A DNA stretch of 64,000 nucleotides from Crocosphaera watsonii WH 8501 (GTDB lineage Bacteria; Cyanobacteriota; Cyanobacteriia; Cyanobacteriales; Microcystaceae): the NCBI RefSeq assembly GCF_000167195.1, contig NZ_AADV02000003.1, positions 236,501 through 300,500 on the forward strand. Reading direction: 5' to 3'. Within the stretch, counting starts at the first letter, position 1, and each line of letters starts with the position of its first letter. The notes under the pieces were generated by a model that saw nothing but the letters and a program-made list of their open reading frames with translations, ran no database searches and was not told the origin of the DNA. A program made the position numbers and the translations under genes. Positions 1 to 64,000 of this stretch are shown in pieces.

Positions 1-2033
1 GGGGTTTGGGTTTTTAAGTTTCCTAAGACAACTTCCATTGCCAAAGGATATCCTGCTAAAAGCTTCATTAACCGTTCAAAATTATCATCTGCTTTCACCT
101 TCTCTCGTTTCTTGGGGTTAGGAATCATTGCATCCAGTATTTTTTCTGCAAGTTCGGTTCTTGACTCCTTATCTAACCCCTGTAACGGATAACGGTAGAT
201 AATATTGTTGTTGGTATAAACATCTTTTAACCAACTTTCATCACTGCGAGATCCTAAAACTATTTTTGTATTTCCTCCCTTCAACCGTTTTAAGAGATAT
301 TTCAGTTTCTGCTGTTCATCTTTATCTAACGTATTTTGAATCGCTAAAGGTTGTCCCGTGACTGATTCTAAGTTGTCTAAAATTAAAACATGATTATGGG
401 ATCTTAAGTCTATAATCAATTTTCCTAATTTTGCAGCGTCTCCCATTGCTTGGAATGTACCGAACTGATACTTATCATAGAACTGCTGTCCGATGTTAAA
501 TATAATCTGTTCTACTGTCCAAGCTGTTTCATCGTATCCAAAGTAAAATATCTTGTCCACATAATGGGTTTTTGTCCACCATTCCCGTAAATAGTTCAAT
601 AAAGTAGTCTTTCCGGTTCCTCCCATTCCCTGTAATAACAAGACATTATGTTTCAACAATGACTTTTCTATTTTCAGTATCTCTAAGTCTCGTCCCACGA
701 AACCATATATAGGTAAAGGGAAACGATATGATTGTTCTAAGTCGGTGTAATATTTTTCTGTTTCCTCTGGTGTCATCTCCCGTAAATTAAAGTTAAGGGG
801 TTGATTGTTATATACGACGGGAAGTAACCAGTCTTCGAGATCAATAATCTCATTAAAATAAGCTTGTCTCTCTTTATTGTTGTATAACTCTAAACGACTT
901 AACCGTATCGCTTCAGTAATGGGTTGATTGTTAAATAACTGTCCATACAACTCTTTCATCATCAGCTTTGCAGCAGAAACAGTCACAGAATATGACATCC
1001 CTACAACCATCTGCATTCCTGCCTGTAACAAACGACTACTTAAACTGGTTTCATTACTATACTGTAGGCGCGCACCTTTTCCCACCTTAACTTTATTATC
1101 GTCTATTTTTTCTGTTTTGTCAAGCCTTATCTGTTTCCCAGATTGACAAGCATTGAGAATACAAACAGGAATATTTTTACCTGTTAATAAATCTGTTAAC
1201 TCTGCTGCTTCTACAGGAACGGCTTTACCTTTATTTTCTCCTTCAAAAAAAAGAAACGCTTTCACACCCTCATAAGGCTCTAAATCATCTAAACCATAAC
1301 CCCGTTGATAAAAATAACGACTCTTTTCTACACCATCTTGAAACTGCTTATAACTCATCAAACCACCATGTAAGTCAAAATGAATAATATGATAATAGTT
1401 ACGGCCCTTTTCTTGCAAATGCTTAGATAAACTTTCATAAGTACCAGGACGTAAAATATCCAGATTAACCCTCAGATTACCTTGTTCAATTAACTCTACT
1501 AAAGGACGGGAAATTGTCCGATAACCCACATCACTATCCTCATCCGGTCGAGCGATCACTGCTAATAAATTGATGACGGGAGAAACAGGAATATCAATAT
1601 TAATATTAATGGGATTAATTAAACGACGAGTCATCAAACAATCTACCGCAAAAGGCCGAGGTAAATCAGGATCTTTCATCCCTTCCCAGTGTAGTGCTTG
1701 AAACTCAGGGGTTTTACTTTGAATTTCAAAAGCGATCTCATTTATTTTAGGTTTTAGTTGACGGTAATCACTATAAAGAGCAAAATCTTGCTTAAAAACC
1801 TGTTCAAATAAAGACAACCCATAATCATTAACACTATCTGCCGCTTTTTTAGCAGTTTCTGTGTTTAACATGGGAGTCACTAACCACCCCTCAAAATACC
1901 ATTCTAAAAGGGTTTCATCTTCCTTGGTAAATGGATCTGAAACAGTAATAGAATATTCTTGATTATTAATAATTAATTGAGCAGAAAAACCGTTTTCTGT
2001 TTTCCCTTCTTCCCGTATGATAATTAATGACAT
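1..2033 (-). CDS. CHAT-protease / STAND NTPase (NLR-like) protein, C-terminus beyond window
   Basis: An open frame runs from an ATG at 2033 to the left window edge, about 677 codons, with no stop. The N-terminal ~350 residues hold a CHAT (caspase-like) domain: His222 in the motif HFDLHGG and Cys296 in LNACQSG form the expected His-Cys dyad. A STAND/NB-ARC-type ATPase follows, with a P-loop GMGGTGKTT (Lys475), a Walker B-like strand VLILDNLES, a sensor-like strand KIVLGSRSD and a GYPLAMEVV motif resembling plant NB-ARC GLPL. A C-terminal sensor repeat region probably lies outside the window. Family knowledge: CHAT-STAND proteins are predicted intracellular sensors that switch on proteolysis in conflict or cell-suicide systems. 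The target and trigger are unknown. It is divergent from the small membrane protein at 2258. Domain calls are firm; a defence role is inference. Confidence 0.85.
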   Translation of the reverse strand, partial: MSLIIIREEGKTENGFSAQLIINNQEYSITVSDPFTKEDETLLEWYFEGWLVTPMLNTETAKKAADSVNDYGLSLFEQVFKQDFALYSDYRQLKPKINEIAFEIQSKTPEFQALHWEGMKDPDLPRPFAVDCLMTRRLINPININIDIPVSPVINLLAVIARPDEDSDVGYRTISRPLVELIEQGNLRVNLDILRPGTYESLSKHLQEKGRNYYHIIHFDLHGGLMSYKQFQDGVEKSRYFYQRGYGLDDLEPYEGVKAFLFFEGENKGKAVPVEAAELTDLLTGKNIPVCILNACQSGKQIRLDKTEKIDDNKVKVGKGARLQYSNETSLSSRLLQAGMQMVVGMSYSVTVSAAKLMMKELYGQLFNNQPITEAIRLSRLELYNNKERQAYFNEIIDLEDWLLPVVYNNQPLNFNLREMTPEETEKYYTDLEQSYRFPLPIYGFVGRDLEILKIEKSLLKHNVLLLQGMGGTGKTTLLNYLREWWTKTHYVDKIFYFGYDETAWTVEQIIFNIGQQFYDKYQFGTFQAMGDAAKLGKLIIDLRSHNHVLILDNLESVTGQPLAIQNTLDKDEQQKLKYLLKRLKGGNTKIVLGSRSDESWLKDVYTNNNIIYRYPLQGLDKESRTELAEKILDAMIPNPKKREKVKADDNFERLMKLLAGYPLAMEVVLGNLKTQT

Positions 2034-2088
2034 AAAAAATAATAATATTATCTCCGTAGGGGTCAACAACTGTTAAACCCTACCAATG

Positions 2089-2200
2089 ATATAGCAATCA
2101 GTTATCAGTTGTGAGAATTAAGTGTATTCTGATCCCCCCAACCCCCCTTAATAAGGGGGGTTCTCGACATTCTCATGAATCATGATTATGATTGCTATAT
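2089..2200. repeat. MITE-like element with 12-bp perfect terminal inverted repeats
   Basis: The 112-bp segment begins with ATATAGCAATCA and ends with its exact reverse complement TGATTGCTATAT. Its centre carries a GC-rich hairpin with CCCCCCTTAATAAGGGGGG. It has no coding capacity. A related element lies at 2696-2821, on the other side of the small gene between them. Confidence 0.6.
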
Positions 2201-2257
2201 ATATATAATAAACAATAAGATGGGCAATGCCCAACCTACAATAAACTAAGATTAGTT

Positions 2258-2674
2258 ATGACTACAAAATTAAGCTTATCAGACATAGAATATTGGCAGA
2301 AACAATGGCCAAAAGATGAAGCAACAGAAACAGCATTTGAAATGATTTTGACAGAAGATGGAGATATAGAAACAGCTTTTAATGAGTTATTTAAAGCAAA
2401 AAATGAAACTATTCAATACGGAAATAAATCCTTATGGGAAGTAACCTTAAACGTACTTCGTAAAGAAATTTGCAATAAAAATGATAGTTTAAAAAGCGAA
2501 ATCAAAAACTTACGAAAAAATCCTAAAGAAACCGCTATTATTACAGGAATTATTGTATCTATTATCGATAAATGTCAGTTACCTCTAGATACAGGTTTAG
2601 CCACAATGATAGTATTATGGATCTTAAAAGTTGGTATAGATATTTTTTGTGACTATACAGAAAATGACCAATAA
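2258..2674 (+). CDS. Small protein with C-terminal hydrophobic hairpin, divergent from CHAT-STAND gene
   Basis: This 138-residue protein has a charged, helical N-terminal ~95 residues starting with LSLSDIEYWQKQWP. It ends with two hydrophobic segments, about residues 99-112 and 117-132, separated by a short DKCQLPLDTG turn, then FCDYTENDQ. I recall similar small cyanobacterial proteins with a GLAT segment and a terminal FC motif, but cannot verify this. The N-terminal part could be an adaptor-like effector-associated domain and the hairpin could insert in membranes; both are inferences. It shares the ~224-bp divergent intergenic region with the CHAT-STAND gene and is bracketed by two MITE-like elements. 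No strong ribosome binding site precedes its ATG. Confidence 0.6.
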   Translation: MTTKLSLSDIEYWQKQWPKDEATETAFEMILTEDGDIETAFNELFKAKNETIQYGNKSLWEVTLNVLRKEICNKNDSLKSEIKNLRKNPKETAIITGIIVSIIDKCQLPLDTGLATMIVLWILKVGIDIFCDYTENDQ

Positions 2675-2695
2675 TGTAACAACAATAATGTAATA

Positions 2696-2821
2696 ATATA
2701 GCAATCACCGAATGGTTCATGAGATTATAGAGATCCCCCCTTTAGTTCCCCCCTTAATAAGGGGGGTTAGGGGGGATAAGTTTCAACATTAATTCCCACA
2801 ACTGATAAATGATTTCTATAT
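2696..2821. repeat. Second MITE-like element of the same family
   Basis: It begins with ATATAGCAATCA and ends with TGATTTCTATAT, which matches the reverse complement at 11 of 12 positions. Its core is a long GC-rich hairpin containing CCCCCCTTAATAAGGGGGG, shared with the element at 2089-2200. It lies just downstream of the small membrane protein gene. Confidence 0.55.
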
Positions 2822-2900
2822 AAAAGGAATGTGTTGATAAACAATTAATTATCAGCTTTTAGTAATATCATAATATTTTTTTGTACTGCTATAAAATTAA

Positions 2901-3692
2901 CTACTTAATCCACTCAGAAAAATCTTGAGAAAAGGTATATAAAGAAAGTAAATTGATAGTAGAATCTTGTTTAACAAGTTCATGACTTTTGATTGTATTA
3001 TATCCCCAGTCAGCTAAAAATAAGTTAACTTCTGTTAAATATTCTTGACTTTTTACTTTATTTAAAGTCTTTAATAAGTCCTCAATAAACCATAAATTAT
3101 TAGGAGTTTCTTGATTAATTTTAAGGATTTGACGTAAAGTATCAAACTTTGGTTGTTTAACTTCTTTGCCAAAAATATGATCTTCAGGAAAAGACAAATT
3201 TTGTTTTTTTAAAAGCTGTTTAACAAATCTTCCTTCTTTGGTTGTGACAATATATAAAAGGGTAGAAGAATCTAACAGTTTACCTAACTTTTCTAACACC
3301 CCTGGATAAAATTCATGTAAAGCTAACCAGTTATCTAAGTCTGTTTGAATCCAATGATCTCTCACTCCATCAAGTGCTGACATTACTTGTTGTTTATTTA
3401 AGTTTTCTTTGGTAACAATTTCTGAACAAACATTATGCCAGTTACTTTCAATATTGTCCTGTTCATACTGTAATACTAATGCTCGTAATAAAATAGGCAT
3501 TTCCCACCCTGTTTCGATGACGGGGCGTAATTTATAAAAAGAATTTGCCCATATTTCTAAATCATTTTGAGAGTCATCTTTCCATAGTTTCTGATAAGTT
3601 CTTAGGGTTGTTTGAAAATACTCCTTTAACCCATTACAAATGACACCATCAAAATCAAGGGCTAAAATTTTCGGCTTATCGATCATGCTCAT
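2901..3692 (-). CDS. HAD-superfamily hydrolase
   Basis: This 263-residue protein opens with the HAD motif I DFDGVICNG, giving the nucleophile and acid/base aspartates. A large helical cap region follows, then the motif II-like IVTTKEGRF, a lysine-containing stretch around FGKEVKQ, and an acidic motif IV-like region WFIEDLL. The family catalyses phosphoester hydrolysis on small phosphorylated metabolites; the substrate cannot be read from sequence. It lies downstream of the sugar aminotransferase in the same direction with a ~90-bp gap, so it may belong to the glycan locus. ATGs at 3692 and 3686 are both possible starts. Confidence 0.8.
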   Translation of the reverse strand: MSMIDKPKILALDFDGVICNGLKEYFQTTLRTYQKLWKDDSQNDLEIWANSFYKLRPVIETGWEMPILLRALVLQYEQDNIESNWHNVCSEIVTKENLNKQQVMSALDGVRDHWIQTDLDNWLALHEFYPGVLEKLGKLLDSSTLLYIVTTKEGRFVKQLLKKQNLSFPEDHIFGKEVKQPKFDTLRQILKINQETPNNLWFIEDLLKTLNKVKSQEYLTEVNLFLADWGYNTIKSHELVKQDSTINLLSLYTFSQDFSEWIK

Positions 3693-3782
3693 TAGTTAAT
3701 AAAATTATTGCTATTTATTGAGTTTAACTTAATTGAAAAACTCTTGTTTCTTCTTTTTCTTGTAAATTGTATTTAGCTAATT

Positions 3783-4901
3783 TTAGTTAAACACTTCTTT
3801 AACAGCTATAACAACCTGTTTCATCTGATCTTCTGTTAAAGCTAAACCACTGGGAACATAAAAACCTCGACGAGATAACCTTTCTGCTACAGGGCAAGAA
3901 ACGTCTTTTAAGAGTCCCATTTTATGGAAAACGGGTTGTTCGTGCATTCCCCAGAAAAAGGGACGAGTTCCTATTTTTTTCTCTCGTAACCGTTGCATTG
4001 CTTCTGCTGCATCAAAGGGAACGTCATCTTTTATAATCATCCCATAAACCCAATAAATACTCTCAGCATAATCAGTTTTAACTAAGGACAATTCTAGCTG
4101 AGAAACTTCGGCTAAAAGTTCAGTATAAAAAGCCCCCATTTTGCGCTTTCGTTGCACAAATTCTGGTAATCTTTCCAATTGTGCTAAACCAACAGCAGCT
4201 TGTAGATTGGTAAAGCGTAAATTCCAACCTAACTCTTCATGAATAAAACGTCTTTGTGGTTGAAAACAAAGGTTACGTAAGGAGCGACATTTTTCGGCTA
4301 AACTATCATCATCGGTGACAATTATTCCCCCTTCTCCTGTGGTAACGTGCTTGTTAGGATAAAAGCTAAAGGTACTAATACCCCCGAAACTACCACAGGG
4401 TTTATCCCTGTAGGTTTGCCCGTGCATTTCTGCTGCATCTTCGATAATTTTTAAGCCATATTTATCAGCCAATTCCAAGACGGGGTTCATATCTACAGGG
4501 AGACCATAAATATGAACTACCATGATCGCTTTTGTTTTGGGGGTAATTTTGGCTTCTATTTGGCTAACATCCATATTCCAGGTGAGAGGATCGCAATCTA
4601 CCACCACAGGAATACCTCCGGCTCTGACAATGGCTGCACCACAAGATATGATGGTAAAGGTAGGTAGAATGACCTCATCTCCTGCTTGGATGTCTAAGGC
4701 AACCACCGCAGCATCTAAAGCAACTGAACCATTACAGACAGTAATAGCGTGTTTTCTACGGACGGTTTCAGCAAATTTGGCCTCAAACTGCTTCACAAAG
4801 GGACCCCCTGAAGAGATCCAACCAGTGTCGATACATTCGTTCAAATATTTTTTCTCATTACCGTCTAGTAAGGGTTCGTTAACAGGGATAAAGTCAGCCA
4901 T
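3783..4901 (-). CDS. DegT/DnrJ/EryC1/StrS-family sugar aminotransferase
   Basis: This intact 372-residue PLP-dependent enzyme is the usual length for its family. It shows the N-terminal FIPVNEPLLDGNEKKYL and GPFVKQFE segments, a cofactor-contacting aspartate in IIEDAAEMHG, and the Schiff-base lysine in SFYPNKHVTTGEGG. These enzymes transfer an amino group to keto-sugar nucleotides to make amino sugars for surface polysaccharides or glycans. The upstream genes in the same direction are a cupin (broken) and a membrane glycosyltransferase (broken). It therefore probably served a polysaccharide pathway that is no longer complete here. The exact sugar product is unknown. Confidence 0.9.
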   Translation of the reverse strand: MADFIPVNEPLLDGNEKKYLNECIDTGWISSGGPFVKQFEAKFAETVRRKHAITVCNGSVALDAAVVALDIQAGDEVILPTFTIISCGAAIVRAGGIPVVVDCDPLTWNMDVSQIEAKITPKTKAIMVVHIYGLPVDMNPVLELADKYGLKIIEDAAEMHGQTYRDKPCGSFGGISTFSFYPNKHVTTGEGGIIVTDDDSLAEKCRSLRNLCFQPQRRFIHEELGWNLRFTNLQAAVGLAQLERLPEFVQRKRKMGAFYTELLAEVSQLELSLVKTDYAESIYWVYGMIIKDDVPFDAAEAMQRLREKKIGTRPFFWGMHEQPVFHKMGLLKDVSCPVAERLSRRGFYVPSGLALTEDQMKQVVIAVKEVFN

Positions 4902-4948
4902 GATAATTATAGTTTCAGGATAAATAGTTATTAAGCTAGTTCCAATTT

Positions 4949-5403
4949 TTATTTTATATCGGCCTGACTCCCATCAATACCTGAAAAACGAACTTTATCG
5001 TTATCTCCAACATAGGGGCCTTGTTTAACCTCAATCATTTCTAGTTCTTCTAAAACTTCAAACCCATGACCACCCTTAATTAAGAGGATAACATCACCTG
5101 CTTTTAAAACACGACTTTCTAAATAATCCCGATGGTCGTTATAAAAATCTACTCGTAGTTTCCCTCTTTTAATTAATAAGACTTCTTGGGTAAAAAAACC
5201 TCTCGGCGAACTTGTCTATGAATGTGAGGTTTAATAACTTTCCCTTCTGGATGTCTCATGTAAGCAAGTTGCTGAGAGTAACTATCTGGGGTGAAAAAAT
5301 GAATCCCTGGTTGACGAAACTCATAGGGAAGAACAATGGCTAAAACTTGTCCATTATAAGTAATTTCTTCTACCATGCTTTGAGTAGTGGTTTGTTGAAT
5401 CAT
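4949..5403 (-). pseudogene. Cupin-fold sugar-modification protein, broken by a one-base frameshift
   Basis: The ATG at 5403 gives about 72 correct residues, including HPEGKVIKPHIHRQ, a typical cupin metal-binding strand. The frame is then lost in a 7-A run (5192-5198 on the plus strand). Continuing in the neighbouring frame gives TQEVLLIKRGKLRVDFY, then LKAGDVILLIKGGHGFEVLE, ending at a TAA at 4949. One missing base in the homopolymer explains the break. Together the parts make a ~150-residue cupin of the type found in nucleotide-sugar and glycan gene clusters. A sequencing error in the A run is an alternative to true decay. Confidence 0.75.
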
Positions 5404-5502
5404 GATATTAAGTTTAATGAGTAAAAATTTGCCTCTATTTTTGGATTGTATCAGGTTATTTGGTTAATGTCGAATTGGAGATCAAAGTTCCTGCAAGTTA
5501 AC

Positions 5503-7321
5503 TTAATTAACATCCATAACTTTTGCTTCATAAAGGGTGTACTTTCCTTTCTCTCCCAAAGGATTAAATTGAACCTGAAAAAGTGCGTTACTGTTATCTT
5601 CTAGGGTGAATGGTTTAGAAGGAGAAGTGGGAATTTCACACTTACGGAAAGGATAACAAACATAAATAAAATCTGACTGCTCATTTTGGGTTAGTATTTG
5701 ACCTAGCTTGATCAAATTCTCTGGTTGGTCTACTCGGAAAAATAGTTTATCCTTTCTTAAAGGAGACTCTAATTTTTGCGCTGCATATTGATGAGACACT
5801 ACCACAACTTGACGGGGATCATTATGTAAAAAATCGATAGTTTCGGTGACTCCTTGATGGCTCTTCTGGAAAAAATTTGTCCCTAAATACATATTTTTAT
5901 ACAATCCAATTATAACAAATACGGAGAAGAGGAAAATTGTATAATATTTAATAATCGATTTGGAGTTGTCCAGAAAAACTTGCAATTGCTGAACAACCAT
6001 AATCGAGAAAAAAGGCAGCAGAATTAGGAGATATCTCTGTCCCCATTGTTTTCCTCCCACAGCGATTTCATCTGAACCAGAATCTACTAATAAGCCAACC
6101 CCTATAGTAAATAATAACCCCATCACATAAACTAAAGCCATCCTTTGGGTTACATTGATTTCTTCTTTCCAAGCTAACAATAACCAGATCGCAGACAAAA
6201 TAATTACAATACCATAAAGTTTAACAAAAAGTTTTATTTCTACCAAGCCATGAGTATTGACCCAATAGACGCTGGTGATTAGAGAAAAGATAATAAAAGT
6301 GATAAAAATGATTCTTGGCGTTTTTTCTTGATAGTTTTTTTACCAAAAATAATAATAGGTAAAGTAAAGAGAAACAAGCAACAGGATAAAACTCAAAAAA
6401 GGTAACTATAATTTCTAGAAAACTCTCCCAAGCTTCCCTTAAACGCCTAGCTATTGAGAATCCTTCGACAATTTGTAGGGCATGAATTCCTAAAAAATGA
6501 CCATATACTATTTGATTACTAATAAAAAATAAGCCAACAGTACCATACATCATGACAATAAAAATCCAGCCCTTATCCCCTAAATACGAAAGTTTATCTA
6601 AGTTCAGTAGCTTCGGCAAATCCAGATTATTTTCAAACATTTTATTAGATACTAATCTGAGAATTATCATCACACCCACTAAAAATGTTAACGTAGCAAC
6701 CATCGCCAAAAATTCTGAGCGTATCCAAGCAGATAAGCCAACGAAAAAACCAGCCCAAATTGCTTCTTTTACTGTTACTGATTCCCTCGGTATCAATAAA
6801 ATTATCATCCCAATTAAACAAAAGAGAACCGCTAAAGTATGCTCCCAATACATACCAGCGTATAAAGTCAAGTTAGAGGCAAAAATCAAGAGAAATACAG
6901 CTAAACATTGCTGAAATGGACTCAATTTTACATAACGACAATAAAGATTAAAACCAATCCAAATCAACCAAGTAGAAACCAAGGGAATAAAATATAAACC
7001 CCGTTCACCAAATAAAGTATAAAAAGGAGCCGTAATCAAAGAAAAAGGATAAGGAAAGGTGATGTAATAACGATCATTCAAGTAATAAACAAACGGTTCT
7101 TCATAAGGGTATAACCCATTCTCCCATAGTTGATGAATCCACTCAGCATCAGGGGTAATTAAATCAATGCGCAAGTTGCCCTCACCCAACTGTTGCGCTA
7201 ATAAAGCCTTAAGTCCACCATCCCCACTAAAATAAACCCCGTTGGGGACTTGCCCTAGCAAATACAGGGAAAAAGCGACACCAGCACCTATAATAAACCA
7301 AGATAATCTATATTTAGCCAT
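5503..7321 (-). pseudogene. Multi-pass membrane glycosyltransferase (GT39/ArnT-like), frameshifted
   Basis: The ATG at 7321 starts a membrane protein with a first hydrophobic helix and a large outer loop containing VYFSGDGGLKALLAQQ. This loop resembles the catalytic loop of polyprenyl-phosphate-sugar transferases. At least eight hydrophobic helices follow. Near 6321-6326 a run of six T on the plus strand shifts the frame. The other frame continues smoothly as TPRIIFITFIIFSLITSVYW and then into the 247-residue C-terminal part ending at 5503. The full protein would be about 605 residues. One extra base explains the break. Its likely role was adding a sugar from a lipid carrier to an extracytoplasmic acceptor in the adjacent glycan locus. 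Confidence 0.75.
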
Positions 7322-7380
7322 TTTTGTTAAATCGCTTTTATTAGTTAAACTGAGACAATGTTATATCCTGTTAAAGGATT

Positions 7381-8032
7381 ATGCAGAAACTTTTAAAATT
7401 AGCTCCTTGGGCGATCGCCGCAGCGGCAGCCTGGTCATTGGGATTTATCTATAATGTCTATTACGGTGGTGAATTAAGCTTCTTAAGGGGGATGTATTTT
7501 CAAAAAATGTCCCTAGCAGCACAAGTCAAAGACTCTCCTCGATTATTAATTTTAGGGGGTTCCTAGTCTCAGGCCCCTCACCAAGTCTGCTGTTGATCTA
7601 GTGGAAAAAGGACGTTTTACAGGTTACTATTCCGAACCTTTAACCGAAAAAGGCGATCCCAGCACGGTTAAATATCGTGACGGGAAATGGTGGCAATGGA
7701 CAATTCATAAATCCATTTCTCCCCATGCAGTTAAAAGAATTAAACAGTTTCGGCAAGAAGTAGAGGACAAAGATGCTACTTTAATTCTATCTTTGCCTTG
7801 GGTTTACGCCAGTCAAGATGAAAAAACTTTATCAAGTATGGAGGATATTAGCAAAAAATTAAGCAAAATTGCTCCTCTTGTTTATGATAAGAATGATTAC
7901 AATTTAAAGACTGATTCTAGTTTATTTGCTGATACTCATCATAACCTTGTTTTTGAAGGGAGAAAACTACGCTCAGAACAATTGGCCGAACAACTAAAAC
8001 CTGTCATCAATACAATTAACAGTGAACAGTGA
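7381..8032 (+). pseudogene. Membrane-anchored SGNH/DUF1574-like protein with internal deletion
   Basis: The first 61 codons encode an N-terminal membrane anchor and reach RLLILGGS, the glycine-serine nucleophile region of SGNH-type hydrolases. A TAG follows immediately at 7564. The next stretch, in the +1 frame, resumes as PLTKSAVDLVEKGRFTGYYS and continues to KLRSEQLAEQL, a plausible C-terminal domain containing DTHHN. The long middle expected between these blocks is absent, so an internal deletion of many codons plus a frame change is the simplest reading. It was probably an acyl or glycan-modifying partner of the neighbouring genes. Family assignment is tentative. Confidence 0.55.
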
Positions 8033-8082
8033 ACAGTTAACTGTTACCTGAACAATTTTTATAATAAAATTTAATAACTGAT

Positions 8083-9978
8083 ATGAATCAAGAAAAATTT
8101 TCAAAATTGACAAATATTTTTGGACTAGACCTGCGATCGCTTGCTGTTTTTAGGATAGGTTTAGCTTTAGTGGTTATGGCTGATTTGTTCAGCCGTTTTA
8201 GAGGTGTTTCCGCACATTATACGGATCAAGGTGTGTTACCTAGAGAAGCTTTACATTCCAATTTATTTGCTTCTTTTATCGCCCTTCAACCGGAATCTAA
8301 TTCTTTACTTCACCCTTGGTATTGGTCGTTAAATCTACTTAATGGTGGTTTATGGTTTCAAACTTTCCTCTTTATAATCGCTTTCATTCTTTGTTTATGC
8401 TTATTAGTCGGCTATCGGACTAGACTGGCAGTTATTGCGGTTTGGGCGTTAAATATTTCTCTACAAAATCGTAATCCTGCCTTAATATTTGCTGGGGATG
8501 ATGTTTTGTGAGCAATGCTTTTTTGGTCGATGTTTTTGCCGTTAGGTTGCTCCTATTCTATTGATAGTGCTTTCAATTCTAACCCGAAACCTTTACCAAA
8601 AAAGGTCATGAATGTAGCTACATTAGCCTTCATGATACAACTAATATTTATCTATAGTTGGTCAGCAGCTTATAAAACAAAAAGCGAACTTTGGTGGACC
8701 GATGGTGATGCAGTTTATTATTCTCTTCATTTCGATCAATATGCCACAGAATTTGGTCATTTGCTCTTAGGTTTTCCCATTCCTATTCTACAAATACTAA
8801 CCTTTGGGGCGTTAATTTTTGAATGGATAGGACCATTTTTAATTTTTATTCCTGTTCGGACTAGCTTCTTTCGTTGTCTTGCTATTATTTCTTTTATTCT
8901 TCTATATATTGGTTTTGAATTATGTTTTGCAATTGGGGTTTTAAGTTACCTAAGTATTGTTAATTGGTTGGCATTATTACCCACAGAAGTATGAGACAAA
9001 CTACAAGAAAAAGTTAGTACAAAATCTCGAAGAGGATTAACAATTTACTACGATAAAGATTGTGGTTTTTGTAAGAAAGTGGTGCATGGAATTCGTACTT
9101 TATTAATCTTACCAGGAACCCCTTTATTAGAAGCACAAGGTGACGAATCTATCTACGAAGATATGTTAGAAAAGAATTCTTGGGTTGTGGTAGATTGGCA
9201 AGAAAAACGTCATTATAAATTTGAGGCGATCGCCTATGTAGTGAGTCTTTCTCCTATTCTATTTTTCTTAGAACCTTTATTACGTTGGAAACCCATGATG
9301 AATGGGGGAACAAAGTTCTATGAAATGATTGCTTCTAACCGCAAAGTTGCAGGAAATTTTACCAAACCTTTTAAGTTTCATCCTTTAAGTGTTCAATCTT
9401 CTTCTCCTTTTAATCTAGTTGTCCTATTACTATTATTATTAACAACTATGTGGAATCTAAAAGGGTTTCTTGAGCAAACAGTTGCCCGTAATGAAGAGTA
9501 TCGCAATAATAATAAAAAAGATTGGATTTTGTTTACCCGTAATTTATTAAATCGTCGCACTTTTCAACGGATTAATATTATTGGTTATTTAACCCGTTTA
9601 GATCAGTCTTGGAGTATTTTCGCCCCAGAACCACCAAGGGATGACGGATGGCACGTTATTCTTGGAAAATTAAACAATGGCGAAACAGTCAACCTTCTTG
9701 ATGAAAATAGTCCTATTTCTTGGGATAAACCTACCTTAAAACAACGCCGACAAATCTATCAAACTATTCAATGGCGTGTCTATTATATTAACCTTAACCG
9801 TGCCATTGGACAAAAACTTTATCCCCATTTTGTTGACTACTTAATTCGAGAATGGAACAATAATCATCCTCCTGAGGAACAGTTAGAAAGTCTAGAAATT
9901 TACTTCATGGAAGAAAGGACAGTTCCCCCAGGAGAAGAACAACCAATTAATAAGGAAAAAGTCTGGCCAAAATCTTAG
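8083..9978 (+). pseudogene. HTTM-domain membrane protein fused to DCC (DUF393) domain, two in-frame TGA codons
   Basis: A single reading frame runs from 8083 to 9978 with TGA codons at 8509-8511 and 8992-8994 and no frameshift. The first ~300 residues are an HTTM (vitamin K-dependent gamma-carboxylase-like) membrane domain with RSLAVFRIGLALVVMADL and YTDQGVLPRE. After the second stop comes a thioredoxin-like DCC motif YYDKDCGFCKK, then a long C-terminal region that includes another hydrophobic helix. The flanking words DDVL-stop-AMLFW and LLPTEV-stop-DKLQ suggest lost Arg (CGA) and Trp (TGG) codons. HTTM proteins are integral membrane proteins of mostly unknown enzymology. It lies in the decaying glycan locus. 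Confidence 0.8.
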
Positions 9979-10081
9979 TTCAATAATGGACAATTATCTC
10001 TTATGTCAATGAAAGAGGATTGATAAAAATGAATATTTTTGTCGTTTTTATCCTTTTAAGGAGAGGTTTTAAAGCGAATTA

Positions 10082-11464
10082 TCAATGGATAATCTTAGGA
10101 CTAAACTCAACAGTAGCAAAACGATTTCTTCCCCTATCCTTGGCTTTATAAAGTGCCTTATCAGCAGCTTGAATTAACTTTTGAGGAGAAACTTTTACCC
10201 TAGGCATAGTAGTAGCAACCCCTAAACTCAGGGTAACATGAGAACTACATTTAGAACGGTGGTGAGGAATATCTAAGGCAGCCACAGCGTTACATAATTT
10301 TAGTGCCACTTTTTCAGCACCTAAACTGTTAGTATTAGAAAGAATAATGATAAATTCTTCTCCTCCAAACCTTGCCACTAAATCTGCTGGCCTTTTGATT
10401 AAATTTTTCAGACACTGAGCAACTTGATATAAACATTTATCTCCGGCTTGATGATGATAATAATCATTATAAAGTTTAAAATAGTCTATATCACAGACAA
10501 TTAGGGAGATAAACTTTCTTTCTCTCCCTAACCTTCGCCATTCTTGGTCTAAATATTCATTAAAATACCGTCGGTTATATAGTTGGGTCAGTTCATCAAC
10601 TGTAGCTAAATATTCTAATTTTTCCTTTGCATTTTCTAACTCTTTAGTTCGTTCAAGCACTTTTTGTTCTAAAGTATGGGAATATTTTATTAATTGATCA
10701 TGGTGTTGGCTGTTTTGAATGGCGATGGCAGCTTAGGAAGTTAAAGCGGTAAATAATTTTAATTTTTCGCTGGTATATTTAACCGATTCATTGTGGATAA
10801 CTTTAATTACTCCGATGGTTTGATTCTGTACTTTTAGGGGCGCACAAATCAAAGACTTTGTGTCATCAGCTAACGGAATATATCGATAATCTTGCTGCAC
10901 ATCATTAACGATCTCTGCCTCTCCCGAACGTAAAACATAACCACTAATACTCTCAATGGTTCCTTGACCTTTGCTTAACTTTTTTCCTATCAAGGAAAAA
11001 ATATCTAACTCTCCTTTATCGTTTAATAATTTAATATAAACTTTTGAACTTTCGAGCAATTTATTAGTTTCTACGGTGATAATTTTCATAATCTCCTCAA
11101 AGGTTAAACACTTTGAAAGTTTATGGGAAATACTAGATAAAAAATAAATTTCTTCATATTTTTCCAATGTATCAGCCGCTAACAATTTTTTATTGAATTC
11201 CTCTTTCACAATATACTTCAACATCTGACACACAGCATTAATCTTGTCGCTTTTCCCCTTAACCCAACCTAAGATTTCCTCATCAACTACAATGGGATAA
11301 TGATAATTATAACTCTCATTAAAGTTACCCCAAAGTACATTTTCTTGGGTATCGCTAATGAAAAATGATAAATTAAATGTTTCTGTGAAATTCTCTAATA
11401 AGGAATTGAGATCAGGTTTCCTGAACAACTTTTTTAATTTAACTTGAATCATGTCAGCTAACAA
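10082..11464 (-). pseudogene. GAF-GGDEF diguanylate cyclase split by one in-frame TAA
   Basis: An N-terminal extension and a GAF domain (ending IKVIHNESVKYTSEKLKLFT) are followed by TAA at 10733-10735. The same frame then continues through AAIAIQNSQHHDQLIKYS, a coiled linker and a complete GGDEF domain with DELTQLYNRRYF and the active-site signature ARFGGEEF. The context ALTS-stop-AAIAIQNSQ strongly suggests a CAA glutamine turned into TAA. The downstream part has a GTG (10660) that could allow separate translation of an active cyclase lacking its sensor. Family role: synthesis of c-di-GMP in response to a GAF-bound signal. It would normally join the response regulator and kinase next door in one signalling set. 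Confidence 0.85.
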
Positions 11465-11588
11465 GGATGGGATTAGTCAGGAGTCATATGTATAGCACTA
11501 CACATTGTAGTCTACATGAAAGAACACGTATTAAGAACGGTTACAAATACTGAAATTGGTGAAAATTATCTAACCACTTCCAATTCCA

Positions 11589-11971
11589 TTATACGTTAGA
11601 AATTCCGAGAATTTCTTTGGACTTGAGTAATACGTCTTTAGGCCGAAACGGTTTAGTTATGTAAAGATCAGCACCAGCGTTCATCCCGCTTTCTTTATCA
11701 AAACTTTGTCCTCTGGCCGTTAGCAGAATAATATAAACATGGGAGAGATTATCATGTTCTTTTACTCTTTTACAAACCTCTAGTCCGCTGACATAAGGCA
11801 TCATAATATCCAAAATACTAATGATGGTTTTTCTTGTTGAATTATTTCTAGTGCTTCTTTTCCATTTTTTGCTGTCAAAATTAATATCCCTTAGTCTTCT
11901 AGCTCTTCTAAAATTTGCTCCATTAAAATAAGGATATTGGGTTCATCATCAACAATTAAAATTTTCTTCAT
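11589..11971 (-). pseudogene. CheY-like response regulator receiver, nonsense plus frameshift
   Basis: From an ATG at 11971 the frame reads MKKILIVDDEPNILILMEQI then LEELED, followed by a TAA and ILTAKNGKEALEIIQQEK. One base is then missing, and the other frame continues LDIMMPYVSGLEVCKRV, LLTARGQSFDKES and ADLYITKPFRPKDVL. Thus the acidic pocket DD, the phosphoacceptor Asp in LDIMMP, the Thr of LLTA and the Lys of TKP are all still visible. The stop fits a CAA glutamine changed to TAA. It is a single-domain receiver of normal length (~128 residues), lying between a cyclase and a histidine kinase in the same direction, and now inactive. Confidence 0.85.
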
Positions 11972-12339
11972 TATGACAGTTTAACATTAAGTGTTACTCA
12001 AGAGTTAATAATGGATAATTGATAATTGATAAAAAATTGATTTTTAATTCTGAATTACTAAATTGTCATTCTGAGGAAAGTAGGAAGATCCTAATAACTC
12101 TCATAAGGAATGAGATAAGCATAATTAATTGAGAAAAAACAGAACAAGTTAAAACAATAGGTAACTAAAAGCAACCTAGCATAAATTAACTGCTAAGATC
12201 ATTTTCTTAATTGATAATTACTTACATTATTTTCAGAAAATGCTAAAATAGAGTAGGTGATTGGTATATATTTTACTCTAGGATCTAAGCTCAATTTCTT
12301 TTCTTAATAAATATTGAGCTAGTCAATCAATTGAAAGCG
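11972..12339. other. AT-rich gap with no gene seen
   Basis: No credible coding region is seen. Near 12009-12040 there is a short tandem stretch built on ATAATTGAT. The upstream side of the receiver pseudogene and the 3' side of the kinase gene meet here. Confidence 0.4.
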
Positions 12340-15300
12340 TTAATTTTCTTGTGTTAAGGGAAAACTGATAAAAAATGTTGTACCTTGCCCTAACTTGCTA
12401 GTCAACCAAATATTACCTCCGTGTTGTTCAACAATTTGTTTAGAAATAGATAGCCCTAAACCCGTTCCTGGTGGTTTGTTGGTTAAAACATTACCAACCT
12501 GTTGGAACGGATCAAAAACCTTACTGTAATCATTTTCTGCTATTCCGATGCCTGTGTCTGTGATAGAAATCAAAAGGTTTTCGTGATCTACTTCAGCACG
12601 ACAGGTAACCGATCCCTTTTCTGTAAATTTCAAGGCATTAGAAATCACATTAACAAACACTTGAATCAGACGATCTTCATCCCCTAAAATAGTCGGTAAA
12701 TCTCTTGAAAAGTCTTCTACTAACTCCACAGAAGAATTAGAAAACAAAGGACTAACAGAACCGATGGCCCAATCCAAAACCGTACTGGGTTGAATAGGAA
12801 ACAAATTCAGGGTTATTTTTCCAGACTCAATTTTTGTCATGTCCAGAAAATCATGAACTAATTTGCTTAGTCTTTCCCCTTCACACACCACAATGTCTAA
12901 GTTTTGTTGAATGCGCTCAATAGCGTTGCTTGTTTTGCTATCTGGGTTTTGTATCTCAGGAAAAATTGTCTCATTGAGCTTATCACGGATTAATGAAGAA
13001 AAGCCAACAATAGAAGTCAAAGGAGTTCTTAACTCATGGGAAACCATAGATAAAAAGTTCTTTTTCATCTGATCTACTGCCCTTTCTTTAGTTATATCTC
13101 GAATTAAAATAACCACACCCAGATATTTTATTCCAGTTTCTTCTTCTTGCTTAATAATCCTACTTGCTAAAGCTTGCCCAAGACGATTATTAGCTAAAGG
13201 CATTTCTACTGTAACCACTTCTTCTTGCTCTAATCCTGGCTTTTTTAGTAAAGGAAATAACTCAGAGGGAAAAATATCAACAACTCGCTTCCCCAATAAA
13301 GAAGATGTAACATTAAACATAGACAGTAATTTGGGGTTATGGCGAGTAATTCTCCCAAAACTATCTACCACCAATAAACCGTCTCCTAAATTATCCACGA
13401 TCGCATTAAGATCCGCTAAGGTTCTTTCTAGGGTTTGTGATTGTTTTCGGGTGTGCCTGAGTAAGTTACTCTGATACACCGCAACCCCTAACTGGTTAGC
13501 CACCTGCTTGACTAAATCTATTTCCCTTCGCTGCCAATATCGGGGCTGCTCATTGTCATAAACCCCTAAAAGTCCCCACAGTTTTTCACCGACAAAGACA
13601 GGAGCCGTGATTAATGATCTCATTTGGAATTGCTCATATATCTCCCGATGACAAGGGCTTAAATCTGCTGTGGCAACATCTCTGACGAAGAAAATTTCTT
13701 GGTTACGATAACACCCTCCTTGGGTATGTTGCAGGTAACTATCTTCCCACATAGGTTTCTCTGCCCCCTCACCCACCAAGGGTGTCCAACCTTCCCCCAC
13801 AGACTCATATATAAACTCCCCTCCCCAATTTTCCCAAAAACGATACACCGCCACCCGATGGCAGTTTAATATCTGTCTAACTTCCTCTGTGGTGCTGGAA
13901 AAAATGGTTTTTAAGGTCAAACTTTGACGTATTCGCTCAATCACACCAGCTAAAGCCTTTTCTTGGTTGGCTATCTCCCCTAAATGTTGTTTTTGAGCCT
14001 GGACTTGTTGTAATGTGTTTTCGAGAATCCTTGCCCGTTGCTGACTTTCTTTGAGTAGTGCTGCTTGTTGAATACCGACACTGAGATGGGTAGCTATTTT
14101 GGTAATAAACCTTTTTTCTCTGGTTTTCCAGTGACGAGGACCCGAACATTGATGAATACACAGTAACCCCCAGAGTGTGTTTCCTGTCAACAAAGGAGCG
14201 GCCAAATTTGATTTGACGTTAAACCGTTCTAAAATCTGACGATGACAGTCTAATATATTAGCTTTACTGAGATCGTCAATGGTAAAAATGTGATTCTGTT
14301 GAAAGAATGGTTCTTTATGTTCAGCAAAGCAGTGATCCTCTACTTTTGCTTGCAAAGCGGAATTATACTCACTAGCCACATCTTCGGAAATTAATTCTGC
14401 CAAGGCAAAATCTGAACTAGGATCAAAGCGAAAAATACAGACCCGATCTGTCTTGAGAAGATGACGAATTTCTGTAGCAGCGGTTTGAAAAATAGTTTTT
14501 AAATCTAAAGTACGACGAATTTTATCAACAACTTCCGAGGAAGCCCGTTCTTCCTCTACGATCATCGCTTGTTCTTCGCCGTACTGTTTAAGTTGTTGAA
14601 AATGATAGCTTTGTTGCAGAGCCACGCTCAGATGATAAGCAACTCGGTTGAATAGCTGAATTTCCTCATCTTGCCAGTGGCGACAACGACTATGCTCAAA
14701 ACCTGCTAACAGTCCCCATAGTTGTGAACCTTGAAACAAAGGGAAAATGGCCAGGGATCTGATCCCAAAACTACCTAAAGTGTTTAGATAACATTCAGAG
14801 ACGTTTGTCTCTAGGTAAATATCTTCAATGATACAAGGTTGATTATCTTTAAACCTTCCCCCTTGGCTTTCGATTAAATAATCATCATTCCAACTTTTCT
14901 CCACCAGAGAAACAAAGTCCCCAGAAGCAGATTCAAAAATAAACTTTCCTCCATAACTGGCATCGAAGCGATAGATAGCAATATGTTCTACCCCTAATAG
15001 TTTCCGCACTTCGGTAGCGGCCGTTTGGAAAATAGTTTTTAAGTCCAGGGTTTGACGAATTTTATCGATGACTCGCCCTAGAGATCTCTCTTTTTCGTTA
15101 GTCCTGAGTAAAGTTTCTGTCTGTTGTTTTAAGGCAGTTTCTAAAGCAGTTTGCAGTTGTTGTTCTTGTTCTTTGGTTCTGGCGAAGAGATCCCCTTGTT
15201 GTAGGGCAATACCCAGATTTATCCCTAGTTGTACCATAAAGTTAATTTCTCTGGTTTCCCAGTGACGGGGACTACTATTTTCATAGGCGACTAAGAATCC

Positions 15301-16089
15301 CCAGATGGTTCTATTTTTATAAATAGGCACCAGAAGATAAGATCGAGCTTGATATCTTTCTAGCAGTTGTAGATAGGATGGAGATAACCCTGCTTGATAA
15401 ATGTCGTCACAAACCAGAAATAAGTCATCAGGGTTAAAAGTGTTGGTTTGAGTTTCTTCTGAGTATGTTTCGCTCAATCCTAAATTATCCCAAAGGTTGC
15501 TGTTACAGTCTTCGTTGTGGTTATCCACATCCTGAGAAGACTTTTCCAGCAGGGATGGCCAACCCCCTGACACAGACTCGGCTATAAATTCTCCGCTATG
15601 GTTTGTATTAAAGCGATAAACCCCCACGCGATCGCAGTTAAAAAATTTGCGGGTTTCTGCGGTAGTTGTGCTTAAAATTGTTTGGATGTCTAGGGAGCGA
15701 CGAGTTTTATCGATAATATCAGCGAGGGTGATATGTTCTTCTGTCGCTCTTTCTACGGCTTGAGTGAGTATTTCTTCTTGCTTCTGTTGTTGTTGGTACA
15801 TTCTATGACGCTCTACTGCAATACTAAAATGAAATGCAATTTCCTGCACCAACTTGGTATCCTCTCCTTGCCAAGGGCGCGGTTCTGAGCTATGCTCTAC
15901 TATTAGTATGCCCCATTCCTCTTTTTGCGAGCCAATGGGAATCAGTAGCTTGGTAATCTCTGTGCCTATTTCCGAGCAATTTTGCCAGTTCTCTGAGGGT
16001 ATTGGTGGCGATGGTAAGTTACGCTGATAAGCTTGTTCTAAGCTATTCTCCACCGATTGTGTATACCTATGAGAAGTTTCTGATGACAT
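12340..16089 (-). CDS. Multi-GAF hybrid sensor histidine kinase, candidate cyanobacteriochrome
   Basis: The 1249-residue frame has a partial first GAF (about 1-105) and four further GAF domains (about 120-310, 335-510, 535-700 and 715-880). A PAS domain (about 895-1000) follows, then HisKA with phosphoacceptor His1018 in MVSHELRTPLTSIVGF. The HATPase holds NVISNALKFTEKG, DTGIGIAENDYSKVF and GTGLGLSISKQIVEQHGG. GAF4 has Cys615-His616 (ILDCHRQILERF) and GAF5 has Cys813-His814 (LSPCHREIYEQF), the position where cyanobacteriochromes bind bilin; GAF3 has Cys433-Tyr434. Light sensing is plausible but not proven. The frame continues upstream past a TAA to an ATG at 16275, so the present start is probably a reinitiation site and the first GAF is incomplete. 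The signalling genes downstream are broken. Confidence 0.9.
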   Translation of the reverse strand: MSSETSHRYTQSVENSLEQAYQRNLPSPPIPSENWQNCSEIGTEITKLLIPIGSQKEEWGILIVEHSSEPRPWQGEDTKLVQEIAFHFSIAVERHRMYQQQQKQEEILTQAVERATEEHITLADIIDKTRRSLDIQTILSTTTAETRKFFNCDRVGVYRFNTNHSGEFIAESVSGGWPSLLEKSSQDVDNHNEDCNSNLWDNLGLSETYSEETQTNTFNPDDLFLVCDDIYQAGLSPSYLQLLERYQARSYLLVPIYKNRTIWGFLVAYENSSPRHWETREINFMVQLGINLGIALQQGDLFARTKEQEQQLQTALETALKQQTETLLRTNEKERSLGRVIDKIRQTLDLKTIFQTAATEVRKLLGVEHIAIYRFDASYGGKFIFESASGDFVSLVEKSWNDDYLIESQGGRFKDNQPCIIEDIYLETNVSECYLNTLGSFGIRSLAIFPLFQGSQLWGLLAGFEHSRCRHWQDEEIQLFNRVAYHLSVALQQSYHFQQLKQYGEEQAMIVEEERASSEVVDKIRRTLDLKTIFQTAATEIRHLLKTDRVCIFRFDPSSDFALAELISEDVASEYNSALQAKVEDHCFAEHKEPFFQQNHIFTIDDLSKANILDCHRQILERFNVKSNLAAPLLTGNTLWGLLCIHQCSGPRHWKTREKRFITKIATHLSVGIQQAALLKESQQRARILENTLQQVQAQKQHLGEIANQEKALAGVIERIRQSLTLKTIFSSTTEEVRQILNCHRVAVYRFWENWGGEFIYESVGEGWTPLVGEGAEKPMWEDSYLQHTQGGCYRNQEIFFVRDVATADLSPCHREIYEQFQMRSLITAPVFVGEKLWGLLGVYDNEQPRYWQRREIDLVKQVANQLGVAVYQSNLLRHTRKQSQTLERTLADLNAIVDNLGDGLLVVDSFGRITRHNPKLLSMFNVTSSLLGKRVVDIFPSELFPLLKKPGLEQEEVVTVEMPLANNRLGQALASRIIKQEEETGIKYLGVVILIRDITKERAVDQMKKNFLSMVSHELRTPLTSIVGFSSLIRDKLNETIFPEIQNPDSKTSNAIERIQQNLDIVVCEGERLSKLVHDFLDMTKIESGKITLNLFPIQPSTVLDWAIGSVSPLFSNSSVELVEDFSRDLPTILGDEDRLIQVFVNVISNALKFTEKGSVTCRAEVDHENLLISITDTGIGIAENDYSKVFDPFQQVGNVLTNKPPGTGLGLSISKQIVEQHGGNIWLTSKLGQGTTFFISFPLTQEN

Positions 16090-16101
16090 TCCCTCAAGTC
16101 C

Positions 16102-16275
16102 TTAGAACTTGCGCCCCAGTTCGTAGATAAACACTCTATCTACCCCTAGCAGTTCCTTGGCTTCAGTAGCCACTAAACTGCATACCTGTGCCAGTTCCGG
16201 TACTTCGTGAATCTTCCTGATTGTCTCTATCAGGCGTTGTTGAATAATTTTTCCATTGAGGGAATGGGTTGACAT
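16102..16275 (-). pseudogene. Lost N-terminal part of the kinase: 57 codons ending in TAA
   Basis: An ATG at 16275 begins MSTHSLNGKIIQQRLIETIR, then a GAF N-terminal half ending VDRVFIYELGRKF. A TAA at 16102-16104 follows. The frame is identical to that of the kinase ORF, which restarts five codons later at 16089. The stop therefore divides one original gene. This N-terminal half-domain completes the partial first GAF of the kinase. Confidence 0.8.
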
Positions 16276-16738
16276 AGAGAACCCTATATAATAATCAGGA
16301 TGAATCTATAACCATTATAATACAAACCAAATAGGTTAATTATTAATAATCAGCAAACTAACACAATAAACAACACCCAAGCCCTACTCTGTGGTGTCAT
16401 CCCTCTCTTTCTTGATACTATCTGAAGATACCCAGCAATCGCTTAATCTTTTTTCCACCTTCTAAGCAGAATCTGCGGTATTACTTCCTGTTTACCCATT
16501 TGAGGAATTATCCATTTTGGGATTGGGTGTTGTTTTGGGATACGAGACAGATGTTAGTTTAAACAGCGTTTACTTACCTCTTTTTGACTTTACTTTTCGA
16601 CTTTCACTGGGCTGTTTGATCTGCCAGGGAAGCTTTACTTGCTTCAATTACTAATATATCAATTGTTGTTCGGGTTTGACTGAATCTGTAACAAACTTTC
16701 ATATTACCCTGGTAAGGTGGGGAGTGCATCGGCCTACA
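16276..16738. other. Intergenic region, no gene seen; small dispersed repeat at right end
   Basis: No coding frame can be supported in 463 bp. At 16713-16736 a GGTGGGGAGTGCATCGGCC sequence matches the dispersed GGTGGGCA-type repeat also found near 2221 and 63958. Confidence 0.4.
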
Positions 16739-17653
16739 TTAAACATAACGTTTATCGGGATCAACAGGAATGAACACCCTAGACTTTCTGAGATATTTCC
16801 AGGCGATGCCATCGGGATCTTTGCTTTGACTCCATTCCGCAAAACTATCATCGCTTTTACGACGGCCGATGGTACTGGGAGTTGTATCGAGTCTTTTGGC
16901 TAAATCTGATTGAATGAGCTTAAATTTCTCCTTTTTATCGCTATCAGGAGAAGTATTTTCAGATGGGGTAGTTTCAGGAGGGGGTGTGGGGGTTAATTGT
17001 TCTGGTGGGGGTTGTGGCGTTTCTGTTGGGGATGGAGAGGAAGCAACCTCAGAGGGTTGATCTTCTTGTTGCATTCGTTCTTCTTTAAGGGCGGCCAACT
17101 GAGCAAAAGGACTTGATAAAGAAGTGGTGGATGGGGGGGAAGAAACCTCAGATGGTTGGGATGTCACCTGATTATTGGGAGGGATCTCGATGTCATCATC
17201 ATCATCATCATCAATATCAAAGGTTTCGGGTTCTTCTGGTTCTTCTGCCACTGGTTCACTATCATCGAGAATGCTGCCTAAAGTGCTGGCAGTAATGAAA
17301 TAATATACTTTTCCTTGTTCTGGTAATTCCCGAGAAGTTGCGCTAAATTCTTCAGCCTTTCTCGCCAAGAAACGTTTAGCACTTCCTGCACTTAAATTTG
17401 CTTTCAGGGATAAATCCATCGGGGTGACTTGTCCCTGATTTTCTTGGATTAATTGGTTAAAAATGGGGTTAATCTTCTCGCTCCACCGTTGCCACTGATA
17501 ATTGTCCACTAATTTCCAGACAATCACTAAAGCAACAAATCCCAATATCCAGATCCAAGCCTTGTAAAGAAGAACGATAATCGCAGCAAGGGGAAGGATG
17601 AGGATTAAGAAGGCAGCAGGAGTAGGATTACCATCGAATACTTTTCCAGTCAT
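16739..17653 (-). CDS. Membrane-anchored protein with winged-helix-like parts and acidic/proline linker
   Basis: This 304-residue protein has two N-terminal hydrophobic segments (about residues 12-30 and 33-48). A compact region around residues 60-120 (QGQVTPMDLSLKANLSAGSA) has the look of a small winged-helix fold. A low-complexity linker rich in Asp, Pro, Ser and Glu (about 128-235) follows. The C-terminal region contains LAKRLDTTPSTIGRRKSD, a helix-turn-helix-like segment. The function is unknown to me. The C-terminal block resembles a site-specific DNA-binding motif, as in plasmid or phage regulators, but a membrane-tethered adaptor is equally possible. It appears intact. The linker repeats (DDDDDDD encoded by repeated ATC on the plus strand) are slippage-prone. 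Confidence 0.55.
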   Translation of the reverse strand: MTGKVFDGNPTPAAFLILILPLAAIIVLLYKAWIWILGFVALVIVWKLVDNYQWQRWSEKINPIFNQLIQENQGQVTPMDLSLKANLSAGSAKRFLARKAEEFSATSRELPEQGKVYYFITASTLGSILDDSEPVAEEPEEPETFDIDDDDDDDIEIPPNNQVTSQPSEVSSPPSTTSLSSPFAQLAALKEERMQQEDQPSEVASSPSPTETPQPPPEQLTPTPPPETTPSENTSPDSDKKEKFKLIQSDLAKRLDTTPSTIGRRKSDDSFAEWSQSKDPDGIAWKYLRKSRVFIPVDPDKRYV

Positions 17654-18213
17654 ATTTCTGGTGTTCTCTATAAGTAATTAGCACAGCTTATATATAAATT
17701 TGTCTCCTCAGTATAGCTGATGGCTTTCTTGCGATGGAAAGATAAGCCGTTTTGCTTGAGGTATTGCACCTGTACTTAAGCTAGGTTAGCTTATTTTGTT
17801 GACCAAAGGATATTTTAACAAAATTATTGGCAGAAGTCCCCACCTATAAATTCTCAAAGAAACACCAGTATTTTAGGTGGGGACGGGGCTTATAAAATCT
17901 GCCGTGCGACGGCAGATACAGCCCCTCATGAATGCCAATCAAAAAAATAAACGGCGCAGCCTCCTCCCAATCTTATCTTTGTGTTATGATATTATCGGTC
18001 GCTCAAGTAAAGGATAATGTACAAGGTTTAGGTGATTTCCGAGAAAGCTTTTCCCATAGGGGGTAATAGCTTGGACTAAAGGCTTTCAAGAAATAAAAGG
18101 AACAGAGAGTTAGCGGATCTTGGTACACAACTTTAAAATTTCATAATTGGCTTGTCTGAAAAAACAGAAGAAATAGATTAAAATGAAGAGGTAAAAAGAT
18201 TAGAGAGAGTAAA
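17654..18213. other. Intergenic region with hairpins that may be an IS200/IS605-type end
   Basis: At about 17838-17884 the strand carries CCCCACCTA and, ~30 bases later, TAGGTGGGG, a stem-loop. A second hairpin, CTGCCGTGCGACGGCAG, lies near 17900. This resembles subterminal hairpins of cyanobacterial IS200/IS605 elements, but no tnpA or tnpB is seen. The left end of the ISAzo13-type element probably lies near 18110 (GTTAGCGGATC). Confidence 0.35.
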
Positions 18214-19424
18214 TTGAAGCTAAAACAGACAAATCATCCCTTAACCCCGTCGATGGTCGATGATTTACGTTTAGCAGCCTCAAAAATGACGGGAGCAGAG
18301 CGTCGTTCATTTCAAGCTGAAATGTGTCTCAAGTATTGTGGAGGAAGTGCCAGACAAACCGAAATCGTGTTTGGTTGGGGGAGAAAAAATGTTCAACTTG
18401 GATTACATGAAAAACGAACTGGGATAGTGTGTTTAGGATTACAATCAGTCAATAGTGGATGTAAAAAATGGGAGGAAAGATACCCAATAGTTGCCCAATC
18501 ATTGAAAGAAATAGCCGAAGCTCACGCACAACAAAACCCCACATTTAATAATCCCATTGCCTATACAAGATTAACGGCGGCTGAAGCCATTAAACAATTA
18601 AGAAATCTAGGATATAATGGAGAGGAGGTTCCTGCTGCTTCGACAATGGCAGATATTTTAAATCGTTTGGGCTATCGATTAAGAAAAGTGGTAAAAGATA
18701 AACCTAAAAAAAAATCTCGGAGACGGACGCTATCTTCGAAAATATAGAGAAAAAAGATAGAAAAAAAGACCCTTCTGTGAAACGTTTAAGTATGCATTGT
18801 AAAGCAACTGTGGAAATAGGAGAATATTCACGTGGCGGACAAACCAGAGGTTATAATCAAGCTCAAGATCATGATATGGGAACTAAAGAAAAATACGTTC
18901 CTTGTGGGATTGTAGATGAAGATACAGGGCAACTTTATGTAACTTTTGGAAGTTCTTATAAAACGAGTGATTTCATGGTAGATAACTTGGAGCAATGGTG
19001 GACAAGTCTGAGTATAACTGAAAAGCAGCAACTAGAGAACATCCAAATTAAAGTTGATAATGGAGCAGAAAATAGTGGAATAAGAAGGCAATTTTTGAAG
19101 AGAATGGTAGAGTTTGCCGACCAAACTAAGAAATCTATTCAATTACTATATTTTCCTCCTTATCACAGTAAATATAATCCCATAGAAAGATGTTGGGGAA
19201 TTTTAGAGAGGCATTGGAAAGGAACACTTCTGAGAAATGCTCAAACGATGTTAGCTTGGGTAAAAACTATGACATGGAAAGGCTTAAATCCGATAGTTAA
19301 GTTAAGTAAAAAAGTTTATCAAAAAGGCATTTCTTTAACGAAAAAAGAGATGAAGGAAATTGAGAAACGTTTAGAACGTAATCCTCACTTACCTAAATGG
19401 GATATTTTGATTAGACCCAGTTAG
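18214..19424 (+). mobile_element. ISAzo13-type transposase gene in two frames (A9 slippery site)
   Basis: Frame 1 (18214-18747) gives a helix-turn-helix N-terminal half with SARQTEIVFGWGR and YTRLTAAEAIKQL. The second frame (to 19424) gives the DDE half with EIGEYSRGGQTRGYNQ, KVDNGAENSGIRRQF and YHSKYNPIERCWG. The two are joined by a -1 shift at nine consecutive A (18706-18714). The joined reading is KKKISETDAIFENIEKKD. The arrangement suits programmed -1 frameshifting or transcriptional slippage, though a simple mutation is possible. The first DDE aspartate position reads MHCKATVEIG, where I would expect an Asp in place of His, so activity is doubtful. Likely ends are near 18110 and 19554, where GTTAGCGGA and the complement of TCCGCGAAC face each other. 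Confidence 0.7.
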
Positions 19425-19615
19425 TCTAAAAAGTTAATAAGAGTGTAAAATTAAGTGAATTTCCTTTTTAAAAATAGTCAAAGCTAATTTAAAAGTTAGC
19501 GTATTTCTTTCTTTTAGATAGGGAGGTTTTTGTTCGCGGAAAGTATCCGCGAACAACTTTTTATTTTTCCCTTTTCGCTTATTTGAGATGTTCTACAAAC
19601 AGATTCTGAGAATGG

Positions 19616-19894
19616 GTGGGAAACTTTTTCTTGGAAATCACCCAAGCTGCTAATCAAGAAGTTATTACTCAAAATGTCTTGAAACTGATGGCTTTTCAAC
19701 AGACTAAGCAAGCTGTCATCATGCAGTTAAACCAACAAGAATTGAGTGATTTAAACTTCAAACAGGACGTTAACAATATGGTTTTATCCAATGTTTCCAA
19801 GACTCTTGATAAAGGAGAACGTTCTGAGGAGGAGGAAAGGGCAGCACAAGCTCGCTCTCAACAAGAAATTCTCGGTTACATGAAACTCTATTAA
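19616..19894 (+). pseudogene. C-terminal fragment of a type IV secretion-like (VirB5/TrbJ-like) protein
   Basis: The frame reads EWVGNFFLEITQAANQEV then VLKLMAFQQTKQAVIMQL and DVNNMVLSNVSKTLD. This is a helical, Gln/Asn-rich tail like those of VirB5/TrbJ-type proteins upstream of VirB6-type genes. A TGA lies just before it at 19607, and the 5' part is missing because the ISAzo13-type element sits upstream. The family assignment rests mainly on its position before the VirB6/TrbL-like gene. Confidence 0.4.
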
Positions 19895-19950
19895 TAATTA
19901 ATAGTTAATAATTAATAATTAATAGTTAATAGTTAATAGTTAATAATTAG
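19895..19950. repeat. Heptameric tandem repeat (TTAATAG/TTAATAA)
   Basis: The segment is made of imperfect 7-bp units TTAATAG and TTAATAA. Cyanobacterial genomes carry such short tandemly repeated repetitive (STRR) heptamers between genes. It separates the VirB5-like fragment from the VirB6-like gene. Confidence 0.7.
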
Positions 19951-19993
19951 GAGTTTTTGAGTATCAACTAACATTCATAGGAGATTAGATTAA

Positions 19994-21331
19994 GTGGGAC
20001 TACGACAACAAAAAAAACAACTAATTAAATATTTTCTACGAGTCGGATTATTTTTCGTCGTTGCTTCTTGGATTTTATCTCCTTTTCTAGCTGGACAAAA
20101 AGTTGTTGCTCAAACTAATAATTCTTCGGTTAATGTTCTTAATCAAGGTATCCAAAGTCAACAAATTGTTTCTCAGAATTTAGAGACAATGTGGAACGAT
20201 GTTCTTAATTCTGGTGTTTGGGATGCAATGGTTTGGGTAGGTACTCTTTTTACTGTGGCATTATTAACTATTTGGGTTTCTAAGGTGTTACGAGATTCTT
20301 TGAATAATGAGTTATCTGTTGATTATTTAACTTCTTTTCTTTGGTTATTTTTAGTCTTACTCTTACTGATAAATGATGGAGCTAATCTACGAAATACGGT
20401 TTTGGGACTCAGAGAACTGATTAACTTAACCAATGAAGAAGTTTTAGCTGTTCAGGTAGGTAGTTTAACTTTAGAAGAATCTTTTAACAATGTTGTTCAA
20501 TCTGCTAATTTTAATAGTTGGGTACAACAGAAAACCATAGAATGTGAGAGTTTGCCCGATGAGACTGCCAAAGCGAAATGTCAGCAAGAGTTAGCGCAAG
20601 AGATTCAAGACAATGAAGATGCTCTAACACAAGAAAATCCCAATTTTTTATCTGGTCAATGGATTGCTGATGCTGTTGGTGACGCATTTCAACGAGGTCT
20701 GGAAATTATGCTTTTTGGTGTAGGTATTGCTTTCCAATGGTTAGTAGAAATTACTTTATTGTTAACTGCTTTGATTTCTCCTTTGGCTGTAGCTGGTAGT
20801 TTACTTCCTTTACAACAACGACCTTTATTTACTTGGTTATTGAGTTTTTATTCTGTGGGTTTATGTAAGCTTTTTTACAACATTATTGTTGGTTTAGTTG
20901 CCTATATTCTGAGTAACAATACGTCATCAGGAAATCCCAGTGGTGGCACTATTATCATTGCCATAGCTGTGGGTATTTTATCACCTATTTTAGCTGTGGG
21001 ATTGGCTGCTGGTGGTGGCATGGCTACGTTCATGAGTCTGGGTAGTTTAATGGCGCAAGCTGGTGGCGTAGTTGGGGGTTTGGGGTTGGGATTGACTGGA
21101 AAGGGGCTAGGAATGGCAGGACGGGCAGCTACACCTGCACTGCAAGCAGGTGCCAGAGGTGTGGCTAATGCTGCTAATGCCAACTTTAGGACTGGTTACG
21201 GGGCTGCTAGGAGACCTCGTTATTCATCTGGTGGTGGTTTATCTGGTGGTGGTGGTGGTTCTCCTCGTTTACCTCAACGCCCTTCACCACCTCAACTCCC
21301 TTCTGCGGCTGGTTCGGTGACTAAACATTGA
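19994..21331 (+). CDS. VirB6/TrbL-like polytopic membrane protein of a type IV secretion-like operon
   Basis: The 445-residue protein starts at GTG with an AGGAGA ribosome binding site 9 bases upstream. It has a cleavable or anchor N-terminal helix (about 12-33), helices near 75-92, 105-122 and 235-260, and a pair near 270-300 and 315-340. A glycine-rich, hydrophobic segment and a Gly/Pro-rich cytoplasmic or periplasmic tail follow. The region SPLAVAGSLLPLQQRPLFTW resembles the conserved core of TrbL/VirB6 channel proteins. The genes downstream look like VirB8- and VirB10-type parts. The set may be the remains of an integrated conjugative element or a cyanobacterial secretion device. Assignment is by topology and context. 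Confidence 0.55.
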   Translation: MGLRQQKKQLIKYFLRVGLFFVVASWILSPFLAGQKVVAQTNNSSVNVLNQGIQSQQIVSQNLETMWNDVLNSGVWDAMVWVGTLFTVALLTIWVSKVLRDSLNNELSVDYLTSFLWLFLVLLLLINDGANLRNTVLGLRELINLTNEEVLAVQVGSLTLEESFNNVVQSANFNSWVQQKTIECESLPDETAKAKCQQELAQEIQDNEDALTQENPNFLSGQWIADAVGDAFQRGLEIMLFGVGIAFQWLVEITLLLTALISPLAVAGSLLPLQQRPLFTWLLSFYSVGLCKLFYNIIVGLVAYILSNNTSSGNPSGGTIIIAIAVGILSPILAVGLAAGGGMATFMSLGSLMAQAGGVVGGLGLGLTGKGLGMAGRAATPALQAGARGVANAANANFRTGYGAARRPRYSSGGGLSGGGGGSPRLPQRPSPPQLPSAAGSVTKH

Positions 21332-21354
21332 ACATTGAACATTGAACATTGAAC

Positions 21355-21446
21355 GAATACCGCTAAGTTATCCTGTTTGGACAGGCTGAAACCACCATTA
21401 TTCCGTAGCGATCGCCACCATCTTGAGTCTTAACTTAGCGGCATTC
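21355..21446. repeat. 92-bp MITE-like element inserted in a heptamer array
   Basis: The element begins GAATACCGCTAAGTTA and ends TAACTTAGCGGCATTC, an inverted match at 15 of 16 positions. On both sides lie ATTGAAC heptamers (21326-21354 and 21447-21456), and AAC is present at both borders. The element thus appears to have inserted into a pre-existing heptamer repeat. Confidence 0.6.
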
Positions 21447-21638
21447 AACATTGAACATCTTTCATTTTGGTTTCAAGCCTCTCCCGTCCCGGAGAAAGAA
21501 GTTTGCTCGAGGTTTCAAGCCTACTTCCAAAGGAATGATAAATGATAAATGAAATGACGGTATTACCTCCGAATGCTCCTAATCCTCCTACTAGACCTAT
21601 TTATTAATTGTTCATTATCCATTGTCCATTATAAGGTT

Positions 21639-22421
21639 ATGAAGTCTCGATTAATTCAAGAAAAAAAGTTATTTGGAAAAGACATTTCTTTACCCAGTGC
21701 TTACGGCAGTACCGTTCTACTTTGTTTGGGGGTATCTGTTGGCACCATTGTCTTACAAATAGGGGTATTGATTGGCATCTTTGCTGTTGCTAGAAAACCA
21801 CCACCAGTCCTTGTACAAACACAGTCAGGGGATAGCTTAGTGGTTAAGGATATTCCTGCTTCTAGCAGAGATAGTAAGGCTATTTCTAAGTTTACAGGAG
21901 AAGTGTTAACCATGATGTTATCTTGGTCTGGTTATTTACCTGCTGAAACTATTCAAGAAAGCACAAAACCTAGACGGGATAGAGGGATAACCGTGGAAGG
22001 GGAGAACTCAAAGTATGTTTTACCTACCAATTCTTGGGAAGCTAGTTTTGCTTTTGAGCCTGAATTTAGAGCAGAATTCTTACCTAAATTAGCCCAATTT
22101 GTTCCCAAAGCGATTTTTAATGGTCAAGCTCAAACTTTTTATGTTCCGCAGTTTGTGGGTGAACCGGTTTCAGTAGGACAAGGAAAATGGAAGTTAGATG
22201 TTATTGGTTCCATTCATGTCATCGGACAAAACCATCAATTGAAAGACTCTATTCCTTTTAATCGTACTGTTTATGTCAGAGCAATTACCCCTATGTTTAA
22301 ACGGGGTATTCCTGAAGATTCGAGCCATAATCAGTTGGCTCATAAAGTTCTTAAAATTCGCTCTGCTGCTTTAGAAATTTATGCCATTACTGACTTAGAA
22401 GACAAAGAAATAGGCAACTGA
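21639..22421 (+). CDS. VirB8/TraE-like single-pass inner-membrane protein
   Basis: An ATG at 21639, preceded by TAAGG, gives a ~260-residue protein; the frame is open further upstream to 21573 but that extension looks untranslated. A short cytoplasmic head is followed by one transmembrane helix (about residues 22-48). The soluble domain contains TNSWEASFAFEPEFRAEFLP and QAQTFYVPQFVGEPVSVGQG. This is the topology of VirB8/TraE assembly factors. It lies between VirB6-like and VirB10-like genes in the same direction. No enzymatic motif is visible. The call depends on topology and neighbours, not on a family signature I can name. Confidence 0.45.
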   Translation: MKSRLIQEKKLFGKDISLPSAYGSTVLLCLGVSVGTIVLQIGVLIGIFAVARKPPPVLVQTQSGDSLVVKDIPASSRDSKAISKFTGEVLTMMLSWSGYLPAETIQESTKPRRDRGITVEGENSKYVLPTNSWEASFAFEPEFRAEFLPKLAQFVPKAIFNGQAQTFYVPQFVGEPVSVGQGKWKLDVIGSIHVIGQNHQLKDSIPFNRTVYVRAITPMFKRGIPEDSSHNQLAHKVLKIRSAALEIYAITDLEDKEIGN

Positions 22422-22470
22422 GCAATTAACAGTTAACAGTTAACAATTAACAATTACGGAGGATTTAACC

Positions 22471-23139
22471 ATGAGTGATCAACCCAATTACAGCAACGAA
22501 GACATTAACCAATTATTAGGATTGGAATTCAGACCAGTTACCTTAACTGAGGAGGAAAACAATGAGTTAGTTTTTGATAATGAATCGATTGAAATTGAAG
22601 AAACAAATAGGAAATCTTGGTCATCAAATCCCTGGGCTAAATTAGGATTAATTGGAGGGGTTTTAGGATTGGTTTTTTTGGGTATCGGGACGTTTGTTAC
22701 TGTTAGTGGTAATTTAGCTAATTCTTCTAATTTACAAGCTAATCAATCAGAAAATGAAGAAACTACTGAAGATTCTGGTCCATCAGAAGCGGAAACTTTA
22801 GCTGCTCTCAAAGCTAAAGCAGCCCTTGCTGGTCAAGAAAGTGAGTTAAATCGTTTAAAAGCGGTTGATGAGCCATTAGAGCAACAGGAACAACAACCAG
22901 AGACGAATTTAGTCTCTACCGAACCACAACAACCAGTTAAGGCTGTTTCTACTCCACCACCACGGCCTCAAACAGTGGCAGTGCGTCCCACTCCTAAACC
23001 CCTACCAAAACCAGTGAGAGCAACTTCTCGTCCATCTGCTCCTCCTGTAAGACAAACTCCGCCCTCAGCAACCACGAAAACGGTAGATCCCCTGCAACAA
23101 TGGCAAACCTTAGCTCAAATAGGCAGTTATGGGGGTGGA
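22471..23139 (+). pseudogene. VirB10/TonB-like protein truncated by IS1380
   Basis: An ATG at 22471, preceded by GGAGG, gives an acidic N-terminal cytoplasmic part. One membrane helix (about 58-78), a Glu/Gln coiled region and a Pro-rich periplasmic linker (about 150-205) follow, ending DPLQQWQTLAQIGSYGGG. At 23140 the IS1380 terminal repeat begins and the frame runs on only to 23256 inside the element. The C-terminal channel domain expected in VirB10/TrbI proteins is missing. The right side of the IS does not continue this protein. Confidence 0.55.
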
Positions 23140-25135
23140 CCCGAATTTCTCACAAAATCTGCGATCGCCAAACACAGAAGCCTTACAGGAAGTGGGTTTG
23201 AACAGAGCGATCGCAGATTTCCCCAACCAACAGTCTGTTGTCAGATTTTAAGTTAAAATCAACCCGAATTAGACAAAGATGAAAAGATAAATCAATCACT
23301 CATTTTTCCAAAAAAATTATTAATAAAATCTCTAATAGTACTAGATTGTTAGAATAAAATATGCTATAATTTAATTATTAAAGCAATTTACCTTAAACTG
23401 ATTTAATGAGTCCCAGTCATCCCCGAACCCCTCGTCAAGTAATCAACTTTAGTAAACAGAAAGGAAAAGAAATAATCGCTAATTTTGATGGGGGACTAAT
23501 CACTTCAGATGCGGGGATTGTCTGGATAGCTGAGTTGGATAAAAAACTGGGAATTACCGAGAAGTTTGGTAACTGTTTTCAAGATCATCGTCATCAATCT
23601 TATGTAGATCATTCCGTTCATGAGTTATTAGCACAAAGGCTTTATGGAATTATTTTAGGCTATGAAGATGTCAATGACCATGATAAATTACGTCACGATC
23701 CTGCCCTTAAGATCGCTTTAGAAAAGCTTAATGAACTTGAAGATAAAAAGGGATGGTTAGCTGGAAAAAGTACAATTAATAGATTGGAATATTGTCCTGA
23801 GACTATTCTCGACCAAAAAACGAGTCGTTATCATAAAATAGAACCCAACTTTGAAGCCATTGAAAAATCTTTTGTCGATTTTTTTTTAGAGTCTTATAAA
23901 AAACCTCCCTTAAGTATTATATTAGATATGGATGTCACGGATGACCAAGTACATGGTAATCAAGAAGGGGCATTTTTTAATATTTATTATCACGGAGTAT
24001 GTTATGCTCCTTTATATATTTTCTGTGGGCATCATTTATTAGTTGCTAAACTTCGTTCATCTAATGTAGATTCAACCGATGGAGCCTTAAACGAATTACA
24101 AAGAATTATCGGACTAATTAGAGAAAAATGGTCAGAGACTCATATCCTAGTTAGGGGTGATAGTGCCTATGCCCGTGAAGAAATCTTCTATTTTTGTGAA
24201 AATCAGCCTTTAGTTGATTATGTTATAGCTATGGGAACAAATGGCGTTATTAAGTTACGAGCGGATGATGTAATTGAAAAAGCCAAACATGAATATGAAA
24301 AAAAACTAGCTCCAATAACTGAATTAATGGATAGTTTATTTCAGAAAAAAGAAGATTTAGAAGAAGTTAAAAAATTAGTACCAATTTCTACTTGGCATCG
24401 CTCTATTCGTTATAAAACAGAAAAGTCATGGAGTTGTCAAAGAAGAGTAGTGACAAAAGTTTGTTATGGAAGTGATGGCTTAAAAATGCGCCATGTGGTG
24501 ACATCTTTGCCCGCTTCAAAAATTCCACCCTCAAAACTTTATACAAAAAAATACTGTCCGAGAGGCGAGATGGAAAATCGGATTAAAGAACAACAATTAG
24601 ACTTGTTAGCTGATAGAACTTCAACTCAAACATTTCAAAGTAATCAACTAAGATTATGGATACATTCCTGGGCTTATGTTCTCATAAATGCTTTTCGTCA
24701 ACACTGTTTAAAAAAAACTTCATTGGCTAAAGCAACTGTGGGAAGAATACGTCTAAATCTTCTTAAGTTGGGAGCCAGAATAAAGATTAGTTGTAGAAGA
24801 ATTATTATCGCTATAGCTAGTGCTTGTCCTTATCAAGATATTTTGTCTATTGCTAACAAAAGAATTAAAACTATTCCTAATACTGGATAAGTAGAATAAG
24901 TTGTTTTTTAAAAAAGATATCTATCATAAGTTGTTGACTGACTGATACTTTCATTTAGTCTTATTTATCGTGGAGAAAATTAAAAGTCAATATAATTATT
25001 CCCTCTTAAACTCAATTTTTGGATAATCAAAGTCAATTTTTTTATTCATCTATATTCAAAATTTCTATTAGTCCTAAAAATTATCATTTTTCATCTCTGG
25101 ATTGGGCTTTCAAATTAATTTGTGAGAAATCCGGG
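23140..25135 (+). mobile_element. IS1380-family element, copy 1 (complete)
   Basis: The 1996-bp element has terminal repeats: left CCCGAATTTCTCACAAA, right the complement of CCCGGATTTCTCACAAA (16 of 17 match). It contains one intact transposase. The 4-bp flanks are TGGA on the left and TAAG on the right, so there is no target-site duplication. A near-identical inverted copy lies at 54556-56552, and a MITE with the same repeats at 49119-49294. Confidence 0.9.
23406..24890 (+). CDS. IS1380-family transposase, intact
   Basis: This 494-residue protein has the IS1380 DDE-type layout. The N-terminal FDGGLITSDAGIVWIAELD is followed by LILDMDVTDDQVHG-like text (ILDMDVTDDQVHGNQEG), carrying the first catalytic Asp. 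HILVRGDSAYAREEIFYFCE holds the second Asp, and the C-terminal CPRGEMENRIKEQQLDLLAD holds the Glu. The length is normal for the family. An ATG preceded by a weak ribosome site starts it ~265 bp inside the element. Compared with copy 2 it keeps the correct frame through GTCGAT followed by TTTTTTT. It is therefore a likely source of mobility for the shorter MITE. Confidence 0.9.
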   Translation: MSPSHPRTPRQVINFSKQKGKEIIANFDGGLITSDAGIVWIAELDKKLGITEKFGNCFQDHRHQSYVDHSVHELLAQRLYGIILGYEDVNDHDKLRHDPALKIALEKLNELEDKKGWLAGKSTINRLEYCPETILDQKTSRYHKIEPNFEAIEKSFVDFFLESYKKPPLSIILDMDVTDDQVHGNQEGAFFNIYYHGVCYAPLYIFCGHHLLVAKLRSSNVDSTDGALNELQRIIGLIREKWSETHILVRGDSAYAREEIFYFCENQPLVDYVIAMGTNGVIKLRADDVIEKAKHEYEKKLAPITELMDSLFQKKEDLEEVKKLVPISTWHRSIRYKTEKSWSCQRRVVTKVCYGSDGLKMRHVVTSLPASKIPPSKLYTKKYCPRGEMENRIKEQQLDLLADRTSTQTFQSNQLRLWIHSWAYVLINAFRQHCLKKTSLAKATVGRIRLNLLKLGARIKISCRRIIIAIASACPYQDILSIANKRIKTIPNTG

Positions 25136-25361
25136 TAAGGTGGTGCAAATATCTCAATCACAAATACGAGGGGCAGCATGGCTTAAAGCAATGGATACTT
25201 CTAATAGTAAGGGATCTGGGTGCGATCGCTCCATTAAACAAATGGATGTAGGCCCAACCCTGGTTATGCCTGCGGGGGCTCCAAGTGGAGCAGCAGAACC
25301 CCAGGACTTCACAATCCTTGGACAAGTTTCTTCTTACCGAAGTATCCAAATAGAAGAATAA
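25136..25361 (+). pseudogene. C-terminal fragment, possibly HpsA-like exported protein
   Basis: Right of IS1380 copy 1 the frame reads GKVVQISQSQIRGAAWLKAM, then GSGCDRSIKQMDVG and PQDFTILGQVSSYRSIQIEE before a stop. This looks like the tail of a larger exported protein whose 5' part was removed by the IS junction. It stands just before a pseudopilin operon. In filamentous cyanobacteria hpsA is the gene upstream of the pseudopilins hpsB and hpsC, so an HpsA-like identity is plausible. The sequence evidence alone is weak. Confidence 0.35.
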
Positions 25362-25592
25362 GAAGGTGAAAAATCAAAAATTTAATTGGGTGTATTCACC
25401 TTTCAGTTAATACCAACTTAGGTCAATTGCTAATTTTGTAGACAAATAACGGTAGTTTAGGGGGAAAAATGGGAAAACTTAGAATTAGAGACCAACCGCC
25501 CCCTTCTCTATCCTCCCATACCCACAGTTGGCAACTTAATCAAAAATAAACCAATCCATGATTAGCTTTGTTGTTTTCCAGGGACTCATACC

Positions 25593-26462
25593 ATGAACAA
25601 ACCACTGTTATTCCTAATTCTAAATCGCTCAAAACAACGAATTAATAAGGGCTTTAGTCTGTTTGAAGTCAGCCTCTCCATTTTAATATCCTCAGCCTTT
25701 TTAATGGGGACCTTACAAGCGATGACCATTAACGCTGTTTTGCAAGTTAAATCAGAAAGACAAGCTCAAGCCAACTTTTTGATCCAACAAGACATTGAAA
25801 TAATACAGGCAACCGCCAGTAATATGAGTCTTGAATATTATAAAAAAACTGATATTAAACCTATTCTTAACCCTAATAATTATCAAGACAACTACCTTTG
25901 TCGCGGTCCTAAACGGAGGAGTAAAGATACGCGTTTTGGGGCCGATTTAGTCAAGGAGTTAGACCGACGATTGAGCAAGGATATAAAGCCTAACGGTGAT
26001 GATGACAAGAGCACTGAATCTAAGCCAGCTATTAAAGATTTAAATAAAGTCTTTTCCGGTGCTGAAGATTTCGAGCAATTTAAAACAGATGACAACGGGA
26101 ATGTTGTTTTTAACAATGGTACTAAGAGACCAGAATTAAAAACAAATCCCGACCCCAAAAAAGTTGTGGTTCAAATAGTCATGAACGGCAGTGATGATGA
26201 ATCAGACCCAAATTTTGAAAATAATCTTCTCAATCAAAACTATCGTATGGTTCGATTGATGACGGTTGACAAAAGCACCAGATACGACGTTTTACAAGTT
26301 TATTATCGAGTTGGAAAACCCTATCCAGAGCAAGGAGGAGAAGATCGAGATGGTGACAATTTACGAGATGACGAAGCAGGCAGAATATCAATCATCGCCG
26401 AAAATTACACAGAGGTTATACCGGCCGCTGTTGCTGAGTGCGGTCTCCCACAGCGCAAATAG
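25593..26462 (+). CDS. Type IV pseudopilin, HpsB-like
   Basis: This 289-residue protein starts MNKPLLFLILNRSKQRINKG, then FSLFEVSLSILISSAFLMGT. That is a prepilin leader with a Gly before the mature Phe and the Glu at mature position 5. The rest is a soluble domain rich in charged residues, with a PEQGGEDRDGDNLRDDE acidic loop near the C-terminus. It is followed by two more pseudopilins in the same direction, as in the hps cluster for polysaccharide secretion and gliding. The coding end overlaps the possible start of the next pilin. It should be processed by PilD and delivered to the inner membrane or pilus. Confidence 0.7.
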   Translation: MNKPLLFLILNRSKQRINKGFSLFEVSLSILISSAFLMGTLQAMTINAVLQVKSERQAQANFLIQQDIEIIQATASNMSLEYYKKTDIKPILNPNNYQDNYLCRGPKRRSKDTRFGADLVKELDRRLSKDIKPNGDDDKSTESKPAIKDLNKVFSGAEDFEQFKTDDNGNVVFNNGTKRPELKTNPDPKKVVVQIVMNGSDDESDPNFENNLLNQNYRMVRLMTVDKSTRYDVLQVYYRVGKPYPEQGGEDRDGDNLRDDEAGRISIIAENYTEVIPAAVAECGLPQRK

Positions 26463-26979
26463 GGGAGTTACCCTCTTAGAAATCATTATTGTTGGGGTAA
26501 TCACTGGGATTATTGCTGCGATCGGGACCCCGAGTTTGATGGCAATGTTACGAGGAGATGAAGTCAAAGAAGGTCTTGATCAAATTAAACTGGCCCTGCA
26601 AGATGCCCAAAAACAAGCCATCCGCAACTCTAAGAAATGCACCATCATAGTCAGGAAAAAGCCCGGGGATGACCATTTTTCTCTTGATATTACAGATCCT
26701 AACGATCAAAGTTGTTTAGGTGGCGTGGACAGGGAATTACCCGAAAGCGTTGATGTTGTCATGAATGGTACCAACCTCCCAGGAGGTGTGACTTTTTCCT
26801 TTAAAGGTACAACAACAGAAACGGGAACTGTTGTAGTTCAACCGAAAAAAGGAAATGGACAAAAAAGATGTCTAGTTATCAGTAGTGGACTAGGAATTAT
26901 GAGAACAGGAATTTACGAGTCCAGCGCATCCGATGAGTCCATAAAGGGTGACAACTGTAAAAAATTAATAGAAAAATAA
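26368..26979 (+). CDS. Type IV pseudopilin (GspH/FimT-like)
   Basis: The prepilin signature is NRGVTLLEIIIVGVITGIIA, with Gly before the cleavage site and Glu at mature position 5. The globular part shows the GspH-type pattern RNSKKCTIIVRKK and a C-terminal Cys pair. The start is uncertain. An ATG at 26368 gives a long leader overlapping the upstream gene by ~95 bp; a TTG near 26431 would give a more normal leader (about 13 residues) and fit translational coupling. It lies between HpsB- and HpsC-like genes and is probably a minor pilin of the same complex. Confidence 0.7.
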   Translation: MTKQAEYQSSPKITQRLYRPLLLSAVSHSANRGVTLLEIIIVGVITGIIAAIGTPSLMAMLRGDEVKEGLDQIKLALQDAQKQAIRNSKKCTIIVRKKPGDDHFSLDITDPNDQSCLGGVDRELPESVDVVMNGTNLPGGVTFSFKGTTTETGTVVVQPKKGNGQKRCLVISSGLGIMRTGIYESSASDESIKGDNCKKLIEK

Positions 26980-26988
26980 GGAAAAATT

Positions 26989-27729
26989 ATGTTAAAAATC
27001 TATTTAAAACTCTTACAAAAATACCGTCCTTCTGCCGGTTGGACTCTTGCTGAGTTAATGATTGCTGCTTCCATGACTTTGATGGTTGTAATGGCTTCTG
27101 GGTTCGGATTAATCATGATTTTAAAGGAAAATAAAGTTGCTAATGCCACTGGAGAAATGCAATACGATCTCAACAGAGCAGCTGAATTTATTAATGAGGA
27201 AATTCGTAGTGCTAAAACCATTGAATATGAGGGTGACATAAATAAACTTAAAGATTACGCTCCAACCTTTTTTAAGAAATATCCTGGCAAAACCCCCATC
27301 CTTGTTCTCAAAATTGATGGGATTTATGAACGAGTGGTTTACTATGTAGATGAAATTGATGAGGATCAACCCTGGCACGGTCCTGGGGAGATTAAACGCT
27401 TTGGTCCACTATTTTTCCAAGATGGAGGTCATATAGATCCAGATGATCAAAGCAATGATAAAGGAAGAAAACCCGATGAGTGGACAAGTCTCACTCTTGT
27501 GGACAAGATGGTACTAGACTTAGATGAAGAACGAAAGGATTGTCGTAACTTAACCCGTGATGATACCAACGAAGGTGAATACACCGATAGTGAAGGTAAC
27601 AGATGGTATCGTTTTCCTAGAAAAACAGAAGAGGTCAAGGGATTTTTTACCTGTGTGCGAGGAGATAAACAACTAGTGCAGCTTGGCGAAAGTAATCCAC
27701 CAGATTTTTACAGAAACTTTCGTGACTAG
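26989..27729 (+). CDS. Type IV pseudopilin, HpsC/PulJ-like
   Basis: The 246-residue protein begins after a good AAGGAAAAATT ribosome site. Its leader reaches SAGWTLAELMIAASMTLMVV, a prepilin motif with Gly before the mature Trp and the Glu at position 5. The head domain begins NRAAEFINEEIRSAKTIEYE, typical of PulJ-like minor pilins. A Cys-containing loop (ERKDCRNLTRDD) and a C-terminal FFTCVRGDKQLVQLG follow. It is the third consecutive pseudopilin. Further hps genes expected downstream are not present because a broken IS630 follows directly. Confidence 0.7.
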   Translation: MLKIYLKLLQKYRPSAGWTLAELMIAASMTLMVVMASGFGLIMILKENKVANATGEMQYDLNRAAEFINEEIRSAKTIEYEGDINKLKDYAPTFFKKYPGKTPILVLKIDGIYERVVYYVDEIDEDQPWHGPGEIKRFGPLFFQDGGHIDPDDQSNDKGRKPDEWTSLTLVDKMVLDLDEERKDCRNLTRDDTNEGEYTDSEGNRWYRFPRKTEEVKGFFTCVRGDKQLVQLGESNPPDFYRNFRD

Positions 27730-27776
27730 CCACGACAATGTGTTTCAATGAAACTAACGGAAGAATCTCGAAGTTG

Positions 27777-29038
27777 ATGTCCATGATAAAAGCATTGCCA
27801 ATTAACCTCTCCAACCTACAGAAAACAGTACTCCAACAAATAGTGAGAGGGACAACAAACCCCTATCGCCTTGTTAGACGAGCCAAGCTAATCTTAGCCG
27901 CAGCATCAGGAGAGAGCAATAGTTCGATTAGTCGAAGATTAGAATTAGACCGAGTACAAGTGCGTCAGTGGCGATCGCGATGGTTTGAGGAGAGAGAAAA
28001 ACTGAGTGCCGCCGAAGAACAACAGGTAACGGAGAAAGCATTAATGGTCTTGATCAAAGGAATTTTAAGCGATCGCCCAAGACCTGGAACAACAAAATCC
28101 TTTACGGTCGAACAAGTAGTCCAGATTGTAGCGATCGCTTGTGAAGAATGTGATGTGAAGAATGTGAAAAATCAGACAGACCAGTGAGCCATTGGACACC
28201 TTCAGAGTTGCGGATGAAGCCATAAAAAGAGGAATTGTCGAAAAGATTTCCCCCCGTAGTGTGGGGCGTTTTTTAAAAAGAAGCGACATTACAACCACAT
28301 CTCGTTCGTTACTGGTTAAATGCCAAAATTGATGATCCCTTAAAATTTAAAAAGCAAGTCAAATATATCTGTGAACTTCATCAAGAAGCTAAAACTTTGT
28401 TAGAACAAGGAATTCATTTAATTAGTACAGATGAAATGACAGGGATTCAAGCTCTTGAGAGATTATTTCCGAACAAAAGAATCAAGCCTAAACAAGTAGA
28501 AAAAATCGAATTTGAATATGAAAGACACGGAACTTTAAGCTTGATTGCGAACTGGGATGTGGCAAGAGGAAAAGTTGTTAGTCCCTCTATTGGACCGACA
28601 AGAACAGAACAAGATTTTTCTGAACATATCCAGAGAACGATTAAGATTGATGAAAAAGCAGAATGGATTTTTATTGTAGATCAACTCAACACTCATAAAT
28701 CGGAAAGCTTAGTCAAATTAGTAGCAGAAAGCTGTGAAATTACTATTGATTTGGGGAGAAAAGGAAAGGAGGGGATTTTGCAATCTATGGACAGCAGAGC
28801 AGATTTTTTATCAGATGAATCTCATCGAATTCGCTTTGTTTATATTCCCAAACATACATCGTGGCTTAATCAAATTGAGTGTTGGTTTTCGATCTTAGTC
28901 AGGCGTTTACTCAAAAGAATTACTGTCCGTTCAACTGAAGAACTATCCCAAAAAATTCTCAATTTTATTGATTACTTTAATCAACATTTTGCTAAGCCGT
29001 TCGTTTGGAAATTTAAGGGCTTTAAAGATCATAAGTGA
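27777..29038 (+). pseudogene. IS630-family transposase, multiply frameshifted
   Basis: The N-terminal part (MSMIKALPINLSNLQK to GTTKSFTVEQVVQIVAIACE) is a helix-turn-helix region. The C-terminal part from 28397 has ISTDEMTGIQALERLF, FIVDQLNTHKSESL and HTSWLNQIECWFSILVRRLL, giving the DDE residues of IS630. Between them (28140-28390) the reading frame changes at least twice. A local duplication of GAATGTGATGTGAA/GAATGTGAA occurs where the first break lies. The middle text SHWTPSEL, DEAIKRGIVEKISPRSVGRF and LVRYWLNAKIDDP is still recognisable. The element is dead. Its ends are not clear; it lies immediately after the pseudopilin operon. Confidence 0.85.
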
Positions 29039-29075
29039 CTGGTGGATTATTTTTGCTAAGCTGCAGTAGGGACTT

Positions 29076-29122
29076 GAGTTCGGAGTTCGGAGTTCGGAGT
29101 TCGGAGTTCGGAGTTCGGAGTT
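29076..29122. repeat. Heptamer tandem repeat GAGTTCG, six copies plus part
   Basis: Six perfect GAGTTCG units and a partial GAGTT form an STRR array between the IS630 remnant and yebC. Confidence 0.85.
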
Positions 29123-29168
29123 TTTTCCATGAGATAATCAGGTTTTAACACTCTTGATGAAAATGGTT

Positions 29169-29939
29169 TCAACTTCCCAGGCTCAACAACATCAACTCAT
29201 CGGCCATTTCAAAGTTGGCGGTCACATTTTGTACGTCATCTAAAGATTCTAAGGCTTCGATTAGTTTAATAATGGACTTAGCTTGTTCATTATCCTCAAT
29301 TTCGATGAGATTATTAGGAATCCATCTTAATTCTGCTTCTGTGACGTTAAAGTGTTGCTCATTTAATGTCTGACTTAATCTATCCAAGTTAGTCATATCT
29401 GTAAAAATTTCTGCCCCCTGCTCCCCAACGTCGTCGTACAATTCGTAACTATCTGCTTCTCCTTCCATGGATGCTTCTAAGAGGGCATTTTCATCGATCG
29501 CTCCTTCTACTCTCACCACGCCTTTTTGTTCAAACATCCAACCAACACAGCCAGTTTCCCCCAAGTTACCCCCGTTTTTAGTAAATGCTGAACGTAAGTC
29601 GGCGGCGGTACGATTTCGGTTATCGGTAAAGGCTTCGATGAGAATGGCAACCCCACCAACCCCATAACCTTCGTAACGAATTTCTTCGTAAATAGTATCA
29701 TCGTTTTCGTAGGTTCCGGCACCTTTGGCGATCGCCCGTTCAATGTTCTCATTAGGAATACCGGCCGCCTTGGCTTTTTCGATGGCTGTCCGCAGTTGAA
29801 AATTCCCTGCTGGATCAGCAATACCGTGTTTAGCGGCCACGATAATAGCACGGGATAATTGAGCAAATGTTTTCCCTTTTTTAGCGTCCACTCTTTCTTT
29901 TTGGCGTTTAATATTTGCCCATTTACTATGTCCTGCCAT
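29169..29939 (-). CDS. yebC: YebC/PmpR/TACO1-family protein
   Basis: The 256-residue protein starts MAGHSKWANIKRQKERVDAK and keeps the family motifs AAKHGIADPAGNFQLRTAIE, GIPNENIERAIAKG, YEGYGVGGVAILIEAFTDN and GGNLGETGCVGWMFEQKG. The length is normal. Family members either bind DNA as regulators or aid ribosomes at proline stretches; the cyanobacterial role is not settled. It is intact and of housekeeping character. Its ATG overlaps nothing and it reads towards the IS630 remnant. Confidence 0.93.
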   Translation of the reverse strand: MAGHSKWANIKRQKERVDAKKGKTFAQLSRAIIVAAKHGIADPAGNFQLRTAIEKAKAAGIPNENIERAIAKGAGTYENDDTIYEEIRYEGYGVGGVAILIEAFTDNRNRTAADLRSAFTKNGGNLGETGCVGWMFEQKGVVRVEGAIDENALLEASMEGEADSYELYDDVGEQGAEIFTDMTNLDRLSQTLNEQHFNVTEAELRWIPNNLIEIEDNEQAKSIIKLIEALESLDDVQNVTANFEMADELMLLSLGS

Positions 29940-29981
29940 AACAATATTTTTAATAACTATCTCTGTTGCATTATACCTTAT

Positions 29982-31451
29982 TTAGAGTTCATATTGCTCT
30001 TGAATCCATAGGAATTTATGACTTGCCTCTTCTGCATTTTGAGCAATTTTAGCAAATTCCATAAATCGCCTCAACTCTTTTCTTAATAAGTTTCGTTCCA
30101 CTTCCCAGGTAGCTCTATCTAAGTCTGGAGGCATGACTATCATATCATAAATTATCGCTTGTTTTTTCTGAGGAGAAGGTCGTAATACTCGTCCTCTTCT
30201 TTGAATAAACTGATGGGGGTTGCCACTACTAGCTAAGATAACAGCTTGTTCAATTTCTGGAATGTCTATTCCTTCATCTAAACAACGAATAGACACTAAT
30301 CCTTGTAAGTCTCCTGCTTTAAATTGTTGACGAATTGTCTCCCTTTCTTCTAGGGTATTTTCTGCGGTATAAGTATTAACTCTATAACCTAATTCTTTAC
30401 CTAAAATACGAGTCACTGCTGCGATCTGTTTTTGATAATTTTTTGGCTCATTTTCTAAATAACCATCCCCACAATAAAAAAGAGTATATTTCGTTTCTAA
30501 ACGTTTTTTCATCAATTCTCTTAGTGCTGTTAATTTATTCTCGGCTACTCCGATTAAACGAGACCTTTGAATTAATAATGATGTTAAGTTATCATTATTT
30601 TTAAAATTCTCATTTTTTCCTAACGCTCAACCAATACGTTGAGTTAATTTAGCATAATTAAAGGCTTCTGATTCTGTTAATTTTACAAAAATCGGGTAGT
30701 ATAAATAAGGAACTAATGCTTGTTTTTTAATTGCATCAGCCAAGGTAAATTCTGGTTTTATTACTTGTCCAAAATAGTCTAATAACGCATCGGTTCCTTC
30801 TTCATCAAAATATCTTTCTGGAGTAGCAGATAAAGCTAATCTTAAACCAATGTTACGGTGTAAACTACTTTCTAAACGGGGGGAACCTAAGTGATGTGCC
30901 TCATCCCCAACAATTAAGGTTTTCTCAGGGAAAAATCTTATTTGTGCTTGAAATCCTTGATTAATCAGAGTAGAATTCGTAGTGATTATAGTTAGAAAAG
31001 GTTGTTGATTAGACTGAATATTATAGAGTTCTGTTGATAGTTCACTTTACCAGTTATAAACACTTTCAAAAGCTAAAATTGGATTCAAATTAAACTTTAT
31101 ACATTCCTTTTGCCACTGTACAACTAAATGACGGTAGGGACAAATAATTAATAATACTTGAAGTTTGATTTTGTCGTATAATTCTGTAGCAATAGCTAAA
31201 GCCGTAATAGTTTTTCCGCTTCCTGTTGCCATTTTCAATGTTCCTCTCCCCTTATTTTTAAACCAGTTAATAACTGCTTCTTGTTGATAATCTCGTAGTC
31301 TTATAGTTTGGGGCGTTTGCGGGGTAGCTTGAGGAAATAGTTGATAACTCTTGTTCTTTTCTCTTACTCGATTATGAGAAAATTTTTGTTGATAATCTTT
31401 AATTAGTTGATGCCAATCAATGGTTAAATTAATTTGATTATATTCATCCAT
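29982..31451 (-). pseudogene. DEAD/DEAH-type helicase (SSL2/restriction-like) with two in-frame stops
   Basis: One frame of 490 codons runs from 31451 to 29982 with TAA at 31047-31049 and TGA at 30627-30629 and no frameshift. Visible helicase motifs are LRDYQQEAVINWF (Q-like), MATGSGKTITALA (motif I), LIVGDEAHHLGSP (DEAH), LALSATPERYF (SAT-like), GLVSIRCLDEGIDIPE and QFIQRRGRVLRPSP (motif VI). The stops lie in SVYNW-stop-SELSTELYN (fits CAA to TAA) and TQRIG-stop-ALGKNE. The family unwinds DNA and often partners restriction or defence systems. No nuclease partner is beside it. The C-terminal piece keeps motifs V and VI and could be translated alone, but would lack ATP binding. Confidence 0.88.
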
Positions 31452-31541
31452 TAGCTTTAATTTTTTCTTATATAAATTATCATAGAGATGCTATTCATAG
31501 CGTCTCTATCTATTCCTTATACTAATAGTAACTTAGAAAAG

Positions 31542-32846
31542 TTATACATCTTTATGGGTAAAAGGTTTGGCATTTTCACCAGCATAAGTGGCTGCAATAT
31601 GACCATTTCCTATTACTTGATATTTATAGGTAACTAACCCTTCTAACCCCACAGGACCTCTAGGGGGCATTTTTTGGGTGCTAATGCCAACTTCTGCCCC
31701 AAAACCGTAGCGAAAACCGTCTGCAAATCTAGTTGAACAGTTATGATAAACTCCGGCAGCATCCACTTGATTCATAAATATTTCTGCGCTATTTTTATCT
31801 TCTGTAATAATAGCATCGGTGTGTTTTGACCCATAAGTATTAATATGATTAATGGCTGCTTCTAAGGAGTCTACAACCTTAATAGATAAGATTAAATCAC
31901 TGTATTCTGTCTTCCAGTCTTCTTCCGTTGCCGCTTCAATATCAAGGTAAGTTTGAGTTAATTGATCCCCTTTTAGTTGAACTTCATGGGAGGTCAAACC
32001 TTGAGCAATTTTCGGTAAAAATTCCCTAGCAATATCTTGATGAATTAATAATGTTTCGATAGCATTACAAGCAGCAGGATATTGAGTTTTGGCATCCACG
32101 GCAACAGCAATAGCTGTGTCTAATTCCGCTTCTTTATCAACATATAAGTGACAAATTCCATCGGCATGACCCAACACAGGAATATTAGTATTTTGTTGAA
32201 TAAATCTCACAAATTCATTGGATCCTCTGGGAATAATTAAGTCAATATATTCATCTAATTCTAATAAGTTTCTAATTTCTTCACGGGTAGTTAATAACTG
32301 TACTGTATCAGGACTGACTTTAGTTTTACTTAAAGCTTCTCTGATTATTTTAACTAAGGTTTTACAAGAGTTTAATGCTTCTTTCCCTCCTTTTAAAATA
32401 ACTCCATTTCCGGATTTTATAGCTAAACTTGTAATCTGAATTAAGGCTTCGGGACGGGCTTCAAAAATGATTCCCAATACCCCCAAAGGACAACTAAGCC
32501 GTTTTAATATTAAACCTTCGTCTAATTCTCTATGAATGGAAATATGACCTACAGGATCGCTTAAATTAATAACATCTCTAACTCCTTTTATGGTAGCTTC
32601 TAGTTTGGTTTTACCTAGTTTTAAACGGTTATATAAAGGTCTAGAAATTCCTTCTTTTTCTGCAATTTCACAATCTATTTCATTGGCTTTAATAATATCG
32701 GCTGAAGCGTTTTCTAATGCCGTAGCGATCGCTTCTATTGCTTGGTTGCGATCGCCTGTGGAAAGTCCCCCTAATTTTCTTGCTGCTTGAGAGGTTTTCT
32801 CGGCAGTTTCTTTTAATAATAATGATTGAGAAGAATTAACTATCAT
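31542..32846 (-). CDS. proA: Gamma-glutamyl phosphate reductase
   Basis: The 434-residue enzyme reduces gamma-glutamyl phosphate to glutamate semialdehyde with NADPH, the second step of proline synthesis. Family features include [34 protein letters not shown], the catalytic cysteine in [35 protein letters not shown], and a C-terminal tail after [19 protein letters not shown] four codons upstream is open, but ATG at 32846 is the more likely start. It stands alone, with proB not in view. It is intact. Confidence 0.95.
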
Positions 32847-32979
32847 TGCTAATAACAATCTTAATTTTCTAGAAGATTTATATTATACCAAACTATCTAC
32901 AAAAAATATTATTCCTCAGATATTCTTAAGATTTTTTCTAGTTTATTGATGCAATTTAACAAAAAATAAGTTCAATCAC

Positions 32980-33366
32980 TTATTTTATTTTCTCATTATA
33001 GTTAGGATTGAATATTTTTTTATATTGTAAACTGGTTGCTCCGAAGTTAATTAATAATCCCACAGAAAAATCATAAGCAACCACATAATTTTTAGCTTGG
33101 GCAAGATGAACATTTTCTAAATTAATTACAGCTTTGAGTTCAACTATAATTTTATTTTCCACAACAAAATCAGCCCTTCTTGTTCCTACGTGGATACCTT
33201 CATAATAGATAGGTTGTTCTTTTTCCCTCTCAAAGGTTAAACCAACTTTTTGCAGTTCAATGGCTAAACATCTCTGATAGATAACTTCTTGAAACCCATT
33301 ACCTAACGTATTATGAATTTTCATAGAGCAACCAATTACTTTATAGGTTATATCTTCGAGTTTCAT
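32980..33366 (-). CDS. GxxExxY-family protein (PD-(D/E)XK-like)
   Basis: This 128-residue protein carries the family signature GNGFQEVIY (GxxExxY). The core ADFVVENKIIVELKAV matches the D-x(n)-E-x-K motif of restriction-like nucleases, and QAKNYVVAYDFSVGLLINFG is the typical C-terminal strand. The family is common in cyanobacteria and often multi-copy. Its role is not established; nuclease activity is inferred from the fold. It is complete, with a normal start. Confidence 0.85.
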   Translation of the reverse strand: MKLEDITYKVIGCSMKIHNTLGNGFQEVIYQRCLAIELQKVGLTFEREKEQPIYYEGIHVGTRRADFVVENKIIVELKAVINLENVHLAQAKNYVVAYDFSVGLLINFGATSLQYKKIFNPNYNEKIK

Positions 33367-34335
33367 TTATTTATTATAAACGTGATGGTGTTGGGAAAAA
33401 ACCTTATTAATCGTCAGTATCAGGATTATACAAGATTAGGGGATTGTCAGTATTTTTTTCTTTTCAACTTTCTGGGAAAGATAAATGTAATTAATATAGT
33501 CATAACCCTATCCTGTAAATCTTATCATCCTCCAAAATCCTGATGCTGACGATGGGGAATGATGAAATAGAGGATATCTGTAACCTACCCACGCATTCCG
33601 CTACGCTTCATAAATTTTGTCGGTTTTATTTTTTTATAAAGACTCAAAGTTAGCGGTAAACCCAGGAAACTTAGTACAATCATCTATAAAAGTTTCAACA
33701 TCACTAATGTCCTCCATTTTATAACCCATGATTCTCGTCCCATCAGGCATTTTCTGAGAACCTATCAATTCCGCTTCATAATTTTCTGTCATGGCTTTAA
33801 AATCAGCGCCAGACTTTTTCCAATCATCTCCACTACAACGAATATTAACTCACCACATAATAAAATTAGTCTTAATTAACAACTAAATATTTTATCATAT
33901 AATTAAACGAATAAATTTTAATATTTCCCTTTATTTCCCTAATTTTCCACTTTATGAAAACAGTTTTCTATTAGTTAATTGGTTAATTTCTCCTTTTTAT
34001 GGGACTGAAGTATTAGGATTAAGCAGCTAAACTAAGATCAAAGGCAAAACGCAGTCACAAATAGACATCAACCTACTGCCTTTGTCCGACATCTACACTC
34101 TGTTTTTGCAAAGCGTTTTCTTAGACAGTTTTAGGTGTGAGGGGTCATTGTTTTCAGGGAGGAGTTGGCGTTGGTGATAGCCATATCACCTCTCCTCTTT
34201 TTCTTCTGAAACATGAGCTTAATTATTGACCCAAATTCAAGTAAAAAATGAAAAAAATACCAGGACTTTGTGTTTTTCGTTCTTTGATATTTTATGAAGT
34301 TGCTATATCTTTGATCTTGATGGCCTTGTTATAAA
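33367..34335. other. Long intergenic region with one short ORF remnant
   Basis: Apart from the short reverse frame at 33634-33858, nothing coding is seen in ~970 bp. Several short GC-rich patches occur, such as GGAGGAGTTGGCG near 34160 facing CACCTCTCCTC. No tRNA or known RNA motif was recognised. Confidence 0.4.
33634..33858 (-). pseudogene. Small conserved-looking protein fragment
   Basis: The reverse frame reads VNIRCSGDDWKKSGADFKAM, then TENYEAELIGSQKMPDGTRI and DISDVETFIDDCTKFPGF, before a TAA at 33634. An ATG-TGG-TGA lies just upstream at 33858, so the apparent start is cut by an in-frame TGA. The text is protein-like (good amphipathic pattern, no low complexity), but I do not recognise the family. 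It could be a ~73-residue protein with a nonsense third codon. Confidence 0.35.
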
Positions 34336-35628
34336 TTATTTAGACAGTGGATATCCTTTCCGTTTAAACAGCAAACTAGCCACTATAATGCCCATAATAG
34401 CGAGGAAAGCCATAAAATAAAAGACAATATTATAGGAGCCAAAGCTATCGCGGATTTGTCCTGTGAATAACGTACCCACTAAACCACCGACTCCATAGGC
34501 CGTAAAAACGATACCGTAGTTTTGAGCATATTGATCAGGATTAAAAAAGCGGAGAGTAGTTGTAGGTGCAATGGCTAACCAACCCCCTAAACAAAACCAA
34601 AAGAGACAAAAAGCGATTAAATAGGTGGCGACTTGTCCAACCTGTGCATTAATCATCAAAATACAACCAATAAGGGCTAAGGTGTAAGCACCGATGGCAA
34701 CATGGTGAGGTTTAAAGCGATCGCTCAACCAACCAAAGAGAGGGCGACTAATTCCATTAAATAGGGCAAATAAAGAAACACTACTAGCTGCAACACTGGG
34801 TTTTATCTGTATCATTTCTTCCCCCACAGGACTAGAAATACCAATGGCACTTAAGCCAATTAAAGTCCCAATAGCATAACAAATCCATAAGCCATAAAAC
34901 GACTGACTTTTCCATAAATGGCTAGGATATGCCTGATTAGTTGCCTTATCTGTACTTGTCGTGGTTGTTAAAGGTTGCCAATGGTTGGGGGGAAATTTCA
35001 TCGGGATGGCCACAATAACAATAACCACGGTTAAAATAATGCCTAAAATGCGTAATGTCGGTCTAACAGTATAGGTTTCGATTAAAAAATTGGCTAAAGG
35101 GGCAGTTATCAGGGGAGAAAGCCCAAATCCGATAATTGTTAAGCCAACGGCTAACCCTTTTCGATCAGGGAACCACCGAGCGATGACGGCCATCGGCACA
35201 CCATAAGCAATACCTACACCAGTACCAGCGATCACACCGTAGGTTAAAATCATGACCACGATATTACTAGCAAAACTAGAGAGAATATAGCCTAAGCCCA
35301 CGATAATCCCCCCAATAACCTTCATTAAGCGAGTCCCAAGGCGAGGTATAAAATATCCTGCGATCGGCATTAATAACGCATAAAAAACCAGGGCAAAGGT
35401 ATACGGTAAAAGACTTTCGGTTGCACCAACTTGTAACGCTACTTCTAAGGGAGTTCTAAAAACACTCCAAGAATACACCGTTCCCAGACAGAGTAGGATA
35501 GTCATCCCTAGAGGAATTAATAACCATCTTCCTTGTTGAGCAGGAAGCCCTAGCACTCGTAATTGTGCTTGATTATGGGTATTATCGATCCTTGACCCCT
35601 TAAATTGTAACCGTTGTCGATTATCCAT
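34336..35628 (-). CDS. MFS carrier, OFA (oxalate/formate antiporter)-type family
   Basis: The 430-residue, twelve-helix transporter has LLIPLGMTILLCLGTVYSWS in helix 1, typical of the OFA family. The MFS loop RWFPDRKGLAVGLTIIGFG lies between helices 4 and 5, and FGWLSDRFKPHHVAIG is the second half signature. The substrate is probably a small monocarboxylate or dicarboxylate, but this cannot be read. Its start overlaps the stop of carA (TAATG), so the two are probably co-transcribed and coupled. It is complete. Confidence 0.85.
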   Translation of the reverse strand: MDNRQRLQFKGSRIDNTHNQAQLRVLGLPAQQGRWLLIPLGMTILLCLGTVYSWSVFRTPLEVALQVGATESLLPYTFALVFYALLMPIAGYFIPRLGTRLMKVIGGIIVGLGYILSSFASNIVVMILTYGVIAGTGVGIAYGVPMAVIARWFPDRKGLAVGLTIIGFGLSPLITAPLANFLIETYTVRPTLRILGIILTVVIVIVAIPMKFPPNHWQPLTTTTSTDKATNQAYPSHLWKSQSFYGLWICYAIGTLIGLSAIGISSPVGEEMIQIKPSVAASSVSLFALFNGISRPLFGWLSDRFKPHHVAIGAYTLALIGCILMINAQVGQVATYLIAFCLFWFCLGGWLAIAPTTTLRFFNPDQYAQNYGIVFTAYGVGGLVGTLFTGQIRDSFGSYNIVFYFMAFLAIMGIIVASLLFKRKGYPLSK

Positions 35629-36779
35629 TATTGCCCCTTATTTTCCTTCATCAAATTAACAAACTTCTCAAATAAATAGTCTGCATCGTGGGGACCGGGA
35701 CTAGCTTCGGGATGGTATTGTACGGAGAAGAAAGGTAAATTTTTATGGGATAAACCAGCCACTGTGCGATCGTTGAGATTAAGATGGGTAATTTCCACCT
35801 CTGCATCTAAGGACTTTTCCGTTACCGCAAAACCATGATTTTGACTGGTAATTTCCACCTTTTCTTTTAGCCCACAGGGTTGATTTAAACCTCGATGGCC
35901 AAACTTTAACTTAAAGGTTTCCGCTCCCAAAGATAGCCCTAAAATTTGGTGTCCCATACAAATGCCAAAGGTGGGTTTTCCTTGTTCAATTAAAGCTTTA
36001 ACCGTACTCACCCCTTCTGTTACGGCAGAAGGATCTCCCGGACCATTGGATAAGAAAATACCATCAGGGTTGTACTTTAAAATGTCTTCAGGAGGAGTAT
36101 CAGCAGGAACCACAATAATTTTGCAGCCATAACTAGCTAAGCGTCGTAAAATGTTGCGCTTGACCCCAAAATCAATGGCCACTACCGTTAAACCTTCTTG
36201 AGAAGTCTCACCGTTGTTAGTATTAAAGTTCCAATGACTATCCGTGGGGGTTGACCATTCATAGATTTCCCTGGTTGTGACTTCCTTAACCAGATTTAAT
36301 CCTGCCATAGAAGGGGCTGATTGGACTTGACGCAAGAGTTCGCCTTTGTCCAAGGTTTCTGTAGAGATAATCCCATTTATCGCCCCCACAGAACGAATTT
36401 TACGGGTTAATGCCCTGGTATCGATGCCATAAATACCGATAATATTATGACGAATTAAATAGTCAGGTAAAGATTCAGTCGATCGCCAATTACTAGGACG
36501 ATAAGTTATGTTACGAGCGATCACCCCTTTAACCTGGGGTTTTTCAGATTCTTCATCATCGGGGTTAACCCCTGTATTACCCAACTCAGGATAGGTAAAG
36601 GTCACAATCTGGCCACAATAACTGGGATCTGTCAAAACTTCTTGATATCCTGTCATTCCTGTGTTAAATACTACCTCTCCCACCGTTGTTCCTTTCGCAC
36701 CGAAGGATAACCCTTCAAAAGTTGTTCCGTCAGCTAACACTAATAAAGCGGGTTGACCCTTTGCCATTGCCATAATCAT
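35628..36779 (-). CDS. carA: Carbamoyl-phosphate synthase small (glutaminase) subunit
   Basis: The 383-residue subunit hydrolyses glutamine and feeds ammonia to CarB for arginine and pyrimidine synthesis. The N-terminal domain has [20 protein letters not shown]. The class I glutaminase triad is visible as Cys in [16 protein letters not shown] and His/Glu in [16 protein letters not shown]. The ATG choices MIMAMAK are closely spaced; the second or third ATG is as likely as the first. It overlaps the MFS gene downstream by one base. Confidence 0.95.
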
Positions 36780-36970
36780 TAAGTTTTTGATAATAAGAAG
36801 GGATGAAACCTAGCGGTTAAGGATAAACTAGATCAGACAATCAATTAAATCCTGATGTCCTAGCCATCTGTTGAGAATCAATTTAACCCTAAGTTACTGG
36901 GGATAATTCTAGCAGATGTATCTGAGGTGTTAAGGTAGATTTAGGCTGCCAAAAAGGTAGGTATAATCCC

Positions 36971-37864
36971 ATGAGTCCCAAGAAATTAACCAGCGACGAC
37001 AAACAAGAAATTCTTAATCTTTATCGTCAAACTCCAGAAACCACTTCTACCTTAGCTGACCGTTACGGGGTCAGTAGTTCCACCATTAGTCGTTTTTTGA
37101 AGAGTACCCTCTCTGATATGGAGTATGAGGATTTAATTCAACAGAAACGCTTAGCTAGAACTAATAAACCTCAAACAGACTCAGAAAATAAGGTAAAACA
37201 GACCCCCAAGCAGGTCAAACCAATTATCAAGGAAACTCCTGCTATCTCTGAACCAATTTCAGAAATAACAAAACCTGTGGAGTCTTCTGTTGAAAGTCCC
37301 CCCCAGAAATCTGCCTCAAAACCATCACGGGTCAAAGTTCACAAAGAAATTCCTGTTGTGGTTTCTCAAGAAGAGGATGAGGATAGCGAAGTCGAAGAGT
37401 TAGAAGAGATTGATGTTGTAGCTGTGGGGGAAATGCTAGGAGAAGAGTTAGAAGATAGTGATGATGATTGGGATGAGGAAGAAGACGAAGACGAAGAGGA
37501 AGACGAAGAAGATTATAACGATTCCTTGTCTACTCCCAGGGATATTCAAGTTTTACCCTTATCCGCAGCCACTTTCCCCAAAACCTGCTATCTTGTCATC
37601 GATCGCTCTGCTGAATTGATAGCCAAACCATTAAAAGAGTTTGCCCATCTTGGTCAAATTCCTGTAGGTGAAGTGCAACAGAGAACCCTACCCATTTTCG
37701 ATAATCATCGGGTTGCTCGTCGTTTTTCTAATCGTTCTCAACGGGTGATCAAGGTTCCTGATGGTCGTCTTCTCTATAAAACCTGTTATCATCTACAAGC
37801 TAAAGGGATCACTCGTCTCCTCATGGATGGTCAAATTTATTCTTTAGTTCCCAGTTCAGACTGA
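36971..37864 (+). CDS. HTH protein with acidic middle, cyanobacterial conserved type
   Basis: This 297-residue protein begins MSPKKLTSDDKQEILNLYRQ, then ADRYGVSSSTISRFLKS, a Hin/transposase-like helix-turn-helix. A Glu/Asp-rich low-complexity middle (about residues 130-180) follows. A compact C-terminal domain holds FPKTCYLVIDRSAELIAKP and GRLLYKTCYHLQAKGITRLL. It is probably a DNA-binding cyanobacterial protein of unknown role. It is intact and single, diverging from carA with a ~190-bp gap. No enzyme motif is visible. Confidence 0.65.
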   Translation: MSPKKLTSDDKQEILNLYRQTPETTSTLADRYGVSSSTISRFLKSTLSDMEYEDLIQQKRLARTNKPQTDSENKVKQTPKQVKPIIKETPAISEPISEITKPVESSVESPPQKSASKPSRVKVHKEIPVVVSQEEDEDSEVEELEEIDVVAVGEMLGEELEDSDDDWDEEEDEDEEEDEEDYNDSLSTPRDIQVLPLSAATFPKTCYLVIDRSAELIAKPLKEFAHLGQIPVGEVQQRTLPIFDNHRVARRFSNRSQRVIKVPDGRLLYKTCYHLQAKGITRLLMDGQIYSLVPSSD

Positions 37865-38232
37865 TGCTAGAAAAACCTCGCCATCACAAGTAAATCCATA
37901 GAGGAATGGCGACCTTTTCCTCCCTCTCGATGGATTAAAATCTATCTTATCTTTGAGGTAGAAAGGTGAAAAATTAGATGTTAGTACGGAGAATTAGATA
38001 AAATACTTTACAAAACCATGTAAGTAAAACTAAATAACATAAATAACAAATAAGTTTTTTAACAAATGGGATTAGGTCACACTAATTCTGTTTTCTGGGG
38101 AGTAAAATAAGACATACGAACACTTTTATGCTCTTATCCCAATAGGATAAGTATCTGAGGTTCCATCAATCAAGGCATTACGGTTTACTGCCTTCTTGTA
38201 AATTCCCATCTTTGAGTGTGTCTAACCCCATT
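37865..38232. other. Intergenic region, no gene seen
   Basis: No coding frame is supported. A short stem-loop, CTTATCCCAATAGGATAAG, lies near 38133-38151, upstream of the pentapeptide gene, and might act in regulation or be chance. Confidence 0.35.
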
Positions 38233-39153
38233 ATGAATATTAGTCACCTACTACGACAGTATGAACAGGGCCACCGAGACTTCCCAGAGCTTAATTTGGC
38301 TGGGGTTGATTTATCTAAGGTTATGTTGATTTCCGTAAATTTGACGAAGTCAAACCTAATGGGAATTAACTTTAGTCGTGGATTTCTTACTAAATCTAAT
38401 TTAAGCCAAGCTAGTTTGAATTGGGGAGATTTAACCTACGCTAAAATGAGTGAATCTCAACTGATTGAAACAGATTTGACGAAAGCCAATTTAACCGGGG
38501 CTTTTATGGTTAAATCCGTTTTAAGATCAGCAAAATTGAGCGGGGCTAATTTATCTTATAGTAATTTACGGGGTGCTAATTTATCTGATGCCAATTGTTG
38601 TGGGGCTAATCTTCAGGAAATTAACCTCAGAGAAGCCAATCTAACAGGGGTTAATTTTAATTGGGCTAATCTATCTAAAGCTCGTCTTAGTTGTGCGGTG
38701 TTAAAGCAAGCATCATTTTTTGGTAGTAATTTAACTGACGCGTTTATTAAAGAGGCCGATCTAAGTCATACAAATTTAGAACAAGTTAATTTTCAAAATT
38801 CTCGCCTCAGCTACAGTAACCTACAAGGGGCAAATCTTCAAGGGGCAAATCTTCAAGGGGCAAAATTACGTTATATTGATTTGCGTGAAGCAAATTTACA
38901 AGGGGCTAATTTAAGAGATGCCGACTTAGAAGGTGCTGATTTAACCAATGCGATCGTTGATAATGCTGATTTCACTAACGCCACACTTAGGGATACTAAG
39001 GTAATTGGAACTCAATTAAAACCCCAAACCATCCAAAAGAATTTATCAGAATTACAACTAAAAAGAAATCCAAACTATGCAGGATCTTTTGAACTCTTAT
39101 CAACAAGTTATGCTGTTGCAGTATTTAATAAGGATAATTCTCTTTCTTGTTGA
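38233..39153 (+). CDS. Pentapeptide-repeat protein
   Basis: From ATG 38233 the 306-residue protein is mostly A(D/N)LXX repeats such as SGANLSYSNLRGANLSDANC and LQGANLQGANLQGAKL. These make a right-handed quadrilateral beta helix. An internal 18-bp repeat at 38825-38860 (CAAGGGGCAAATCTT units) shows recent slippage. A frame upstream to a TTG at 38212 is open but less likely. The function is unknown; cyanobacteria carry many. The N-terminal HLLRQYEQGHRDFPELNLAG cap is typical. Confidence 0.9.
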   Translation: MNISHLLRQYEQGHRDFPELNLAGVDLSKVMLISVNLTKSNLMGINFSRGFLTKSNLSQASLNWGDLTYAKMSESQLIETDLTKANLTGAFMVKSVLRSAKLSGANLSYSNLRGANLSDANCCGANLQEINLREANLTGVNFNWANLSKARLSCAVLKQASFFGSNLTDAFIKEADLSHTNLEQVNFQNSRLSYSNLQGANLQGANLQGAKLRYIDLREANLQGANLRDADLEGADLTNAIVDNADFTNATLRDTKVIGTQLKPQTIQKNLSELQLKRNPNYAGSFELLSTSYAVAVFNKDNSLSC

Positions 39154-39543
39154 CGTTTTTTTCTTGATATTCATCCTGTTCAACTTTTCTTAATCGTTGA
39201 GTATCATATTGATAATTAGCTGCCTCTTGTTCCCTTTGTTTATTTATTAATTCAGATTCTTCCTCAATCTTTAACAACCCATAGCACCACGTATTATCAT
39301 GAGGATACTAATAAGATCCTTTGTATACTGGGAATGACAAAGAAAAATATAAATAACCCCACAACTAATTTTTGTAATCCTATATTGGATGTGGTTTTCC
39401 TAGAGTTTTTCTGTCTGACTTAAATGTTGATTTGTTGCCAGATACTTATACAATACATACGTATTCAAAAAAAAGTCAAGGGCAATCAAAAAAAAATTAT
39501 CACCGAGAAACTGTCCCGTTACAACGTGGGTAACGGGTAAATG
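39154..39543. other. Intergenic region with a faint reverse coding trace
   Basis: On the reverse strand a frame reading YPHDNTWCYGLLKIEEESEL and QEAANYQYDTQRLRKVEQDE runs from about 39303 to 39128, but it begins after a TAG and has no start. It may be a dead gene end. Nothing else is seen. Confidence 0.3.
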
Positions 39544-40173
39544 TTAGTTAAGCAGGGCTAATTCTCCTTTGTTAATACGCCAACATCGATCAGCGATCGC
39601 CAGTAATTCATCAGGATCATGGGAAACAATTAATAAAGTCCAATGTTGCTTTAATTTAGACAAAAGCTTAGCCAACTGTTGTCGCATAGACCAATCCAAG
39701 CCTGCGGTAGGTTCATCTAGTAATAATAAATTAGGTTGACGAATTAATTGAACTGCTAAGGCTAAACGTCTTTGTTGTCCCCCACTTAAGCGATGGGGAG
39801 AGGTATTAAGAGCGATGTCTTCTAAGCCCACTTCTGTCAAGGAATTTCTAATATTTTCTGTAGTTATTTCTGGATGACCTAAGCGTAATTCTTCTAAGAC
39901 ATTACTACCGCAAAAATGCCGTTCAGGAAACTGAAAAACTAAGCCACAGAGTTGTTGTAACTCTAGAAAAGTTAATTCTTGATCACGCCAAAAAATACGT
40001 CCTTTAGTTTGCTGTGCTAACCCAGCTAAAATTTCCAATAAGGTAGTTTTTCCCGAACCACTAGGACCGACAACTAATCCTAATTCTTGTGATCCTAATT
40101 CTAAGTTTGTAGCCTTTAAAATAGGCTCGACGGTTGCAGGAGGATGATAGATAACATTTTTGAGATATAGCAT
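39544..40173 (-). CDS. ABC transporter ATP-binding protein (EcfA-like)
   Basis: The 209-residue ATPase has Walker A GPSGSGKTTLLEI, a Q-loop VFQFPERHF, signature LSGGQQRRLALAVQL, Walker B NLLLLDEPTAGLD and an H-loop LLIVSHDPDE. The Q-loop FPERHF resembles ATPases of ECF-type or cobalt transporters. It is shorter than usual but complete. No permease gene is adjacent, so the partner must be elsewhere. The start ATG is conventional. Confidence 0.88.
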   Translation of the reverse strand: MLYLKNVIYHPPATVEPILKATNLELGSQELGLVVGPSGSGKTTLLEILAGLAQQTKGRIFWRDQELTFLELQQLCGLVFQFPERHFCGSNVLEELRLGHPEITTENIRNSLTEVGLEDIALNTSPHRLSGGQQRRLALAVQLIRQPNLLLLDEPTAGLDWSMRQQLAKLLSKLKQHWTLLIVSHDPDELLAIADRCWRINKGELALLN

Positions 40174-40286
40174 TAATCCAGCAATTATTCCTAATAGTTT
40201 ATTGTTAATTGTACATTGTTGAACCTGTTCAAGTTATCAGGTAAGTTATTATAGATGATGAACAGAACTGTTAAACTCTAAGTTTT

Positions 40287-40532
40287 ATGTCCAAAGACAA
40301 TTTATCTCCTGCTATTTCTCAAGAACCACGATATGAACCAGCCGCAGTGATTCCTGTGAAACAGGACTCCTCTATTATCAACTGGTTAGAGAGAGAAAAT
40401 CGCTTAATTTATCGTGAACAGGAAGAGACAAAAGTATCCCTCGAAGAAGATGCAGAAATCTCAGATTTAATTGATGTGGATGACAACTACGATGATGATG
40501 ACGATGATCTTAGTATAGAGGATGAAGATTAA
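40287..40532 (+). CDS. Small acidic protein, DUF3134-like
   Basis: The 81-residue protein has YEPAAVIPVKQDSSIINWLE, as in DUF3134 cyanobacterial proteins, followed by an acidic tail of Asp/Glu repeats. Function is unknown. It precedes mraY in the same direction with a ~70-bp gap. Confidence 0.6.
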   Translation: MSKDNLSPAISQEPRYEPAAVIPVKQDSSIINWLERENRLIYREQEETKVSLEEDAEISDLIDVDDNYDDDDDDLSIEDED

Positions 40533-40604
40533 GTGAGTATGGGGAACAATTTTGATAGTTCCCCTTTCAACCAATCTAGTTGACGTTGAGCTTGTAATGG
40601 TAAT

Positions 40605-41717
40605 TTGACTGCTGTGGTAGACGCAAAATTTTCTCCTGAAATCTCCCTAAAAAAACCATCAGGAAATGGCCTGCTGGGTTTACTAACTGTTTTATTATTG
40701 CTTCTTATTCTAGGTTTTGCTCAATTCTTCGATCAATTAGCTAATTTTAGCCAGATATTGTTACTTCCTTTGGTAATTTCTGCTGTTGTCACTGGTGCCA
40801 TCGGTTATGGCGTTGTACCTTTCTTACGAAGGTTGAAAGCAGGGCAAGTGATCCAAGAAGACGGGCCACAAACCCACCTTACTAAAGCAGGAACCCCAAC
40901 CATGGGGGGAATCTTTTTTGTTCCCGTGGTGGTGAGCATTGCTTTAATTGGCTCAAAACTGGCACCGATGGCCATAGCTGTTTCTCTAGTAACCTTAGCT
41001 TATATGGTTATTGGTTGGGTGGATGACTGGCAGATTTTGCGACAACAATCAAATAAAGGGTTGACACCCCGGATGAAACTGATTTTACAAATTGCGATCG
41101 CCTCTGCTTTTTGTCTCTGGATGGCTTTAACCCAACCTTCTAACATCACCAATGTTGTCCTACCATTTGGCTTAATTTTACCTTTAGGGGTTTTATTTTG
41201 GGGTTTAGCAGGATTTGTTTTGGTAGCTGAAAGTAACGCCACTAACCTCACCGATGGTGTGGATGGGTTAGCAGGTGGGACCGCAGCTTTAGGCTTTCTG
41301 GGTTTAGGTATTTTGGTTGCTAGGGAAACACCAGAGTTAGGAATTTTCTGTGCTTGTATGGGTGGCGGTTGTCTAGGATTTGTACTTCATAACCGTAACC
41401 CAGCCACTGTATTTATGGGTGATACAGGCTCTTTAGCTTTGGGAGGGTCCTTAGCTGCAGTAGGAATTATTAGTGGTAATCTTTGGGCATTATTTGTGGT
41501 TAGTGGTATTTTCTTTATTGAATCCCTATCCGTCATTGCTCAAGTCAGTTACTATAAAGCAACGAAAGGACCCGATGGCATAGGTAAGAGATTGCTGAAA
41601 ATGGCACCTTTGCACCATCATTTAGAATTAAGCGGTTGGGCTGAAACCCAAATTGTGGGAGTTTTTTACTTAGTGAATGCAGGGTTGACGATCTTGGCTA
41701 TTATTTCATCTTTGTGA
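40605..41717 (+). CDS. mraY: Phospho-N-acetylmuramoyl-pentapeptide transferase
   Basis: This 370-residue membrane enzyme makes lipid I from UDP-MurNAc-pentapeptide and undecaprenyl phosphate. Family motifs include HLTKAGTPTMGGIFFVPVVV, the aspartates in VIGWVDDWQILRQQSNKG, NATNLTDGVDGLAGG, GDTGSLALGGSLAA, and the cytoplasmic LHHHLELSGWAETQIV-type motif (PLHHHLELSGWAE). About ten helices are present. The start codon appears to be TTG at 40605. A perfect hairpin terminator follows at 41742-41767. Confidence 0.95.
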   Translation: MTAVVDAKFSPEISLKKPSGNGLLGLLTVLLLLLILGFAQFFDQLANFSQILLLPLVISAVVTGAIGYGVVPFLRRLKAGQVIQEDGPQTHLTKAGTPTMGGIFFVPVVVSIALIGSKLAPMAIAVSLVTLAYMVIGWVDDWQILRQQSNKGLTPRMKLILQIAIASAFCLWMALTQPSNITNVVLPFGLILPLGVLFWGLAGFVLVAESNATNLTDGVDGLAGGTAALGFLGLGILVARETPELGIFCACMGGGCLGFVLHNRNPATVFMGDTGSLALGGSLAAVGIISGNLWALFVVSGIFFIESLSVIAQVSYYKATKGPDGIGKRLLKMAPLHHHLELSGWAETQIVGVFYLVNAGLTILAIISSL

Positions 41718-41741
41718 CCTCGAAAAAAGGATAAAACAGAT

Positions 41742-41767
41742 AAAACCCGTCGTTAACGACGGGTTTT
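41742..41767. terminator. Bidirectional rho-independent terminator
   Basis: A perfect inverted repeat AAAACCCGTCG-TTAA-CGACGGGTTTT lies between the convergent mraY and the large secreted-protein gene and can end both transcripts. Confidence 0.85.
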
Positions 41768-41785
41768 AAAATCAGTAATCAAAGA

Positions 41786-44700
41786 TTACACAAAAACAAA
41801 CTGGTTAGAGTTTAAATCTAAGTTATTGTTATCTTTAACAATGGCCACCAGTTCATCTTGCATACCAGCAACTTTCAAAAAGATGCCTTGATCATTACTA
41901 TCAAAAGGAGAAGCACCGAGGGAGTAGTTATCAGCTATTCCATTTAATTGAATGACATCTTCGGATTGATCAAACCCTAAGATTTCCAGATAATCGTGTT
42001 TTCCGTAGGTATCGTACAATGGTTCTTGAGCATTACCCACAACAAAAATATCTTGACTGGCTGTTGCTGTCTGCTCAGTAGCTAAACCAGTTAAGGGGTC
42101 GTTATTGCCAGTATTTGCCGATCCAGTTAGGGTTCCGGTTCCTTCAATAGCCAAGAAATGGACATTTTCTGTGATGTGAATGATTTCCTCATCTATACTG
42201 GTATCTTCCTCAATCTTGATTTCAACGTTGCCATTATTGAGATTTTGATAGCGTAACCCTGAAGGGTCCGATCCATAATAACTAGCAATATTACCCAAAA
42301 ATTTAGGAGCCTTGTTAAAGGCGTTACCAAAGTTAAGAGTGTAGAAAGCTTCAGTAACATAATCCCCAGTCTCACCTGCCATAAAGGTGTTGCCATCCCA
42401 GTCACCCGTCCCCGAAGAAATGGCTACCCGAGCAACGGTTTCTGTTCCATGTCCACTATTAAGATTAGCTTCATCATTTTCTAAAGCAAGATCAAATCCA
42501 TCCTGAGTGATGTTGTTTTGGCGAGTTTTCACAAAACTAGCATCATTATCCGTTTGCACTTGGGTTAAGACTATTGGAGCATTAGTAAAATCGTAATCAA
42601 AGGTAATGTTCTCCCAATAAGAGCCAGCGATCGCATTGGTATCAATAGTACCCACTTCGATAACAGTCCCGTCTGAAAGTGTCCAAACCCCTTTCTCAAG
42701 TGCTAAGAAACTAAAGGTTTCTTCTGCATGAGTACCATCTTCGTTACTGGGTTCTTGAAGTTCTACGGAAAAGCGATCGCTTTGAATATCGGTGATTCTA
42801 GCGATGGAGGGGGCAGGACCATTATAGGATAGGGGGTTAGCAAAGATTACTGGGTTATCGAAATCATGGTCCAGAACAATGGTTTGATTGTTCTCGTCTA
42901 AATTCGTGATTTGTCCTACTTGAGCTATAGTGCTGACAGGATCGGGATCGTTATCAGGATCTATATAAGTTGATCCAGTTAGGGTTCCGGTTCCTTCAAT
43001 AGCCAGGAAATGGACATCTTCTGTGATGTGAGTAACTTCCTCATCTATACTGATATCTTCCTCAATCTTGATTTCAACGTTGCCATTATTGAGATTTTGA
43101 TAGCGTAATCCTGAAGGGTCCGGTCCATAATAACTAGCAATATTACCCAAAAATTTGGGGGTGTTATTAAAGGCGTTACCGAAGTCTATGGTATGCCAAT
43201 CATGGGTAACTTGGTCTCCGGTATTACCGGCCATAAAGGTGTTGCCATCCCAGCTACCTGTCCCCGAAGAGATGGCCATCCAAGCAACGGTTTCATTGCC
43301 ATGGCCACTATTCATATTAGCTTCATCATTTTCTAAAAGAACCTCAAATCCATCCTGAGTTATGTTGTTGTGACGAGTTTTGACAAAGCTACTGTCGTTA
43401 TTGGTTTGTATTTGGGTTAAAACCACAGGGCCGTCTACAAAATCGTAACTGAAATTAATGTTGTGCCAATCTGAGTGAGTGGTATCAATGGTACCGACTT
43501 CGATAATTGTGCCATCAGACAGTTCCCAGATACCTTCCTCAAGGGCTAAGAAACTAACGGTTTCTTCTGCATGAGTACCATCTTCGTTACTGGGTTCTTG
43601 AAGTTCTACGGAAAAGCGATCGCCTTGAATATCGGTGATTCTAGCGATGGAGGGGGCAGGACCATTATAGGATAGGGGGTTAGCAAAGATTACTGGGTTA
43701 TCGAAATCATGGTCGAGAACAATGGTTTGATTATTATGGTCTAAATTAGTAACTTGACCTAGTTGAGCAATAATCGGATCATTACTGGTTGGGGGAATAA
43801 GCCCATAAGTTGAGCCTATTAGGGTTCCTGTTGCTTCAATAGCCAAGTAATCCACATCTTCTGTAGTGTGACCAATTTCGCTATCAGCACTGGTATCTTC
43901 CTCAATCTTGATTTGAACATTGCCATTGTTGAGATTTTGATAGCGTAATCCTGAAGGGTCCGGTCCATAATAACTGGCAATATTACCCAAAAATTTGGGG
44001 GTGTTATTAAAGGCGTTACCGAAGTCTATGGTATGCCAATCATGGGTAACTTGGTCTCCGGTATTACCGGCCATAAAGGTGTTGCCATCCCAGCTACCTG
44101 TCCCCGAAGAGATGGCCATCCAAGCAACGGTTTCAATGCCATAGCTAGTACCATTATTAGCTTCGTCTTTTTCTAAAAGAACCTCAAATCCATCCTGAGT
44201 TATGTTGTTGTGACGAGTTTTGACAAAGTTACTGTCGTTATTGGTTTGTATTTGGGTTAAAACCACAGGGTCGTCTACAAAATCGTAACTGAAATTAATG
44301 TTGCTCCAACTTGAGTTGGTAGCATTAATAATACCTACTTCGATAATCGTCCCATCAGACAGTTCCCAAATCCCTTCCTCAAGTACCAAATAACTGAAGG
44401 TTTCTACTGTATGAATGCCATCTTCATTGCTGGCCTCTTGAATTTCTACTGAGAAGCGATCGCTTTGAATATCGGTGATTCTCGCAATGGCCACGCCACC
44501 ATCATTAAAGGATAAGGGTTGAGCCAGGATTACTGGGTTAACAAAGTCATGGTCCAGAACAATGGTTTGATTGTTATGGTCTAAATTGCTAATTTGACCT
44601 ATTTCAGCGATAACAATATCAATCCCTTCAGGAGGTTCAGGACGAGGAGTAGGAGGGATAGCATAAGAAATTTGGATTTGATTATTTGGATCTGCGTAAT

Positions 44701-45127
44701 AATCAACTAACTCAACGGAGCCATTACCCCCCAGATTAATAATCAGGTTTTGACCACTTTGGCTTTCGGTGACTTCATAATGAGCATAATCTAGTATTAG
44801 GGTGTCTTGAGAGGTTCCATAATAGATTTTATCCTGCCCTGTAGAACGATTAGGATTATAACCCATAATCTCATTAGCAGCGTTGTTGAGATAAATCTTG
44901 TCACTACTGCTAGAGTTAATCAGATTTTCTACCTCAAAACCATAGGCTATGGAGGAAGAATAAGAGGTTGTGCCGCTAAATGTCGTGCTGAGCATCCCTC
45001 CTCCTCTTAAATCCAGATGAAATCCACTATTTTGATGGTTCAATCCCCGAAAATCCAAGGTATCAACCCCACCAGAGTCCCAAAGGAGTTGTTTGGTCCG
45101 GTGAGAGGTGTCCACAAGGGAAACCCC
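41786..45127 (-). CDS. Large secreted protein with three lectin-like repeats, 3' exon beside a group II intron
   Basis: From codon GGG at 45127 (first start GTG at 45115) the frame gives ~1110 residues. The N-terminal ~150 residues (LLWDSGGVDTLDFRGLNHQN, IAYGFEVENLINSSSSDKIY) resemble the calcium-binding part of serralysin-type M10 peptidases, so an upstream domain seems missing. Three repeats of ~280 residues follow (about 44625-43785, 43784-42935 and 42934-42110). Each has NNQTIVLDHDFDNPVI, ITQDGFEVLLE and GTGSWDGNTFMAG blocks like H-type lectin folds. The C-terminal FDQSEDVIQLNGIADNYSLG domain is typical of type I-secreted cyanobacterial proteins. A calcium-dependent adhesin or matrix protein is likely. 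The 5' exon is not present upstream of the intron. Confidence 0.65.
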   Translation of the reverse strand, partial: GVSLVDTSHRTKQLLWDSGGVDTLDFRGLNHQNSGFHLDLRGGGMLSTTFSGTTSYSSSIAYGFEVENLINSSSSDKIYLNNAANEIMGYNPNRSTGQDKIYYGTSQDTLILDYAHYEVTESQSGQNLIINLGGNGSVELVDYYADPNNQIQISYAIPPTPRPEPPEGIDIVIAEIGQISNLDHNNQTIVLDHDFVNPVILAQPLSFNDGGVAIARITDIQSDRFSVEIQEASNEDGIHTVETFSYLVLEEGIWELSDGTIIEVGIINATNSSWSNINFSYDFVDDPVVLTQIQTNNDSNFVKTRHNNITQDGFEVLLEKDEANNGTSYGIETVAWMAISSGTGSWDGNTFMAGNTGDQVTHDWHTIDFGNAFNNTPKFLGNIASYYGPDPSGLRYQNLNNGNVQIKIEEDTSADSEIGHTTEDVDYLAIEATGTLIGSTYGLIPPTSNDPIIAQLGQVTNLDHNNQTIVLDHDFDNPVIFANPLSYNGPAPSIARITDIQGDRFSVELQEPSNEDGTHAEETVSFLALEEGIWELSDGTIIEVGTIDTTHSDWHNINFSYDFVDGPVVLTQIQTNNDSSFVKTRHNNITQDGFEVLLENDEANMNSGHGNETVAWMAISSGTGSWDGNTFMAGNTGDQVTHDWHTIDFGNAFNNTPKFLGNIASYYGPDPSGLRYQNLNNGNVEIKIEEDISIDEEVTHITEDVHFLAIEGTGTLTGSTYIDPDNDPDPVSTIAQVGQITNLDENNQTIVLDHDFDNPVIFANPLSYNGPAPSIARITDIQSDRFSVELQEPSNEDGTHAEETFSFLALEKGVWTLSDGTVIEVGTIDTNAIAGSYWENITFDYDFTNAPIVLTQVQTDNDASFVKTRQNNITQDGFDLALENDEANLNSGHGTETVARVAISSGTGDWDGNTFMAGETGDYVTEAFYTLNFGNAFNKAPKFLGNIASYYGSDPSGLRYQNLNNGNVEIKIEEDTSIDEEIIHITENVHFLAIEGTGTLTGSANTGNNDPLTGLATEQTATASQDIFVVGNAQEPLYDTYGKHDYLEILGFDQSEDVIQLNGIADNYSLGASPFDSNDQGIFLKVAGMQDELVAIVKDNNNLDLNSNQFVFV

Positions 45128-47299
45128 ATTAGGTTGAGTCGAGGGGAGCTATTATGCTCCGCCCCTCTCGTTTAGATCCGGACGTGCGTATTTCTACGCA
45201 TCCGGCTCCCGACAAATTAGACTTTTCCAGTCTTGCCCATGTGGATATATTGGTGACAGCTATGATGGACTGCCATTAAGTTTTTGGGTTTCCAATTATC
45301 GTGGTTTCCGTCTATGTGATGTAGGTGAACCCTCTCATCGTCCATAAACTTTAATCCACAATGTCCACATGAATGGTCTTGTCTTTTCAGACATTTAGAG
45401 GTTATTCCGTCATAGAGCTTGTTTTTACGCTTACTCCAGTAAACGGTGTCTCCGTCGTAGGGTGATTTATTTCCTTTGACGTTGACATGACGGTTTTCAC
45501 TATAAGGTACTGTTGGAAAAGCCTTCTTGATAAGTTCTGTTGCCGTGTGTCGGTTCAGTTTCTTTTCTTTGTTGAAGACTTTGAAGGCTTTATGTGATGT
45601 TCCCCATAAGGAGAAGCGAGAGCCGTCCAATTTACAATACCTGTGATAATTTCGCCATCCTCTTACTAGGGGGGCTAATTTCTTAGCTTTAACCCTAGCC
45701 CCATAATTCGAGCAGTTGACGATGTTTTTAACTTTCTTACGGAATGCTTTGTAATTGTCCTCTGATGGGACGCATCTGAACTTTCCGTTGGAATGTACTT
45801 TGAAGTGCCATCCTAGAAAGTCAAATCCATCTGTCGATTTGACTAACTTGGTTTTCTTTTCACTCACCTTTAGCCCTCTGTCCGCCAGGAATTCTTGAAT
45901 GTCTTTGAGTATCTTGTCTGCATCGTCTTTAGGCTTTAGAATAACAACCATGTCATCCGCATAACGGATGCTGCTGTGGATGTCTTCTATACCGTCCAAT
46001 GCGACGTTAGCTAATAGTGGACTTACCACCCCCCCTTGGGGGGTTCCTTGTTCTGGAAAGTGAGGGTTAACCCCTGCTTTCAGGCATCTCCATATACCTG
46101 TTTTTATTGTTTGTGGGGCAATTATCCTTTCCATAATAGAGGTGTGGTTTATCCTGTCGAAGCACTTTTCTATATCTAGCTCAAGTATCCTCTTATTTAC
46201 TCCTTTTGCGTGGGAGTTTAGATTGATTTGTAGAATCTTTTGAGCGTCGTGCGTTGAGCGTCCAGGTCTGAACCCGTAGCTTCTGGCGTGAAATAGTGCT
46301 TCATGGGCTGGTTCTAGGGCGTATTTAACGAGGCATTGCCACGCTCTGTCAGCCATAGTTGGAACCTTTAGCATTCTGGTTGTTCCGTCCTTTTTGGGGA
46401 TGGGTATTTCTCTCAGCTTTGAGTGTTTCCAGTCATGTGCTTTGAGTAACCTTTCTGCTAAGTCGAACCGTTGTTTGAGGTTGAGGGATTTTACCCCATC
46501 AATTCCTGCGGTCTTCTTACCAGTATTTAGCTGTGATACTTGTCGGACAGCGAGTAGTCTAGCTGCCTTGGATTTCAAGATAAGTTTCTGAAGATTCCTA
46601 GCTCGTCTAGTGTCTTCTGCTTGAATGGCTTTAAACAATCTTCTTTGGAGACGAAAAAGATTTCTGCGAAATTTCTTCCACGGAAGGCTTTTCCAGAGTT
46701 CACTAAAATCTTTGATTTTGTGTCTAACCATGTTCACCTCTGTTAATCGTTTTCTTTTTGCCTCGAAGCAATTACGCTTCGTCCTACCCGAATCTAGAGA
46801 GTTCCGCATCTCGTCTTGCCTACTCAGGGTTCGACTATCTCCTGAGACTCTAGATTCGTTTTTATTCGTTCCGTCCGATGATTGATTGTCCCTTTAGATG
46901 GAACCACTTTGACTATCGGAAACCCAAGGTCATGTCAGTCATAAGGGTAAGTGCTGACGGGTTACATTGCTCCGATGGGGTCAGGGGGTGCTATTCTTTC
47001 TGCTTTCCTGCCCTCAAGTAAGTCACTTTTCTAGGTTCTGTTTCATCATGGGGACTCCTGTAACGCCAGTGTCACCAGCAGTCGGTGTCTGATTGCATCC
47101 TATTCCCAGCTTCAGCCTCCAAAATTCCGAGTTTGGTCACTGTGGGTAGGTCTTGAGTCAGCCGTAACCTTCGGCGGTGGGACTTGCACCCACATCATTC
47201 GGACAGTTACTCAGAACCCCTTCTAGGGTATCTGAGCGAGTCACACGCTGTACCTTTGTCTAGGACTGGGTATCAGTTTTCTGACTCATCGAATCGCAC
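45128..47299 (-). mobile_element. Group II intron 1 (chloroplast-like class), complete
   Basis: The reverse strand starts GTGCGATTCG at 47299, a standard group II 5' end. It shows domain V as GAGCCGGATGCGTAGAAA followed by TACGCACGTCCGGATC at about 45208-45175, and ends CGACTCAACCTAAT at 45128. Length is 2172 bp. It encodes an intact RT-maturase-HNH protein. The 3' side joins in frame to the lectin-repeat protein. The 5' side (47300 onward) is not recognisably the same gene. The same-class intron 2 lies in nrdB at 49473-51843, with a matching 3' end CGACCCCTAAT. Confidence 0.85.
45217..46731 (-). CDS. ltrA: Group II intron reverse transcriptase/maturase with HNH endonuclease
   Basis: ATG at 46731 with a GAGGTG ribosome site gives 505 residues. 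RT blocks are ARSYGFRPGRSTHDAQK, LDIEKCFDRINH, TPQGGVVSPLLANVALDG and the catalytic SSIRYADDMVVIL. The maturase X domain has PLVRGWRNYHRYCKLDG. The C-terminal HNH endonuclease has CGHCGLKF, VHLHHIDGNHDN and HHSCHQYIHMG. All catalytic residues are present, so the protein should support both splicing and target-primed retrohoming. The longer upstream frame to 46809 is probably untranslated intron. Confidence 0.93.
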   Translation of the reverse strand: MVRHKIKDFSELWKSLPWKKFRRNLFRLQRRLFKAIQAEDTRRARNLQKLILKSKAARLLAVRQVSQLNTGKKTAGIDGVKSLNLKQRFDLAERLLKAHDWKHSKLREIPIPKKDGTTRMLKVPTMADRAWQCLVKYALEPAHEALFHARSYGFRPGRSTHDAQKILQINLNSHAKGVNKRILELDIEKCFDRINHTSIMERIIAPQTIKTGIWRCLKAGVNPHFPEQGTPQGGVVSPLLANVALDGIEDIHSSIRYADDMVVILKPKDDADKILKDIQEFLADRGLKVSEKKTKLVKSTDGFDFLGWHFKVHSNGKFRCVPSEDNYKAFRKKVKNIVNCSNYGARVKAKKLAPLVRGWRNYHRYCKLDGSRFSLWGTSHKAFKVFNKEKKLNRHTATELIKKAFPTVPYSENRHVNVKGNKSPYDGDTVYWSKRKNKLYDGITSKCLKRQDHSCGHCGLKFMDDERVHLHHIDGNHDNWKPKNLMAVHHSCHQYIHMGKTGKV

Positions 47300-47354
47300 A
47301 CCCTTACTAGAACGAAGTCTGTAAGCGTGCGCGTCTAGGTTTATGAAAACCCTT

Positions 47355-47441
47355 TTAAATTGCATAGCTTAAAACTTGAAAACCCTCCTGCCTCTTCTAG
47401 AAGATAAGATAGGTCTGGGAATCGGATGTAGTATGAGTTCC
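47355..47441 (+). repeat. Dispersed non-coding repeat, copy A
   Basis: The sequence includes TTTTAAATTGCATAGCTTA, ACTTGAAAACCCTCCTGCCT and TCTAGAAGATAAGATAGG in order. A second copy with a ~30-bp extra segment lies at 53637-53752. Here it sits beside the 5' end of group II intron 1. No frame or clear terminal repeats were seen. Confidence 0.7.
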
Positions 47442-47461
47442 TTGGAATGATAATTAAAAAC

Positions 47462-47496
47462 AAAAAAATCCTCCGAACTTTACTGCTCGGAGGGAT
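47462..47496 (-). terminator. Rho-independent terminator of the CAAD gene
   Basis: On the reverse strand ATCCCTCCGA and TCGGAGGAT form a stem followed by a run of seven T. It lies 28 bases after the stop of the CAAD-domain gene. Confidence 0.85.
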
Positions 47497-47523
47497 TCAC
47501 AAAAAGGTAAAAAACTGTCACAT

Positions 47524-47940
47524 TTAACCGTTATCACCAAACACTTGATTTTTGAGGGCATCAAACTCGCCTAATAACTCTTTGCGGTTCGATGCTTTCA
47601 AGAGATAACGCCAAACAAACCAACCACTATACCCTAACCCAACGATTTCCATTAAAGGGGCTAAAAGGGGAATATCGTCGACTGCCCCTAAGACAGCAAC
47701 GATAATTTTGACAGTAACAATGGATAATAGTATTAAACCCAGAGTAGTTAGGGGCTTTTGATACTCATTAAAAAACTCTCCCACATATTCGGGAATTTTG
47801 GCGAGGATGTCGACCACAGGGCCTAACCATTCTTGCCAAGGCTGATCTCCCATATTAGGGCTAGAGCTTGTAGCAAGGGTTCCAGGGACTTCAGAACTTA
47901 AATTTGCAGGTGTGGTTTGTTCTTGAACTTTAGATTCCAT
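47524..47940 (-). CDS. CAAD/CURT1-like thylakoid membrane protein
   Basis: This 138-residue protein has a flexible N-terminal part, an amphipathic helix (PWQEWLGPVVDILAKIPEYV), two membrane helices (about residues 68-87 and 90-110), and a C-terminal helix KELLGEFDALKNQVFG. This matches the cyanobacterial CAAD domain, homologous to CURT1, which shapes thylakoid edges and is also appended to some aminoacyl-tRNA synthetases. It is intact, with its own terminator. It supports a cyanobacterial origin for the window. Confidence 0.88.
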   Translation of the reverse strand: MESKVQEQTTPANLSSEVPGTLATSSSPNMGDQPWQEWLGPVVDILAKIPEYVGEFFNEYQKPLTTLGLILLSIVTVKIIVAVLGAVDDIPLLAPLMEIVGLGYSGWFVWRYLLKASNRKELLGEFDALKNQVFGDNG

Positions 47941-48142
47941 ATTGACTCAATCCTTCTCAAACGCTAATAACTGGAGCTTGGAAACGTAACGATACAGTCA
48001 AACTATATAATAGCTTGTCTTATTGTTACGAATCTGACTAGATACGATCTGAAAGTATCTTCTTTCAGTTTAAAGCCCCAGGAAGCACCTTAGAGATAGT
48101 TTGAGCCTCTTAAGGACACTTAAGACCATAATGTTACATTTA

Positions 48143-49018
48143 TTAATGAAGTGCCATGAGTTGGGGGGCCTGTTGAGATAGTATATTTAAGGACTCAGCA
48201 GAAGAACCACAATAGATTTCACAGGAATTATTAGGACTTTCGATTAATTTGACTTTTTCTAGTTGCGCCCCCAGTTCCCGGATGGGTTGTTGTAGCAGTT
48301 GGGCAATATAGAGGGCAATATTTTCTGCTGTGGGGACAACTTCGGCAAAGTAAGGGACATCTTTATTCAAGAAATTATGATCGAAGGGTTCCACCACATA
48401 ATCATTGACTATGTTTTGCAAGGCTACTAAATCAACCAGCATTCCTGTACGGGGGTCAATATCCCCACTAACGGATACCTCAAGGTGATAATTATGGCCG
48501 TGGCCGTGGGTACGAGCGCATTTACCATAAATTTTGGTATTTTCTTCTAAACTGAGGTCTGGACGGGCAAGACGATGGGCTGCACTAAAATGGGTTTGAA
48601 TGTTTAACGTGGCTTTCATGGCATCTCCTTGATATTCGGCCCAGAGTTGGGGGTGTTCAAATAGTTGTATTTTGACGATGGGTAAATGATCTTTTAACCT
48701 TTGCCAGATTACTCTAGCTATGTTTTCAGTGGTGGGTAGGGTGGTTTGAAACTCTTCCCAAACATCATTTAGATAAGCGTAGTCGAGTTGGGAGGTGACT
48801 TCTCGTTTGATTACTTGTTTAACGGTAGATAGGTTCTCTACCATGCCATATTGGTCGATCTCGCCTAACAAAGAGACAAAGAGGACATAATTATGACCAT
48901 GACCTGGAAAACGGCTACAAAGCCCAAATGCTTGCTGATTTTTGCTTTCGTCCCATTCTGGCAACCAATAACGATGATTGGCACTAAATTGGGCGCGACG
49001 GTTAATGACACATTGCAT
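48143..49018 (-). CDS. Tandem 6-pyruvoyl-tetrahydropterin synthase / QueD-family protein
   Basis: The 291-residue protein carries two PTPS domains. The first (about 1-130) has FSANHRYW, a catalytic Cys in FGLCSRFPGHGHNY and zinc His residues. The second (about 134-285) has FSAAHRLARP, KCARTHGHGHNYHLEVSV and LVDLVALQNIVNDYV. Both keep the zinc-binding histidines and the cysteine. The family makes 6-carboxytetrahydropterin for queuosine or pterin cofactors. A fused pair acting as an intramolecular half of the multimer is plausible. It is intact and starts at ATG 49018. Confidence 0.9.
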   Translation of the reverse strand: MQCVINRRAQFSANHRYWLPEWDESKNQQAFGLCSRFPGHGHNYVLFVSLLGEIDQYGMVENLSTVKQVIKREVTSQLDYAYLNDVWEEFQTTLPTTENIARVIWQRLKDHLPIVKIQLFEHPQLWAEYQGDAMKATLNIQTHFSAAHRLARPDLSLEENTKIYGKCARTHGHGHNYHLEVSVSGDIDPRTGMLVDLVALQNIVNDYVVEPFDHNFLNKDVPYFAEVVPTAENIALYIAQLLQQPIRELGAQLEKVKLIESPNNSCEIYCGSSAESLNILSQQAPQLMALH

Positions 49019-49118
49019 AGTTATTGTTTACAAATTGCAATTTGTAACGTTTCGTAAAGTTTGTTTTTTTCTAGCATATACGTTTTTGGGGCCTTTGGGC
49101 AGTCCTCTTGGTACATTA

Positions 49119-49294
49119 CCCGCATTTCTCACAAACTGATCAGTAATCAGCTAGAGGTTAGATGTGGCTTATTTTTCAAGCGATCGCTTAAAATGGCACA
49201 CTGTTATTTTTTACTCGCCCCTCAAATCAAGGTTAAACTCAGACTACATAATGGTTTGAAGTTTAGCGATCGCAGAATTTGTGAGAAATGCGGG
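49119..49294. mobile_element. IS1380-derived MITE with 17-bp terminal repeats and 4-bp target duplication
   Basis: The 176-bp element starts CCCGCATTTCTCACAAA and ends with the exact complement. It is flanked by ATTA on both sides. The repeats and the inner GCGATCGCAGAATTTGTG match the 5' end of the IS1380 elements at 23140 and 54556. It has no transposase and presumably moves with theirs. It lies just upstream of nrdB, so it may contribute to the promoter region. Confidence 0.88.
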
Positions 49295-49355
49295 ATTAAT
49301 CATAAAAGAAAAATCCACTATAATTGATCGGTGTACCTTAATTATTAAGTCATAA

Positions 49356-49472
49356 ATGATTGTCACGAATCAAACGGAAATGCCCATCAATCCCATCTTT
49401 AACCCGGAAGGAGACGATGCCATTGAAAATCGTTCCATCTGGTTTGGTAATACCACAAACTTGATGCAATTA
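49356..49472 (+). CDS. nrdB: nrdB exon 1: ribonucleotide reductase small subunit, residues 1-39
   Basis: From ATG 49356 the 39 codons read MIVTNQTEMPINPIFNPEGD to FGNTTNLMQL and then meet GTGTGACTCG, the start of group II intron 2. Joined in phase to exon 2 at 51844, the protein is 352 residues, normal for a class Ia/Ib beta subunit. The junction reads NLMQL then NDVRYTWAVG. No other start is needed. The MITE ends 60 bp upstream. Confidence 0.88.
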
Positions 49473-51843
49473 GTGTGACTCGTTAAGCAACGAAGTATGC
49501 CTTTCTCAAGGGATACTTCGTTGCTTGTTAGGTTATGGTGACCTGAAAAAAACTAAATCTAGTTTGTGGGAGATTCTCAGAAAAACCCAAAAGATAAAAC
49601 AGGTACACCTAAAAAAACTAGGAATGCAAGGGAAATTCACAAAAGTTAATAGACTGATGTAGCAATCACCGAGTCAGCCCAGTAGGGACAACTGAACAGC
49701 ATATATACCTAGAAGACCTAATAACTGTTAATTAGTTGGCTAAAGGAGCCACATTCGGAATCAATGAAAAAAATTCAAAGAATGACGACACTTCTCCCAC
49801 ATTAGAAATTAGTAAAATCTAAAGTGAAGCGGGGATGAAAGCAAGAAACATTCTCAACACACAGAATGAGAACAATGCAAGTCAATTGGAAATGGTTAAC
49901 GAAAGTGAATCATCGAGAATCCCTCAATATCAAGAAGCAGCGAAAAGTGTGTTTGATACGCTGCGTTCAAAAGAACAAGGTGAAAAGTGGAGAAATAAAT
50001 TGGTCATCCACAGAGATTCCTAAAAGTAACCTGGGGGATAGATGGAACCTAAAACCAATAACACCCTAATTAACGGAACGAGTAAACCCCATGTCTGCTC
50101 TCATGGAAAGGTCGAATCAGATGAGTAGGAACAAACTATTACCGCAAGGGACATGGGGGTGAGATGCAGTAAGAAGCTAATGCCCATTTGTAATGAATGT
50201 GGATATGCCGACGTACTGCGGTTTAATCAGAAGAAATAGTTGTCATTAGTAATAAAAATGGAAAAAGCGAGTATAACCAAGACTACGAATTCATGGAACA
50301 CAATCAATTGGGCAAAAGTCCAAAGAAAGGTGTTTAAGTTACAAAAGCGAATATTTCAAGCAGTTAAATCGGGTAACAAAGTATTAGCAAGAAAGCTTCA
50401 AAAACTGTTATTCAAGTCCTACTATGCAAAGCTCTTAGCCATACGCCAAGTCACCAAAGAATCTTCCCTAACCTCCCTTACTAAAGGCGGTAGGAGAGAT
50501 GTCAAGGGGGCAGAAATTTGCGCCATCAAAGATAGAGCAATGCAAGCCCTGGTTAAATTAGCCTTAGAGCCATATTGGGAAGCCCAATTTGAGGAAACAT
50601 CTTATGGTTTTCGTCCAGGCAGAAGTGTCCATGATGCTATAGGTAGAATCTTACAAGTAATTGGGAACAAACCCAAGTATGTACTAGATGCTGATATAGC
50701 CGAATGGTTTGACAAGATTAACCATGATTACCTACTATCCAAAGTGGATTGTCCTTCAAACATCAAAAAAATCATCAAACAATGGTTAAAATCAGGTGTA
50801 ATGGACAACGGTGTATTTGCAGAAACGGAAAGTACAACATCACAAAAAGATGTTATAAGTCCGTTACTAGCAAATATTGCATTACATGGAATGATGAAAG
50901 AAGTTAGAGATAATTTTCCCAACTCAATAACGAGAGAAGGGAAAGCCATAAATAACTTCCAACCAACCATCATAAGATATGCCCATAACTTTGTTATTTT
51001 TCATAGAGATTATGAAGTTATAAAACAATGCAAAATATTGATTAGAAAGTGTTTGAAAAAATTAGGTTTAGAAATCGAAACAGAAAAAACCAAAATATGT
51101 CATAGTCTGAATGAAATAGAGATAAACGATCAAAAAGTAGAACCTGGATTTGACTTTCTTGGATTCAATATCAGACAATATCCAGTGGAAAAACACCATT
51201 CTGGAAGACATTATTATTCGGGTAAAAAATTCGGATTTAAGACAATCATCAAACCATCAGAAAAATCAATAAAAAACCACTATAAAAAATTGAGGGACAC
51301 AGTAGATAAATATAAAAAAGCCCCTCAATCCCGACTTATTATGGAATTAAACCCCATAATAAGAGGATGGTGTAATTATAACCGGGTAGTATGTTCTGGA
51401 AAAATTTTCAGTAAGATTGATCACTTACTATGGTGTAAACTTAGGGCTTGGACAGTGAACAGAACAGGCAAAGCTAACAAACAAAAATTAAGTAAATATT
51501 TTTCAGATGGAATACATGGTAAATGGACATTTCAGGATGGAGAATATTGCTTACTTAAACATGACAAAATTGAAATGAAACGTCATGTAATAGTAGAAAG
51601 CGATGCCTCACCCTATGACGGGAACTGGACATATTGGAGCAATAGAAAAATAAATTACCCAGAAACATTAACAAGAGTTACAGAACTTTTTAAGAAAGAG
51701 AAAGTATATGTAAACTCGGAGAAATGATGTAATGACTGTACCTATGACAAAGGCTGATTAAACTAGGAGCCGTATGAAGCGAAAGTTTCATGTACGGTTT
51801 TGAATGGGAGTTGTGACAGGTGACTATCACTTCGACCCCTAAT
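49473..51843 (+). mobile_element. Group II intron 2, inserted in nrdB; degenerate maturase
   Basis: The intron starts GTGTGACTCG at 49473. Domain V, GAGCCGTATGAAGCGAAAG with TTTCATGTACGGTTT, lies at about 51767-51802, and the intron ends CGACCCCTAAT at 51843. It is 2371 bp. Domains I-III occupy 49473-50257. At about 49660 a TAGCAATCACCGA segment resembles the end of the 2696 MITE. It encodes a maturase that has lost its RT centre and HNH domain. It must be removed for a working nrdB message, unless another copy of nrdB exists elsewhere. Confidence 0.88.
50258..51727 (+). CDS. Degenerate group II intron maturase, RT-dead
   Basis: From ATG 50258 the protein has ~489 residues. The RT catalytic motif YADD is replaced by YAHN (codons at 50978-50989) and PQGG by SQKD. 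About 60 residues of the RT fingers, between RQVTK and IKDRAMQALVKLALEPYWE, are replaced by a short unrelated segment with a palindromic repeat. The first RT aspartate remains in DADIAEWFDKINH. The X/maturase domain is kept: LNPIIRGWCNYNRVVCSG and WTVNRTGKANKQKLSKYFS. The HNH endonuclease is missing; the protein ends soon after SPYDGNWTYWSNRKINYP. I infer a maturase retained for splicing but unable to retrohome, analogous to plastid MatK. Confidence 0.88.
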   Translation: MEKASITKTTNSWNTINWAKVQRKVFKLQKRIFQAVKSGNKVLARKLQKLLFKSYYAKLLAIRQVTKESSLTSLTKGGRRDVKGAEICAIKDRAMQALVKLALEPYWEAQFEETSYGFRPGRSVHDAIGRILQVIGNKPKYVLDADIAEWFDKINHDYLLSKVDCPSNIKKIIKQWLKSGVMDNGVFAETESTTSQKDVISPLLANIALHGMMKEVRDNFPNSITREGKAINNFQPTIIRYAHNFVIFHRDYEVIKQCKILIRKCLKKLGLEIETEKTKICHSLNEIEINDQKVEPGFDFLGFNIRQYPVEKHHSGRHYYSGKKFGFKTIIKPSEKSIKNHYKKLRDTVDKYKKAPQSRLIMELNPIIRGWCNYNRVVCSGKIFSKIDHLLWCKLRAWTVNRTGKANKQKLSKYFSDGIHGKWTFQDGEYCLLKHDKIEMKRHVIVESDASPYDGNWTYWSNRKINYPETLTRVTELFKKEKVYVNSEK

Positions 51844-52785
51844 AATGATGTTCGTTACACATGGGCTGTTGGTTTGTATCAACAAATGCGAGAAAATTTT
51901 TGGATTCCACAAAGGTTGGATATTACTCAAGATGTAACAGATTACGGGAATTTAACCGATGATGAACGGTATGCTTACGATGGTATTTTGTCTTATCTTA
52001 CCTTTTTAGATTCCGTTCAAACTTGTAATATTCCTCATCTAAAAACTAGCATTACTGCCCCAGAGATTAGTCTTTGTATGGCAGAACAAATATCTCAAGA
52101 AGGAATGCACAACCAAAGTTATCAATATCTCATTGAAACAATTATTCCCCCTGAGAGAAGAACTCAAGTTTATGAATTTTGGCGTACTGATAAACTTTTA
52201 AGAGATCGCTGTGAGTTCATTGCTAAGTTGTATCAAAAGTACATTGATGATGCAACTACTGAGAACTATTTTATTGCATTGATGGCTGATTTTTTATTGG
52301 AAGGACTCTATTTTTATAATGGATTTATTTACTTCTATAATTTGGCCTCTCGGATGCTAATGCCAGGCTCTGCCGACATTTTTAAGATGATTAACCGCGA
52401 TGAGTTAAGTCATGTCAGACTGTATCAAAAATTAATTCCAGAAGCGAGGAAAGTTTTTCCTCATTCCGTTGAACAAATTTATGAAATGTTCGATATGGCG
52501 GTTAATTATGAATGTCGCTGGACTAATCATATTGTGGGTAACAATATCCTGGGTATTACTGAGTCGAGTACAGAAAAATATACTAAGTATTTGGCTAATA
52601 TTAGGTTACGATCTATTGGCTTAGAGCCTCTTTATCCTGAACCAAAATACAGTAAGAGTCCTTACACCCACTTAGAAAGGTTTTCTGATACCAAAAAAGC
52701 GGCACATACTAAAGCTAATTTCTTTGAAGCAACTGTTACCAGTTATGTCATGTCTTCTGGTTTAACGGGATGGGATGAAATTTAG
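51844..52785 (+). CDS. nrdB: nrdB exon 2: ribonucleotide reductase small subunit, residues 40-352
   Basis: Exon 2 carries the whole catalytic core of the subunit that makes the tyrosyl radical used to reduce ribonucleotides. Metal ligands and the radical tyrosine are visible: Asp in FLDSVQTCNIPH, then EGMHNQSY with the E-x-x-H-x-x-x-Y spacing (metal Glu, metal His, radical Tyr). Glu in LLEGLYFYNGF and Glu/His in NRDELSHVRLYQ follow. A short frame upstream inside the intron (from 51820) is not the true start. A hairpin follows downstream at 52816. Confidence 0.92.
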   Translation, partial: NDVRYTWAVGLYQQMRENFWIPQRLDITQDVTDYGNLTDDERYAYDGILSYLTFLDSVQTCNIPHLKTSITAPEISLCMAEQISQEGMHNQSYQYLIETIIPPERRTQVYEFWRTDKLLRDRCEFIAKLYQKYIDDATTENYFIALMADFLLEGLYFYNGFIYFYNLASRMLMPGSADIFKMINRDELSHVRLYQKLIPEARKVFPHSVEQIYEMFDMAVNYECRWTNHIVGNNILGITESSTEKYTKYLANIRLRSIGLEPLYPEPKYSKSPYTHLERFSDTKKAAHTKANFFEATVTSYVMSSGLTGWDEI

Positions 52786-52815
52786 TTTCTCTTAGATAGA
52801 ACTTTTCTTTTGTAG

Positions 52816-52872
52816 GGTGGGCAAGGATGTTAAGTTTGTTATTATTTTAGACAGATTCTTGACTTGCCCACC
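52816..52872. repeat. Inverted repeat GGTGGGCAAG/CTTGCCCACC between convergent genes
   Basis: GGTGGGCAAG at 52816 pairs with CTTGCCCACC at 52863 around a ~37-bp loop, between nrdB and the PEP-CTERM gene. It belongs to the dispersed GGTGGGCA family seen at 2221, 16713 and 63958. It could double as a terminator or be a small MITE. Confidence 0.55.
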
Positions 52873-52899
52873 TTCTTACTTTATCGATTTGATTAAATT

Positions 52900-53553
52900 C
52901 TATTTTTTCTTAACTTTTGCCAACTTACGTTTGAATCCTGTTCCAAAAGCTATGGCTGTCCCTGCTCCGAGAATAGTCAAAGGTTCTGGAACAGCATATA
53001 ACTCAAGTTTTGCAAAAGATATAATTGCATCATTTTGATAAAACCAAGGAATTACATTGGTATCGGGATTATTAAAGGCACCAAGAATATCAGCAGAAGT
53101 AAATCCAAAATCAAGTAAATCAAACGTTATTGTTCCTGTAGTTCCTATGGAGGGAACACCAGATGAATCAGAAATCTTAAGTTGTTTTACTCCAGGAATT
53201 CCTGTACTGTCCGTAGTAATTAATGTATTTCTGGGGCTAAGAGTTAGCATTAATAAAGCTTTGTTTAAAGTTCCTCCATTAGGAAACTGAGAAAGATTTG
53301 GATCATTGGTAAAATCAAACGTCCAATGAGTTATTTCAGTTACCCCATCACCAAGTAATCTCAAAGCGGGATTTCGTGAATTAACAGTAATTGAAAAATC
53401 CCCATTAATTAATTCAGTCCTAGAAGTTGTAGGAGGACTAATAGAACCAGTAGCAGTAGCAGCAATAGAAATTGCTAAAGCTTTACAGGATAAGGCAGGA
53501 TTCATAACTAAACTAGTTAAAGTCACAACAGAAACCATTAAAAATTTTTTCAT
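52900..53553 (-). CDS. PEP-CTERM-anchored exported protein
   Basis: ATG 53553 starts a signal peptide MKKFLMVSVVTLTSLVMNPA followed by a secreted beta-rich domain. The C-terminus is VPEPLTILGAGTAIAFGTGF plus a basic tail, the PEP-CTERM sorting signal read by an exosortase. These proteins are usually made with exopolysaccharide. The 217-residue length is typical. The frame upstream to 53763 has no signal and is unlikely to be used. Confidence 0.85.
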   Translation of the reverse strand: MKKFLMVSVVTLTSLVMNPALSCKALAISIAATATGSISPPTTSRTELINGDFSITVNSRNPALRLLGDGVTEITHWTFDFTNDPNLSQFPNGGTLNKALLMLTLSPRNTLITTDSTGIPGVKQLKISDSSGVPSIGTTGTITFDLLDFGFTSADILGAFNNPDTNVIPWFYQNDAIISFAKLELYAVPEPLTILGAGTAIAFGTGFKRKLAKVKKK

Positions 53554-53636
53554 TTTTAGCTTGTTAAGTATTTGGATATAATTATAGTTCATATAACATG
53601 AGGATTTGTTATAATACAAAATCCTCATGTTATACC

Positions 53637-53752
53637 CCCCTTTTAAATTGCATAGCTTACACTTGAAAACCCTCCTGCCTCTAGCAAAGCTACCCTCTGC
53701 ATCTTCTCTTCTAGAAGATAAGATAGGTTTGAGAACGAGATTTAGTATAATC
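53637..53752 (+). repeat. Dispersed non-coding repeat, copy B
   Basis: It matches copy A at 47355-47441 through AAATTGCATAGCTTA, TGAAAACCCTCCTGCCTCT and TCTAGAAGATAAGATAGGT. An additional ~30 bp in the middle contains AGCAAAGCTACCCTCTGCA. It ends ~25 bp before the AEC carrier gene. Confidence 0.7.
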
Positions 53753-53778
53753 CCCAAAAACACTAAGTTAAAAGTTGA

Positions 53779-54555
53779 ATGACTGTTTTATTACCTGCTA
53801 TTATTCCTGTTGCCTTTATTATTATGATTGGGGTTATTGCTGGCAAAACTTTAACACTTCATAAAAAAACCCTATCCCAATTAAGTGTTTATATATTAGC
53901 CCCTGCATTAGTAGCTGACAGTTTATATACAACCACTATTTCAGTACAAAATGCAACCCGATTATTATTGGGAGTATTTATTGTTGCTTTTATTCTTTTT
54001 TTACTGGTTTATCTAACTAGCTATATACTTAAATTTCCTAGTATTACACGCAAAAGTTTAATTGCGACTAGCCTACATCCCAATAATGGTAATATGGGAT
54101 TACCTTTGGTTGATTTTTCTTTAGGGGCAGAGGGGTTAGAAAGAGCGATTATTTATATGATTGGTTCCAGTATTTTATTATTTGGTATTGCACCAGCTAT
54201 CCTAGCAGGAACCAGTTTTAAAAATAGTTTTAAAGTTACTTTAAAATCACCTTTGATCTGGGCAATGTTAGCAGGGCTAAGTTTAAGGTTACTACGAATA
54301 ACTCTCCCTTTTAATTTAGGAGAAGCTTTACATTTGCTAGGTAGAGCAGCTATTCCCGTAGCTTTAATTATCCTGGGAATGGAATTGGTTAACACAAGTT
54401 TTAAAGTTACTAACTTTGAACTAATCTCTCTTAATTTTAGATTAGTGTTAGCTCCTTTAATTGCTTTATCTGTCGGTATGATTATTCAATTACCTCCCTT
54501 AGATTTACAAGTTTTTATCTTACAAAGTGCCATGCCAACTGCAGTGAATACTATA
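53779..54555 (+). pseudogene. AEC-family (auxin efflux carrier-like) transporter, truncated by IS1380
   Basis: The frame starts MTVLLPAIIPVAFIIMIGVI and has NNGNMGLPLVDFSLG, the AEC signature, and LGRAAIPVALIILGMELVNT. It reaches LQSAMPTAVNTI, where the IS1380 copy 2 terminus cuts it at 54555. Only the last two helices are missing. Since the sequence beyond the IS belongs to an unrelated secreted protein, the IS marks a rearrangement and not a simple insertion. Confidence 0.85.
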
Positions 54556-56552
54556 CCCGGATTTTTCACAAATTAATTTGAAAGCCCAATCCAGAGATGA
54601 AAAATGATAATTTTTAGGACTAATAGAAATTTTGAATATAGATGAATAAAAAAATTGACTTTGATTATCCAAAAATTGAGTTTAAGAGGGAATAATTATA
54701 TTAACTTTTGATTTTCTCCACGATAAATAAGACTAAATGAAAGTATCAGTCAGTCAACAACTTATGATAGATATCTTTTTCAAAAAACAACTTATTCTAC
54801 TTATCCAGTATTAGGAATAGTTTTAATTCTTTTGTTAGCAATAGATAAAATATCTTGATAAGGACAAGCACCAGCTATAGCGATAATAATTCTTCTACAA
54901 CTAATCTTTATTCTGGCTCCCAACTTAAGAAGATTTAGACGTATTCTTCCCACAGTTGCTTTAGCCAATGAAATTTTTTTTAAACAGTGTTGACGAAAAG
55001 CATTTATGAGAACATAAGCCCAGGAATGTATCCATAATCTTAGTTGATTACTTTGAAATGTTTGAGTTGAAGTTCTATCAGCTAACAAGTCTAATTGTTG
55101 TTCTTTAATCCGATTTTCCATCTCGCCTCTCGGACAGTATTTTTTTGTATAAAGTTTTGAGGGTGGACTTTTTGAAGCGGGCAAAGATGTCACCACCTGG
55201 CGCATTTTTAAGCCATTACTTCCATAACAAACTTTTGTCACTACTCTTCTTTGACAACTCCATGACTTTTCTGTTTTATAACGAATAGAGCGATACCAAG
55301 TAGAAATTGGTACTAATTTTTTAACTTCTTCTAAATCTTCTTTTTTCTGAAATAAACTATCCATTAATTCAGTTATTGGAGCTAGTTTTTTTTCATATTC
55401 ATGTTTGGCTTTTTCAATTACATCATCCGCTCGTAACTTAAGAACGCCATTTGTTCCCATAGCTATAACATAATCAACTAAAGGCTGATTTTCACAAAAA
55501 TAGAAGATTTCTTCACGGGCATAGGCACTATCACCCCTAACTAGGATATGAGTCTCTGACCATTTTTCTCTAATTAGTCCGATAATTCTTTGTAATTCGT
55601 CTAAGGCTCCATCGGCTGGATCTACATTAGATGAACGAAGTTTAGCAACTAATAAATGATGCCCACAGAAAATATATAAAGGAGCATAACATACTCCGTG
55701 ATAATAACTATTAAAAAATGCCCCTTCTTGATTACCATGTACTTGGTCATCCGTGACATCCATATCTAATATAATACTTAAGGGAGGTTTTTTATAAGAC
55801 TCTAAAAAAAAATTCGACAAAAGATTTTTCAATGGCTTCAAAGTTGGGTTCTATTTTATGATAACGACTCGTTTTTTGGTCGAGAATAGTCTCAGGACAA
55901 TATTCCAATCTATTAATTGTACTTTTTCCAGCTAACCATCCCTTTTTATCTTCAAGTTCATTAAGCTTTTCTAAAGCGATCTTAAGGGCAGGATCGTGAC
56001 GTAATTTATCATGATCATTGACATCTTCATAGCCTAAAATAATTCCATAAAGCCTTTGTGCTAATAACTCATGAACGGAATGATCTACATAAGATTGATG
56101 ACGATGATCTTGAAAACAGTTACCAAACTTCTCCGTAATTCCCAGTTTTTTATCCAACTCAGCTATCCAGACAATCCCCGCATCTGAAGTGATTAGTCCC
56201 CCATCAAAATTAGCGATTATTTCTTTTCCTTTCTGTTTACTAAAGTTGATTACTTGACGAGGGGTTCGGGGATGACTGGGACTCATTAAATCAGTTTAAG
56301 GTAAATTGCTTTAATAATTAAATTATAGCATATTTTATTCTAACAATCTAGTACTATTAGAGATTTTATTAATAATTTTTTTGGAAAAATGAGTGATTGA
56401 TTTATCTTTTCATCTTTGTCTAATTCGGGTTGATTTTAACTTAAAATCTGACAACAGACTGTTGGTTGGGGAAATCTGCGATCGCTCTGTTCAAACCCAC
56501 TTCCTGTAAGGCTTCTGTGTTTGGCGATCGCAGATTTTGTGAGAAATTCGGG
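54556..56552 (-). mobile_element. IS1380-family element, copy 2 (inverted, transposase frameshifted)
   Basis: The 1997-bp element is nearly identical to copy 1 in the opposite direction. Its terminal repeat on the low-coordinate side is CCCGGATTTTTCACAAA (one change). Flanks are TATA and TATT, with no target duplication. The transposase (54801-56286) is broken by one extra A in GTCGAATTTTTTTTTAGA (GTCGAT in copy 1), giving pieces of 164 and 346 residues. It cannot make transposase but could still move in trans. Confidence 0.9.
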
Positions 56553-56976
56553 TATTGTTTTGTCTTCTTTAATAACTCTTTCTACTGCCGTCAAAGCTGA
56601 TAATACCGCTATCAATCAACAGCTTGCTGAGCAAACAGGGGTCGGCATTTGCTCTGGTAACCGCCTTAATAATACCATGCGTCAAGGTTCTTTTCAAGGG
56701 CAAAATGGCTTTTTGAGTCCTGGAAATAATGCTGCTTCTTCCACTATGTATGGTTCTCAAACTGCGGTAGGAGAAGGTTTCAGAAACAATGTCACAAATA
56801 CCATGGGGCAATTTAATACTCAACGACAAAATAGTGGTTTTGGATTTGGTAATAATGTTGGTATTTCTGAAATAGGAAGTGGCCAAACTGGTGCTGCAAT
56901 CGGAGGTTTTAATTCAGTGGATAATTCTGGATTTCAGTTAAATAATCAAAGTCAACAGAGTCCTTTCGGATTCTAA
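56553..56976 (+). pseudogene. Small secreted Asn/Gln/Gly-rich protein, signal start lost to IS1380
   Basis: The frame emerges from IS1380 and reads IVLSSLITLSTAVKADNTAI, the end of a signal peptide. A Gly/Asn/Gln/Ser-rich mature part contains NTMRQGSFQGQNGFLSPGNN and repeated GFGFGNNVG-like text. The ATG available at 56521 lies in the IS and would still give a hydrophobic leader, so expression is possible. It is the first of three similar small exported proteins in a row. The function is unknown; a matrix or amyloid-like structural role is only a guess. Confidence 0.5.
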
Positions 56977-57055
56977 TTAAATCGGCAGGGATAACTAATA
57001 AACATATTATAATTCCCTGCTTTTTCTTTCATTTTACTTATTGGAAATCAAGAAC

Positions 57056-57463
57056 ATGAAAATAACCTCAAATTTCTTTCTACTGTTGGCAACTTTACTG
57101 ATGTCAATCCCCCTAAATGGTCAAACTGCCCATGCAGGTTGCGCCATGACAGATGTTTCTTTACAACTTGCTATTAGAGGAGCATCTATACCGGTACAAC
57201 AAAACAATAATGTAGAAATGCAAACCATGGGAAATTGTTGGGGAAATGCAACAACTAATACTTCTAGCCAAGTTTATACAGGTTCTGGAACAGTTAAACA
57301 AGGCCGCAATAGTTCTCATCTTGTGGGGGGTAGTCAACCCTTACCTTATGGGATTAATAGTCCAGTTATTAGGACACAAATTGGCGTTCCTGTTGATATT
57401 TATAGTCCAGCACACGACTCTACATTTATAAATAATACTATTGGGTCTGGGTTGTCTTTTTAA
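57056..57463 (+). CDS. Small secreted protein, Asn/Gln/Ser-rich
   Basis: ATG 57056 gives a signal peptide MKITSNFFLLLATLLMSIPL with a cleavage site after AHA, then a mature part of ~108 residues. Two Cys (GCAMTDVS and GNCWGN) and Asn/Gln/Ser-rich text, QQNNNVEMQTMGNCWGNATT and VKQGRNSSHLVGG, follow. It is the second of three similar small exported proteins in a row. No family was recognised. Confidence 0.6.
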   Translation: MKITSNFFLLLATLLMSIPLNGQTAHAGCAMTDVSLQLAIRGASIPVQQNNNVEMQTMGNCWGNATTNTSSQVYTGSGTVKQGRNSSHLVGGSQPLPYGINSPVIRTQIGVPVDIYSPAHDSTFINNTIGSGLSF

Positions 57464-57575
57464 AGAAAGATTAAATAACCAAAAATCTAGGATTTAATAT
57501 GACTAAAATCCTAGATAGCTACCTAAATATTGTCTCTAAGTACGTCTTTTATCTTGTTAGTGAGGATCCTAATTT

Positions 57576-57983
57576 ATGTTTTTGATTCGTTCATATTTCA
57601 TGTCTCTGAGTTTTCTAGTTTCTTTAAGTAGTTATTTACCTATAATGGCACAAGAATATCAGTCATTTGTTGGTACTTTTGATCCTAATAAACATTGTAA
57701 TATTTATGAAGTTCGTAACCAAAGACAAGGTGCTGGATATGATAATCGAGCAACAGTTAATGATAAAATAATTACTGAGTCTCAACAGAGCAATAGTCAA
57801 GTATCTGGAGCTAATACAGGTTGGCAATCTCAATCAGTTGATTTAATCCGGCAGCAAGATTGTTCCGTTGTGATTCAATCAGAAGCTTATCGTTATGGCA
57901 TCTATCAACAAAACCAAACCACTCGTTATGTAAATGATACTCAAATCAGGCAAAATTACTTAGGAAATTTATTAGCTTGGTAA
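57576..57983 (+). CDS. Small secreted protein, Gln/Asn-rich
   Basis: The 135-residue protein has a signal peptide ending PIMAQ and a mature domain with NKHCNIYEVRNQRQGAGYDN, QQSNSQVSGANTGWQSQSVD and IRQQDCSVVIQSEAYRYGIY. It has two Cys, like its upstream neighbour. Start ATG at 57576 or 57600. It completes the trio of small exported proteins. No family was recognised. Confidence 0.6.
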   Translation: MFLIRSYFMSLSFLVSLSSYLPIMAQEYQSFVGTFDPNKHCNIYEVRNQRQGAGYDNRATVNDKIITESQQSNSQVSGANTGWQSQSVDLIRQQDCSVVIQSEAYRYGIYQQNQTTRYVNDTQIRQNYLGNLLAW

Positions 57984-58012
57984 GGTAAATAATCAGACTT
58001 TTAGTATTTTTT

Positions 58013-58298
58013 ATGTCGTGGATTGAGGGTTTAATTGTCGCCTTAATCCTTTTCTTTTTTTTTATTATTTTAGTTAGAAGTTCAATTATGTTAAACAATA
58101 AAAATCTTAACCAGAGGGATAAATTAGCATCCTGTTGCCAACTTTATCAGGTTCGTTCCAATGGGAGAGAATACAAAAAAAATCTAGAAATAGCAGAAAT
58201 ATGGTAACTGCTCACCGCAACAAAAAAGTCTTATTGAAAAGCACTACAAACAACATCAGTTGAGTCAACAAAAATATAAGCCCTGTGATTTAGCGTAA
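58013..58298 (+). CDS. Small single-pass membrane protein, possibly frameshifted at the end
   Basis: The ATG at 58013 starts MSWIEGLIVALILFFFFIIL, one membrane helix, then a basic cytoplasmic tail to a stop at 58207 (64 residues). In another frame from about 58195 the text continues YGNCSPQQKSLIEKHYKQHQ to a TAA at 58296. A longer protein with a frameshift near 58200 is therefore possible. It is adjacent to the secreted trio in the same direction. The function is unknown. Confidence 0.45.
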
Positions 58299-58434
58299 AA
58301 TTTAAGCTAATTTATTACGGCTATTTAAATGACTAACATTCCCAGAATCAAGTCTTTTAAAAACCTCAAATAAAAACAACAATATGAGAAAAAAAAAGAA
58401 TAGTAAGATAGTTTTTTATTAGCGGAGATTATCC

Positions 58435-60035
58435 GCTAACCCTGTGTATTTTTGTGCAGAGAGATAGGGCGATCAAGAAAAATCTATCCCCCATCGGCTC
58501 CGGAGCCTTTTACATCTCTAATCCTGGGGGACTCCGACCAGCTAATGAAAATAATTCGCATAATTGGACAATGGCATTTTGCCCCTGTAATCTCATGGTC
58601 TCTAAAAAACTGAACATTTGGGTGACTAACTCTGCACCCCAGTCGCTTCTTGCTCCCCCACTTACTTTGCGATGAATGACAATGGGACGTAAAGCTCTCT
58701 CAGCATCATTATTATCTGGTTTGACTTCAGGATAAGTTAGAAAGGTGAACCACTCTTCCCAATGACGTTTGAGACGGTTAATCAATCTTTGTGCATCATA
58801 AGGCCATCCTTTTTTGGGAGTTGCTTTAAAAATCTTTTGCAGTGAGTTCTCGACTTCTGTTCTTTTGGAGCCTAAGTCTTCAAGGGTTAAATTTCGAGCA
58901 TGATAATGACGATAATGGATACGGGCGGTTGCTAAAACTTGCTGTACATCGGCAGCAAATTCTCGATTCGCTTGAAAACGACTGGTTTTAAGGGACTCTA
59001 ACTCTCGTTCTAAATGTGCCAGACATTTCTGTTTGGCCATCGCACTTTGTCTAAAGTAGGCACTATAGCAGTCACTGGTGAGGATGCCCTTAAAATCTGC
59101 TCCTAACAATTTCTCGACTTCTGCGGAGCTTCTAGTGGGAGCCAACATCAACACACAGACCTCATTTGATGTGGCTACCCAAACCCAATACTTGATGCCA
59201 TCGATGCAATAACTGGTTTCGTCAACACATCGGATTCCTGGCTGCTGGATGTACTTTAACCACTGTTGGGTCAAGGGTTCTAAACTTTCTTGAAACCATT
59301 TGTGCATTTTGGCAAGGCTCCCTTGAGAAATGGGAATGCCAAAGACATACTCTATAAAATGTTCCTGTTTACGCCATGTAAGATTACCCCCATAGCCAAG
59401 CCAGCCCACGATGCTACTTAATCGCGCCCCATAACTGAATCCTTCTTTAACTCCCAATGGAACAGGACTGTAATCTGACCATCCACAACTAGGACATTTA
59501 TAGAATCCGCGACGATATTCCCTGATTTCTATGGGTTGGTCTACTACTTCAGCCACTTGCTGGACTTTTTCGGGAACTACTTCATCTCGTTCCACTGAAC
59601 CCCCACAAACAGGACAGTTTTCTAGTTCTAAAGTGACTATCTTATCGGGCTGACCAAAACCATTACGGGTCTTCCCTGGGTGGTCATATTTTGGTCCGCG
59701 TTTAAATCCTTTTTTGCGTTTCTTTTTGTCAGAAGGCTTTTTTAGTTGGTCTGATGATGGGGGGACTGAACTGTTTTTTGAGTTACGGTTTTTTAGCTTA
59801 TCTCTCTCTTCTTTCAATTTTTCAATTTCTTGCTGTTGTGTAGAGATTTGTTGTTGTTGCTGGTCAATCAGTCTTTGTTGAAGAGATAACTGTTGTTGTG
59901 CCTTGACTAGCCACTCAATCATGAAGACATTGTTCGCCAACTGTTCATCGGCGATAGCTCTAACTAGCTTTGAATCAATGGTAGCATTTGTGGTCATAAC
60001 CCCCACTATACATAAAAATCCCCGATTTTACCTTT
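58435..60035 (-). mobile_element. IS66-family element (ends approximate)
   Basis: The transposase at 58510-60006 is flanked by GTGTATTTTTGTGCAGAG on the left and the complement of GGGGATTTTTATGTATAG on the right, a partial inverted match that suggests ends near these points. Target duplications were not seen. A palindrome TTAGCGGAGATTATCCGCTAA lies just left of the element at 58420. Confidence 0.55.
58510..60006 (-). CDS. IS66-family transposase TnpC
   Basis: The 498-residue protein has an N-terminal coiled coil (QQQQQISTQQQEIEKLKEER). A basic linker and a zinc-ribbon region follow (CPVCGG and CPSCGW). The DDE core has GIRCVDETSYCIDGIKYWVW, GILTSDCYSAYFRQSAMAK and DNNDAERALRPIVIHRKVSG. Both zinc Cys pairs and all acidic residues are present and the frame is open, so it may be active. 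No accessory tnpA/tnpB genes are seen. Confidence 0.92.
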   Translation of the reverse strand: MGVMTTNATIDSKLVRAIADEQLANNVFMIEWLVKAQQQLSLQQRLIDQQQQQISTQQQEIEKLKEERDKLKNRNSKNSSVPPSSDQLKKPSDKKKRKKGFKRGPKYDHPGKTRNGFGQPDKIVTLELENCPVCGGSVERDEVVPEKVQQVAEVVDQPIEIREYRRGFYKCPSCGWSDYSPVPLGVKEGFSYGARLSSIVGWLGYGGNLTWRKQEHFIEYVFGIPISQGSLAKMHKWFQESLEPLTQQWLKYIQQPGIRCVDETSYCIDGIKYWVWVATSNEVCVLMLAPTRSSAEVEKLLGADFKGILTSDCYSAYFRQSAMAKQKCLAHLERELESLKTSRFQANREFAADVQQVLATARIHYRHYHARNLTLEDLGSKRTEVENSLQKIFKATPKKGWPYDAQRLINRLKRHWEEWFTFLTYPEVKPDNNDAERALRPIVIHRKVSGGARSDWGAELVTQMFSFLETMRLQGQNAIVQLCELFSLAGRSPPGLEM

Positions 60036-60266
60036 ATGTTGTCAAGACAGATTCTTTATTGCGGTGAGCAATTACCTATTCTCTTACTTATTTCTTTTCT
60101 AGCTATTATTGGAATGTATAGTTTTGTTAGGCTTAATGTTAATATTTTTATTCGTATATCAGTTATTTACAGCTTTATTACACTTGTTTTGTTTTGGTTG
60201 GATTTTGGTAAGTATGGTTTTAAATTTACATTAATTAAAAGAGTAAAAAAAATAGTGATAAATTAA
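60036..60266 (+). CDS. Small hydrophobic membrane protein
   Basis: This 76-residue protein has about two membrane helices (LPILLLISFLAIIGMYSF and IFIRISVIYSFITLVLFWLD) and a basic tail KRVKKIVIN. It starts at ATG 60036, immediately right of the IS66 end, so its promoter or original 5' end may have been replaced. No family was recognised. Confidence 0.4.
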   Translation: MLSRQILYCGEQLPILLLISFLAIIGMYSFVRLNVNIFIRISVIYSFITLVLFWLDFGKYGFKFTLIKRVKKIVIN

Positions 60267-60313
60267 TTGAGATTATTGGTTGGATTATTTGTGCGATTAT
60301 TTGGGTTATTCTT

Positions 60314-60658
60314 GTGGTTATTGGGGGGATAACTGGGGTGAGTATGATTATTAGTATGATTATTAGTATGATTATTGTGGTTATTATTTCTGGGATTATT
60401 GAGAAAATTATTGGGAGAACTATACAATCCTTGAAACCTTTGTTTCTGTTAATTATTCTGTGTTATCCTTTTATATCTGTTATTTATTTTGTTCATTATA
60501 CTCTTATTGATTTGTTATTTTTGGGAGGGATACAAATCTTGCTATTTTGGTTAACTATCTTAGGAATAGGTGGGACAGTTTACTGGAGAGTAAAAACCCT
60601 TGACTATGAAGCGAAAAACCCGTTAAAAGGAATATTAGATAATACAATCAATAATTAG
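60314..60658 (+). CDS. Hydrophobic membrane protein with repetitive N-terminus
   Basis: The 114-residue frame starts at GTG and reads SMIISMIISMIIVVIISGII, encoded by near-perfect repeats of ATTAGTATGATT at about 60346-60375. It then has two further hydrophobic segments and a tail WRVKTLDYEAKNPLKGIL. The frame is open further upstream to about 60239 without a start codon. It may be the tail of a longer broken gene. Confidence 0.4.
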   Translation: MVIGGITGVSMIISMIISMIIVVIISGIIEKIIGRTIQSLKPLFLLIILCYPFISVIYFVHYTLIDLLFLGGIQILLFWLTILGIGGTVYWRVKTLDYEAKNPLKGILDNTINN

Positions 60659-60669
60659 ATGAAATATTT

Positions 60670-60743
60670 GAACTGTTAACTGATAACTGTTAACTGTTCA
60701 CTGATAACCGTTCACTGATAACTGTTCACTGATAACTGTTCAC
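60670..60743. repeat. Heptamer-based tandem repeat GATAACTGTTCACT
   Basis: Units of GATAACTGTTAACT and GATAACTGTTCACT are repeated about five times, upstream of clpB. This is an STRR-type array. It lies in the clpB 5' region and may vary between strains. Confidence 0.75.
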
Positions 60744-60806
60744 GACCAACATTGATATACTATGCTTATAAATTGCTATTATATTGAGGGATAAATTTAG
60801 CCACTA

Positions 60807-63470
60807 ATGCAACCTACCGACCCCGATCAGTTTACCGAACAAGCCTGGGATGCGATCGTAAAATCCCAAGAAGTCGCCCGACGCTTCAAAAATCAAAACT
60901 TAGAAGTTGAACACCTGGTTTTAGCCCTTCTAGAACAGGAAAAAGGCTTAACTTTGCGCATTTTAGAACGGGCTGAAATTGATGTCCCTCGGTTGCAGCA
61001 ACAAGTGGAAACCTTTACCAACCGACAAGCTAAATTTGCCACCGTCGAGCAGCTATACTTAGGCCGAGGCTTAGATATTATGACCGATCGCGCCGAAGCA
61101 TCCCGTCAGAGTTGGGATGATAAATACATTTCGGTGGAACATTTATGGGTTGGTTTTGCAGAAGATGAACGTATTGGACGAAAATGTTTACGCAGCTTTA
61201 ACCTTGATCCTCAAGACTTAGAACAGGCCATAAAATCAGTAAGAGGCAGTCAAAAAGTCACCGAAAAAGATCAAGAAGATCGTTACGAAGCCTTAGAAAA
61301 ATATGGTCAGGATCTCACCGAAGCGGCAAGAGAAGGTAAGTTAGATCCAGTCATTGGTAGAGATGAAGAGATACGCCGAGTAATTCAAGTTTTATCCCGT
61401 CGTTCCAAGAATAATCCCGTTTTAATTGGAGAACCCGGTGTGGGGAAAACTGCGATCGCCGAAGGTTTAGCACAAAGAATAATTAACGGAGATGTGCCAG
61501 AATCTCTCAAAAATAGGCAATTAATCTCCCTAGATATGGGTAGCTTAGTAGCAGGGGCAAAATTACGGGGACAGTTCGAGGAACGTTTACAGGCCGTGAT
61601 GCGAGAAGTAACCAACTCCGATGGTCATATTATTCTCTTTATCGACGAACTGCACAACGTCGTAGGAACCGGTTCACGGGAAGGCAGTTCTATGGATGCA
61701 GGGAACCTCTTAAAACCCATGTTAGCACGGGGAGAATTGCGCTGTATCGGTGCAACCACCCTGGATGAGTACCGTAAGCACGTTGAGAAAGATCCTGCCC
61801 TAGAAAGGCGTTTTCAGCAGGTCTATGTTAAACAACCCTCCGTGGATGACACCATCTCTATTTTACGGGGACTCAAAGAACGTTACGAAGTGCATCACGG
61901 GGTGAAAATAACCGACTCTGCTTTAGTTGCTGCAGCCACCTTATCAAACCGTTATATTACTGATAGATTCCTCCCCGATAAAGCCATTGATTTAGTAGAC
62001 GAAGCTGCTGCAAAATTAAAGATGGAAATCACTTCTAAACCAGTGGAATTAGAAGACGTAGATAGACGTTTGATGCAGCTACAAATGGAAAAATTATCCT
62101 TAGAAGGTGAAGAAGAAAGAGGAATGTTAGTTGTAGACAAATCCTCCAAAGAAAGATTAGAAAAAATTCAACAAGAAATTAAAGAATTAGAACAAATACA
62201 TGAAAAATTAGGTAGTCAATGGCAATCTGAAAAACAGATGCTAGAAGAAATCAATTCTCTTAAAGAACAAGAAGAGCAATTACGTCATCAAATTGAACAG
62301 GCAGAAAGGGATTATGATCTTAACAAAGCTGCTCAGTTAAAGTATGGTGAATTGGAAGGTTTACAACGACAATTAGAAGCAAAAGAAACCCAATTAATTG
62401 ATATTCAAGCCCAAGGAGAAACCCTATTAAGAGAACAAGTTACTGATTCCGATATTGCCGAAATAGTAGCAGGATGGTCTGGTATTCCTGTTAACCGTTT
62501 ATTGGGTTCAGAAAGACAAAAATTATTAGACTTGGAAGGCCATTTACATCAGCAAGTAATCGGTCAAGAAGAGGCAGTTTCAGCCGTTGCAGCAGCCATT
62601 CGTCGCGCTAGGGCCGGAATGAAAGACCCTTCTCGTCCCATTGGTTCCTTTTTATTCATGGGACCAACGGGGGTAGGAAAGACTGAATTAGCGAGAGCGT
62701 TAGCTGCATTTCTCTTTGACTCCCAAGATGCCATGATTCGTATTGATATGTCCGAATATATGGAAAAAAACTCCATTTCTCGGTTAGTTGGTGCGCCTCC
62801 TGGATATATAGGTTACGATCAAGGGGGTCAACTATCAGAAGCGGTTCGCCGTCGTCCCTATTCTGTTGTCCTTTTAGATGAAGTAGAAAAGGCACATATA
62901 GACGTTTTTAACATTTTATTACAAGTGCTTGACGATGGACGCATTACCGATTCTCAGGGTCGTGTCGTGGATTTCTGTAACGCTATCATCGTTATGACCA
63001 GTAATATTGGTAGCGAATACATTTTAAATTTAGCAGGAGATGATGACAATTATGAAGCCATGCGTAAGAAAGTTTTACAAGCATTACGGAAGCATTTTCG
63101 TCCTGAATTTTTGAACCGTATTGATGATTTAATTATCTTCCATACCCTCAAGAAACAGCAATTAAGAAGTATTGTTACCCTGCAACTTAAACGTATTGAA
63201 AAGTTATTAGAAGATCAAGGTATTGGCATAGAATTGAGCGATGCTGCCCTTGATTATATTGTCAATTCTGGTTATGATCCTGTATATGGCGCAAGACCTT
63301 TAAAACGGGCGATTCAACGGGAATTAGAAAATCCCATTGCTACCAAAATATTAGAAACGACCTTTGCTTCTGGGGATACTGTTTTTATTAATTGTAAAGA
63401 TAATAATTTGCTGTTTGATAAGGAAAAGAAAGATGAGGAGGTTCCTAATGTTGAGGTTGAGGTAGTTTAA
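60807..63470 (+). CDS. clpB: ClpB disaggregase
   Basis: The 887-residue AAA+ chaperone has an N-domain ([20 protein letters not shown]). The first ATPase has [18 protein letters not shown] and [14 protein letters not shown]. The coiled-coil middle domain spans about residues 410-530. The second ATPase has [20 protein letters not shown] and [16 protein letters not shown]. The C-terminal domain ends after [20 protein letters not shown]. It rescues aggregated proteins together with DnaK. It is intact, slightly long because of its acidic tail [15 protein letters not shown]. The heptamer array lies 60 bp upstream. Confidence 0.96.
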
Positions 63471-63525
63471 AAATTTTTCTATTTCTCAAAATCGACAAAC
63501 CTAAAAAACATACACATTATTAAAT

Positions 63526-63723
63526 ATGAAAATTAGAGAGGTTATTAAACTAATTGAAAATGATGGATGGTATTTAGTAAGAACAAGAGGAAGTCATCGT
63601 CAATTTAAACATCCTAGTAAATCTGGATTAGTAACTATTCCAGGTAAGCTATCAGACGATATTGCTATTGGAACATTAAAAAATATCTTGAAACAAGCAC
63701 AGTTAAATTTAGATACAAACTAA
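63526..63723 (+). CDS. hicA: HicA-family toxin (mRNA interferase)
   Basis: The 65-residue protein has KIREVIKLIENDGWYLVRTR, then GSHRQFKHPSKSGLVTIPG with the catalytic His in the GSH motif of the dsRBD-like HicA fold. It is followed 13 bp later by hicB with an AAGGAGG ribosome site, giving the usual toxin-antitoxin operon. Confidence 0.92.
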   Translation: MKIREVIKLIENDGWYLVRTRGSHRQFKHPSKSGLVTIPGKLSDDIAIGTLKNILKQAQLNLDTN

Positions 63724-63736
63724 GGAGGTTAAAACT

Positions 63737-63946
63737 ATGCGTTATGCTATTATTATTGAAAAAGCTAAAGGTAATTATTCAGCTTATGTGCCTGATTTAC
63801 CTGGTTGTATTACCACAGGAAATACCATAGAGGAAATAGAAAAAAATATGAAAGAAGCAATTGATTTTCATTTAGATGGGTTAAGAGAAGAAGGTTTACC
63901 TATTCCTGAACCAACAACTTATTGTGATTATATTGAAGCATCTTAA
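63737..63946 (+). CDS. hicB: HicB-family antitoxin
   Basis: The 69-residue protein has MRYAIIIEKAKGNYSAYVPD and LPGCITTGNTIEEIEKNMKE, the partial RNase H-like HicB fold, ending EPTTYCDYIEAS. It lacks a C-terminal DNA-binding helix, so it is a short-form antitoxin that neutralises HicA. Its AAGGAGG site at 63723 is strong, favouring excess antitoxin. Confidence 0.9.
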   Translation: MRYAIIIEKAKGNYSAYVPDLPGCITTGNTIEEIEKNMKEAIDFHLDGLREEGLPIPEPTTYCDYIEAS

Positions 63947-63957
63947 TTATTAATTAT

Positions 63958-63981
63958 AAGGTGGGCAGTGCATCGCCCTAC
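63958..63981. repeat. Dispersed GGTGGGCA-type repeat
   Basis: AAGGTGGGCAGTGCATCGCC matches the copy at 16713 and is related to those at 2221 and 52816. It is short, non-coding and of unknown role. Confidence 0.5.
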
Positions 63982-64000
63982 TAAGATTTATTATTCTTAT

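What the first reader, a model, noticed from the sequence alone, without database searches (positions are those of the whole stretch)
49356..52785. nrdB split by a group II intron whose maturase has a dead RT centre
Exons 49356-49472 and 51844-52785 join in phase to a full-length class I ribonucleotide reductase small subunit. The intron between them has canonical GTGTG start, domain V and AT end. Its protein carries YAHN in place of YADD, lacks ~60 RT-finger residues and the HNH domain, yet keeps the maturase X domain. An apparently essential gene thus seems to depend on an immobile intron with a splicing-only maturase, a bacterial parallel of plastid MatK. I inferred splicing; I did not observe it.
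Basis: partly seen in the sequence, partly recalled or inferred. Interest (0 to 1): 0.82.

Follow-up and report, generated by a model that had tools for sequence, protein, structure and literature searches.

The report
RT-dead maturase intron splits nrdB
The only gene for the small subunit of this cyanobacterium's only DNA-building-block enzyme is interrupted by a self-splicing intron whose own helper protein has lost its copying (reverse transcriptase) parts but kept its splicing parts, and a survey of the genus shows that this change has happened several times.

Summary
nrdB is split after codon 39 by a 2,371-nt group II intron (49473-51843). Sister Crocosphaera genomes have the uninterrupted gene with exactly the predicted junction, and no second nrdB was found in the genome. 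The only other RNR gene found is one class I nrdA, which carries an intein. The intron RNA looks competent: domains V-VI match Rfam, 107 of 113 consensus pairs form, and both exon-binding interactions are present. The encoded protein (50258-51727, 489 aa) is RT-dead (YAHN, TSQKD, net loss of 36 finger residues rather than ~60, no HNH) but keeps its N-terminal region and maturase domain X. Changes at otherwise invariant positions fall in the RT part (24 of 82), not in N plus X (1 of 45). Neutral drift to that level would leave about nine stops; there are none. Best explanation: a cis-acting, splicing-only maturase. Trans-splicing by intact paralogues is the main rival. It is not isolated: a sister species has two RT-mutated introns at other nrdB sites, one with a parallel finger deletion, and in four species (this one included) a hup gene carries an orthologous RT-dead maturase under purifying selection (omega 0.33). 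Splicing was not observed. Bacterial precedents are few (O.i.I2; TeI4h).

The parts
49356..49472 (+). nrdB exon 1 (39 codons)
   Evidence: Joined protein aligns end to end with uninterrupted sister NrdB; still constrained, 8 synonymous and 0 nonsynonymous codon differences to L054
49460..49466 (+). IBS2 (CTTGATG), in exon 1
   Evidence: Pairs with EBS2; same alignment column pairs in L133, L135, L149, L156; position
49467..49472 (+). IBS1 (CAATTA), last six bases of exon 1
   Evidence: 5 of 6 pairs with EBS1
49473..51843 (+). group II intron, 2,371 nt, GTGTGAC...CCTAAT
   Evidence: 5' end aligns with relatives' GTGCGAYTCGTT; D5-D6 RF00029 54.3 bits; empty site in sisters
49928..49934 (+). EBS2 (TATCAAG) in domain I
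49997..50002 (+). EBS1 (AAATTG) in the loop of a GTGGA/TCCAC hairpin
   Evidence: The same loop positions pair 4-6 of 6 with IBS1 in 16 relatives at other sites; WIN EBS1 pairs at most 4 of 6 with their exons
50258..51727 (+). intron-encoded protein, 489 aa, RT-dead maturase
   Evidence: RVT_N, RVT_1 and GIIM over Pfam cut-offs; below TIGR04416 cut-off, 262.9 vs 300 bits; start codon aligned with relatives
50474..50479 (+). approximate scar of the net 35-36 residue deletion in RT fingers (around residue 73)
50684..50716 (+). RT3 motif LDADIAEWFDK (first Asp kept, KC changed to EW)
50837..50863 (+). TSQKDVISP in place of TPQGGVISP
   Evidence: TPQGG in all 29 relatives aligned
50978..50989 (+). 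YAHN in place of the catalytic YADD
   Evidence: YADD in all but one relative
51269..51502 (+). maturase domain X (GIIM)
   Evidence: PF08388 63.5 bits, 80 of 80 positions; 1 of 31 invariant columns changed
51765..51843 (+). domains V and VI
   Evidence: RF00029; aligned with relatives
51844..52785 (+). nrdB exon 2
   Evidence: PF00268 225.9 bits and NF007184 over cut-off

Best explanation
The only nrdB gene found in this Crocosphaera genome is interrupted by a group II intron that is removed from the mRNA. The intron RNA does the chemistry. The encoded protein no longer works as a reverse transcriptase or endonuclease and is kept as a maturase that helps fold and splice its own intron through its N-terminal RNA-binding part and domain X. 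Because the exons encode the small subunit of the only ribonucleotide reductase found, selection keeps RNA and maturase working while mobility decays. Shown from sequence: exact junction, intact RNA elements, RT loss, open frame, kept X domain. Inferred: splicing itself, dependence on this maturase in cis, loss of mobility.
For: Exact empty site in sister genomes. Single nrdB, single class I nrdA, no nrdD. Exon 1 conserved: dN 0.00-0.07 against dS 0.48-1.25. RNA: 107 of 113 pairs of a consensus derived without this sequence (relatives 82-99%), EBS1 5/6, EBS2-IBS2 pairing, D5-D6 54.3 bits against 48.6-64.1 in relatives. Protein: at columns invariant in 25 relatives the RT part has 17 substitutions and 7 deletions of 82, N plus X has 1 of 45; Fisher p=0.0027 on substitutions alone. 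Neutral drift to that level gives about nine stops, none of 300 runs stop-free at 0.3 or more substitutions per codon. Whole-branch omega 0.16, X 0.06, neutrality rejected. About half (23 of 45) of GIIM matches in this genome sit in frames under 400 aa (my count), so decayed copies here do usually break. Parallel cases: L060/L204 nrdB intron and the hup intron.
Against: No RNA data. Intact related maturases in the same genome could splice it in trans. With a wider set of 36 relatives the RT versus N+X contrast on substitutions weakens to p=0.099. The branch omega covers time before RT loss and synonymous sites are saturated; RT omega on this branch (0.18) does not differ significantly from background. 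EBS1 has one mismatch at -1. AlphaFold model from four sequences is poor (pLDDT 52).
Confidence: 0.7

Rival explanations
1. The intron is spliced in trans by an intact maturase of a related intron (or by the RT-dead hup maturase), and its own protein is a passenger on the way to decay.
For: Several full-length YADD relatives of the same subfamily, 57-62% identical, lie in this genome; their introns are about 70-73% identical in RNA to this one. Trans-splicing by a related IEP is documented in Trichodesmium and Thermosynechococcus (PMC4649490, PMC2882425).
Against: A passenger frame should have gained stops and changes in domain X at the rate seen in the RT part; neither is observed. Clearly decaying copies in this genome have stops or truncations (L136, L138 and 23 of 45 short frames).
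Confidence: 0.2
2. The intron self-splices well enough without any protein; the ORF is kept by chance because RT loss is very recent.
For: RNA elements all look intact.
Against: Seventeen separate substitutions plus deletions in invariant RT positions do not look very recent; related bacterial introns generally need a maturase in vivo (general knowledge).
Confidence: 0.05
3. nrdB is not expressed as a spliced gene: it is a pseudogene or exon 2 is translated alone, and another RNR supplies the cell.
For: The assembly is a 323-contig draft; a GTG-started 321-aa frame runs from intron domain VI into exon 2.
Against: No other NrdB, NrdJ-type or NrdD match in an assembly scored 99.95% complete; exon 1 is under strong constraint.
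Confidence: 0.04

Closest known systems
O.i.I2 of Oceanobacillus iheyensis (ML-class intron in radC)
   Same: Bacterial group II intron in a protein gene with an open IEP that lacks YADD and other motifs; maturase function proposed because the frame is free of stops. Named as the only known bacterial example in 2015 (PMC4424553)
   Different: Other IEP class, other phylum, host gene radC; no report there of orthologues kept across species
TeI4h of Thermosynechococcus elongatus (group II intron in an essential tRNA gene)
   Same: Cyanobacterial, host gene essential, IEP with a mutated RT site (YAGD); its structure 6me0 is the best solved match to this protein
   Different: TeI4h has a single active-site change and full fingers; one change to YADD restores high mobility. 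Here several motifs, 36 finger residues and HNH are gone
MatK in the trnK intron of plant plastids
   Same: RT motifs degenerated, domain X kept, host gene essential
   Different: MatK serves several introns and aligns with RTs only over motifs 5-7 (PMC4424553); here most of the RT fold still aligns and cis action is the default assumption; independent origin
Trichodesmium RIR and dnaN group II introns
   Same: Cyanobacterial ribonucleotide reductase gene with group II introns; trans-acting IEP shown (PMC4649490 citing Liu 2003, Meng 2005)
   Different: Other insertion sites; trans-splicing there; no RT-dead cis maturase described in what I read

Membership tests
Group II intron | Conserved 5' end (GUGYG), domains V and VI at the 3' end | tested here: met
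Group II intron | Domain I-III fold shared with relatives | tested here: met
   107 of 113 consensus pairs canonical; relatives 82-99%
Group II intron | EBS1-IBS1 and EBS2-IBS2 pairing at the insertion site | tested here: met
   5 of 6 and about 6 pairs
Group II intron | Splices | not testable with these tools
   needs RNA
Mobile group II intron (retroelement form) | Active RT with YADD and intact palm motifs | tested here: not met
   YAHN, TSQKD, EWFD, 36-residue finger deletion
Mobile group II intron (retroelement form) | HNH endonuclease present, as in close relatives | tested here: not met
   frame ends before HNH
Intron with degenerate, splicing-only maturase | RT motifs lost while N-terminal part and domain X are kept in an open frame | tested here: met
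Intron with degenerate, splicing-only maturase | Purifying selection after RT loss | tested here: inconclusive
   For nrdB indirect only (weaker with a wider set). For the hup relative met: omega 0.33, 2dlnL 128.6 against neutrality
Intron with degenerate, splicing-only maturase | Maturase activity | not testable with these tools
   needs a splicing assay
MatK-like general maturase | Acts on several introns in trans | not tested
   no data

The most novel reading that the evidence does not exclude
Crocosphaera repeatedly turns group II introns in conserved genes into stably inherited, splicing-only elements with RT-dead maturases: nrdB codon 39 in this species, nrdB codons 35 and 60 in MO_199.B6, and hup in four species. 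That would make this genus a bacterial system for the mobile-to-splicing-only transition known from organelles.
Probability: 0.55. Interest if true: 0.75.

Novelty: new variant of a known kind. Interest (0 to 1): 0.66.

Why it matters
Loss of mobility with retention of a splicing maturase is the step thought to link bacterial group II introns with organellar introns and, further on, spliceosomal ones. It is common in organelles, but a 2015 review knew one bacterial example. Here it appears in the only RNR small-subunit gene found in a cyanobacterium, with parallel cases in sister species and one case conserved by descent in four species. The transition can therefore be studied in bacteria, with empty sites, intact relatives and decayed copies all at hand.

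Tried and rejected
(1) A shared origin of the nrdB and hup RT-dead maturases: the protein tree groups them (UFBoot 98), but the intron RNA tree does not and their RT lesions differ, so I treat the grouping as long-branch attraction. (2) A closer relative or the same intron in another species: none found in 98 relatives or 50 family members; no other nrdB examined is interrupted at this codon. (3) Branch dN/dS as a direct test of selection after RT loss on the nrdB maturase: not decisive, because the branch includes earlier time and synonymous sites are saturated. (4) AlphaFold2 from the four sequences allowed: pLDDT 52, not used for fold search. (6) Papers on Crocosphaera nrdB or hup introns: none found in the open library; subscription papers were not searchable.

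Full report
WHERE IT LIES. The window is part of a 6.24 Mb, 323-contig draft scored 99.95% complete. The nearest named relatives are Crocosphaera. From my own memory the size and contig number fit the C. watsonii WH 8501 draft; I did not verify this.

THE GENE. Exons 49356-49472 and 51844-52785 give a 353-aa NrdB. Sister species carry the same gene uninterrupted: protein identity is 95.5-97.2% from residue 1 to 353, and the DNA around the junction matches at 105-109 of 120 bases in four of them. Read without splicing, exon 1 stops two codons into the intron. Exon 1 remains as constrained as exon 2: against L054 it shows 8 synonymous and 0 nonsynonymous codon differences. There is one PF00268 match in the genome, one PF02867 match, a class I NrdA over the TIGR02506 cut-off, and no NrdD. 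nrdB is therefore predicted, not shown, to be essential.

THE INTRON RNA. It is 2,371 nt and begins GTGTGACTCGTT, as its relatives begin GTGCGAYTCGTT. Domains V-VI match RF00029 at 54.3 bits; relatives score 48.6-64.1. On an alignment of 17 introns, a consensus structure derived without this one is formed in 107 of its 113 pairs, within the range of relatives. The EBS1 loop was found by alignment: in 16 introns at other sites the same loop positions pair 4-6 of 6 with the local IBS1, here 5 of 6, while this EBS1 pairs at most 4 of 6 with the exons of others. An EBS2 pairing of about six bases also exists. The RNA thus looks able to splice.

THE PROTEIN. It starts at ATG 50258 and has 489 residues. 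Pfam finds RVT_N, RVT_1 and GIIM, but the protein falls below the TIGR04416 cut-off. Against 29 relatives it has YAHN for YADD, TSQKD for TPQGG, EWFD for KCFD, a net 35-36 residue deletion in the fingers and no HNH. At columns invariant in 25 relatives the RT part has 17 substitutions and 7 deletions of 82; the N-terminal part has 0 of 14 and domain X 1 of 31 (Fisher p=0.0027 for substitutions). Leave-one-out controls change 0-3 RT columns. With a wider, more diverse set the contrast has the same direction but is weaker (12 of 63 against 1 of 25, p=0.099). Drift without selection to this level of change would create about nine stops. The codon branch model gives omega 0.16 overall and 0.06 in X, rejecting neutrality for the branch as a whole, but it cannot isolate the time after RT loss.

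NOT ALONE. A survey of the genus by GIIM and inspection of the proteins found further long-frame, RT-mutated maturases. Crocosphaera MO_199.B6 has two introns in nrdB at other codons, 35/36 and 60/61. The first encodes a 465-aa frame with YADN, no TPQGG, no HNH and a finger deletion that breaks RVT_N at the same profile position (56 of 83) as the window protein. The second has YADE and TPQGA but keeps HNH. A hup gene (HU protein) is split at the same site in G000, G002, G003 and G007; the joined product in this genome matches uninterrupted orthologues in other species. All four maturases have lost the first catalytic Asp (LDAD to LNGK/FKGK/FTGK), the PQGG motif and HNH, yet stay open, with omega 0.33 (2dlnL 128.6 against 1; X alone 0.27). 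That is direct evidence that RT-dead maturases are maintained by selection in this genus. An intact second HU gene exists in the same genome, so hup is not the only HU copy.

INTERPRETATION. The best reading is a splicing-only intron with a cis maturase. Whether this protein, an intact paralogue or the hup maturase does the work in the cell is open. Intact relatives of the same subfamily are plentiful, and trans-splicing is documented in cyanobacteria. The parallel with MatK is one of function and of evolutionary route, not of descent.

NOVELTY. The kind is known: degenerate IEPs in organelles, and O.i.I2 as the only bacterial example named in 2015; TeI4h, with YAGD in an essential tRNA gene, is a milder cyanobacterial case. 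New here are the host gene, the repeated and partly parallel RT loss within one genus, and a case inherited across species under measurable selection. I found no paper describing these, but the library holds open-access papers only.

Noticed in passing
L212 (G000:C282:17500-22000), intron 426-2600; orthologues in L211, L213, L215: A hup gene (HU protein) is split at one site in four Crocosphaera species by an orthologous group II intron whose maturase is RT-dead in all four but open and under purifying selection (omega 0.33). The intron RNA is more conserved than the protein.
   Followed up: yes
L060 / L204 (Crocosphaera MO_199.B6), nrdB codons 35/36 and 60/61: Two group II introns in the nrdB of a sister species, maturases with YADN (fingers, PQGG and HNH lost) and YADE (HNH kept).
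   Followed up: partly
L022:1438-4788 (-), G000:C323 near 579837-582392: The genome's single class I NrdA carries an in-frame LAGLIDADG intein, so both subunits of the only RNR found depend on splicing, one at RNA and one at protein level.
   Followed up: partly
L216 (G003) and L218 (G002): Two 582-aa maturases with YANE and YAND (catalytic Asp lost), frames open, apparently in different genomic contexts.
   Followed up: no
window 45133-46809 (-): A second group II intron of another IEP class with intact YADD and HNH-like end; close copies elsewhere in the genome (L231, L230).
   Followed up: no
nrdB of cyanobacterial relatives: nrdB is a recurrent target of insertions: besides codon 39, interruptions at codons 35/36, 60/61 (group I intron in L128), and around 128, 200 and 225.
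   Followed up: partly
window 54801-56286 (-): Two overlapping frames (346 and 164 aa) that look like one transposase broken by a frameshift.
   Followed up: no
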